DNA from: Planctomycetota bacterium
GTDB lineage: Bacteria > Planctomycetota > Planctomycetia > Gemmatales > Gemmataceae
Reading direction: 5' to 3'
DNA length: 39,311 nucleotides
Assembly: GCA_021413735.1 (NCBI GenBank)
Contig: JAIOPV010000212.1
Span: 1-39,311, forward strand
The notes under the pieces were generated by a model. It did not search any database. It was not told where the DNA came from and was given only the letters and a program-made list of their open reading frames with translations. Both the position numbers and the translations under genes were made by a program. This document shows, piece after piece, positions 1-39,311 of this stretch. Each line of letters starts with the position of its first letter. Position 1 is the first letter of the stretch.

Positions 1-36
1 CTTTCCCTTTAAAAAACACGAAAGAATTGATCGCGA

Positions 37-2028
37 ATGCCGAGCAATTCGATTTCTGAAATCGGTCGCCCCCGTATCCTCGCCCTGTACCGCACGATGT
101 TGCTCATCCGGCAGTCGGAAGAGCAGCTCGCGAAATCGCACCAGCGCGGGCTGATTCATGGAGCCTGTCACACCTATGTCGGACAGGAAGCGGTCGCCAC
201 GGGGGTCTGTGCGCATCTGAGTCCCCAAGACGCCGTCTTCAGTACGCATCGTGGACACGGACATGCCCTCGCGAAGGGGTTAGCTCCTGCCGCGCTCATG
301 GCCGAACTCTACGGCCGCGAGACCGGCTGCTCGCAAGGACGCGGCGGGAGCATGCACTTGTTCTCACCCGAGATCGGGATGATGGGGACCAGCGGCATCG
401 TCGGGCCGTGCATCCTGCAAGCCGCCGGGGCCGGCTACAGCTTCATGCTGATGAAACGCGACAACGTGGCGGTGGCGTTCTTCGGCGACGGTGCCTCGAA
501 CAACGCGGCGTTCCACGAAGGGTTGAACCTCGCGTCGATCTGGAAGCTGCCGGTGCTGTTCGTGTGCGAGAACAACCAGTTTGCGACCGAGGTTCCGTTC
601 AAGGAGGCGACCGCGAATCCGAACGTGGCTTCGCGTGGTGCCTCATACGGAATGCCAGGAATCGAACTCGACGGCAACGATGTTCTCGCGATTCAACAAG
701 CAGCGGGTGAGGCTGTGAAGCGAGCCCGCAGCGGGGGCGGCCCGACGCTGTTCGAGTGCAAGACGTACCGCACGCGACCGCACGCCGAGGGCATGGGCGA
801 CTTCACGTATCGCACGCGGGCCGACGTCGACGCGTGGAGGGCGAAGTGCCCCATCGAACGCTTGCGTGGCCGTATCATCGCGGAAGGCCACGCGACCGCT
901 GCGGAGTTGGAGGCGGTTGAGAATGGGATCCAGCAACTGATCGAGGAAGCGGAACGTGCGGCGCAAGCGAGTCCGTGGCCCGATCCGAAATCGGCCGCGA
1001 CGCACATCTACGCGGAGCCGCGACCGGTTCCCCCCGAGCCGCCGCCCGGCGACCGTCTCATCAGCTATTCGCAGGCAACGCTCGAAGCGCTCTCGCACGA
1101 GATGGCGGCGAATCCGAACATCTTCGTGATGGGGGAGGGCATCGGCATCCGCGGTGGTAACTTCAAGACGACCGCCGGCCTGTACGAGAAGTACGGCCCC
1201 GAACGGCTGCGTGACACGCCGATTGCCGAACGCGGCTTCGTGGGACTTGGCGGCGGCGCGGCGATGACCGGCACCCGCCCCGTGATCGACTTCATGTTCG
1301 CGGACTTCGTGCTCGATGGCATCGGCGAGATCGTGAATCAGATCGCGAAGATGCAGTACATGAGCAGCGGTCGGTTGAAGATGCCGATCCTGCTGCGGGG
1401 CTGCATCGGCATCGGCCACTCGGCCGCGACGCACCACTCCGGCAACTACTACCCGATGTTCGCGCACTTCCCGGGGCTGCGGGTCGTGGTGCCGTCCAAC
1501 GCTTACGACGCGAAGGGGCTGCTTCACCACGCCCTGCGGTGCAACGACCCCGTGCTGTTCCTCGAACACCGCGAAATCCTCACGATCAAGACGGCGGTGC
1601 CCGACGCCGCTTACGAGATTCCATTCGGGCAAGCGTCGGTCGTGCGTGAAGGCAGGGATCTCACGGTGGTGGCGCTGACGCGAATGGTGTCGCGAGCGCT
1701 TGAGGCCGCGGAAACGCTGGCAAAGGAAGGGCATCACATTGAGGTGATCGACCCGCGAACGGTGGCCCCGCTGGATGTCGAAACGATCGGGAAGTCGGTG
1801 GCGAAGACCGGCCGGTTGCTGATCGTGGACGAGGCGTTCGGTATGTACGGCATCGGTGCGGAGATCGCGGCACAGGTCGCGGACCGCTACTTCGACGAAC
1901 TCGACGCCCCGATTCGCCGACTGAACGGGCTGCACACGCCGACGCCGTACAGTCCGCCTTTGGAAGCGGCCGTGGTGCTCGACACCGACTCCGTGGTGAA
2001 GGCGATTCGTGACTTGTTGAGCGAGTGA
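37..2028 (+). CDS. 2-oxoacid dehydrogenase E1 component, fused alpha and beta subunits
   Basis: Thiamine-diphosphate enzyme that decarboxylates a 2-oxoacid (pyruvate, acetoin or branched-chain class) and passes the acyl group to the lipoyl arm of E2. Residues about 12-310 are the E1-alpha fold, with the ThDP/Mg motif starting at GDG (150-152) and ending at ENN (178-180). Residues about 340-663 are the E1-beta (transketolase pyrimidine plus C-terminal) fold, containing GEGIG, which carries the expected cofactor-activating Glu. The two subunits are separate polypeptides in many bacteria; here a Pro-rich linker near residues 330-340 joins them. The stop lies 6 bases before the E2 start, so the two are surely cotranscribed. 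No E3 (lipoamide dehydrogenase) gene is in the window. Substrate cannot be fixed from sequence alone. Start ATG 37 fits the family N-terminus, but its ribosome site is weak. Confidence 0.93.
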   Translation: MPSNSISEIGRPRILALYRTMLLIRQSEEQLAKSHQRGLIHGACHTYVGQEAVATGVCAHLSPQDAVFSTHRGHGHALAKGLAPAALMAELYGRETGCSQGRGGSMHLFSPEIGMMGTSGIVGPCILQAAGAGYSFMLMKRDNVAVAFFGDGASNNAAFHEGLNLASIWKLPVLFVCENNQFATEVPFKEATANPNVASRGASYGMPGIELDGNDVLAIQQAAGEAVKRARSGGGPTLFECKTYRTRPHAEGMGDFTYRTRADVDAWRAKCPIERLRGRIIAEGHATAAELEAVENGIQQLIEEAERAAQASPWPDPKSAATHIYAEPRPVPPEPPPGDRLISYSQATLEALSHEMAANPNIFVMGEGIGIRGGNFKTTAGLYEKYGPERLRDTPIAERGFVGLGGGAAMTGTRPVIDFMFADFVLDGIGEIVNQIAKMQYMSSGRLKMPILLRGCIGIGHSAATHHSGNYYPMFAHFPGLRVVVPSNAYDAKGLLHHALRCNDPVLFLEHREILTIKTAVPDAAYEIPFGQASVVREGRDLTVVALTRMVSRALEAAETLAKEGHHIEVIDPRTVAPLDVETIGKSVAKTGRLLIVDEAFGMYGIGAEIAAQVADRYFDELDAPIRRLNGLHTPTPYSPPLEAAVVLDTDSVVKAIRDLLSE

Positions 2029-2034
2029 GGACAC

Positions 2035-3294
2035 ATGCCGATTCCCGTGACGATTCCCCGCCTCGGCTGGAACATGGAACACGGCACCTTCGTCGAGTGG
2101 ATCAAGTCCGACGGCGACCCCGTGAAATCGGGCGACGTCGTGTTCCGCCTCGAAGGCGAGAAGGCCACGGAAGAAATCGAAAGCCTCGACGTCGGCACGC
2201 TTCACATTCCAGCAACCGGCCCGAAACCCGGCGATCGCGTCGCGGTGGGTGCCGTCATCGGCTACCTGCTGCAACCGGGAGAAGCGCCCCCTCAAGGTGA
2301 AAAACTCAGCGAACCAGTGCGCCCCCAAGCCAAGGTCGAACCCCCTGCGAGTCCGTCCGTGCGGCGACTGGCACGCGAACGCGGCGTTGATCTGCGAGCA
2401 GTGGCGGGCAGCGGTCCGGGTGGGCGCGTGACATCCGAAGATATCGCGAAGCCGGTCGCTGCGGTGCGATCGGGGGCGGTCACGCCGCGTGCTCGTCGGC
2501 TTGCCGAGGCCAAGGGCATCGACGCCACGAAGCTGCCGGGCACGGGTCGCAATGGTCGGGTTCGTGAACGCGATGTCGCTGCGAACTTCGGCGTTCCGAC
2601 GTCACCGGCGGAAGGCGTTGTGCCGCTGACGCCAATGCGAAAAGCCATCGCGGCACGCATGGTCGAGAGCCGACAGACCACGGCCCCCGTCACGCTGACA
2701 ACGAGCGTCGATGCGACGAATCTCGTGAACCTTCGCAATCAGTTTAAGGCCGCAGCGAATGGCGAACCGGTGCCCGCGTACAACGATTTCCTGGTGAAAC
2801 TGGTCGCGGTGTCGCTCCAGAAACACCCGCAACTCATGGCACGCTGGACCGACAAGGGCATCGCTCCCACAACCAGCATCAACATCGGCTTCGCGGTAGA
2901 CACGGACGCGGGTTTGCTCGTGCCTGTGGTTCGCTATGTGCCGTCGCTGGGGTTGCGGCAAGTGACAGCACAGTCGCTTGCGTTGGTTGACCGCATTCGG
3001 CGTGGCAGCATTTCGATGGCCGACATGCAGGGCGGTTGCTTCACGATCACGAATCTCGGCTCGTTCGGCATCGACGTCTTCACGCCGATCATCAACCCGC
3101 CGGAGTGTGCGATTCTTGGCGTCGGCCGCATCGAGCGGAAGCCAGTCATGGTCGGCGAACGCATCCGTGCCCGCGATATGGTCACGCTGAGCCTGACGTT
3201 CGATCACCGCATCGTTGATGGTGCGCCTGCCGCGAGATTCCTTCAAACGCTGTCGAAGTGCATCGAGAACCCCGCCCCGTGGCTCAGTTCATGA
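2035..3294 (+). CDS. Dihydrolipoamide acyltransferase (E2) with two tandem E3-binding domains
   Basis: Core acyltransferase of the complex whose E1 is encoded just upstream. Domain order: one lipoyl domain (residues 1-80; lipoyl lysine K43 in GEKATEEIES), a short Pro-rich linker, a peripheral-subunit-binding domain at about 105-138, a second at about 149-182, then the catalytic domain from about 195 to 419. The two binding domains are clear from the paired motifs SVRRLARERGVDL and RARRLAEAKGID, each followed by a G-x-x-G-R-V turn and an acidic helix. The active-site motif DHRIVDG (390-396) supplies His391 and Asp395. Most E2 proteins carry a single E3-binding domain, so the tandem pair is unusual. 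A GAGG-like ribosome site overlaps the E1 stop codon, suggesting coupled translation. The acyl substrate is not determined. Confidence 0.93.
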   Translation: MPIPVTIPRLGWNMEHGTFVEWIKSDGDPVKSGDVVFRLEGEKATEEIESLDVGTLHIPATGPKPGDRVAVGAVIGYLLQPGEAPPQGEKLSEPVRPQAKVEPPASPSVRRLARERGVDLRAVAGSGPGGRVTSEDIAKPVAAVRSGAVTPRARRLAEAKGIDATKLPGTGRNGRVRERDVAANFGVPTSPAEGVVPLTPMRKAIAARMVESRQTTAPVTLTTSVDATNLVNLRNQFKAAANGEPVPAYNDFLVKLVAVSLQKHPQLMARWTDKGIAPTTSINIGFAVDTDAGLLVPVVRYVPSLGLRQVTAQSLALVDRIRRGSISMADMQGGCFTITNLGSFGIDVFTPIINPPECAILGVGRIERKPVMVGERIRARDMVTLSLTFDHRIVDGAPAARFLQTLSKCIENPAPWLSS

Positions 3295-3388
3295 GGATGG
3301 CTGCCGCAAGCGGCGAATACCGTGGGGTCTGGATTGACCGGCTGGATAAGCTACATCAACTCAATCCTCTACCCTTCCGAGACGCATC

Positions 3389-4261
3389 ATGGCATCCGAA
3401 GACGAAGATGATCCGCTTGGACCGGCTCGGTTGCTCCTCGTGACCGCGCTGCGACTCGGCACCAAGGCCGCTGGTACCGAAGATCACAACGGCTGCTACG
3501 AACTGCTCGCGTGTGCGGCTCGTCTTGCCCGCAAGGTGAAGGGGCTTGGCGAAGTCGCCGACTTCCGGCTTGAACGCGCCCTCGACGATGCCGAGAACGC
3601 CGGCGAACCAGAGCAACAAGCCGAGGAGATGCAGGCCGCCATCGAAGGCTTACTCGGCGACGAGGACGAACCCGAAGCGGAAGACGAGCCAGCGGTTCTC
3701 GCTGATCCGCTCGCCGCGATGCAGACGTACATCGGAATGGCCATCTCCATCGGTGCCCCCGCGTACAACACCGGCGACCATCAGGGTTGCTTCGACGTGT
3801 ATTCGTGCACCGCTCGCATGATCCTCGCGACGATCGCCGCCGGTCCGGAAGAAGCACGGACGAAACTGCGAGAAGCGCTCGATAGGGTCGAGAAACTCGA
3901 CGACCCCAACGAGCAGGCGTGGGTGATGCGAAACGCCTTCGACGCGATCGGCGAGATGGGCGGCCCAGCGCTGAGTAGCCGAGAGGTGCAGCTCTACTTG
4001 TCGCTGGCAATTCGCCTCGGTGCCCCTGCTTACAACGCGGGCGATCACCGTGGCTGTTACGAAACGTATGCGTGTGCCGCCCGCTTCCTCGTGAATGCTC
4101 AGTCGGTGCCAGACGCTACGAAGGAAGCTCTGCGAACTGCGTTGGAGCAAGCCAGTGTCCTGCAGAATGTGACCAGACAGGCGTGGGTCATGCGCGAGGC
4201 CTTTGACGCACTGTTGCCGAAATCGGCCGACCCTGGTGCCCCCGACCAATCTTCAACCTGA
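3389..4261 (+). CDS. Triple-repeat protein of unknown function (GDHxGC repeats)
   Basis: Not a family I can name. The 290-residue protein is almost wholly three repeats of about 80 residues. Each begins with a hydrophobic helix (for example LYLSLAIRLGAPAYN), continues with the motif G-D-H-x-G-C-[YF]-x4-[AS]-C-x-A-R (first repeat EDHNGC), and ends in a charged helix with WVMR-x-[AN]-FDA-type residues in repeats 2 and 3. Every repeat therefore has a Cys-x5-Cys pair inside one predicted helix. A strongly acidic linker (about residues 88-107) separates repeat 1 from repeat 2. There is no signal peptide or membrane segment, so it is probably cytoplasmic. An all-helical repeat scaffold or a metal/heme-binding role is possible but unproven. 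It stands alone between the E2 gene and a strong hairpin. Confidence 0.72.
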   Translation: MASEDEDDPLGPARLLLVTALRLGTKAAGTEDHNGCYELLACAARLARKVKGLGEVADFRLERALDDAENAGEPEQQAEEMQAAIEGLLGDEDEPEAEDEPAVLADPLAAMQTYIGMAISIGAPAYNTGDHQGCFDVYSCTARMILATIAAGPEEARTKLREALDRVEKLDDPNEQAWVMRNAFDAIGEMGGPALSSREVQLYLSLAIRLGAPAYNAGDHRGCYETYACAARFLVNAQSVPDATKEALRTALEQASVLQNVTRQAWVMREAFDALLPKSADPGAPDQSST

Positions 4262-4270
4262 TGCGCAGTG

Positions 4271-4321
4271 CTGTCTGTTTTGGTGACTCAAGCCAGAGCC
4301 CTTTGCCATCAAAACAGACAG
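4271..4321 (+). terminator. Long hairpin downstream of the triple-repeat gene
   Basis: A 12-bp perfect stem (CTGTCTGTTTTG at 4271-4282 with CAAAACAGACAG at 4310-4321) extends inward by about 3 more pairs, one of them G-U, around a loop of about 21 bases. It starts 9 bases after the stop of the preceding gene and ends 65 bases before the next start. There is no clean U-tract, so intrinsic termination is inferred from stem length and position. Confidence 0.5.
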
Positions 4322-4386
4322 TTTCATCGGGTTCGTGTATCAGTCCTGTACGCAGCAGTATCGACACCATGAAGCGGAGTTCTGAT

Positions 4387-5736
4387 ATGTCACGTTTGCG
4401 TTCGCACAGTTGGCTGCTGAACCGCCGTCACGTTCTCCGCGGCGTCGGCGTTTCGCTCGCCTTGCCGCTGCTCGACTGCATGCGACCGCTGCTTGCCGCA
4501 GACAAAGCTGTGCGACCGAAACGCAGCGTGTTCATCTACCTGCCCAATGGCGTCAACACAGTTGCCTACGAGATGCCGACGGCGGGAGCAGATTACAAGA
4601 TGTCGAAGCCACTCGCGGCTCTCGAAAAGCACCGCAATGTCATTACGCCGATCAGCGGCTTGCACCACCCGCACGGGCTCGGCCACCACCATAATTGCAG
4701 CACCATCTGGCTGACCGGCGGCAAGATCGGGCCATCGGAACGCAACACGATTTCGGTCGATCAACTCATGGCACAGGTCACGGCACCGCAAACGCGGTAC
4801 TCGTCAATCGAGATGAGCAATCAGGGGCACTCGCTGGCGTACAGTGCTGACGGCATCCAGTTGCCCGCGACCGGCAGCCCTGGGGTCGTGTTCCGCGATA
4901 TGTTCACGGAACCGCAGGGTGGCATCGCGAAACAACGCCGGGGATTGCAGCGTCGCGAGAGCATCCTCGACGCTGTTCTTGAGGAATCGAATTCGCTCGG
5001 CAACCAACTTGGCAAGGACGACCGTGGCCGGCTGGAACAATACCTGACGTCGGTTCGCGAAGTCGAGATTCGCACACAGCGAGCCGACAAGTGGCTCGAC
5101 ACGCCACGACCGAAAGTGGACCCCGGCGTGCAATCGCAACTGAATCGCGACATCTCACTGGAACGCCTCGGTGAGTACCTTCGTACGATGTACGACATCA
5201 TGGTGCTGGCCTTCCAGACCGACATGACCCGCGTGGCAACGTTCAGCACCGGCAACGAGGGGCAAGGTCCAGCCGTGCCCGAAATCGGCGTGAAGCAAGA
5301 CCGCCATTCGCTTTCGCACCACAACGGCAACCCGAAGCTCATGCAGGATCTGCTGGATAGCGACGCCTTCAACATCAAGCAGTTCAGCTACTTCCTCGAT
5401 CGGCTCAGCGAAGTGAAGGACGCCGACGGCCCGCTGCTCGACACGACGATGGCACTCTTCGGCAGCGGCATGGCCTATGGTCACAGTCACGGCAACGCGA
5501 GCTTGCCGATCATCCTCGCGGGCGGCACGCAACTCGGGCTGAAGCACGGCAAGCACGTCGACTTCAATCTCGTGAAGGATTTCAAGGGCTATGACAAGCT
5601 CGTCGGCATCTACTTCAACCCGGTGAACAGCAAGGCAGTGCTGAGCAATGTGCTGCTGACGATGGCTCAGAAGATGGACGTGAAGACGGAGAAGTTCGCC
5701 GACAGCAACGGGGTGATCTCGGAGGTGTTGGCGTGA
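4387..5736 (+). CDS. DUF1552 family exported protein
   Basis: Member of the DUF1552 family, abundant in Planctomycetes and relatives and of unknown biochemical function; it is usually encoded near DUF1592/1588/1585 cytochrome-type proteins, as here. The N-terminus (residues 1-33) is a twin-arginine-like export signal: NRRHVLRGVGVSL, then a hydrophobic stretch ending LLAAD. The mature part contains family-typical features such as RSVFIYLPNGVN near the start, the His-rich HPHGLGHHHNCS, and GHSHGNASLPIILAGG near the C-terminus, which suggests a metal-binding hydrolase-like fold (inference). I chose ATG 4387 because GGAG lies 7 bases upstream; ATG 4369 has no ribosome site, and the 4261 start would run through the hairpin. 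Its stop overlaps the next gene's GTG by 4 bases. Confidence 0.88.
   Translation: MSRLRSHSWLLNRRHVLRGVGVSLALPLLDCMRPLLAADKAVRPKRSVFIYLPNGVNTVAYEMPTAGADYKMSKPLAALEKHRNVITPISGLHHPHGLGHHHNCSTIWLTGGKIGPSERNTISVDQLMAQVTAPQTRYSSIEMSNQGHSLAYSADGIQLPATGSPGVVFRDMFTEPQGGIAKQRRGLQRRESILDAVLEESNSLGNQLGKDDRGRLEQYLTSVREVEIRTQRADKWLDTPRPKVDPGVQSQLNRDISLERLGEYLRTMYDIMVLAFQTDMTRVATFSTGNEGQGPAVPEIGVKQDRHSLSHHNGNPKLMQDLLDSDAFNIKQFSYFLDRLSEVKDADGPLLDTTMALFGSGMAYGHSHGNASLPIILAGGTQLGLKHGKHVDFNLVKDFKGYDKLVGIYFNPVNSKAVLSNVLLTMAQKMDVKTEKFADSNGVISEVLA
5721..5725 (+). promoter_or_regulatory. Ribosome binding site fixing the GTG 5733 start
   Basis: GGAGG, 7 bases before GTG 5733, which itself overlaps the TGA of the DUF1552 gene. 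It matters because it places translation initiation upstream of the palindromic element, so the element is expected to be translated. Confidence 0.6.
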
Positions 5737-7085
5737 AGCACACTATCCGAACCCAACCCGAACGGTTGGCCTTGGTTTTGACCTCCCCCCTTGTGGGGGA
5801 GGTCGACGCGAAGCGGCGGGTGGGGGGTGAAGCCTGCCGAGATGTTGCAGCTTTACCCCCCACCGTCTCGCAAAGCCTCGCCACCTCCCCCACAAGGGGG
5901 GAGGCCAAAACCAGAACGCACCTGCCTCGGTTGGTTGCCTTCGCCGCACTGGGTTTCAGTGCGATGGCGTTCTTTGCGTTCGCACAGGAGAAAAAGGAGA
6001 CGCTAGCTCCAGCGACCGTACCCACCAAGGAAGCCGTCGCGAGGGCACCGAAGTTCGTGTCGGCCGATGCGGGGAAGTACATCTCCGGCGAACTCGTGTT
6101 CGTTGATGGCGTGAATCGTCGCGGGGCGTTGCGGCTCGACGGCGACGGCCCCATGCACTACTTCGCGATGCTGCCTTACGGCATGGTCGGCTACAACGGA
6201 GCACCCGCCGAGCTACGTGACGTGCCGCTGGGCACGCACCTTCACGGGTACTTCCACCTACCGCCTCTGGGCGAGGAAGACACCATCCCGCCGCATCAGC
6301 GAGCAAATCCGAACAACCACGCACTGACGCTCGAAGACGACTTCAGCTATTACCAGCGTCGCGGGCAGGCGTGGAAGATCGTGGCGGTCGACTTGAAGAA
6401 GAACAAGCTCGATGTCGCCGCGACCGGCAAGCCCGTGAAGGACGGCATCAACGGCAAGTACACGTTTGACATCGACACGAACACTCGCGTCTGGAAGGGT
6501 CGGTCGATCGTCGGTCTGGATAGCCTTACTCCTGAGCAAACGGTGCAACTGAACCTGAGCTGGGCACAGGGAGCGGTCAACAAGGAGTTCGTCGTCACCG
6601 ATGTGTGGCTCGACGACGACGCCCGCAAGTTCGCGACGGAGATGCAACGGCGACGGAACGTGCGATATCAGCAACAACGCTGGCTGCCAGGCTGGATCGA
6701 CAGCATCGAACACTTCGACTACGGCGGCGCGATCATCACGATCACGCTGTTCGGCGGCATGGATCAATCGCTTTATGACGACATGAAGGCGAGCCGTGAA
6801 ACGGGCTACTGGGTCGCCACCGCAGAGAAGACGTTGCGGACGTGGTTTCACCGTGCGGATCGCAAAGTGGGTCGCGTGCAGGAGTGGAAGGAGATCGAGA
6901 ACCCGCCGCTGGGCAGCAGTGGGATTCAGGTGAAGTTGAAGTTCGCGGAGGTGCTGGAAGGCTACCGGCCTGGTCGCAACGTTCGCCTCAAGTGCGACCG
7001 CTGGGCGTTCGTGACGATGCCGTTCGAGGAGCGTGTGAAGTCGATCGAAGAGCAGAAGCGTTCGGCCGTCATGAGCTTGCCGTGA
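5733..7085 (+). CDS. Exported protein of unknown function with a palindromic repeat in its N-terminus
   Basis: No named family recognised. Residues 1-13 form a short polar start; residues 14-60 are encoded by a palindromic DNA element (LTSPLVGEV ... SLATSPTRGE); residues 65-84 are a hydrophobic export segment ending AFFAFAQ. If the element is removed, the first 13 residues and the hydrophobic core together make a normal signal peptide, so the element appears to have inserted in the n-region without breaking the frame. The mature part (about residues 85-450) opens with GELVFVDGVNRRGALRLDG, suggestive of a beta-barrel, and is rich in charged and aromatic residues. The GTG start is supported by GGAGG and by the 4-base overlap with the DUF1552 stop. 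Its position between DUF1552 and DUF1592 genes suggests a surface-associated role in the same system, but this is inference. Confidence 0.78.
   Translation: MKHTIRTQPERLALVLTSPLVGEVDAKRRVGGEACRDVAALPPTVSQSLATSPTRGEAKTRTHLPRLVAFAALGFSAMAFFAFAQEKKETLAPATVPTKEAVARAPKFVSADAGKYISGELVFVDGVNRRGALRLDGDGPMHYFAMLPYGMVGYNGAPAELRDVPLGTHLHGYFHLPPLGEEDTIPPHQRANPNNHALTLEDDFSYYQRRGQAWKIVAVDLKKNKLDVAATGKPVKDGINGKYTFDIDTNTRVWKGRSIVGLDSLTPEQTVQLNLSWAQGAVNKEFVVTDVWLDDDARKFATEMQRRRNVRYQQQRWLPGWIDSIEHFDYGGAIITITLFGGMDQSLYDDMKASRETGYWVATAEKTLRTWFHRADRKVGRVQEWKEIENPPLGSSGIQVKLKFAEVLEGYRPGRNVRLKCDRWAFVTMPFEERVKSIEEQKRSAVMSLP
5774..5912. repeat. Palindromic element, coding copy 1 (SPLVGEV type)
   Basis: About 139 bp with two arms of roughly 60 bp that are imperfect reverse complements: the left arm begins GGTTTTGACCTCCCCCC and the right arm ends GGGGAGGCCAAAACC. 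Each arm also holds a smaller palindrome around CCTTGTGGGGGAGG. It lies wholly inside the 5733-7085 gene and is read as LTSPLVGEV through SLATSPTRGE. A second, diverged copy lies at 32788-32927. It resembles REP/RPE-type palindromic elements in organisation; no transposase is adjacent. Confidence 0.85.
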
Positions 7086-7100
7086 GTACGTGTCTTGGTT

Positions 7101-7320
7101 TTCACCCCGAAGGGGTGGGACAACCTAGCCCAGGGCAAGCCGAAGGCGCCGCCCTGGGAAATGGATCCGTGAATCTTTGCACCCTGAAGGGGTGCGACAA
7201 GGGGCATGCGGTCGTTGTCGCACCCCTTCAGGGTGCATTCTCTTTTGTGATGCCAACCCAGGGCGGCGACGGCTTCGCCGTCTTGCCCTGGGCTGGGTTG
7301 TCCTACCCCTTCGGGGTGAA
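7101..7320. repeat. Nested palindromic repeat made of four related units
   Basis: Fills the gap between two plus-strand genes. The outer arms (7101-7158 and 7257-7320) are near-perfect reverse complements beginning TTCACCCCGAAGGGGT and containing CAGCCCAGGGCAAG-like sequence. Inside lies a perfect 23-bp inverted repeat (7178-7200 with 7215-7237). All four arms carry the same core, CACCC(C/T)GAAGGGGT followed by GACAA, two in each orientation. It could act as a transcript hairpin or attenuator between the two genes. Such structures fit a dispersed REP-like family; no mobile gene is adjacent. Confidence 0.85.
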
Positions 7321-7347
7321 GAAAATGCGATTTCGGGGAGCAGTTCG

Positions 7348-9711
7348 ATGATGCGTTCTCTCGTCAGCGTGGCGTTGGCGTTTGCGGCATCGACGGCAAC
7401 TGCTGCCGAGCCCACGGACTTCGACGCCACCGTGCAGCCGTTCTTCAAGACGTACTGCGTGCGCTGTCACAATGACAAGCTCCAGAAGGGCGACTTCCGC
7501 CTCGATAACCTCCCACGCGACTTCACCAACCTGCCGATCGCTCAGAAGTGGGGCGAACTGCTGTTTCGGCTGAACTCGGGCGAGATGCCGCCGAAGAAGG
7601 AACCGCAGCCGAAGGCCGAGGAGTTGGGTAAGGTCGCTGACTGGATTTCGACTCGCCTCAAAGAAGGCGAAGCAGCTCGCATGGCCAAACGCGGACCGAT
7701 CACGCACTACCGCCTCAGCCGCGAAGAGTACGGTCACACCGTCTACGATCTGCTTGGCGTCTACTTCGACGTGAACTTGCCAGGCGCTTTCAACGACGAC
7801 CCACGCTGGCACGGCTTCGACCGCATCGGCTCGCTGCTGTCGTTGTCGCCGTCGCATGTGGAACGCTATTTCCGAGCGGCGGAAACGGTTCTTGAGCGTG
7901 CCTATCCCGCGGCGCCGCCGAAAGCCCAGAAGACGCGGCGAGATGCCGACGACGGCAAGTGGAAAGCCCAAGGAGAATCTGGGCCGATTCGCTGGCTGCT
8001 GTGGCCGGATCACGGTCAGCACTTGCTGAACGTCAGTTCGCCTGGGCTGTATCGCATCCGCATTCAACTGAGTGGTTTGCCGTCGTTCAAGGGACGGGTG
8101 CCGCACCTCGCGTTGTGGCATCATGGGCAGAAGAAATCCATTCTGGGGCGGGATGTGCTGGCACCCGAAGGCGAGCCGACAGTGCTGGAAATCGAGGCGT
8201 TTCTGCCCGAGGGAGCGTACACGATCAAGAACGAATCGCCGGGCATGTTCTCGGACGGGCACACGCTCAGCAACACCAACTTCACGTTCCGCACGACCAA
8301 GAGCACGCCGCAGAGCAAACCCACGGGCTACAAGTTCTTCAACGAAGAAGGACAACCGATCTACCCGCTGTTGATGGTCGATTGGGTCGAGATGGACGGC
8401 CCGATTCTGACAGACGCGGACAAGAAGAAACGCGAAGGGTTGATCCCTGTCAAGGATGGCGACATCACGGAAGCTCGCGAGTGCCTGAAGCGATTCGCGA
8501 CGACAGCATGGCGTCGGCCCGCAACCGATGCCGAGGTCGAACGCTACACGAAGTTGCTGCAAAGTGAACTCAAGGCCGGCGAGAACTTCCGCTCCGCATA
8601 CCGTGCCGCGATGGTCGCCATCCTGACATCGAAGAACTTCTACTACCTTGAAGAAGGTTCCCCGACTGAGGCACGAGCCAAGCTCACCGACTGGGAACTC
8701 GCGTCGCGGTTGTCGTACTTCCTGTGGAGTTCGATGCCTGACGAGGAGTTGTTCGCAGCCGGGAAAAACGGCACGCTTACCAAGCCCGAAGTGCTGCGAA
8801 CGCAGCTCACGCGAATGCTCGGCGACGCGAAGATCAACCGATTCACGAACGCCTTCCCGAAGCAATGGCTGCAACTTCATCGCGTCGGTCAGTTCCCGGC
8901 AGACGCAGAACTCTATCCCGATTACGACAAGTGGCTCGAAGAGAGCATGGTGCTCGAAACAACGCTGTACTTCGACACCGTGTTCAAGGAAAACCTGTCG
9001 CTCCGCGAGTTCATCACTTCAGATTGGACGATGCTCAATCCGCGGCTCGCGATGCACTACGGAATGCCGCCGCTGAAATCGACGCAGTTCCAAAAGGTGA
9101 AACTGCGTCCCGAGGATCATCGCGGTGGCGTCCTCACGCACGCATCGGTACTGTCGCTCACCTCCGACGGAACGCGGCATCGCCCGGTGCATCGCGGCGT
9201 GTGGGTGTCGGAAGCCGTGTTCGGCCGAACGCCACCGCCCCCGCCGCCGAACGTGGAACCGCTGGCCCCGACGCCCAGCAACAAGCCGAAGGCCACGATT
9301 CGCAATCAACTCGAAGCCCACGCAACGCACGCAACGTGTGCCTCGTGTCACGCCAAGATCGACCCTCTCGGGTTCGCCTTCGACAGCTTCGACGCAATTG
9401 GTCGTTGGCGAACGCACGAACAGGTGCAGGGCGGGCAGGGCGATAATCCGCTCGTCGATGCCACGGGCACGCTTCCTAATGGCAAAGCATTCAAGGGGCC
9501 GGACGATTTCAAGCAACTGCTTGTGCAGGATCTCGACCGCGTCGGCGAGGCATTCGTCGAACAGTTGGCCACGTTCGCTCTGCGTCGCGTGCTGACCATT
9601 GACGATGCTCCCTACATCAAAGCGATTGCTGCCGCGAGCAAGAAGGACGGCTACAAACTGCGAACGGTGATCGAGAATCTGGTGATGTCGGACTTGTTCC
9701 AGAAGCGGTGA
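7348..9711 (+). CDS. Planctomycete cytochrome c protein, DUF1592/DUF1588/DUF1585 type
   Basis: Large exported protein of the DUF1587-1592-1588-1585 type, the usual companion of DUF1552 proteins; the function of the pair is not established. After a signal peptide (residues 1-20, MMRSLVSVALAFAASTATAA) comes a planctomycete cytochrome c segment with a heme-type C37-x-x-C40-H41 motif (YCVRCHND). A second CASCH motif (C664, C667, H668) followed by KIDPLGFAFD is the typical DUF1588 end, and the C-terminal part matches the DUF1585 tail (FALRRVLTIDD). The middle contains RLSREEYGHTVYDLLG, typical of DUF1587, and LASRLSYFLWSSMPDEEL, typical of DUF1592. I chose the tandem ATG at 7348/7351 because upstream in-frame codons lie inside the palindromic repeat. 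Redox activity is inferred from the CxxCH motifs only. Confidence 0.9.
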   Translation: MMRSLVSVALAFAASTATAAEPTDFDATVQPFFKTYCVRCHNDKLQKGDFRLDNLPRDFTNLPIAQKWGELLFRLNSGEMPPKKEPQPKAEELGKVADWISTRLKEGEAARMAKRGPITHYRLSREEYGHTVYDLLGVYFDVNLPGAFNDDPRWHGFDRIGSLLSLSPSHVERYFRAAETVLERAYPAAPPKAQKTRRDADDGKWKAQGESGPIRWLLWPDHGQHLLNVSSPGLYRIRIQLSGLPSFKGRVPHLALWHHGQKKSILGRDVLAPEGEPTVLEIEAFLPEGAYTIKNESPGMFSDGHTLSNTNFTFRTTKSTPQSKPTGYKFFNEEGQPIYPLLMVDWVEMDGPILTDADKKKREGLIPVKDGDITEARECLKRFATTAWRRPATDAEVERYTKLLQSELKAGENFRSAYRAAMVAILTSKNFYYLEEGSPTEARAKLTDWELASRLSYFLWSSMPDEELFAAGKNGTLTKPEVLRTQLTRMLGDAKINRFTNAFPKQWLQLHRVGQFPADAELYPDYDKWLEESMVLETTLYFDTVFKENLSLREFITSDWTMLNPRLAMHYGMPPLKSTQFQKVKLRPEDHRGGVLTHASVLSLTSDGTRHRPVHRGVWVSEAVFGRTPPPPPPNVEPLAPTPSNKPKATIRNQLEAHATHATCASCHAKIDPLGFAFDSFDAIGRWRTHEQVQGGQGDNPLVDATGTLPNGKAFKGPDDFKQLLVQDLDRVGEAFVEQLATFALRRVLTIDDAPYIKAIAAASKKDGYKLRTVIENLVMSDLFQKR

Positions 9712-9771
9712 TTCCGCAGCGATCGAGACGGCAGTGCGTGTGACCAGAAGCATTCAATGGGGACGTGAGCC

Positions 9772-11745
9772 ATGCGACGCATCTTGATCGCTGCGGGACT
9801 TCTGTGGTTCTCATTCGGTCATTGGATCACTAACGCCACTGGCCAGGAACCGCCGGCAACTCAGCCGGCAGCGCCAGAACTGATGAAGCGAGAAGTCTCG
9901 CGCGAGGGCGTCGAGTATCTGGAAAAGCTTCGCAAGAACAGGACGCCCTTCGGCACGAACGAGTTCAATCTGGAAGCGCTGCGGAAAGGCATGGGATCAC
10001 GCCGCGAGCCCACCATCAAGGACGTCAAGCTCATCAAGGTCAAGGTCGGTGAAGTGCCCTGTGAGTGGGTTCTCGCCCCCGGGGCCGACCCCGATGTCCG
10101 GCTTCTTTACATCCACGGTGGCGGCTTCGTTTCGGGATCAGGCGGATTCTATCTCGCACAGGCAGCCCACATCTCGGCAGCCGCAAAGTGTGCGGTCTTG
10201 CTCCCCGACTATCGGTTGGCACCTGAACACCGCTTCCCTGCGGGGCTTGATGATTGCGTTCAAGCTCACAAATGGATCGTCGCGAACGGACCCGCCGGTG
10301 CAGGAACTGCCCGAGCCACGTTCATTGCTGGCGACTCCGCTGGCGGAAACTTGACCCTGACGACCCTGCTGGCGCTGCGTGACCGCAAACTGACGCTGCC
10401 GGCGGCAGGGATCGCCATATCGCCGTGTACCGATTTCACGCTGACGAGCGACTCGCTCAAAACGGTTAGCGATCCCATCATCAGCGCGAAAACCATGCCC
10501 GTGTTCCGCGATCACTACCTGGGGAAGACCGATCCGAAGGAGCCGTTGGCCTCGCCCGTCTTTGGCGACTATCGCGGCCTTCCGCCGATCTTGATTCAGT
10601 GCGGCGAACACGAGATGCTCCGCGACGACAGCATCCGCGCGGCGAAGAAAGCGCGTGCCGATGGCGCTTCGGTGAAACTGGAAGTATGGCCCGGCATGTT
10701 TCATGTGTTCCAGTCCCACGAACCGTTGCTCCCGGACGCACGCGAGGCCATCGATCATATGGCCGAGTTCATGCGAGCCGTGTTGGACAAGCCGGTTATC
10801 GTCGCGGCCTCCCCGAAAGCCGGAGGCCATATTCACCCTTCAATTTGCAAGGCGAAGGATGGCACGCTCGTCGTCGTCTACAAGGGGCCTCAAGTTTTGA
10901 TGCGGACCCGCTCGGCCGACGCTGGCAAAACCTGGGAAGCACCCGAAGAGATTGCCACTTCCGCCAAACGGCCCGACGTGATCCGTGAAGTGAAGACTTT
11001 TGAAGTCTACCCTGGCACGGTCGATGCGCTCCCGGATGGTCGGTTGATTACAACCTGGAACTACATCGCCGACGACAAGGCCAAGGACGGTTACTACGAA
11101 CGAGCTTTGCTGTACTCGCTGAGCAGCGACTCGGGACGCACATGGAGCGAACAGCAATTGATCGGTCCCGTTGAGAAGAAGCACCTGGGGGCGGTTCGTC
11201 ACAATGTTCTCCCGTGGAGCGAGGGCCGTTGGTTGTTGCCGCTCCGTGTCGGGCCGCCACGGTTGTTCGATCCCAAAAAGAATGAATTGGCCGTGTTCCC
11301 GCTCAAGGGGCCGGACGAGAAACAACATGCGTTTCAGCAAATCGTTCGCACTGCGAAAGGAACGTTGCTGGCAATGGGCCCGGTATTCTTGCGTTCGATC
11401 GACGAGGGCCGCACCTGGAACACGATCGCGAACTTCCCGGCCATCCCTGAGGGGGACAACGCCGAGGGACGCTACCTGACGACGTTGTCGGACGGTCGCG
11501 TCGTGGTGACATGGGGAGTGGGAACCACCAACAAGGGGCTGCGCTACAACTTCTCTGCCGACGACGGGCAGACCTGGAACACGGGCCAGACTGTGACCTT
11601 GTTGCCCGAGACGAACATCGCTGCACGCTTTTACTCCGCTCGCACGATTCAAGTCGATGACCAGCACCTCGGCACGGTCTATCTGAGCGGTTCGACCGTG
11701 TACTTTCTGAAGGTCTCTGTCGATCGCGTGGCGAAGGCACGCTAA
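9772..11745 (+). CDS. Exported esterase fused to a sialidase-like beta-propeller
   Basis: Two enzyme folds in one 657-residue chain. Residues 1-24 resemble a signal peptide. Residues about 80-338 are an alpha/beta hydrolase of the hormone-sensitive-lipase group: oxyanion motif HGGG (115-118), nucleophile Ser189 in GDSAGG, acidic residue in the GEHEMLRDD stretch (279-286 region) and His311 in MFHVFQ. Residues about 342-657 look like an exo-sialidase-type propeller, with Asp-box motifs TRSADAGKTW, SLSSDSGRTW, RSIDEGRTW and NFSADDGQTW. A combined deacetylation/glycan-hydrolysis role on an acetylated sugar would be logical but is inference. The next gene, also exported, encodes another propeller. 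A GGGGA ribosome-site-like run precedes ATG 9772. Confidence 0.85.
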   Translation: MRRILIAAGLLWFSFGHWITNATGQEPPATQPAAPELMKREVSREGVEYLEKLRKNRTPFGTNEFNLEALRKGMGSRREPTIKDVKLIKVKVGEVPCEWVLAPGADPDVRLLYIHGGGFVSGSGGFYLAQAAHISAAAKCAVLLPDYRLAPEHRFPAGLDDCVQAHKWIVANGPAGAGTARATFIAGDSAGGNLTLTTLLALRDRKLTLPAAGIAISPCTDFTLTSDSLKTVSDPIISAKTMPVFRDHYLGKTDPKEPLASPVFGDYRGLPPILIQCGEHEMLRDDSIRAAKKARADGASVKLEVWPGMFHVFQSHEPLLPDAREAIDHMAEFMRAVLDKPVIVAASPKAGGHIHPSICKAKDGTLVVVYKGPQVLMRTRSADAGKTWEAPEEIATSAKRPDVIREVKTFEVYPGTVDALPDGRLITTWNYIADDKAKDGYYERALLYSLSSDSGRTWSEQQLIGPVEKKHLGAVRHNVLPWSEGRWLLPLRVGPPRLFDPKKNELAVFPLKGPDEKQHAFQQIVRTAKGTLLAMGPVFLRSIDEGRTWNTIANFPAIPEGDNAEGRYLTTLSDGRVVVTWGVGTTNKGLRYNFSADDGQTWNTGQTVTLLPETNIAARFYSARTIQVDDQHLGTVYLSGSTVYFLKVSVDRVAKAR

Positions 11746-11818
11746 CACCGAAACAGTCTCCTTCGCCAAACAAACCGCAAGGCGGATGAGGTGGACTGAT
11801 CGAATTGGAGTGTTCTCA

Positions 11819-12856
11819 ATGATGAAGCAATGGTGTCGAACTCTGTTGCCAATCGTCGCGGTGCTTGGGCCAACTTGGTGCCTGTGCATTGCCGAAGACC
11901 TCTCGAAGACGCCGCTTCCCGAGGGGTTGGTCGCCAAGGACGCCGCCGCAACTCCAGCAGCGGTGGTTTGCTTTCTGGAAGGGCCAGCCGTCGATGCTGC
12001 GGGCAACGTGTTCTTCAGTGATATCGCCGGCAATCGCATTCTGAAGATGGACGCGAAGGGTGTGGTCACCACGTTCCGCGCCGACAGTGGACGCACCAAC
12101 GGCAATTGCTTCGACGCCGAGGGGCGGCTCATCAGTTGTGAAGGTGGTGAGCAAGGGCCCGGTCGCCGGCGCATTGTGCGAACCGACATGAAAACGGGCG
12201 ACATCACGGTGCTGACCGATAAATACGATGGCAAACGCTACAACAGTCCGAACGATTGCTGCGTTGATGCCAAGGGCCGCATCTGGTTCACTGATCCCCG
12301 CTACGGAGCCGACCGCACCGACCTGGAGATGGACGTCGAAGCTGTCTACTGCATCGACAACGCAGGCAAGGTCAAGCGGATGCTGACCCAGACAGAAATC
12401 GATCGACCCAACGGCATCGCCATCGCGCCTGACGACAAGACTCTGTATGTAATCGACAGCCATCCCAAGGTCGGCGGCAACCGCAAGATCTGGGCGTTCG
12501 ATCTGGCTGCGGATGGTTCGCTGTCCAAGCAGCGTCTCGTCTATGATTTCGGGAAGGGTCGCGGTGGCGACGGCATGCGTATCGACATGAACGGGAACCT
12601 CTGGGTGGCAGCGGGAATCAACAAGCCACGGGGGAACCCTGCCGAATCGCTCGACGTTTCCGCTGGGGTTTATGTGATTTCGCCCGCAGGCAAGCTGCTC
12701 GGTCGCATTCCCATTCCGGAAGACCTCATCACCAATGTGGCCTTCGGCGGACCGGATCGCAAGACGCTATACGTCACGGCGGGCAAGACCCTGTATCGGT
12801 TCCCCGTGAATGTGTCGGGCTACGCGGTTTACCCACCCCTGGACCGGAAGAACTGA
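11819..12856 (+). CDS. SMP-30/gluconolactonase-like exported beta-propeller protein
   Basis: About 345 residues, with a probable signal peptide (residues 1-24, MMKQWCRTLLPIVAVLG...). The mature protein shows the repeated blade pattern of the SMP-30/gluconolaconase/LRE-like family: EGPAVDAAGNVFFSDIAGNR, NSPNDCCVDAKGRIWFTDP, DRPNGIAIAPDDKTLYV and GGDGMRIDMNGNLWVA. In characterised members the equivalent acidic and Asn residues bind a divalent metal and hydrolyse sugar lactones; the substrate here is unknown. I chose ATG 11819 because GGAG lies about 8 bases upstream and it gives a clean signal sequence; an in-frame ATG at 11786 would prepend 11 residues. It follows the esterase-sialidase gene by 73 bases, and the two may form a periplasmic carbohydrate-processing unit. 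Confidence 0.85.
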   Translation: MMKQWCRTLLPIVAVLGPTWCLCIAEDLSKTPLPEGLVAKDAAATPAAVVCFLEGPAVDAAGNVFFSDIAGNRILKMDAKGVVTTFRADSGRTNGNCFDAEGRLISCEGGEQGPGRRRIVRTDMKTGDITVLTDKYDGKRYNSPNDCCVDAKGRIWFTDPRYGADRTDLEMDVEAVYCIDNAGKVKRMLTQTEIDRPNGIAIAPDDKTLYVIDSHPKVGGNRKIWAFDLAADGSLSKQRLVYDFGKGRGGDGMRIDMNGNLWVAAGINKPRGNPAESLDVSAGVYVISPAGKLLGRIPIPEDLITNVAFGGPDRKTLYVTAGKTLYRFPVNVSGYAVYPPLDRKN

Positions 12857-12898
12857 TCGGAAAGAGCTGGGTATCGCCGCAGGTGGCTGAGCGAGGTG

Positions 12899-12922
12899 TT
12901 CCCCCTCATCGGTGAGGGGGAA
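12899..12922 (+). terminator. Hairpin after the SMP-30-like gene
   Basis: Perfect 10-bp stem TTCCCCCTCA / TGAGGGGGAA with a TCGG tetraloop, 43 bases after the stop. The sequence that follows (TCCGTTTGTC) is only weakly T-rich, so terminator function is probable rather than certain. Confidence 0.55.
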
Positions 12923-13005
12923 TCCGTTTGTCAAGCACCCGCAACGATTCCATTCACGACACCACCGGTCCCAATGCATTGCCTGATTCGGGATAACATG
13001 ATCGC

Positions 13006-14220
13006 ATGGAGATCGACGGCCCCGAATCGCTGAATCAACTCGTGACGACCGCCGTGCTCGGTGCGGGCTTCCGCAGAGCCACGTTCGCCGGAGTGACACG
13101 CGGAAACACAGCTTCCCCGTGGGTGCGGGTTGTCGTGCGACCGGTCGAACTCCGCGGCGAACGCTGTCTTCAGTTCTCGTATTTCGACGCCAAGAAAGAC
13201 ACCACGCGCAACTTTTTGCCCACCGAGGCAACCACACCGCTGAGTGAAGTGCTGGCAGTCGGCTTCTCGGGCATTCACATCGCAACCGATGCTGAGGAAC
13301 TCGACCTTCGCACCACGAAGAAGGGCAAGGTGCTCGTCGGTTGGCGTGCGGTGAGCGGTGCCCCGGTGGAACTTGAACCGCACAATCGTGTCAAAGATGT
13401 GCCGTTGCCAGAGGGTCGGGCTGACCGATTGCTCGAAGTCATGGGCATCGCTACGGCCGATGGCAAAGTGCGGCCGACAATGCGGGCGAAGTTCACGCAG
13501 ATCAACGAGTTCCTGAAGCAACTTCGCCATGCTCTCGACGCTGCAGAACTGCGCGATCTCGGTCGCCCGGTCGAGATTCTCGATTGCGGTTGCGGGTCAA
13601 GCTACCTCACGCTCGCGGCTCATCACTATCTCAACAACGTGCTGGCGATTCCGGCCCATGTTCTCGGCGTCGATGTGAACGAGGAAGTGATTCGCAAGAG
13701 CGCCGAGCGGTCGGAGCGAATCGCGGCAAACGGCTTGTCGTTCGCGTGCGGTCGGATCGGTGGCATCGACGTGAAGCCTGACATCGTGCTGGCCCTCCAT
13801 GCGTGCGACACCGCAACTGATGATGCCATTGCACAGGCGATTCGCGGCGAAGCGAAGATGTTGTTGAGTGTGCCGTGCTGTCATCATGCGTTGAACCGCG
13901 AACTGCGTGCCGACGGCCCGACGGAAGTGCTGCGACCATTGTTGCGTCACGGGATTCTGCGAGAACGCACAGCCGATCTCGTAACCGATGCCTTCCGTGC
14001 GCTTGCGTTGCGGATTGTGGGATATCGAACCGATGTGGTCGAGTTCGTGAGCACGGAACACACGGCCCGCAACCTGATGATTCGTGCCATTCGCGGGGCG
14101 TCGGTTGGCGAAGCGGTGCATGTGTCCGAGTATCGCGAGATGAAACGTTTCTGGGGCGTGACTCCGTACATCGAGACGGCACTGGGCGAACCGTTCACGA
14201 AAATGGTGAATGTGGTGTAG
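13006..14220 (+). CDS. SAM-dependent methyltransferase of the Methyltransf_32 type
   Basis: Class I methyltransferase. The SAM-binding motif I is EILDCGCGSSYLTL (about residues 188-201), motif II is VLGVDVNEE, and downstream come VLALHACDTATDDAI and LSVPCCHHALN, which are characteristic of the Methyltransferase domain 32 group. The N-terminal 150 residues form a separate conserved region seen in some family members, ending in a linker before KVRPTMRAKFTQINEFLKQL. The target is unknown; RNA or a small molecule are both possible. No signal peptide. ATG 13006 is preceded only by weak ribosome-site sequence. It is followed by a palindromic repeat and then hutI on the same strand, with no evident functional link. 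Confidence 0.82.
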   Translation: MEIDGPESLNQLVTTAVLGAGFRRATFAGVTRGNTASPWVRVVVRPVELRGERCLQFSYFDAKKDTTRNFLPTEATTPLSEVLAVGFSGIHIATDAEELDLRTTKKGKVLVGWRAVSGAPVELEPHNRVKDVPLPEGRADRLLEVMGIATADGKVRPTMRAKFTQINEFLKQLRHALDAAELRDLGRPVEILDCGCGSSYLTLAAHHYLNNVLAIPAHVLGVDVNEEVIRKSAERSERIAANGLSFACGRIGGIDVKPDIVLALHACDTATDDAIAQAIRGEAKMLLSVPCCHHALNRELRADGPTEVLRPLLRHGILRERTADLVTDAFRALALRIVGYRTDVVEFVSTEHTARNLMIRAIRGASVGEAVHVSEYREMKRFWGVTPYIETALGEPFTKMVNVV

Positions 14221-14224
14221 CGGT

Positions 14225-14268
14225 CGCCCCAACGGGGCGACGGTTTTGGACGCCGCCCCGTTGGGGCG
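14225..14268. repeat. Short inverted repeat between methyltransferase and hutI
   Basis: Two 15-base arms, CGCCCCAACGGGGCG (14225-14239) and CGCCCCGTTGGGGCG (14254-14268), are exact reverse complements, and each arm is itself a small hairpin around CGCCCC/GGGGCG. It begins 5 bases after the stop of the preceding gene. It can form either one long stem or two short ones. It looks like another dispersed palindromic family, possibly serving as a terminator. Confidence 0.75.
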
Positions 14269-14298
14269 GACGCTAAACGTTCGCGATTGGGACTACAC

Positions 14299-15516
14299 AT
14301 GAACGCCGACGCTCTCTGGGTGAACGCGAAACTCGCCACGTTCGACCCCACCGTGAACGCTCCGTACGGGCTGCGTGACGGCTGGGCCATCGCTACTCGC
14401 GGGGACACCATCGCGGCGATACTTCCCCCGGATGCCCCCGAACTGCATTCGTTCCAAGGCCCGGTCACCGATTGTGGTGGGAAGTGGATCACGCCCGGAT
14501 TCATCGACTGTCACACGCATCTCGTGTGGGCAGGTTCACGGGCTCCCGAATGGGAATTGCGGCTCGCCGGCGCGACATACGCCGAGATCGCCAAACGCGG
14601 TGGCGGCATCCTCTCCACGATGCGAGCATTGCGGGCCGCGAGCGAAGACGAACTCGTCGCAGTGGCACTTCCGCGACTGCGAGCGCTCGCGGCGGAAGGC
14701 GTAACTTGCGTCGAGATTAAGTCAGGATACGGCCTTACGACTGCCGACGAACCCAAGACGCTTCGTGCGGCCAAGCGAGTTGCGGCTGAGGTCGGCGTCG
14801 AAGTTTCGCCGACACTGCTCGCGGCGCACGTCGTTCCACCGGAGTTCGCGGGCCGAGCCGACGATTACGTTTCGCTGGTCTGCGAAGAGATGATCCCGGC
14901 GGCGGCGGAGGAGAAGTTAGCGGAAGCCGTGGATGTGTTTTGCGAATCCATCGCGTTCTCGCCGGCACAGTGCGAGCGAGTGTTTCGGTCGGCGAAAGCT
15001 CACGGACTCGCCATCAAGGGGCACGTCGAACAGCTCACGAACCTTCACGGTGCGGAGTTGGTGGCACGGCACGGCGGCTGGTCTGTCGATCACCTCGAAT
15101 ATCTCGACGATGCTGGCGTCGCCGCGCTCGCGAAGGCTGGCACGGTCGCGGTGCTGTTGCCGGGCGCGTTCTACTTCTTACGTGAGAAGCAGCGGCCACC
15201 GACGGAATCTCTTCGTGCTGCGGGCGTGCCGATGGCCGTGGCCACGGATCTGAATGATGGTACGTCGCCGTTTGCGTCGCTGCGGTTGGCGATGAACATG
15301 GCGTGCGTCTTCTACGGCTTAACGCCAGAGGAAGCGCTCGCCGGGGTCACGCGAAACGCAGCAAAGGCTCTTGGGCGTGGCCATCGCCTAGGCACGCTCG
15401 AAGTGGGAAAGCAAGCAGATTTTTTGCTCTGGGACGTAATGCATCCGTCACAGATCGTGTTTCAAGTCGGCATCAATCTGCTGACGGGCCGTGTGATACG
15501 CGGTGTGCAGAAATGA
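14299..15516 (+). CDS. hutI: Imidazolonepropionase
   Basis: Third enzyme of histidine degradation: hydrolyses 4-imidazolone-5-propanoate to N-formimino-L-glutamate in the cytoplasm. The 405-residue length is normal. Amidohydrolase features: metal ligands H72 and H74 in GFIDCHTHLVWAG, the EIKSGYGL substrate region, GHVEQLTNLHG, SVDHLEYL, and the metal-ligand Asp in ATDLNDGTSPF, followed by the typical LAMNMACVFYGLTPEEAL. ATG 14299 gives the family N-terminus (MNADALWVNAKLATFD); an in-frame TTG at 14287 has no advantage. The other hut genes (hutH, hutU, hutG) are absent from this window, so the pathway must be dispersed or partial. Confidence 0.93.
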   Translation: MNADALWVNAKLATFDPTVNAPYGLRDGWAIATRGDTIAAILPPDAPELHSFQGPVTDCGGKWITPGFIDCHTHLVWAGSRAPEWELRLAGATYAEIAKRGGGILSTMRALRAASEDELVAVALPRLRALAAEGVTCVEIKSGYGLTTADEPKTLRAAKRVAAEVGVEVSPTLLAAHVVPPEFAGRADDYVSLVCEEMIPAAAEEKLAEAVDVFCESIAFSPAQCERVFRSAKAHGLAIKGHVEQLTNLHGAELVARHGGWSVDHLEYLDDAGVAALAKAGTVAVLLPGAFYFLREKQRPPTESLRAAGVPMAVATDLNDGTSPFASLRLAMNMACVFYGLTPEEALAGVTRNAAKALGRGHRLGTLEVGKQADFLLWDVMHPSQIVFQVGINLLTGRVIRGVQK

Positions 15517-15584
15517 GGTTGGGAGGGCGAGGCTCCTGCCGAGCCTTTTGCGTTTGGCTCGGCAGGAGCCTCGCCCTCCCAACC
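15517..15584. terminator. Perfect 29-bp hairpin between convergent hutI and Cys-rich gene
   Basis: Left arm 15517-15545 (starts GGTTGGGAGGGCGAGG) and right arm 15556-15584 are exact reverse complements around a 10-base loop, TTTTGCGTTT. The left arm starts at the base after the hutI stop codon, and the right arm ends 8 bases before the end of the convergent gene. Position suggests a bidirectional terminator. Its GGGAGGGCGAGGCTCCTGCC arm looks like a dispersed repeat recruited to this role. Confidence 0.75.
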
Positions 15585-15592
15585 AGTCGCAA

Positions 15593-16042
15593 TCAATGGT
15601 TCAGGTAGGTGTCGTACTGGCACCCGCTGTACTTCGTGCCGTAAGGTGTCGCGAGCGGGAGCAGTGGGCAACCGGCGTGCCCGCAACCACCGCGACCATG
15701 TTTGCCACCGCAGGTCGCGGTGCCACATGGATCGAAGAACGACTTGCAGCTTCCGAACATGAACGCCGCGTCTGAGCGAACGCCGCCACAGCCGTTTCGA
15801 TCATACGGACCGTACTGTGCGAAGGGAGCGTTGGGTGCGTTCACAGCGGCGGGGCTGCCGCAACTGCTGCAACCACCGTTGCCTCGCATGTAAACCGCCC
15901 CTGACGCCGGCGTGACCTTACCCGCGGCAGCCTGTGCCGGAGCCGGCATCGCAGCCGGAATCGGATTCTGAGCCGAGGCCACACCGCTGAGAACGATAAC
16001 ACCCACTACCGCCGCGAACAACTGACGCCACATCCGTTGCAT
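15593..16042 (-). CDS. Cys/Gly-rich exported protein
   Basis: 149 residues. Signal peptide MQRMWRQLFAAVVGVIVLSG followed by VASAQ (cleavage likely after SAQ). A Pro/Ala segment (about 25-50) precedes a Cys- and Gly-rich tail with CSSCG, FGSCKSFFDPCG, ATCGGKHGRGGCGHAGC and a terminal GCQYDTYLN. The many Cys residues suggest disulphide cross-linking in the cell envelope; Planctomycetes are known for Cys-rich exported proteins, but no named family was recognised. ATG 16042 was chosen because GGAAGGG lies about 8 bases upstream and gives a clean signal peptide; longer in-frame readings to 16207 lack one. Confidence 0.72.
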   Translation of the reverse strand: MQRMWRQLFAAVVGVIVLSGVASAQNPIPAAMPAPAQAAAGKVTPASGAVYMRGNGGCSSCGSPAAVNAPNAPFAQYGPYDRNGCGGVRSDAAFMFGSCKSFFDPCGTATCGGKHGRGGCGHAGCPLLPLATPYGTKYSGCQYDTYLNH

Positions 16043-16112
16043 TTGGTGACCCTTCCGAGGTTGGGAATTCGCCGCCTCTCGCGGCATCATTCGCATCGGA
16101 GGTTTGTGCCTG

Positions 16113-16211
16113 ATGTCATCGCCAAAACGACGACGGTTGCTCGAAGTGGGATCGCTGATGGTGGCGTTGGATCGCAAGCGCCGCGTGGTCTGGATTGAGC
16201 GGCGCATCTGA
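16113..16211 (+). CDS. Possible 32-residue Arg-rich small protein
   Basis: Short ORF (N-terminus MSSPKRRRLLEVGSL) with GGAGG 10 bases upstream of its ATG. It is rich in Arg/Lys (10 of 32) with an alternating hydrophobic pattern, and ends in WIERRI. It lies divergently from the Cys-rich gene and convergent with the lipase gene. There is no homologue I can name. The good ribosome site and composition argue for a real small gene; the length alone would not. Confidence 0.35.
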   Translation: MSSPKRRRLLEVGSLMVALDRKRRVVWIERRI

Positions 16212-16251
16212 CGGAGAAGAGTTTAACGATTGCTCCGGTTCTGCGAGCGGT

Positions 16252-17028
16252 TCAGAACCCGGCTTGCGACAATCGACGGACGATACGGCCGTAATCCGGC
16301 GCGAGGTTCGGCCATTCGCCGCGACGGATGGCGTGACGGTTCGGCCAGTTCACCAGGTTCAAGTGATCGCCCGCCCAGACTTCGCTGTGTTCTCCCCAAG
16401 TCGCGCTCGCTACCGAGACCACTCCGTCGTTCGCCCCTTCGGCCTTCGCCACGACGCTGTACGGCAGCAACCACTCAGCCCCGAGCCAAGCCTGATCGCA
16501 CTGCCCGGCGATCGAGTAGTACCGCACGCCGGGCACGTCGCGAACCTCTTCGTTGAACCGCTGACAGCCTTCCGTCGTGAGGTCGAAGAACGCCTGATGC
16601 GGAATGCCGAAGAGTCGCAGAAACGGACCCAGCAGACGCGAAAATCGGCTCACGCCCCAATCTGCGAATGAAGTTCCACGGTGCGGTGTGCCGACGCTCG
16701 TGACCGACAAGACGCGGCTTTCCATCCCGAGCTTCGCGGTGAGGTAGCGAGCATCGAGACCGCCCATGCTGTGCCCGATCAGGTGGAACGGGCCGCTTGC
16801 CAGTTCGCTCTCGATGAAACGCTTCAGATCTGTTGCACGCCGTGCGACTCCTTCAGTCGGACTAACTCGCGCAACCAGGACGCGATTGCCGACCGCTTCG
16901 AGCCGTTCGCAGATGCCGGGGAAGTAATCTTGCAGCGTGTGCCCAAACGCGGAAATGCGATCGAAGCCCCACAGCCCAGGTGCCAACACGATCGGGGCGT
17001 TCAACTTCGGAATCTCAGTCTCAAGCAC
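16252..17028 (-). CDS. Lipase-like alpha/beta hydrolase
   Basis: 258-residue alpha/beta hydrolase resembling bacterial triacylglycerol lipases. The N-terminal strand and oxyanion region is PIVLAPGLWGFD, the nucleophile is Ser87 in GHSMGG, and the C-terminal part has NDGVVSVASATWGE (acid) and DHLNLVNW (His), the order seen in Pseudomonas-type lipases. There is no signal peptide, so it may act inside the cell or leave by another route. The GTG 17028 start has AAGGA about 6 bases upstream. The gene is divergent from the dehydrogenase at 17171, sharing an upstream region of about 140 bases. Substrate is unknown. Confidence 0.82.
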   Translation of the reverse strand: MLETEIPKLNAPIVLAPGLWGFDRISAFGHTLQDYFPGICERLEAVGNRVLVARVSPTEGVARRATDLKRFIESELASGPFHLIGHSMGGLDARYLTAKLGMESRVLSVTSVGTPHRGTSFADWGVSRFSRLLGPFLRLFGIPHQAFFDLTTEGCQRFNEEVRDVPGVRYYSIAGQCDQAWLGAEWLLPYSVVAKAEGANDGVVSVASATWGEHSEVWAGDHLNLVNWPNRHAIRRGEWPNLAPDYGRIVRRLSQAGF

Positions 17029-17170
17029 GGCGAATCCTTTCCACGACCGCTAGCGATCTGTCCCGTTGCAACGAGCAGGCTTTCGAGTAAACCGTTTCAG
17101 TACGGCTCTGGGAGCCGCTGCATTCGGAATGATGAAAGAAGCAACATATTCCCTTCACGAGAACTACGCA

Positions 17171-18079
17171 ATGACTATTCCCGTCGCGCAGGCTGGAAAA
17201 ACTCGCATCGGCTGGATCGGCACAGGCGTCATGGGACGCTGGATGTGCCAGCACGCGATGTCGAAGGGCTTCACGGCCACAGTGTACAACCGCAGTGCCG
17301 ACAAGCTTCAACCACTGCTCGATCTCGGTGCGAAGGCTGCCGACAGCCCGAAAGCTGTCGCAGAACAATCGGACATCGTTTTCGCGATTGTCGGCTTCCC
17401 CGTGGACGTGCGGCATGTGTTCCTGGGTCACGATGGAGCGCTCGCGGGTGCTAAACCTGGCGCGGTGCTGGTGGACATGACGACGAGCGAGCCGTCGCTG
17501 GCGAAGGAGATTTACGGCGCGGCGAAAGACAAGGGAGTGGCGTCGCTGGATGCGCCGGTCTCGGGTGGCGATGTGGGAGCGAAGAACGCGGCTCTCTCGA
17601 TCATGATTGGCGGCGACAAGGATGTGGTGGCGGCGGTGCAGCCGGTGTTCGAGACGATGGGCAAGACGATCATTCACCAGGGCGGAGCGGGTGCGGGTCA
17701 GCACACGAAGATGGTGAATCAGATTCTTATCTCTTCGAATATGATCGCGGTGTGCGAGGGCTTGCTCTACGGCTACAAGGCGGGTCTCGATCTGGAAACG
17801 GTCTTCAAGAGCGTGAGCGTTGGTGCTGCTGGCAGCAAGGCGCTGGAAGTGTTGGGGCCGCGGATGATGGCGAGGAACTTCGAGCCAGGGTTCTATGTCG
17901 AGCACTTCATCAAAGACATGGGGATCGCGTTGGCGGAAGCCGAGAAGATGAACCTGTGCCTGCCGGGCTTGGGGCTTGCGAAGCAACTCTATGAAGCCGT
18001 GCGGGCGCAGGGTTACGGCCGCAAGGGAACGCACGCATTGTTGATGGCACTGGAGCACATCAACAACGTCAAGCGGTGA
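17171..18079 (+). CDS. Beta-hydroxyacid dehydrogenase (3-hydroxyisobutyrate dehydrogenase family)
   Basis: About 302 residues, NAD(P)-dependent oxidoreductase of the 3-hydroxyisobutyrate / tartronate semialdehyde reductase family. N-terminal Rossmann motif [17 protein letters not shown]; substrate motif [13 protein letters not shown]; catalytic Lys in HTKMVNQIL. Length and motifs are all normal. I chose ATG 17171, which leaves 10 residues before the first strand; in-frame starts at 17066 and 17129 add residues that do not look family-like. The actual substrate (3-hydroxyisobutyrate, tartronate semialdehyde, succinic semialdehyde) cannot be told from the sequence. No valine-degradation genes are adjacent, although the 2-oxoacid dehydrogenase at 37-3294 is in the same window. 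Confidence 0.88.
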
Positions 18080-18234
18080 AAATGCTTGAGTTGACTCGGC
18101 GTGTTGATTCGGTGCCCTGGGGGCCGACAAGTCCGTCACGACGGCTGCGGAGGATGAGGAATATGATACGATGAACTTCCCACAGCTGTGCCACGCCGAA
18201 CACGCCCCCAAGCCCCGTGGACAAGGAAGCAACG

Positions 18235-20502
18235 ATGAATCCTCAGGCACCCTGCCCCAACTGTGGACAGCTTTGGTTCGCTGTTTCAGCGGACCCGTCG
18301 AAACCGCCGAAATGCCCCAAATGCCTCGTGAACCTGGTTCTGCCAGGCATGCCAGCGCCAGTTGCCCAACCCCCTGTGTCGGTTGGCGATTGGGGAGAAG
18401 ATCCATCTGTGCCAGTCCCCGTGGCGGAAGCAGTTCCTCCGTACCAGCCACCACTCCCGCCAAAGCAATATCCCGCACCACAACCACAGCATCACCCCGC
18501 ATCTCCGCCGCGGGAAGTGGAAGTGGAGCTGGAGCTTGTTCGTGTTCCGACGCCCCAACCCCGAGCCAAACCCCAGCAGAGAGCAAAGGCGACTGCTCGG
18601 CCTCTGGTGCAACCCGCGAACAAGAAAGGGTTCGTGTTGCTGGCCGGCGTGTTGATTGTGGGCGGTGGTCTGGGCTTGGCAGCGTTCTTCCTTCTGGGTG
18701 ATAAGTCCCAACCTGAACGTTCTGGGCATCACCACGCCAAGAAAGATGACACTCCCACTCCTGAGCACAAGCAACCCGATGAGACGGTGCCTGAACCGGT
18801 CCGACCGAAACCAACTCCGCCAGCCGAACTGCTGCCGGAAGCGGGTCTCGCCGAACGCAAAGCCGAGGATATCTCCGCCAACTCGGTTCTGGTGCTCAAA
18901 TCGGGAACCGTCGCGAATCGCATCATTGCGGCGCAAAGGTTGGGGAATCTCAAGGCTGAGGCAAGTTCGGCTTTGCCTGCTCTGATTGCGGCTCTGGACA
19001 ATCCCGATCCGCAACTCCAGACCGCGATTGGCGAGGCACTCGTTCAGATCGGTGCACCCAAACCCGGCAGCGGTGTCGAGCGGATGTTGCTCGCCGCCCT
19101 CCGCTCCAAGTCGCCCCAGGCCCGAACGTATGCCGCTGCGTTGCTTGCGGCTGAGCCGATGCTCACAGTCGAGAGCGTGAAGCCGCTCGTCGCTGCGTTG
19201 AAAGATGATCTCCCCGAAATTCGTGCCAACTGTGCTCAGGCCATCGGTAAGGTTGGCCCGAAGGCGCAGGCAGCAGCGTTCGAGCCTCTCCTGGATCTGG
19301 TGGTGGATACCGATGAGACAGTGAGCCTGGCCGCTGCCGAGGCGATTCCAACTTTGGGACCGCCGAACGCAACACTCCGACCTGCACTGGTCACGCGGCT
19401 GAAGAACAACGATGTCCGGATGCGATTGATCGTCGCACCACTTCTTGCTGCGCTGCCTTCCAAGGGGGATGACACCCTGCGTATCTGGCAGCCACTTCTC
19501 AAGGATGGCGAACCCAAACTTCGATTGGTCGCTCTTAACGCCTTGAGTCCGTCGATGGAACTGATCGCCGAGGCGGGCACGGATGTCATGCGATTGTTGT
19601 CCGATACGGACCCCGCCGTGAGAAAGGCCGCAGCACACTGCGCAATGCACATCGGAAAGACAATCGGGGCACCGACTGCCATCGCCAAAGCTTTCGAAAC
19701 GGAAACCGATCCTGCCGTGAAGCTCGAACTGGCCACGTCCCTCGTCACACTGGTCAAGCCGGACCTGACGAACCTGGGAGCATTCCGACACATCCTCAAA
19801 GACGGATCGCCAGAACTGCGTGAACAGGCCGCGCAGAAACTCGCCACGATTGGTCGCGATGCTCAGGAGACTCTTCCCGAACTTACCGTGTGCATTGGAG
19901 ACGAGTCGCCAGGTGTTCGAATCGCTGCACTCAAGGCTCTGGCGGCACTGGGCACCGACTGCAAACCAGCGTTGCCGATGGTCGCGGGACTGTTCGACAA
20001 GGAGAAGACACCCGTCCCGGTTCTGGCAGCCGCGGTCGAGGTTCTCGGAGCGGTCGGTGCCGATGGTCTGACTCATCTGGAAAAGCTCATCAAGAAAACC
20101 GTTCCGCCTGAAGTGAAGGAGCAAATGTGCCTCGCCTTCAGCAAGAACAAGTTTCTTTCTGAGCCTGTTCAATTGTGGTTGGTAGATCAGGCTGAATCGT
20201 TACCCAAATCGCGTGAGGTGATCGCCAAGGCGTTGGCCAAGAAGGGTAGCGATGCCACCGTGGAGTCCATGCTGCGCTACACGCACATTTATAAACCCGT
20301 CAAGGGAGCGAATCCGCCGGAGATGTATCCGGTCGAGATTCGACAGTGGATGGTGTCCGTTCTCGGCAAGATGGATTTGAAAGCGGACGTGTCCCAGGAG
20401 ACGCGAACGAAAGTGATCGACCGCATGAAGTACCTGTCCAAGAATGACAAGACTCCCGAGATCGTCACCGAGGCAAACGCAGTGTTGAAGAAGTTGAATT
20501 GA
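18235..20502 (+). CDS. Zinc-ribbon, single-TM, HEAT-repeat protein
   Basis: About 755 residues. Residues 1-32 are a zinc ribbon (C7-x2-C10 ... C27-x2-C30). Then follow a Pro-rich, low-complexity stretch (35-130), one membrane helix (about 133-156, GFVLLAGVLIVGGGLGLAAF) and a charged Pro/Lys-rich linker. From about 225 to the end come many HEAT-like repeats of 30-40 residues (for example LPALIAALDNPDPQLQTAIG, IRANCAQAIGKVG, LREQAAQKLATIG). The layout suggests a membrane-anchored protein-binding scaffold, with the ribbon probably cytoplasmic and the repeats outside, though topology is inferred. ATG 18235 was chosen because AAGGA lies about 8 bases upstream; GTG 18217 is less likely. Binding partners are unknown. 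Confidence 0.85.
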   Translation: MNPQAPCPNCGQLWFAVSADPSKPPKCPKCLVNLVLPGMPAPVAQPPVSVGDWGEDPSVPVPVAEAVPPYQPPLPPKQYPAPQPQHHPASPPREVEVELELVRVPTPQPRAKPQQRAKATARPLVQPANKKGFVLLAGVLIVGGGLGLAAFFLLGDKSQPERSGHHHAKKDDTPTPEHKQPDETVPEPVRPKPTPPAELLPEAGLAERKAEDISANSVLVLKSGTVANRIIAAQRLGNLKAEASSALPALIAALDNPDPQLQTAIGEALVQIGAPKPGSGVERMLLAALRSKSPQARTYAAALLAAEPMLTVESVKPLVAALKDDLPEIRANCAQAIGKVGPKAQAAAFEPLLDLVVDTDETVSLAAAEAIPTLGPPNATLRPALVTRLKNNDVRMRLIVAPLLAALPSKGDDTLRIWQPLLKDGEPKLRLVALNALSPSMELIAEAGTDVMRLLSDTDPAVRKAAAHCAMHIGKTIGAPTAIAKAFETETDPAVKLELATSLVTLVKPDLTNLGAFRHILKDGSPELREQAAQKLATIGRDAQETLPELTVCIGDESPGVRIAALKALAALGTDCKPALPMVAGLFDKEKTPVPVLAAAVEVLGAVGADGLTHLEKLIKKTVPPEVKEQMCLAFSKNKFLSEPVQLWLVDQAESLPKSREVIAKALAKKGSDATVESMLRYTHIYKPVKGANPPEMYPVEIRQWMVSVLGKMDLKADVSQETRTKVIDRMKYLSKNDKTPEIVTEANAVLKKLN

Positions 20503-20603
20503 TGTCTTGCCTCTCGAATGTGACAACTTTGCGGGCTGTTTACGCGATGCAGGGCTGTGAGATCGCAGGTAAATGTGGGCTGGGGTTATTCCGAATGCCG
20601 ATC

Positions 20604-20629
20604 GCATTGACACACCTGGGTGTCAATGC
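20604..20629. promoter_or_regulatory. Palindrome just upstream of a small exported-protein gene
   Basis: GCATTGACAC (20604-20613) and GTGTCAATGC (20620-20629) form a perfect 10-bp inverted repeat with a 6-base spacer, ending 11 bases before ATG 20641. It could be an operator, a 5' UTR hairpin that influences ribosome access, or the terminator of the HEAT gene 100 bases upstream. The ribosome site (GGGGATGCGAA) directly follows the hairpin. Confidence 0.5.
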
Positions 20630-20640
20630 GGGGATGCGAA

Positions 20641-21162
20641 ATGAATTGGAACGCGCGCCAGGCAATCACTTCCGGCTTCGCCGTGCTGGCCGCTCTAATC
20701 GGAATGCCGGTCGCATCGGCTGGCGACCCCCCTCGTGAGATGCGCGATCTCGTCCGAATGCCTCAGCACGAACTCGAAGCACTCTACCTCGCGTCGCCTC
20801 CCGCTCCTTTCCCAAGCGGGTTTCTACCTGGTCGCGCGATCAAATCTCCTGGCTCACTGCAGACCGTTGCGAACTCGCGAATGACGCGACTCGTGTGGCA
20901 AGGGAAGTTCTTCCGCGATAACGGCACGATGATCAACCGCCTGTTCGGTGGTGTGAAGGCGATTCCGGCCGATGTGTATCTGGGTGAGAGCTTGATCGAC
21001 GGCCAGCCGTCGCTGATCCTCGACTACTCGCGCTCGAAACTCTGGCCGGACGTGCGAGACGAAATTCGTGAGGTGTCGCCGGGGCTTTACCTCGGCGTGA
21101 TGTACAAGGGCAAACCGGTTGCCTCTCAGAAGATGTTCTTTGCTCTCGACTCCCGGAAGTGA
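20641..21162 (+). CDS. Small exported protein of unknown function
   Basis: 173 residues with a signal peptide (residues 1-28, ending GMPVASAG). The mature protein contains GRAIKSPGSLQTVANS, RLVWQGKFF, NRLFGGVKAIPADVYLGES and LILDYSRSKLWPDVRDEIREVSPGLYLGVMY. The last part resembles proteins in which a lipid- or cofactor-binding barrel ends in a Gly-rich strand, but I cannot name the family. ATG 20641 was chosen over the ORF start at 20620 because the latter lies inside the palindrome and would lengthen the n-region needlessly. It is convergent with the aminotransferase-like gene; a shared hairpin separates them. Confidence 0.72.
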   Translation: MNWNARQAITSGFAVLAALIGMPVASAGDPPREMRDLVRMPQHELEALYLASPPAPFPSGFLPGRAIKSPGSLQTVANSRMTRLVWQGKFFRDNGTMINRLFGGVKAIPADVYLGESLIDGQPSLILDYSRSKLWPDVRDEIREVSPGLYLGVMYKGKPVASQKMFFALDSRK

Positions 21163-21176
21163 GATCACGGTTGAGT

Positions 21177-21206
21177 GACCCCGAGGAACTGATAGCCCTC
21201 GGGGTC
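21177..21206. terminator. Bidirectional terminator between convergent genes
   Basis: Perfect 10-bp stem GACCCCGAGG (21177-21186) / CCTCGGGGTC (21197-21206) with a 10-base loop, placed between the stops at 21162 (+) and 21219 (-). GC-rich stem without a strong U-tract on either side. Confidence 0.65.
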
Positions 21207-21218
21207 GCGTCACATCCA

Positions 21219-22577
21219 TCACACCCGGCTGAACACGGGCTTCGCATCCTCGGCTAGTTGCTCCGTGGTGGCTTCCTTTGGCTCTTCAGGGAGCGCCGCT
21301 TCCACCGTCACAGTCAGCACTTGAATTGCCGGATCACGCACGCGATCAATGAACGCAGCCATGCGAGTCAGCCCTTCGCGCAACCGGCCATCGTCTGCTG
21401 CGAAGCCAACGCGGACGTGTCCTGTGCCGCTCGGACCGAAGGCGATTCCGGGACCAACCTGCACACGCTCCTCGCGGAACAATCGCTCCGCGAACGTGCG
21501 GCCATCCAGCCCCAATCCCGCGACCGGCACCCACACGAACAGCCCGCCCGCTGGGCGATCCGGTTCCAGACCCATCGCACGCAGCCGGTCGACGGTGTAA
21601 TCGCACTTCTCCTTCAAGCGATCACGCTGCGCCCGGAACTCGGCATCAGGCTCCGCGAGGGCACGAGCCGCGGCTTGCTGACACACAGCAGGCACGAACG
21701 GGGCGTTCAAGTTCTGCATCAGACCGCAGGCTCGCACCAGGTGACGCGGACCTGCGAGCCAGCCGACCCGCAGCGCACCGAGCCCGAATTCCTGCGACAT
21801 CGACCCAGCCGTGAGGATGCGTTTCTCCGCTCCCGCGAGCGTGCCGAACGCCTTGCCCGACGTGCCGAATTTGAAACGCGAGAACGATTCGTCTGCGAAG
21901 ATCAACACGTTGTATGCCGCTGCGATCCATGCGAGATGATCGAGGTCTTCGTCGGCGATGCTCGCGCCGGTGGGGTTCATCGGAGCCGACAGGATCAGCA
22001 TCTTCGCGCCACGCATCGCCTTCTCAAACGCCGCAGCGGGATATCGGCAACGGCCGTCTTCGGTCCACGTTGGCACCCATCGCACGGTGGCTTGCCGCGA
22101 TTTTGCCCCGAGCGCGAACAGAGGCGAACTCGGGTCGAACATCACGACGCGATCGCCGGGATTCACGAAGGCGTCGAGTGCCGCGGCGAATGCTCCCGTG
22201 GTTCCGTGCGTGACGAGCACTTCGGTTTCGGGGTTCACGGTTCGGCAATCGAGTCGCTTGTATCGGTCGGCGATGGCGTCGCGGATAACGGGTAACCCGT
22301 GCGGGGGCGGGGTGCCGCGACGGTCTGCTGTGAAGCGCCCGAGACTGATTCCCGACTCTGAACGCAGCGCTGACGGGTTCAGGTCGATCACGTCTGGCCC
22401 GCACGAGTCTGGTACGAACGCTGGGTCGAGCAGTTCGTCGAGTGGAGCAGCGAGAACGCGGTCGGAGTAATGGCGAAGGAAGGCGGTTCCGCCGTCGGTG
22501 AGGCGTTTGGCACGCGGCGTGAACTTGGCGATGCCGGTGCGAACGAGCAGCTTCGTGAACCAGAATGGGAGCCCCAC
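21219..22577 (-). CDS. Aminotransferase class I/II fold protein lacking the PLP lysine
   Basis: 452 residues with the fold-type I aminotransferase pattern: THGTTGAF (phosphate-binding region), NPTGA (N201), FADESFSRF (D229, which would contact the pyridine nitrogen) and the GxR phosphate motif GALRVGW (R270). The Schiff-base position, normally Ser-x-Ser-Lys, reads SMSQEFG, with Gln262 where Lys is expected; the codon is CAG on the coding strand. If correct, the protein cannot form the usual internal aldimine and may be a pseudoenzyme or have a changed role. The first 45 residues are atypical and basic. The GTG 22577 start has a perfect AAGGAGG 6 bases upstream (22584-22590). A shared hairpin separates it from the convergent gene. 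Confidence 0.85.
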   Translation of the reverse strand: MGLPFWFTKLLVRTGIAKFTPRAKRLTDGGTAFLRHYSDRVLAAPLDELLDPAFVPDSCGPDVIDLNPSALRSESGISLGRFTADRRGTPPPHGLPVIRDAIADRYKRLDCRTVNPETEVLVTHGTTGAFAAALDAFVNPGDRVVMFDPSSPLFALGAKSRQATVRWVPTWTEDGRCRYPAAAFEKAMRGAKMLILSAPMNPTGASIADEDLDHLAWIAAAYNVLIFADESFSRFKFGTSGKAFGTLAGAEKRILTAGSMSQEFGLGALRVGWLAGPRHLVRACGLMQNLNAPFVPAVCQQAAARALAEPDAEFRAQRDRLKEKCDYTVDRLRAMGLEPDRPAGGLFVWVPVAGLGLDGRTFAERLFREERVQVGPGIAFGPSGTGHVRVGFAADDGRLREGLTRMAAFIDRVRDPAIQVLTVTVEAALPEEPKEATTEQLAEDAKPVFSRV

Positions 22578-22918
22578 GGTCGGCCTCCTTGCCGTGATGT
22601 CGAGAGTGTGTCGTGGGTATTGTGTCGCAACGGGGTGGGGGTTGTAAAGCCCGGCTGCGTTGTTCGATCAGAGTGATCGCTCGCGTGCTGTCAAGCGAAC
22701 CGCTCACCGAATTTGATTCCGGGCGACTTCCCCACCCCACTTCCGGAACCGTTCGATTCGTCCGGAAGAAACTATATCAGAATGTCGCTGGTCACCCGTT
22801 CTCGGAACGTATCTATACATCTGAACACATGTTGTGAGAACATCAGCAAATCGCGTGGACAAGAATCAGAGAATCGGCACCCCCGGAAACTGCCCAAATT
22901 AACGCGAACTCACACGGA
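22578..22918. other. Intergenic region without a recognised gene
   Basis: The region holds the AAGGAGG ribosome site of the aminotransferase-like gene and an 8-bp inverted repeat, CTTCCGGA (22740-22747) / TCCGGAAG (22761-22768), with a 13-base spacer. The central part is AT-richer than its surroundings. No ORF with protein-like composition was seen on either strand. Confidence 0.5.
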
Positions 22919-23242
22919 TCAATCTCGTTCGCTCTGGTTGGGTCGTTTCAAAACTCGAATTAGCCATTTGAATCGCAAGATCGCTCCCATGAGGAAGATG
23001 GCAAGCACGAGGTGAAGGCCAGCGACGAGTTCAGTTCCCCAACGGACGACGCTCTCATCCATCAACAACGCGACGCCGAACATTGGCACAGGAAGGAGCA
23101 ATGTCGGAGCACAACTGACAGTCCGAGTCTCGCCACCTGGATGTGGGTTCCGGATGTCTTCGAGTTCAGACCACAGTACCTCACTGTAGAAGAGCATGAC
23201 ATAAACACAAAAGAGCCACAGCAAAAGAACCCACCACGGCAT
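22919..23242 (-). CDS. Small membrane protein of unknown function
   Basis: 107 residues with about three hydrophobic segments: residues 1-20 (WWVLLLWLFCVYVMLFYSEV), about 45-62 (SCAPTLLLPVPMFGVALL) and about 68-94 (WGTELVAGLHLVLAIFLMGAIL), ending in a basic tail. No family recognised. AGGTG lies 5 bases upstream of the ATG, and the gene begins 19 bases after the macro-domain gene on the same strand, so the two are probably cotranscribed. Confidence 0.65.
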   Translation of the reverse strand: MPWWVLLLWLFCVYVMLFYSEVLWSELEDIRNPHPGGETRTVSCAPTLLLPVPMFGVALLMDESVVRWGTELVAGLHLVLAIFLMGAILRFKWLIRVLKRPNQSERD

Positions 23243-23261
23243 AATTCACCTGGGTTCGCGG

Positions 23262-23864
23262 CTACTCATCTCGAAGCAGTCGGTAATGCTGCACGAGTGC
23301 ATCGTTCACGCCCGTCGGTTGGAACGGCTGGGCGCCTTCCACTTCGTCCCACGCGGCACGCATCTGCTTCGCACAGATTCCCACAGGCATCTCGCCGGTG
23401 CCGGTGCCCATCCCCGGACAGCCGACGCTCTTGATCGAACCCGGACGCTGTTCGTTGTGCTTCCGAACCGCTCGCAGAACAGCGCGGAACGACAGGTACG
23501 CGTTCAGCGTTTGGGCGACGCTTACCGGGGCACGCAGCGTCGGCGCGACGATCAGAAATGGCACTTCGTCTCGCCCGGTGTCCATCACGATCGCCAGGCC
23601 AATCGGCAACTCGCCATCCCAGTCGCGACGGATGATCTCGCGGAGTTGATCCTGAATGTGCCAGCCGAAGCGTTCGCTGTAAACGCGGTCGATGCCGCCG
23701 TTCATGAAGCCAAAACAGTTCGCCGGGCTAACAACCGCATTCACCGCAACGCCGAAGATATCGCCAGTCGCAGGCACCACGTCCGGCACGCCCCCAAAGT
23801 GACGCTGCCATGCGGCCGTTAGCTCGCCACCACGATCACGCAGATGATACGTTACGCCTGCCAT
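23262..23864 (-). CDS. Macro-domain protein (ADP-ribose-binding type)
   Basis: 200 residues, essentially one macro domain. Strand-loop motifs: PATGDIFGVAVNAVVSPANC (residues 31-50; Asp and Asn at ADP-ribose-contact positions), FMNGGID (53-59), and the Gly-rich GCPGMGTGTGEMP near 148-160. Macro domains bind or hydrolyse ADP-ribose derivatives; the sequence does not show which. There is no signal peptide. Its only neighbour in the operon is the small membrane protein that follows by 19 bases. No ADP-ribosyltransferase partner is visible nearby. Confidence 0.85.
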   Translation of the reverse strand: MAGVTYHLRDRGGELTAAWQRHFGGVPDVVPATGDIFGVAVNAVVSPANCFGFMNGGIDRVYSERFGWHIQDQLREIIRRDWDGELPIGLAIVMDTGRDEVPFLIVAPTLRAPVSVAQTLNAYLSFRAVLRAVRKHNEQRPGSIKSVGCPGMGTGTGEMPVGICAKQMRAAWDEVEGAQPFQPTGVNDALVQHYRLLRDE

Positions 23865-24204
23865 CGAAACGCCTCCAACGGAACTACCGCGAGCGTCGAG
23901 GCGTCAGCCCGACGGTAATTGCGAGCGTCAATCGCGCGAACTGGTTCGCGAAACCGAATTCTCACCCCGCGACCGGCTACAAATTCCTGTCCTGCAGCAA
24001 CAAAACTTAACCATCATTGCGAAGCCGTCAGTCTGTTTTGAAATTACGATTGGAGCTTGTTCACAAAGATCGACCCGCAAACAACAGTAATTTATCCAGG
24101 AACAGTGCTCGACCGAGTTACGTCTGGCAAGCCATCAGGGGATTCGCTACATCTGGATTGGAGGAAGTTTTCACGGCTCACGACCGTCTTCCCTGGTTGC
24201 ACCG
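23865..24204. other. Intergenic region upstream of the FabH remnant
   Basis: No gene with family resemblance on either strand. The part at 23880-23945 (GAGCGTCGAGGCGTCAGCCC and following) looks like a fragment of a dispersed repeat. The later part is AT-richer and shows none of the FabH N-terminal motifs that would be expected here if the gene downstream were whole. Confidence 0.45.
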
Positions 24205-24720
24205 ATGACCCAATTGCTCGGGGTGGCGGTCGTGTTGTCCGCGACACCGGTGTTGAACACCGGCGTGCGAAACATCCGACTCTACTCCGACGGGTCTGGT
24301 CAAGAGTTGATCCAGGTGCCGAGCAAAGTGACGTCGAACTCGCCGCGATCCTCGATGCCGCAGAGGCTCGATCACATCCGGATCAGCGGTCGGGAAGTGT
24401 TCAGGTTTGCGGTCACTCGCATGGTGGAACTCATTCGCCAGGCTGAAGCTGACTGCCGTGAGCTTGGCTTGAGTGGAATCGACGTGCTGATTCCGCATCA
24501 GGTGAATCAGCGGATCATCGACGCAGCTCTGGCCGACACGGGCTTCCCGCAAGACAGGGTCATGGTGAACCTCGACCGTTATGGGAACACGTCTGCCGCG
24601 AGTGTTCCGATTGCGCTCGACGAGGCTTTGCGAACTGGCCTTTGCAAAACGGGCGACACGGTGTTGCTCGTCGCGTTCGGTGGCGGACTGACCTGGAGCA
24701 GTGCCATCGTCACGCTGTGA
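24205..24720 (+). pseudogene. C-terminal remnant of a beta-ketoacyl-ACP synthase III (FabH-like)
   Basis: Resembles only the last half of FabH (about residues 160-330 of the family). It contains VAVVLSATP (after the usual GDGAGA region), the catalytic His in IPHQVNQRI, and the Asn in RYGNTSAASVP, ending FGGGLTWSSAIV. The N-terminal half, with the nucleophile Cys and the substrate tunnel, is missing; upstream sequence does not resemble it in any frame. The ORF stays open for 171 codons, so this is either a recent truncation or a retained fragment. It cannot carry out condensation without the Cys. The true homologous boundary is near 24220; the listed start is only the first ATG. Confidence 0.7.
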
Positions 24721-24730
24721 TGAACCACCC

Positions 24731-25534
24731 TCACGATTCGTTCGCGGCGGCTTCGCTCAGCCGTTCCCGTGCGTCGCCCTCGACGAATTGCCGCACCCGC
24801 GGATCGTCAGCCGTCGCGAGACCATCGGGCGGGCCATCGTAGATCACCTGCGATTCGCCGTCACTGAGCCGCGTCAGTGGATACAGCATCACAACACGGG
24901 TGGCGCACTTCATGACCGTTCGCATTTCGTGCGTCACAATTACGCTCGTCACCGGCCGACGTGTGCGAGTTTGCAGGATCAACTCGTTAATCACGTCCGT
25001 CATGATTGGATCGAGTCCCGTTGTCGGCTCGTCGTAAAGCATCACATCCGGATCGAGAGCGAGAGCACGCGCAAGGCCGACTCGCTTTCGCATTCCGCCC
25101 GACAATTCCGATGGCATCTTCGATTCGGCCGTCTTCGGAAGCCCGACCTCTGTCAAACGCTCCTGGACTCGGGCGGCAATTTCGGGTTCTCGAAGCTCAC
25201 CCTTCGCACGCAACCCAAACGCGACGTTATCGAACACGGTCAGGCTGTCGAACAGCGCGGCCTGCTGGAACAGGAACCCGACACGCAATCGCAACTTCGT
25301 CAGGTCGCGTTCGGCGAGCGTCTGAAGTGAAGCGCCCTCGAAGAGAACATCGCCCACGGTCGGCCGCAAAAGCGCAACGATGAGCTTGAGTAGCACGGTT
25401 TTGCCGCAACCGCTCTCGCCGATGACGCAGACTGTCTGTTGTGGGGCGATCGCGAGATCGATTCCGGCGAGCACCTGCTGGGAACCGAATCGCACGCCCA
25501 CACCGCGAAGTTCGACGATGCTCGAATCGGACAT
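24731..25534 (-). CDS. mlaF: ABC transporter ATPase of the MlaF (lipid transport) type
   Basis: 267 residues. Walker A GESGCGKT (39-46), the Q-loop region FLFQQAALFDSLTVFDNVAF (88-107) that is typical of MlaF/Ttg2A ATPases, signature LSGGM (144-148, within ELSGGMRKRVGLARA), Walker B VMLYDEP (164-170), D-loop GLDP and H-loop VTHEM. MlaF drives phospholipid traffic between inner and outer membrane together with MlaE permease and an MCE-domain protein. Neither partner is encoded beside it here, so the gene is an orphan unless the partners lie elsewhere. It ends 10 bases from the convergent FabH remnant, with no hairpin between. Confidence 0.9.
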   Translation of the reverse strand: MSDSSIVELRGVGVRFGSQQVLAGIDLAIAPQQTVCVIGESGCGKTVLLKLIVALLRPTVGDVLFEGASLQTLAERDLTKLRLRVGFLFQQAALFDSLTVFDNVAFGLRAKGELREPEIAARVQERLTEVGLPKTAESKMPSELSGGMRKRVGLARALALDPDVMLYDEPTTGLDPIMTDVINELILQTRTRRPVTSVIVTHEMRTVMKCATRVVMLYPLTRLSDGESQVIYDGPPDGLATADDPRVRQFVEGDARERLSEAAANES

Positions 25535-25631
25535 CCTGACTCTTTCTCACCAGAGGAGAACGGACTCGCCTATCGTCGCATACGACGGGCCAACGGTGCC
25601 ACCCGGTTTCAGGCCATCCGTTCGTGGCCTC

Positions 25632-25660
25632 TTGCCTTTGGTCAGCCGTCGGTCCAAAAT
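25632..25660 (+). promoter_or_regulatory. Possible sigma-70 promoter for the peroxiredoxin gene
   Basis: TTGCCT (25632-25637) and CAAAAT (25655-25660) with exactly 17 bases between; each hexamer matches the consensus at 4 of 6 positions. It lies about 70 bases before ATG 25733. A small hairpin (CTCGGC/GCCGAG, 25668-25682) falls in the presumed leader. Confidence 0.3.
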
Positions 25661-25732
25661 GCCCACGCTCGGCTCCGCCGAGTTCTCGCTTGATGCCCAC
25701 CCTGTTCCACATCCCGTTTCTGGAGTCTTCTC

Positions 25733-26296
25733 ATGCTGCGTTTCGCTCTCCGAGCTGTTGCCGTTGCGACCGCTGTCGCTCTCGCCGGTGCCACGACCCT
25801 CGCCGACGACAGCACCATCAAGGTAAAAGTCGGAGATAAGTTCCCGGTTGTGGCTCTCGAAGCCGCCCAGATCGAAAAACTGAATCTGAAGGACGCGAAG
25901 ACCGTTTCCATCGCGGATTTGAAGGGCAAGACTGTTGTGATCTTCTTCTATCCGAAGGCACTGACCCCAGGTTGCACCACCGAGTCGTGCGGTTTCCGTG
26001 ACGTGCTGAAGACCGACGACTTCCCGAAGGACGTGGTGATCCTCGGCGCCAGCGCCGACGATGTGCCGCTTCAGCAGAAGTTCATCGAGAAGGAAAAGCT
26101 CACGTTCCCGCTGCTGGCGGATAAGGAAATGAAGCTCACCAAGGAACTCGGCATTGTGTCGCCGAAGAACGCCAAGGTGACGCAGCGAGTGACGTTCGTG
26201 ATCGACAAGGAAGGAAAGATCGCCAAGATCTACGACACCGTGACCCCGGCGACGCACCCGAAGGAAGTCCTTGAGTTCGTCAAGACCCTGAAGTGA
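25733..26296 (+). CDS. Exported peroxiredoxin of the BCP/AhpC-TSA family
   Basis: 187 residues; signal peptide about residues 1-24 (LRFALRAVAVATAVALAGAT), so it acts outside the cytoplasm. The peroxidatic Cys81 lies in FYPKALTPGCT (P-x3-T-x2-C) and a candidate resolving Cys86 follows five residues later, the arrangement of BCP-type peroxiredoxins. The remainder (ILGASADDVPLQQKFIEK, FPLLADKEMKLTKELG, RVTFVIDKEGKI) is standard. It would reduce peroxides with electrons from a periplasmic thiol partner not seen here. GGAG lies about 8 bases before ATG 25733. A strong hairpin follows the stop. Confidence 0.9.
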   Translation: MLRFALRAVAVATAVALAGATTLADDSTIKVKVGDKFPVVALEAAQIEKLNLKDAKTVSIADLKGKTVVIFFYPKALTPGCTTESCGFRDVLKTDDFPKDVVILGASADDVPLQQKFIEKEKLTFPLLADKEMKLTKELGIVSPKNAKVTQRVTFVIDKEGKIAKIYDTVTPATHPKEVLEFVKTLK

Positions 26297-26304
26297 CCAG
26301 AACC

Positions 26305-26376
26305 GTTTAGCCGCGACTCGAAGAGAAGCGTGACCAATGGGCTCGCGTCACGCTTCTCTTCGAGTCGCGGCTAAAC
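26305..26376 (+). terminator. Perfect 30-bp hairpin after the peroxiredoxin gene
   Basis: Left arm 26305-26334 (starts GTTTAGCCGCGACTCG) and right arm 26347-26376 are exact reverse complements around a 12-base loop. The right arm is followed by ATTTTGTAG, a short T-run on the plus strand. It begins 8 bases after the stop. The arm length and perfection suggest a dispersed repeat acting as a terminator. Confidence 0.75.
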
Positions 26377-26391
26377 ATTTTGTAGTTGGCC

Positions 26392-26420
26392 TTGCACATC
26401 GTTTCCGGACCCTCCATAAT
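26392..26420 (+). promoter_or_regulatory. Possible promoter of the 69-residue gene
   Basis: TTGCAC (26392-26397), a 17-base spacer, then CATAAT (26415-26420; 5 of 6 matches to TATAAT). The predicted start of transcription would be near 26427, leaving a leader of about 30 bases before ATG 26456. The position right after a terminator supports an independent transcript. Confidence 0.4.
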
Positions 26421-26455
26421 CGCTCGCTGTCCCTTGAACAAGGAGGTTCCGGGCC

Positions 26456-26665
26456 ATGATCATTTCCGACCCATCCGTTCTGATGCCAGAGTCACCGGCG
26501 ATCGACATCTCGGAAGCCCGCTGGGCCGCTGAGTACCTGTCTTTGATGATCGCCCAACTCGACCCTTACTCTCCCGTAAGCATGGTGCTAACGCAGGCCC
26601 GTCGAGAACTGACGAGCCTCGCACAAAGTGCATCGCACATGCAACCGCTCCGCATCGCAGCGTGA
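26456..26665 (+). CDS. Small protein of unknown function
   Basis: 69 residues with no recognised family. A perfect AAGGAGG (26440-26446) lies 9 bases before the ATG. The sequence is mostly helical in appearance (ISEARWAAEYLSLMIAQL, then a short break and MVLTQARRELTSLAQSA), which fits a small two-helix protein. No signal peptide, no Cys. It is convergent with the transglutaminase-like gene 19 bases away, and has its own terminator and possible promoter upstream. Confidence 0.62.
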   Translation: MIISDPSVLMPESPAIDISEARWAAEYLSLMIAQLDPYSPVSMVLTQARRELTSLAQSASHMQPLRIAA

Positions 26666-26684
26666 AAACCCGAGCAACCTGGCG

Positions 26685-28493
26685 TCACGGTGCCTTTCCG
26701 CTTTTCACTCGCGCCAGACTCTGCTCAACCACCGCCGTCTCCTTTGGATGGTTGGTGTCCTTCAGGTACGCAAGTGCTTGCTCGTGCAGTTTCACGCAGT
26801 ATTCGCTCACCGCATCTCCACGGCGAGCGGGAACCTTTGGCAGAATCTCAAGGAAGAACTTCGCCATCAGGCCATCGCCGCCCTTGATGTCCTTGGATAC
26901 TTCCTGCATGCGGGTAATCATCTTCGGGATGTATCGGCCCTCATCTGGGAACTTCCGCACCGTGTACGCCAGCCCATCGAACGCTGGCTTGAAGTCCTTC
27001 GCGTCGATGAGATACTCGACCAGTTTCAATCGACCCTGACACGCAAGATCGGGACGACCGAGGAGTTCGTAAGACGCGACCATCTTCACGAATACTCCGG
27101 AGCGAGCACTCTTGTCTTTCTGCGGCGTGAGCAGATCGTCCACGAGTTTCCACGAGAAGTCCGGGAACTTCGCGAACGTGTTGATCGCCTTGGTCACCAG
27201 TAATGTCGCGTCTTGTGCGCTGGTCAGCTTGCCCTCTTTGTAGAGCGAGGCCAGTTCCAGCCACGCCGCACCGCACATCGGGTACAGAGCCAACACACGG
27301 TTCAGGTACGTCGATTGTTGCTTGGCGGTGAACTCCTTCATGTCGCGAACGATCGGATAGGCTCGCATCAGCAGGTCGGCCTGCCGGCTGTTGTAAGGCG
27401 AGTTGCCGATAGCCGTCAGGCGGCGTTCAAGTTCGCGATCCGTGATTTCCTTGCCAGACTTGGGATCGTTGAGTTGCCCGACGTAGTAATGGTCGAGGTT
27501 ATACCGGCCATACGATTCCAGGCTGAACGTGACGGCGTCCTTGTTCACGGCCTTCACTTCGACCCACATCACCCAGGCGTGAAGCCCGCCGGAGTTCGCT
27601 TCGCCGTGGATGTACTCCGCTGGCACACCGATCGACTTCGCGACACGTGCCGCGAAGTCGGCTTGCATCGCACACACACCACCATTCGCCTTGATGCTCG
27701 CCAGCGTGTACGGCTTGTCGTTCAGCTTGCATACCTTCGACTGCGTTTGCAGCATCACGTTGTCGTATTCGATGTCCTTGTAGCAAACGCCGATGTTGAC
27801 TCGCTTCTTGAGGTAGTTCGTGACAGCCCAGTCGCGTTCGTCGAGGGGGGTGCGGTGGTTCACGGTATGAATCAGGAATTCCCACGGGATCTGTTGCTGG
27901 GGCCCCTTCAGTTTGGCTTGCCGGTCGAGGGCGTACTTGAAGTTATCGACTGGTCCCAACTTCATGACCTCTTCCGGTAGGCTGCTCTTGGTGCGGACCT
28001 GATGCCCGCGGTAATCGTATGGGCCGCGTGGGTTGTCCCACACCACGGAGATCGCAACGGCCAGTTCGTCGTTCGTTTTCACGGCCGACGCATCGGTCTT
28101 CCACAGATCGCGAAACACGGCCATGGCAGCAGCCGGATCGTCTTCGCCTGGGTTGATCGCGGTGAACAGCGTTTCGCGGACCTCGTTGTTTGCGGCGAGG
28201 AACTCGAACAGCGAGTCGGCGTCTGCTCCGAGTCGAGCCTTGAGAACGGTGGCGTTTTTCGCCTCGAAATACTTGGCGAACTGAGTTCGGACGTGTTTGT
28301 ATTCACCCCTGATGAACGCTTTGTCGTTGAACCCATCTGCTGTGGTCACGAGGTCAATGAGAATCTGGTCGGCATCCTCTGCCTTTGTGGGCTCGGCTTT
28401 CGCTGGCTCAGGTTTTTGAGGGTTTGCAGTTACGAACGAAGCGCAGAAAAGAAGGCCAGCGGCGAGAGCTGCGAGCCGGAACCAGGCGAGCAT
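26685..28493 (-). CDS. Exported transglutaminase-like protein
   Basis: 602 residues. Signal peptide about residues 1-24 (MLAWFRLAALAAGLLFCASF). A transglutaminase-core-like segment has the nucleophile Cys274 in ANGGVCAMQADFAARVAKS and the His305 in GGLHAWVMWVEV, with a likely acid in the following strands (VTFSLESYGRYN). The C-terminal 250 residues are helical and TPR-like (YLNRVLALYPMCGAAWLELA, LLGRPDLACQGRLKLVEYL). It may be a protease or crosslinking enzyme of the envelope; substrate unknown. ATG 28493 was chosen because GGAG lies about 7 bases upstream and gives a clean signal peptide; the longer ORF start at 28526 has no ribosome site. Confidence 0.8.
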   Translation of the reverse strand: MLAWFRLAALAAGLLFCASFVTANPQKPEPAKAEPTKAEDADQILIDLVTTADGFNDKAFIRGEYKHVRTQFAKYFEAKNATVLKARLGADADSLFEFLAANNEVRETLFTAINPGEDDPAAAMAVFRDLWKTDASAVKTNDELAVAISVVWDNPRGPYDYRGHQVRTKSSLPEEVMKLGPVDNFKYALDRQAKLKGPQQQIPWEFLIHTVNHRTPLDERDWAVTNYLKKRVNIGVCYKDIEYDNVMLQTQSKVCKLNDKPYTLASIKANGGVCAMQADFAARVAKSIGVPAEYIHGEANSGGLHAWVMWVEVKAVNKDAVTFSLESYGRYNLDHYYVGQLNDPKSGKEITDRELERRLTAIGNSPYNSRQADLLMRAYPIVRDMKEFTAKQQSTYLNRVLALYPMCGAAWLELASLYKEGKLTSAQDATLLVTKAINTFAKFPDFSWKLVDDLLTPQKDKSARSGVFVKMVASYELLGRPDLACQGRLKLVEYLIDAKDFKPAFDGLAYTVRKFPDEGRYIPKMITRMQEVSKDIKGGDGLMAKFFLEILPKVPARRGDAVSEYCVKLHEQALAYLKDTNHPKETAVVEQSLARVKSGKAP

Positions 28494-28591
28494 GAGATCA
28501 CTCCGTTGGAGAAAACGAGCCATCATTATGATTGCGGTAAGCGTGACGAACTACGTAGAACTGAGAATGTGAGAGAAAATTAATCAGCAGA

Positions 28592-29836
28592 TCAGGCAGG
28601 AATCTTGGGCGTGTTGGTCGCCTCTTCCGGCAACCGGCCGGCGAGCGAAAGCGCGAACCCCGCAAGGCACACCGTCACGAGGCTGAGAAGCAGGCTGGCG
28701 AAGTGCCACGGTGCGAACGCTGCTGTCGCGGCATCCGCGGTCGCTTTGTCAGTGGAAAATCGCAGCACACGCAGTTCGCTGACATAATTCGAGAGCGGGA
28801 AAGCAATCACAACGGTCAGCAGTGCGAGACCGATCACATGCACGCGACGACGGTGAATCGCACACGCACACGGAGCCTTATACCAACTCATCGCGGTGAT
28901 GAGAGCGATCACGCCGCACACCGCTTGCATCCCGAAATATCGCGGGAAGACTGGCCCGACCGCTGCACCGAACAGTGCGCTGGCGAGTGCCGTCTTCTGT
29001 TCATCTGGAGCGTCGGCGGGGATGATCGTCATGCCGGCGGTGCGGTCCGAGGGGCCAGCGTTGACGACCTGCTTGAACGAATCAAAAATAGCGGGTGCCG
29101 CCGCGAAGTTGAAGAACGCCGCACCGCCGAACCACAGTCCTAGCGCGAGAAGATGAACCCCTCGTAAGATGGTTTGCCGCCGTGTGCTCGCTGGAAGCGA
29201 TTGACTTTCCGTACCCATGAGAAGCCGCCGCAAGTTGGAGTGGTGTTTCGCAAAGACAAAGGCCGTGCCAATGATAACGAACAGCGTGATCGGCAACGCC
29301 TGTTCCGAGAATGCCGCTGAAGTACCAATTAGCCGAGCCGCAACGAGGACCGCAACCGCCGCGAGTGAGGCCAGCGAGACGATCCGCGACGCGAGAAGCA
29401 CGACGAACCAGCACAGCACCGCGAGCGCCGCAGGCCCCGGCACCAGCACGAAGATCGTTCCGGCTCCGGTGGCCACGCCCTTCCCGCCACTGAAGCCAAG
29501 ATAGATCGGGAAGAGATGCCCCAAGAACGCGAGTGCCGCTGCGCTGACTCGCAGCGTATCAGGCTGACCGAACACCGTGTCGGCATCCGGACTGAGTTGC
29601 CGTGCAAGCGGCAGGATCGCGGCGACTGGAACCGCGCCCTTGAGGAAGTCGAGCGTGAAGACGAGCACTCCAATTGGAGTGCCAAGAACACGAGCTGCGT
29701 TGGTGGCGCCGATGTTCCCGCTGCCGGCCGTGAAGAGGTTCACGCCACGCATGCGGCCGATGAGATAACCAAAGGGAATCGCCCCGACGAGGTACGAGGC
29801 GATGAGCAACAGCACGGCAGCAGTGAGCGATGACAT
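28592..29836 (-). CDS. plsY: Glycerol-3-phosphate acyltransferase PlsY fused to a DUF4149-like membrane domain
   Basis: 414 residues, twice the usual PlsY length. Residues 1-210 are a complete PlsY: GSGNIGATN (38-46), FSGGKGVATGAG (about 115-126) and KHHSNLRRLLMGTE (about 197-210), the three conserved loops needed for acyl-phosphate-dependent acylation of glycerol-3-phosphate. Residues about 225-400 are a second four-helix membrane domain (LLALGLWFGGAAFFNFAAAP, VFPRYFGMQAVCGVIALI, FPLSNYVSELR), which I recognise as DUF4149/TMEM205-like. There is no stop or ribosome site between them. It is the last gene of the lipid A/core run, 27 bases after the GT4 gene, linking phospholipid synthesis with outer-membrane lipid. 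The role of the extra domain is unknown. Confidence 0.87.
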   Translation of the reverse strand: MSSLTAAVLLLIASYLVGAIPFGYLIGRMRGVNLFTAGSGNIGATNAARVLGTPIGVLVFTLDFLKGAVPVAAILPLARQLSPDADTVFGQPDTLRVSAAALAFLGHLFPIYLGFSGGKGVATGAGTIFVLVPGPAALAVLCWFVVLLASRIVSLASLAAVAVLVAARLIGTSAAFSEQALPITLFVIIGTAFVFAKHHSNLRRLLMGTESQSLPASTRRQTILRGVHLLALGLWFGGAAFFNFAAAPAIFDSFKQVVNAGPSDRTAGMTIIPADAPDEQKTALASALFGAAVGPVFPRYFGMQAVCGVIALITAMSWYKAPCACAIHRRRVHVIGLALLTVVIAFPLSNYVSELRVLRFSTDKATADAATAAFAPWHFASLLLSLVTVCLAGFALSLAGRLPEEATNTPKIPA

Positions 29837-29863
29837 GGCGACATTGTAGTGGCCGCCACGGAC

Positions 29864-31030
29864 TCACGCGGCTCGCTTCATGCGGCGAACTTCCGTGAAC
29901 ACGCCGAGAAGTGCCTGGTAATGATGCTCGAACGTCCAACGAGAGCCAGTGGTGCGGGCCGCGACGCTCGCTTCACGGAGATATCCGCGATCGAACATCT
30001 GCGCCATCGCGGCAGCCAACGCATCGGAATCGTGCGGGTTGTCGATCACCATCCCGTCGGTCGGTGGGCTGAGCAGTTCGGATGCACCGTTGAACCGCGT
30101 CGTGATGACTGGCAAGCCGCACGCGAGAGCTTCGAGCGCGACGAGCGAACAGGGATCGTAGAACGTCGGATGAACGAGGTAGTCGGAGGCGAAGTAGCAA
30201 CTCTTCGGGTCCGAACGGTGACCCAGAAAGACGACGCGATCCGCGATGCCGAGGCGCTTCGCCTGCCGTTCGTAGCGGCCGAACTTCGGATGCCCGACCA
30301 CCACGAGCTTGTTCGGCTTGTCACGCGGCGTCAGTGCGTAGGCGTCGAGTAACTGCGACAGTCCCTTGAGCCGATAGTTCATCGCAACGAACAGCCCGAC
30401 GCTGTCGTTCGGCGAGACGCCCCACCGTTCGCGTTCTTCGTGTCGCTGCCGTAAGCGATCCTCAGCCGCGAATCGCAGCGGGTCGATGGCACTTCGCACG
30501 ACTCGCACGGACTCCGACGACACGCCGTAGAACTCCTCGAAGTGCCTGCGAACCATGTTGCTGTTCACGACGATCAGCGGTTGCTTTGGCCCGAGGTACT
30601 GCTTCCGTTCGAGCCGTGAGAATGACCACGCAGCGGGATCGAGCATCTTCCCCAGAGCCGCGAGCGAGCGCGTGATTGGCCCCGCATGCTTCAGCAGATT
30701 GTGAGCAGCGCTCGCTGCGTGCAACCCGCCCTGCGGATACAGCACATCCTGGCCCCACGTCTTGTCGAATCCGATGCTCACGTCGTGCCGCATGGTCATG
30801 GCGCGTTCGCATTCGTTGCCGAATCGCCAGGGTCGCAGGAAACGCGGACCTGCCGGCACTTCGAGTCGGTGGAAGTGCGTGGCCGCTGGTAGCGAAGCAG
30901 CATCCCACCGACAGGCGTAGAGATGCACGGCGTGGCCATCGCGGGAGAGTCGCCGGGCGAGGTCGCCAATGTATGTCTCCGCGCCGCCGCGAGCAGGCAG
31001 CACGCTCTCGTAGCAGAGTGCGATGTCCAT
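29864..31030 (-). CDS. Glycosyltransferase family 4 (core oligosaccharide type)
   Basis: 388 residues of GT-B fold. N-terminal Gly-rich region ARGGAETYIGDLARRL; C-terminal nucleotide-sugar site with PCSLVALEALACGLPVITT and GASELL, the usual GT4 pattern resembling WaaG-like core glucosyltransferases. Donor and acceptor sugars cannot be inferred. ATG 31030 was chosen because GGAG lies 7 bases upstream; the ORF extends to 31207 but that part overlaps the kinase gene in another frame. It starts 4 bases after the WaaP-like kinase stop, within the LPS operon. Confidence 0.87.
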   Translation of the reverse strand: MDIALCYESVLPARGGAETYIGDLARRLSRDGHAVHLYACRWDAASLPAATHFHRLEVPAGPRFLRPWRFGNECERAMTMRHDVSIGFDKTWGQDVLYPQGGLHAASAAHNLLKHAGPITRSLAALGKMLDPAAWSFSRLERKQYLGPKQPLIVVNSNMVRRHFEEFYGVSSESVRVVRSAIDPLRFAAEDRLRQRHEERERWGVSPNDSVGLFVAMNYRLKGLSQLLDAYALTPRDKPNKLVVVGHPKFGRYERQAKRLGIADRVVFLGHRSDPKSCYFASDYLVHPTFYDPCSLVALEALACGLPVITTRFNGASELLSPPTDGMVIDNPHDSDALAAAMAQMFDRGYLREASVAARTTGSRWTFEHHYQALLGVFTEVRRMKRAA

Positions 31031-31034
31031 GGTG

Positions 31035-31985
31035 TCACTCCGATTTTGCGAGTCGTTTTGCAAGGGTCCGCTGATTATGTCGCTCATAGAGTTGCCACTT
31101 CCAGCGAACGAACGGGAGCAGCCAGCGACCGGGTGCTCTTCCGGGCCAACCGGCTCGATACAGCTTCCAGAATCGCACGCGATCCCTGGCTGTGACTCCG
31201 GCCACATCCGACGAGTAGAGGAACTGTGCGAGATCTTTCACTTGCCACCAGCGTGCGGTCAGCGAGTGGCGGCCGAGTCTGTGAAGGTCGATCATCACGA
31301 CCTGGTTCACCCAGGTTTCGGGCGGCGTCTGCGTGAACGATTCCGGGATGTAGAAGTGGCAGAAGTACAGGTCTTTGTGGAACACCGAACGTCGGTGCAA
31401 TTCGCGAGTCAAACGGGCGAGTTCCGCTGTGAGGCCCCGTTTCCATTTCGCGAATGTAACCGGATCGAGCCGCTTGGCGGCAAGGGGAACTGCCTCGTGC
31501 AGCGCAAGTTGGCCGTGCAACTCTTCGACCGCGAGGAAGCCTTGCAGCCTGAAGTATGGCCCCACTGTTTGTCCAGCCGCAACGGGTCGCGGCACGGGGA
31601 AGCCCTGATTTGCAGCCCAGATGAGGTGCTGCCATTCCTGCAAGCCCGGCGACCACGCCCCATTCGGGAACAGCGTCGCGAGCAGGCCGTGTAGCCACGG
31701 CAGTTTGTAGTGCCGCTTCAGATACACACTGAGCTTGGCGGAGCCATCCTCGAAGACCCGGCGACCGATGGACCGCCCCTGCTTTTCGTGCAGGCGATCC
31801 GTCACCGGTTCCGACATGATCCGATCTTCCCAGCCGTCGCCGGCGAATCGCTTCCAGTCGGAGGCTCGCCGCAGAATGCGTGTCCCGTGAACGAGTCGGT
31901 GCCAGAGGCACGACACGGGATCGCCGACCGCAGGCACAAGTCGCCCAGGATTTCGGACATTCGAGGATCGTGAATTTACGTCCAT
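31035..31985 (-). CDS. WaaP/KdkA-type lipopolysaccharide core kinase
   Basis: 316 residues, a Kdo/heptose kinase-like protein of the protein-kinase fold. Conserved elements: KLSVYLKRHYKLPW (ATP-binding Lys region), HRRSVFHKDLYFCHFYI (catalytic HxD-like loop with the Asp) and VVMIDLHRLGRHS (metal-binding Asp). WaaP-type enzymes phosphorylate inner-core heptose. The ORF opens at GTG 31994, whose TGA overlap with the upstream gene suggests coupling, but I prefer ATG 31985, with GAGG 3 bases upstream. The N-terminal 55 residues are poorly conserved. It lies between a tandem kinase-like gene and the GT4 gene, within the LPS operon. Confidence 0.87.
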   Translation of the reverse strand: MDVNSRSSNVRNPGRLVPAVGDPVSCLWHRLVHGTRILRRASDWKRFAGDGWEDRIMSEPVTDRLHEKQGRSIGRRVFEDGSAKLSVYLKRHYKLPWLHGLLATLFPNGAWSPGLQEWQHLIWAANQGFPVPRPVAAGQTVGPYFRLQGFLAVEELHGQLALHEAVPLAAKRLDPVTFAKWKRGLTAELARLTRELHRRSVFHKDLYFCHFYIPESFTQTPPETWVNQVVMIDLHRLGRHSLTARWWQVKDLAQFLYSSDVAGVTARDRVRFWKLYRAGWPGRAPGRWLLPFVRWKWQLYERHNQRTLAKRLAKSE

Positions 31986-31990
31986 TATCC

Positions 31991-33676
31991 TCACACACCA
32001 GAAATCGGACCATCGGCGACACGCAGGGCGAGATCTCGGCGACTGCGTTCTGATGAACTCTGCGTAAGCTGGTAACCCGCCTCAACCGCCGAGTGCCCTT
32101 CAACTGAGAGAGCAGCGAGAAGCCTTGCGAGGTCACGCTGGCGATCAGCCGACGAGACTTTTCGCGCGAGCCGCACCTTTGTGACATCGCGAACACTCAC
32201 GGCACCCTGCGTCGCACCGAATGCTGCGAGAACCGGTCCGATGGGCCGACAGCCCGCATCGTGGAGTTGTCGCAGCGTGCGGCCGAGTTGTTCAGCGGTC
32301 GCGGTTTCGATTTCGCCGCCGATCGGCTCGCCAGCAGTTTCGTGCAGTGCAAACCACTCGGCAGACGCGAAGTTGGTGAGTCTCTGGCCGAACGCGAAGA
32401 GTCGCGGGGCTGGGACGCCATAGCGTTCGAGGTGGAAGAGCAACCGACCAAGCGTGACGCCCGGTGAACGCCACGAGCGGCCCTGCAACTTCGCCTTCAG
32501 CCGAGAGAGCGGCGAGAACGAGCGACCGCGAATCAACACCGCATCACGGCCGCCGGCAAGTTTAACTCGGAGCGTGCCCGGTTCACACCCGTAGAACGGA
32601 GCGGCGACAGCGGGTTTCGGCCAGATCGCAGCGACAGCGGGCACCGCACACACAGCTTCTTCAGCGAGCCACACGAGCCGTTGAGCAGACGCAGTGACAA
32701 CGGGTTGTCGCTGATCGCGAATCGACCGCCGACCACGAATCTTCCTGGCAGCATGTTCGATTTGCTTGGCGAGATGCGTGAGTGTGATTTTGCCCTCTCC
32801 CCTTATGGGGGAGGTGGCGAGGCTTTGCGAGCCGGTGGGGGGTGTAGCCACAGGATCACCGGAGGCATACCTCCCACCCGCTCCTCGAAGACTCGGAGCG
32901 ACCTCCCCCACAAGGGGGGAGGTCAAAGACAGGGAGCGAGAAGGTGTCGAGAAGTTCTGGAGAGCCGCACGCAGAACCCGCAATCGTTCGCGAGGCGAAG
33001 CCAACTCTTCGGCGACGGATGCGTGAAGTGCCGCGAGTGCGTGGATGCGTTCGGCTAACGGCACGGGTTGCATCCGACGAGCCGATTGCCAGTCGATCGG
33101 CGTGATCTCTCCCCGCTGCCGTGAAACCAGCAGATGCTTTGCGGTGAGGTCCGGCGTCGTCAGCCCTGCATTGTGCAATCTTGCGATGAGATGCCCAAGA
33201 CGGTTCGCGAGGTCTCGGCGAGCCACGAGTGACAACGCATTGTTACTCAACACTTCTCGCAGATCGCATGACTTGGCGACTTCTTCCACAAGCAGGAACG
33301 AGCGTCCGCGTGCGTCTTCGCCGACAGCGACCCAACGCGGAGCGGGCAGCGAATTCGCCATCAATTCCTTGAGGATCGCGGCTTCACGCACGCACCGCGA
33401 CGACCACCCGAAGCCAAGAAGCCGATTGCGAAGACGTTCCCGCCAAGTAACAGAGTGCTGTCGCTTCAGGTAGAACGCCGTGGGTTGCCCAGGCAGCACG
33501 ACCCGCATCACATGCCGATCTGGATGCCCACAGACAACCTCGCCGGGCAGTTCAAGAAAGCCCGCAGCCGAGTCGATGCCAAGAGCAACGAACCCCGCGG
33601 CGAACAACGGATTCACTCGGACCCATCCGCCAACGCTGGAAGCAACCGGACGGAAAACGACATCGTTACGCGGCAC
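31991..33676 (-). CDS. Tandem kinase-like (WaaP-related) protein carrying a palindromic repeat
   Basis: 561 residues. Residues about 40-240 are a kinase-like domain: FYLKRQHSV (Lys71), EAAILKEL (Glu98), TTPDLTAKHLLV (Asp176) and PIDWQSARR (Asp195), the pattern of WaaP/KdkA kinases with Pro in place of the usual Gly or Lys before the catalytic Asp. Residues about 250-297 are encoded by a palindromic repeat (LTSPLVGEV ... SLATSPIRGE). Residues about 330-520 are a second, more diverged copy (VLIRGRSF, YGVPAPRLFAFG, RQLHDAGCRPIGP, SVRDVTKVRL) in which the catalytic-loop Asp and Lys are not retained. The first domain may be active and the second regulatory (inference). GTG 33676 has GAGG about 7 bases upstream and overlaps the GT9 stop by 11 bases. 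Confidence 0.83.
   Translation of the reverse strand: MPRNDVVFRPVASSVGGWVRVNPLFAAGFVALGIDSAAGFLELPGEVVCGHPDRHVMRVVLPGQPTAFYLKRQHSVTWRERLRNRLLGFGWSSRCVREAAILKELMANSLPAPRWVAVGEDARGRSFLLVEEVAKSCDLREVLSNNALSLVARRDLANRLGHLIARLHNAGLTTPDLTAKHLLVSRQRGEITPIDWQSARRMQPVPLAERIHALAALHASVAEELASPRERLRVLRAALQNFSTPSRSLSLTSPLVGEVAPSLRGAGGRYASGDPVATPPTGSQSLATSPIRGEGKITLTHLAKQIEHAARKIRGRRSIRDQRQPVVTASAQRLVWLAEEAVCAVPAVAAIWPKPAVAAPFYGCEPGTLRVKLAGGRDAVLIRGRSFSPLSRLKAKLQGRSWRSPGVTLGRLLFHLERYGVPAPRLFAFGQRLTNFASAEWFALHETAGEPIGGEIETATAEQLGRTLRQLHDAGCRPIGPVLAAFGATQGAVSVRDVTKVRLARKVSSADRQRDLARLLAALSVEGHSAVEAGYQLTQSSSERSRRDLALRVADGPISGV
32788..32927. repeat. Palindromic element, coding copy 2 (SPLVGEV type)
   Basis: About 140 bp. 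On the plus strand it begins TTTTGCCCTCTCCCC and ends GGGGGGAGGTCAAA; the arms are imperfect reverse complements and match the arms of the copy at 5774-5912. The surrounding gene is on the minus strand and reads through it as LTSPLVGEV to SLATSPIRGE, the same frame as copy 1. The central part is diverged from copy 1 and less perfectly paired. Confidence 0.83.
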
Positions 33677-34739
33677 GGATCACCTCGCTTTCCGTCAGCA
33701 GAGGGAAGCGAGTCAACAGTCGCTCGGCTGTGGTGAAGACGTCGGTCGGCATCAGTTCGCGCATGCAGCGATGGTGGTCAATTGGGCATACTCGCTGCTG
33801 GCAGGGGCCGCACGGCAACTTCTTCTGCAGATGCACGGCCTTCTCGAAATACGTTTCCGTCCATTCGATGTGCGTGGGGCCGAACAGCGTGACTACGGGG
33901 CGATTGAAGGCGGCCGCGAAGTGACGCGGCCCGCTGTCCGTGGTGACGAGCAAGTTCGCACGCTTCACGAGAGCCTTAGTCAGACCGAGTGACAACGCGG
34001 TGTCACTGAGCGAGTAAGCGTGCGGCGTGCGGCTTTCATCGGCAATGCGTTGTGCCAACGCGCGTTCACTAGGACCGCACAGCACAACGACTCCGCAACC
34101 GAGTCTGGCGGTCAACATGCGAGCGAGTTGTGCGAAGTGCGTCGTCGGCCAGTGCTTCGCGGCACCGAATGCCGCGCCGGGATTTAGAGCCACCACACGC
34201 GGATATCGCTTCAGATCAAAGCGTTCCCACACGGCGGTCGCGGCGGCCTCGTCCTTTGGTGTGGTGAACAGTTCCATCTTGTTGCCGGGGTCGCCAGTCC
34301 CGAGCGCAACCGCGAGCCGGTTGTAGTCGTCGATCATCGGCGTCGGCACGAACTTGCCGCGTTCGTCCGTGGCGTAGTGGAGCCGATCGCTCAGCAGGAA
34401 GCTGCGACCATAGCGAGCGAAGCCCACTACGCGACGACAACCACCGAGGCTGGCAAGCGCTGCCGTGCGAAATGAGTTCGAGAACAGCACGGCAGCATCG
34501 GGGCGGTTCGCTCGAAGCTTCGTTCCGACTGCGAACAATCGCTGCGTGCGTGGGCCGCGTTTGTCACTGAGAATCACGTCCGCGAACCACGGTGAACCGG
34601 CCAGCACATCTGCGACGTAGGGCTTGCACACTGCGACGAGTTCCGCATCGGGGAACGCTGTGCGCACGGCTCGCACCGCGGGCGTGGCCATCACCACGTC
34701 GCCAATCCAGTTCGGCAGAAACAGCGCGATCCTTCGCAA
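33666..34739 (-). CDS. waaF: ADP-heptose:LPS heptosyltransferase family protein (GT9)
   Basis: 357 residues. The GT9 pattern is clear: LPNWIGDVVMATPAVRAVR (N-terminal), LNPGAAFGAAKHWPTTHFAQ (nucleotide-side region), TTDSGPRHFAAAFNRP and LFGPTHIEWTETY (C-terminal). The end also has CGPCQQRVCPIDHHRCM, a Cys motif frequent in WaaF homologues. It would transfer heptose to the inner core, using the product of hldE upstream. The start codon is TTG 34739, with GGAG 7 bases upstream; longer readings to 35075 overlap hldE in another frame and look non-native. It begins 14 bases after hldE ends and overlaps the next gene by 11 bases. Confidence 0.9.
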   Translation of the reverse strand: MRRIALFLPNWIGDVVMATPAVRAVRTAFPDAELVAVCKPYVADVLAGSPWFADVILSDKRGPRTQRLFAVGTKLRANRPDAAVLFSNSFRTAALASLGGCRRVVGFARYGRSFLLSDRLHYATDERGKFVPTPMIDDYNRLAVALGTGDPGNKMELFTTPKDEAAATAVWERFDLKRYPRVVALNPGAAFGAAKHWPTTHFAQLARMLTARLGCGVVVLCGPSERALAQRIADESRTPHAYSLSDTALSLGLTKALVKRANLLVTTDSGPRHFAAAFNRPVVTLFGPTHIEWTETYFEKAVHLQKKLPCGPCQQRVCPIDHHRCMRELMPTDVFTTAERLLTRFPLLTESEVIRAA

Positions 34740-34746
34740 GTCGTCT

Positions 34747-34750
34747 CTCC
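34747..34750 (-). promoter_or_regulatory. Ribosome binding site fixing the TTG start of the GT9 gene
   Basis: GGAG on the minus strand, 7 bases from TTG 34739. No ATG or GTG lies near the expected N-terminus, so the site decides a TTG start. Confidence 0.6.
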
Positions 34751-34753
34751 GAA

Positions 34754-36247
34754 TCAGGCCGCTTTCATGCGTTCGATCAGGCTCGTTGTGGAGAACCCAT
34801 CGCGAAGGTCCGCGAGGTGAACGCGACCGCCGTAGCTCTCGACGAACTCGGCACCCACCACTTCGGATTTGCGGTAGTCGGCACCCTTCACGAGCACATC
34901 GGGCCGCACGGCCTTGAGCAGCGACAGCGGCGTGGCGTCCGCGAAGATGGTGACGAAATCGACGTCCTGCAAGCCTGCCAGAACCAAGGCACGCGCTTCG
35001 ACCGGGTTCATGGGTCGCGTCGGTCCCTTCAACGCGCGAATGCTTGCGTCGCTGTTGATTCCGAGCACGAGACAATCGGCTTGTCGACGAGCTTCCGCGA
35101 GATACTGAACGTGCCCGGCGTGCAGCACATCGAAGCAGCCGTTCGTGAACGCGATCCGCTGGCCACTCGCCCGACGGCGTTCGAGTTCGGTCAGCAAGTT
35201 CGGCAGGCCAACGACTTTGGCAACCCCCGGAATTCGCTCGGCAGCTCGGAAAGGCGCATGGAGGAGATCAGCGAGAATTTCATCGCGGGAAACGGTGGCA
35301 ACGCCGATCTTCTCGACTTCGAGGCCGCCCGCGATGTTTGCGAGTCGAATGGCGGTTTCGTAGTCGGCACCACTGGCGAGCGCAAGCCCGAGCGAAGCCA
35401 TCACCATGTCGCCCGCACCCGTGATGTCGTACACCTGCCGCACTCGCGTCGGCAGGATTGCGGAACTGCCGTCGCGGTGAGCGATCGCCATGCCATCTTT
35501 GTCGAGCGTCACGATTCCCGCTTCGAGGCCAAGACGGTCGCGAAGCTCTGCGGCAGACGCAAGTGCTTGTTCGTTGGTAGTGATTGTGCGATCCGTCGCA
35601 AGTCCCGCTTCGAGTCGGTTCGGCGTGATCGCTGAACAACCGCTGTACTTGGCGTAGTCGCCACCGCGGGTGGGGTCGGCGATCACTTTGATGCCGCGTT
35701 GTTTTGCTGTGGCGATCACAGCAGCCAGCAACTTCGGTGTGCAGACGCCCTTGTCGTAATCGCTCACCAAGACGATGTCGGTGTTGCGGAGTAACTCGGC
35801 TGCGACGCTTGCGAGTTCCGCTTCGACTTCACCCGTGACGGCAGCGCGATTCTCGTAATCGACGCGAATCATTTGCTGCGGATGGCGTGCCTGTGCGCGG
35901 CCAATGTAGCGCTCCTTCACCGTCGTCGGGCGGTCGCGATCAGTCACAACGCCTGCGGTGTCGATGCCGAGATCGCCAAGAATTTGCTGGGCACGAAGGC
36001 CGTCGGCATCACGACCGACGACACCGACAAGACTTGTCTGCGCTCCGAGAGCTTGCAGCATCGTGGCAACGCTGCTCGCACCACCGAGGCGTTCTTCACG
36101 TGTGTCCGCACGCAGCAGAATCACCGGCGCTTCCTGGCTGATCCGCTCCGCGTTTCCCCAGATGTAACGATCGAGCATGATGTCGCCGACCACCAGCACA
36201 CGCGGGCGGCCGAGACGCTGCACAAGATCGACGAGATCCGCGGACAT
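34754..36247 (-). CDS. hldE: Bifunctional heptose kinase / adenylyltransferase
   Basis: About 497 residues. The N-terminal ribokinase-like domain (about 1-320) phosphorylates D-glycero-beta-D-manno-heptose 7-phosphate: VVGDIMLDRYIWG, RLGGASSVATMLQALG, DITGAGDMVMASL. The C-terminal cytidylyltransferase-like domain (about 345-497) forms ADP-heptose: FTNGCFDVLHAGHVQYL (HAGH motif), GINSDAS, LVKGADYRKSEVVG. Both halves look complete. I prefer ATG 36247 because AGGAG lies 7 bases upstream (36255-36259), overlapping the lpxK stop; GTG 36262 lies upstream of that site. This, with the GT9 gene, implies heptose in the LPS core. Confidence 0.94.
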   Translation of the reverse strand: MSADLVDLVQRLGRPRVLVVGDIMLDRYIWGNAERISQEAPVILLRADTREERLGGASSVATMLQALGAQTSLVGVVGRDADGLRAQQILGDLGIDTAGVVTDRDRPTTVKERYIGRAQARHPQQMIRVDYENRAAVTGEVEAELASVAAELLRNTDIVLVSDYDKGVCTPKLLAAVIATAKQRGIKVIADPTRGGDYAKYSGCSAITPNRLEAGLATDRTITTNEQALASAAELRDRLGLEAGIVTLDKDGMAIAHRDGSSAILPTRVRQVYDITGAGDMVMASLGLALASGADYETAIRLANIAGGLEVEKIGVATVSRDEILADLLHAPFRAAERIPGVAKVVGLPNLLTELERRRASGQRIAFTNGCFDVLHAGHVQYLAEARRQADCLVLGINSDASIRALKGPTRPMNPVEARALVLAGLQDVDFVTIFADATPLSLLKAVRPDVLVKGADYRKSEVVGAEFVESYGGRVHLADLRDGFSTTSLIERMKAA

Positions 36248-36254
36248 CCGTGTA

Positions 36255-36259
36255 CTCCT
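36255..36259 (-). promoter_or_regulatory. Ribosome binding site deciding the hldE start
   Basis: AGGAG on the minus strand, 7 bases before ATG 36247; its first base coincides with the last base of the lpxK TGA. Its position rules against the GTG at 36262, which lies on the wrong side. Confidence 0.6.
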
Positions 36260-37305
36260 CACAGGGCCGGTGCGATCCTTCGCAACTCGGCATCGAACTC
36301 AGCCTGACCATCTCGGAACGCAAGCCCGATTCGCACAGCTCGCAGTGGCCGACTGGCCAGCGTCGGCAACCGCAACTTCACCCAATCCTTCTGCGTTGTC
36401 GCGATCAGCACATCCGGCGGCAGTGATTCCGCCCATCGGTTCAGGTCATCGACATCGGCCCGCGAATACGCATGATGATCTGGGAACGAGCGAAAGTTCA
36501 CCACCCGTGCGCCAAGCCCTTCAAGCGTTTGCCGGAATGCTGCGGGATTGCCGATGCCACAGAACGCCGCGACCGCTCTTCCATTCAGCGAGTCAACTGG
36601 TTCGGGTTCGTCTCCACCGAGCAGTTCCGTCGGGCGATGTTCCGTGGTCGCAATCGGCTTACCGGGGAACCGATGTCGCAACCAGTCGCGGATCGCGTCC
36701 ACTTCGGTCGCCGACACCTGATCGCAGCGTGTCAGAATGATTGCACTTGCTCGCCGCAAACCTCCGACCGATTCTCGTAGCGTGCCGCGTGGGAACAGGT
36801 AATCGCGTGTCGGTGGCCGCGTCGCATCAATCAGCACAACATCGAGATCGCGGTGCAGTCTGCGGTGTTGGAAGCCGTCATCCAACACGAGCAGTTCGCT
36901 CTCAGATTCTTCGATTGCTCGGTTCGCTGCCGCCAATCGGTCAGGGTCTTGGTAGTGCGGTGCATCGGGCAAGTTCTCTTCCAACACCATCGCTTCATCG
37001 TTCCGACCCGCTTCGCTTCCGTATCCTCGGCTGACGATTGCGACCTGCATTTCGAGATCACGGTAGAACCGCGCCACATATTCGACGCACGGTGTCTTTC
37101 CGGTGCCGCCGAGAGTCAGGTTGCCGACGCTCACGACCGGCACCGTTGCGCGATGAATTTTCTTCCAACCGTGATCGAACCCGTGATTGCGGAAGCGCGT
37201 TCCGAGGCCGTAAGGCCAGCTCGCGAATCGCAGTCCGGCTCGCAACAGCAAGGCAACCGGGCCGCGGCGCTCCCCACGAATCAGGGCCAGCCACGCACGT
37301 TCCAC
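36259..37305 (-). CDS. lpxK: Tetraacyldisaccharide 4'-kinase
   Basis: 348 residues, normal for the family. P-loop NLTLGGTGKTP (about 62-72), IVSRGYGSEAG, LLVLDDGFQHRRLHRDLD, LIDATRPPTRDYLFPRGTLRE and a C-terminal TTQKDWVKLR. LpxK adds the 4'-phosphate to the lipid A precursor at the inner membrane, using ATP. The start is GTG 37305 with GAGG about 6 bases upstream. The 4-base overlap of its stop with an alternative hldE GTG and the 11-base gap to the preferred ATG indicate cotranscription with hldE. Its presence argues that the organism makes a lipid A-based outer membrane. Confidence 0.94.
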   Translation of the reverse strand: MERAWLALIRGERRGPVALLLRAGLRFASWPYGLGTRFRNHGFDHGWKKIHRATVPVVSVGNLTLGGTGKTPCVEYVARFYRDLEMQVAIVSRGYGSEAGRNDEAMVLEENLPDAPHYQDPDRLAAANRAIEESESELLVLDDGFQHRRLHRDLDVVLIDATRPPTRDYLFPRGTLRESVGGLRRASAIILTRCDQVSATEVDAIRDWLRHRFPGKPIATTEHRPTELLGGDEPEPVDSLNGRAVAAFCGIGNPAAFRQTLEGLGARVVNFRSFPDHHAYSRADVDDLNRWAESLPPDVLIATTQKDWVKLRLPTLASRPLRAVRIGLAFRDGQAEFDAELRRIAPAL

Positions 37306-37379
37306 AATTGCCTCGGCACAGGTCGGGACTGTTGGGCGGGGGAGTTTAGCCGTGATGGGGTGAACCTGTCAACCGCGGC

Positions 37380-39014
37380 TCAACGCTCAGACGTGGCGGC
37401 GTATTTCGTGATGATGGCGCGTGCCGTTCGTAGGCCGTCCACTGCGGCGGAAACGATGCCGCCCGCGTAGCCAGCTCCTTCACCCACGGGGAACAATCCG
37501 GGCACGCCGGGCGACTCGCGGCTCTCGTCGTGTCGATCAATGCGAACGGGCGAACTGCCCCGCGACTCGGGACCAACCAACACCGCGTTCGCCAGAAAGC
37601 GGCCATTCCATCGCTTATCCATTTGCGGCAGTCCGTGTGCGACAGCCTCGGCCACCACCGGCGGCAACACTTCCCGCAGATTGCACACAGCGACACCACG
37701 CGGATAACTGCAATCGGGCAGCGCCGCCGACAGCCTCGAACGAAGGAAGTCCTGCGCACCCTGCACCGGACAGCGATACTGCTTTCGGTCGCCCAGTGCG
37801 AACGCCTTCGCCTCGTACTTCTCTTGCAGCCGAATTCCCGCGAGTACGTCCGTGCCTTCAAACTCCTCCACCGGCACCGTGACCACCAACCCGCTGTTCG
37901 CAAACGGCGAATCGCGTCGGCTCAGGCTCATGCCGTTCGTGGCGAAGAAGCCTTCTTGCGACACACTCGGAATGATGTACCCGCCCGCACACATGCAGAA
38001 CGTAAACAGGTCGTGCTTGCCGCTGGCGACCAGCGAGTAGTCAGCGTTGCCAAGCTGTTCCTCGTACTGTTCGTGCTTCGGGCCGAACTGCACCGCGTTC
38101 ACCACGTCTTGCCGGTGTTCGATGCGCACGCCGAACTGAAACGGCTTCAGCGTCATCGGCACCTTGCGTTCCGCGAGCATTCGGTACGTGTCGCGGGCAC
38201 TGTGACCAATCGCAAGCACCACCACGGACGCGGGCGTGAACCCGGATGACGTCTTGATGCCCTTCAGCCCACTGGCGTCGAAATCGAGGTCTTCCATGCG
38301 GGTGAGGAACCGCACTTCACCGCCGAAATTCTCGATCTTCTGGCGAATCGCCTTCACCACGGCCGGCAGGCGATTGCTACCGAGGTGGGGCCGGTGGTAG
38401 TAAAGTATGTTCGGCCTGCCGGGCTGCTGCCCCTTGCACTCCGCGAGCAGTTCCAGCACTCGAAGCACGTCCGGACCGGTGCCGCGACAGGTGAGTTTGC
38501 CGTCACTGAATGTGCCTGCGCCACCTTCGCCGAACAGGTAGTTGCTTTCAGGGTGGAAGGTGCCGCCGTCGTCGAACGTCTTCACGTCGCGAATGCGGTC
38601 GTTGACCTTCGTGCCGCGTTCGAGCAAGAGCGGCCGGTATCCGTGCTTCGCGAGGAAGTACGCGCACACGAGGCCGCCCGGCCCTGAACCCACGACAATC
38701 GGCCTGTGCGGAAGCGGCATCGAACCGGGTTCCGGCATCGAGAACGGCGGCTCGCTGTGCAGTTCGATCTGTGCTGGCGAGTGCGAACGGTTCGAACTCT
38801 TCCGCACGACTTCGGGTTCGTCGGCGGGCAGATCCAACTCGAAGTTGTAGACGAAGCGGAGTTGCCGCTTGTCGCGGAGGTCGAGCGCTTTGCGGACGAC
38901 GCGCCAGCGGCCGAGGTCGTTCGCCGTGACGCCGAGCGCCTTCGCGAGATGGTTTGGGAGCGTGGCTTCCGGTTCATCGACCGGAAGCCTCAGATTCGAG
39001 ACGCGGATTGACAT
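37380..39014 (-). CDS. FAD-dependent dehydrogenase of the COG2509 type
   Basis: 544 residues. An N-terminal 95-residue lead region (containing ALDLRDKRQLRFVYNFEL) precedes a dinucleotide-binding motif PIVVGSGPGGLVCAYFLAKHG (GSGPGG at 109-114) and ERG. Further family features are YLFGEGGAGTFSDGKLT, CMCAGGYIIPSVSQEG and FPVGEGAGYAGGIVSAA near the C-terminus. This matches the uncharacterised FAD-dependent dehydrogenases of COG2509, whose substrate is unknown. Start ATG 39014 has no clear ribosome site; an AT-rich TAAAAT lies 10 bases upstream and could be a -10 of a nearly leaderless transcript. It ends 74 bases before lpxK starts, so membership of the LPS operon is uncertain. Confidence 0.87.
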   Translation of the reverse strand: MSIRVSNLRLPVDEPEATLPNHLAKALGVTANDLGRWRVVRKALDLRDKRQLRFVYNFELDLPADEPEVVRKSSNRSHSPAQIELHSEPPFSMPEPGSMPLPHRPIVVGSGPGGLVCAYFLAKHGYRPLLLERGTKVNDRIRDVKTFDDGGTFHPESNYLFGEGGAGTFSDGKLTCRGTGPDVLRVLELLAECKGQQPGRPNILYYHRPHLGSNRLPAVVKAIRQKIENFGGEVRFLTRMEDLDFDASGLKGIKTSSGFTPASVVVLAIGHSARDTYRMLAERKVPMTLKPFQFGVRIEHRQDVVNAVQFGPKHEQYEEQLGNADYSLVASGKHDLFTFCMCAGGYIIPSVSQEGFFATNGMSLSRRDSPFANSGLVVTVPVEEFEGTDVLAGIRLQEKYEAKAFALGDRKQYRCPVQGAQDFLRSRLSAALPDCSYPRGVAVCNLREVLPPVVAEAVAHGLPQMDKRWNGRFLANAVLVGPESRGSSPVRIDRHDESRESPGVPGLFPVGEGAGYAGGIVSAAVDGLRTARAIITKYAATSER

Positions 39015-39063
39015 GCGGGTATTTTACGTCCGAGCACAGCAACGGCCGAAAGAAGAAATCGCC

Positions 39064-39098
39064 GCACGATCAAAACCCGATGAAAGCACGATCAAAAC
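39064..39098. repeat. Tandem direct repeat upstream of the FAD dehydrogenase gene
   Basis: GCACGATCAAAAC occurs at 39064-39076 and again at 39086-39098, a 13-base exact repeat with a 22-base period, about two helical turns. It lies 50 bases upstream of the minus-strand start at 39014, in a position where two regulator subunits could bind. Confidence 0.5.
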
Positions 39099-39103
39099 AG
39101 AAG

Positions 39104-39137
39104 AGACACAGTGTTGAAACCCTTCAACTCTGTGTCT
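39104..39137 (-). terminator. Terminator hairpin of the gene entering from the right edge
   Basis: Stem of 8 + 6 bp (AGACACAG, one mismatch, GTTGAA / TTCAAC, one mismatch, CTGTGTCT) with a 4-base loop. On the minus strand it is followed by a T-rich run (CTTCTGTTTTG), as expected of an intrinsic terminator, 40 bases after the stop at 39177. Confidence 0.6.
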
Positions 39138-39176
39138 TTGAACTAATTCTCTTTGCCTTTTGTCTGGATCTAGGTG

Positions 39177-39311
39177 TTACGCAGTCAGCGGTCGTGGGAA
39201 GCGAATATGTGGTCGTGCGAGGTAGTCGCGAACGGCGTCGCGAATGATCGCCGTTTTGGCTTCCACCCAACTAATCCCCCGCCTGAAGCAATGAGCCTCG
39301 AAACGCAAGAA
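39177..39311 (-). CDS. 3' end of an unidentified gene running off the right edge
   Basis: Minus-strand reading frame open from the window edge for 44 codons to a TAA. The residues include RFEAHCFRRGISWVEA, KTAIIRDAVRDYLARP and a final FPRPLTA. Basic and aromatic, with protein-like composition; no family recognised. The terminator hairpin placed 40 bases downstream supports a real gene ending here. Partial: the N-terminus lies outside the window. Confidence 0.42.
   Translation of the reverse strand, partial: FLRFEAHCFRRGISWVEAKTAIIRDAVRDYLARPHIRFPRPLTA

Follow-up and report, generated by a model that had tools for sequence, protein, structure and literature searches.

To our knowledge, palindromic repeats that lie in frame within protein-coding genes are known chiefly from Rickettsia and Wolbachia, together with scattered intragenic REPs. 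In Rickettsia, the tRNA ribosyltransferase-isomerase QueA is among the hosts of the elements RPE-4 and RPE-7, and the R. japonica paper that reports this, in the portion of its text covered here, leaves undecided the choice between hot spots for insertion and diverged old inserts (PMC3767692). For REPs, the covered part of a 2013 survey gives intragenic examples from organisms such as Opitutus terrae, Thauera and Rickettsia conorii, including some at N-termini, describes two Xanthomonas species in which different REPs occupy about the same position in recB, reports REPs in Planctomycetes, and adds that many N-terminal cases are possibly extragenic through wrong start annotation (PMC3733652). 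A 2024 review of MITEs, in the sections covered, regards it as “conceivable” that other prokaryotes have a similar mechanism (PMC10969869), and the covered portion of a further paper concerns CRISPR only (PMC4672568). Within this literature, whose coverage stops short of the gene list of the 2013 survey (Additional file 3 of PMC3733652), we found no earlier case of a palindrome inserted into a planctomycete gene.

The locus described here comes from a planctomycete. The whole stretch of DNA that was analysed, which we refer to as the window, is 39,311 nt long and corresponds to contig C245 of a 9.8-Mb draft genome in 293 contigs. The initial annotation of this DNA proposed that a palindrome had been inserted into the gene of an exported protein without disruption of the reading frame, in a way comparable to the Rickettsia palindromic elements. 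The existence of element-free homologues, the presence of further in-frame copies and the lack of a clear gene break, all described below, support that comparison.

Results

The element has a small hairpin arm at either end and a central stem. Its outer arms (5773–5803 and 5883–5913) are 31 nt each and 97% complementary, and a further inverted-repeat pair lies within them (5819–5833/5850–5864). This confirms the description of an inverted repeat of about 139 bp that lies wholly inside the coding sequence and can be read in frame without a stop, as both arms fall within an ORF that is open throughout (Table 1). Likewise, the GGAGG at 5721 and the 4-base overlap with the upstream stop are as they had been described, the GTG start occupying 5733–5735 and the upstream TGA 5734–5736. 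When folded as RNA, positions 5770–5916 reach −111.6 kcal/mol, compared with a mean of −60.5 (sd 4.26, z −12.0) for 200 dinucleotide shuffles, none of which (0/200) folds as well; Rfam matches over the element are all far below gathering scores. The palindrome is not a chance occurrence, because many copies exist in its own genome, the best other being 93% identical, and because the arm pattern, at ≤3 mismatches, gives 204 matches versus 5 with a reversed control. To the left, a local alignment to the end of a longer form of the repeat (see below), which is equalled by 8 of 1000 shuffles and tied by two other copies, suggests that the edge of the element may reach ~5752 instead of 5773. Other palindromes are also present in the window: a nested one that separates the host gene from the following gene (7101–7320), with a weak match to Acido-Lenti-1 RNA (26.5 vs a gathering score of 37 bits), and a perfect 29-nt inverted repeat just 3′ of an amidohydrolase ORF (15517–15584).

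Table 1. Features of the window that bear on the two in-frame copies of the repeat.
Feature	Position	Strand	Basis
Upstream gene, HXXSHH/DUF1552 family	4261..5736	+	PF07586, 271.4 bits; stop overlaps host start by 4 nt
GGAGG, possible ribosome-binding site of host gene	5721..5725	+	Direct reading; homologues have similar purine-rich context
Host gene, 450 aa, exported-type protein, no Pfam match	5733..7085	+	ORF; homologues at 50–82% identity
Possible left extension of element, weak	5752..5772	+	Local alignment to left end of long form
Core palindromic element, subfamily A	5773..5913	+	Inferred translation ~ residues 14–61 of host ORF; arms, fold, at least 80 related genomic copies
Hydrophobic signal-peptide-like core, residues 67–85	5931..5987	+	Direct reading; aligns with homologues' N-terminal cores
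Kinase-like gene (Kdo/WaaP family match)	31994..33679	−	PF06293, 65.2 bits; present in 19/19 genomes of genus
Second subfamily A copy of window	32785..32927	−	In frame, linker of kinase-like gene; orthologues, peptide alignment

Alignment of the homologues of the host gene, as far as can be read from the DNA, places their starts upstream of the site, with no element. Specifically, 15 loci have a homologue behind the same upstream gene (L053 and L055–L058 among them being distant, at 35–38% identity), and at 13 of these, all element-free, a start codon and the upstream stop share a 4-nt overlap; this outcome is favoured by the script, which chose the start lying furthest upstream near the stop, but the overlapping codons can be read directly in the DNA. 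At L037 the overlapping codon is TTG, with an ATG one codon later; the exceptions are L040, where the start lies 10 nt downstream, and L054, which gave no start call. Among ten aligned proteins, only that of the window has a long n-region. Its hydrophobic core, LVAFAALGFSAMAFFAFAQ (residues 67–85), lies downstream of the element and would be preceded by ~20 residues if the element were removed, and the closest homologue with this gene pair (L032) has ~21 residues ahead of the core; hence, the element adds ~47 residues between start and core. Because the start overlaps the stop in 13 of the 15 homologues, these residues are most likely translated. The core is apparently that of a signal peptide, on its own reading and on that of the homologues. 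Both flanks of the element belong to one conserved gene in a conserved neighbourhood, and what remains of the ORF stays open and aligns through to its end. No close homologue of the host gene was obtained from G016 or G022, the two nearest genomes, and the empty site is therefore known only from more distant ones. An AlphaFold model of the host protein is of low confidence (mean pLDDT 52.2, with residues 1–113 below 50), and nothing was drawn from it.

The window element gave 84 matches in its own genome, a number that counts both strands of a near-palindrome, and a second subfamily (B) gave 76. From the two subfamilies 80 distinct copies were examined, 75 of which are ≥120 bp long; the total of at least 80 is a lower bound because each search scored just 40 of its first-look candidates. 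Some copies sit at contig ends of the draft assembly. Rearranged-looking copies, with the arms in inverted order, were also observed (L085, L089, L129, L132 and L227). Across 41 genomes, DNA matches occur in 16, all of the same genus (16 of its 19 members, own genome included, and 0 of the 22 others). A protein search of 95 genomes also matched the element-like peptide in G088 and G091, which lie outside the 41 and belong to another genus of the same family; judged by these peptide matches, the repeat family is not strictly confined to the genus.

Most copies of the window's own genome fall outside the intragenic count, which comprises 12 of the 75 long copies and is a hand-picked set: eight were flagged by their flanks, and L001 (the window element), L004, L023 and L085 were added by reading of ORFs. 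The flank test scores codon usage on either side of a copy, is blind to frame and leaves most copies uncalled. In this genome it found 10 copies with coding-like flanks on one strand, eight of them in frame (L083, L086, L088, L089, L093, L094, L098 and L101) and two shifted (L028 and L106). The shifted pair was rejected as a case of gene breakage, both copies lying between genes, with the upstream stop codon right at the element's margin (L028:1490–1650 and L106:1497–1644). By our arithmetic, if frames are equally likely, the probability that all eight of eight fall in frame is ~1.5e-4. Neither the flank test nor inspection of the flagged loci revealed a clear case of a gene broken by an A or B copy.

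For RNase R, a heavy-metal P-type ATPase, QueA and MnmE, the insert is bracketed by matches to the protein family on either side. Comparison with solved relatives shows the added length as a gap in QueA (query 288 to 343, chain 272 to 278), in RNase R (query 385 to 443, chain 380 to 392) and in the P-type ATPase (query 498 to 551, chain 733 to 742). L023 was called intragenic from its orthologues and L001 from its start; for L004, L089, L094 and L098 the support is one-sided or weak, and L085 and L088 have no family match. A single-arm match was found inside MutL (L133). As a separate observation, the heavy-metal P-type ATPase and an HflK-like Band 7 domain are encoded by a single ORF, L093:2–3145.

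Similar insertions exist in other genomes. Among 54 loci from G022, G016 and G012, the flank test flagged six, of which L197, L201, L209, L215 and L227 are in frame and L203 is shifted; none of the 20 loci of G012 was flagged. L201 and L209, both from G022, were dropped since their ORFs look spurious (by eye, without homology comparison), and L203 was rejected as a gene-breaking copy since it has only spurious-looking ORFs. The in-frame copies of other genomes are found in a BioD-BioA-like gene of G022 (L197), a P-type ATPase of G016 (L215) and the QueA of G025 (L156), with a PP2C-like gene of G016 (L227) as a weaker case; L195, L208, L222, L233 and L245 were inspected and left out of the count. 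Within L197:278–2587, the element lies between the two domains of the BioD-BioA-like fusion. The genome search and its frame tally yield further in-frame copies in conserved genes, and the copies, as judged from ORFs and flanks, are not all intergenic. The frame that reads SPLxGEG is used by 11 of the 12 intragenic copies of the window's genome versus 64 of the 154 open frames of the remaining copies (binomial p 0.0005), and by 13 of 16 when the four copies from other genomes are added (binomial p 0.0014); with a hand-picked set and with relatedness ignored, this preference is only suggestive. Other frames in use read LPPCGGG (L004 and L215) and PPPWWGR (L197).

Several of these sites can be compared across the genus. 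At the linker of the kinase-like gene, which carries the second copy of the window, the orthologues of G016 and G022 have 12 nt between the flanking matches and no insert; G017 has the same element type at the same place, matched as peptide and as DNA, and G013 has a similar peptide. QueA was found in 18 of the 19 genomes of the genus and is insert-free in G016 and G022, which are nearest to the window's genome in the tree. In G025, across a split supported 100/99, QueA contains an insert that belongs to the same family but differs in its centre, for which the simplest reading would be two independent QueA insertions, transfer being the alternative. The QueA of G013 has a single-arm remnant at the insert site.

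RNase R was found in 19 of the 19 genomes of the genus, and its loop was compared in 17, those of G014 and G025 being left out as they are cut by contig ends. The loop is 54 nt long in G021 and G023 and 72–207 nt in the other 15, which fall into six sequence clusters (blastn single linkage, E 1e-3), the largest of these being partly joined by weak C/G-run matches. Counting only genes with both anchors, loop inverted repeats with a score ≥12 are present in 9 of 16 RNase R genes (outside the loop, 9 in 35,166 nt), in 7 of 18 MnmE genes (10 in 24,939 nt) and in 2 of 18 QueA genes (8 in 19,515 nt); the RNase R genes of G021 and G023 have no loop inverted repeat. The RNase R of G009 loses its frame within a palindrome of a different type (L144:2608–2822), where its C-run is one base shorter than that of G010, and this frameshift is either a sequence error or a real loss. 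Palindromes of a GTTTAGC...GCTAAAC type were observed in the window at 26305–26376 and 14215–14278, and similar ones lie beside a Y1 transposase gene (L257:1338–1437) and in the RNase R loops of G013 and G017.

It is informative to consider how such repeats might move. Subfamily A also has a long form of ~225 bp with the ends GGAACGTGTCCGAAATAAC, the left end being present in 12 copies and the right end in 11. Apart from some mismatches, these ends also delimit an IS at G000:C215 (~498–1809; in L290) that encodes an ISAzo13-family transposase (NF033519, 401.9 bits). By eye, 3-bp direct repeats flank six of nine long copies (not L014, L016 or L021) as well as the IS. The long form is thus a probable MITE of an ISAzo13-family IS. 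The window copy was rejected as a complete MITE because it lacks IS-type terminal repeats: its resemblance to the long-form ends is weak on the left and nil on the right, where 846 of 1000 shuffles do as well. Most other copies likewise lack such ends. Since core copies outnumber the long form and vary more, we infer that the IS ends captured a core and not the reverse. Mobilisation by a RAYT was rejected too, as the fetched flanks of 11 PF01797 (Y1 transposase) loci of the window's genome contain no convincing match to A or B, the best by blastn being 15 nt.

Discussion

The reading that we favour, and that we hold to be quite probable, is that a non-autonomous palindromic repeat of ~140 bp inserted in frame between the start codon and the signal-like core of the host gene and is now read as its translated n-region. 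A short repeat of this kind would have entered the gene with the frame kept, and the insert would be translated as an added and probably unstructured n-region of ~47 residues. The peptide would then be made and export would still work, with the insert persisting because the site tolerates a change in length. Insertions that break the frame would presumably be purged by selection, leaving in-frame copies in loops, linkers and termini.

It is also worth considering that the element may not be translated, the start lying downstream, for example at the TTG at 5931, and the hairpin serving as a 5′ regulatory or stabilising element between genes. The great stability of the hairpin and the position of most copies outside the intragenic count would suit such a role, as would the caution, in the covered part of the 2013 survey, that N-terminal REPs may be extragenic by wrong start annotation (PMC3733652). 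Nonetheless, we regard this as unlikely: the overlapping start lies upstream of the site in 13 of the 15 homologues, inspection by eye from 5913 to the hydrophobic core reveals no start codon with a clear ribosome-binding site, and a start at 5931 leaves no positively charged n-region. Improbable, too, is the idea that the inserts are domesticated, the mRNA hairpin or the peptide being functional (in translation pausing or expression tuning) and kept by selection. The recurrence of loop inverted repeats in RNase R (9/16) and MnmE (7/18) despite differing sequences could be read in this way, as could the preference for the SPLxGEG frame (11/12 vs 64/154), although tolerant loops struck by any active palindromes yield the same pattern and the intragenic set was chosen by hand; furthermore, the pattern in QueA is just 2/18 and the RNase R genes of G021 and G023 are without any.

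Two further possibilities deserve mention. The draft state of the genome, in which some copies sit at contig ends, and the RNase R of G009, out of frame within its palindrome, might point to a repeat misplaced in assembly or to a decaying or dead gene, but the flanks form one conserved gene in a conserved neighbourhood, the remaining ORF is open and aligned to its end, and comparable insertions are seen again in other assemblies, among them that of G022 with its four contigs, making this very unlikely. The element might instead be removed before or during translation, by splicing or ribosomal bypassing, which would account for insertion in conserved enzymes beside functional motifs. However, of the eight copies that lie within a gene and have coding flanks, all eight are open and in frame, a bias that counts against removal because the frame would then be irrelevant, and the Rfam matches over the element are far too low-scoring to help; we consider removal exceedingly improbable.

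Beyond the window, in-frame insertion of palindromic repeats, the reading that we favour, invites a broader proposal, toward which the observations lean: palindromic DNA may be a recurrent source of protein segments in this genus, with tolerant loops and linkers hit independently by unrelated families whose inserts stay in frame and shrink to single-arm scars of ~10 residues. If this is true, the question raised in Rickettsia, of hot spots versus one ancient insertion, would for this group be answered in favour of hot spots. The copies described here place in-frame palindromes in housekeeping enzymes of another phylum, with insert-free close relatives. The evidence includes QueA inserts that belong to one family yet occur in two distinct clades, an RNase R loop occupied by palindromes of unrelated sequence, what appear to be single-arm remnants, and an IS that is a candidate partner. 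In the literature covered, itself in part, we found no description in which all of these occur together: relatives free of the insert, unrelated palindromes at a single loop, single-arm remnants, an insert before a signal-like core with the start fixed by a gene overlap, and a link to ISAzo13. With these cases one can test how working proteins acquire peptide from mobile DNA and to what length a signal peptide's n-region can be extended. For annotation, peptides like SPLVGEG or SPTRGE in these proteins are marks of inserted repeats and not of conserved domains.

How, then, does the planctomycete repeat compare with described systems? Its ~225-bp subfamily A form resembles MITEs of the ISAzo13 family, whereas the window copy and most others are without those ends. 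Like intragenic REPs, the elements are short palindromes that decorate proteins, N-termini included; the REPs of the 2013 survey, as described in its covered part, are units of 20–40 bp with GTAG or CGTC tags (PMC3733652), whereas the full planctomycete element measures ~140 bp. There is also a likeness to the palindromic elements of Rickettsia and Wolbachia, which at 100–150 bp are of similar length, are likewise present in many copies (here at least 80) and lie in frame in unrelated genes, here those for RNase R, QueA, MnmE, a P-type ATPase and the kinase-like protein. QueA is a host gene both in Rickettsia (RPE-4/RPE-7) and in the planctomycete genus, a likeness at the level of the gene. 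Unlike the Rickettsia elements, those described here belong to another phylum, have GC-rich arms and are counted as intragenic in just 12 of 75 long copies. Compared by description, and with a likeness in mode intended and not membership, the planctomycete element is, by analogy, one that works like the Rickettsia palindromic elements.
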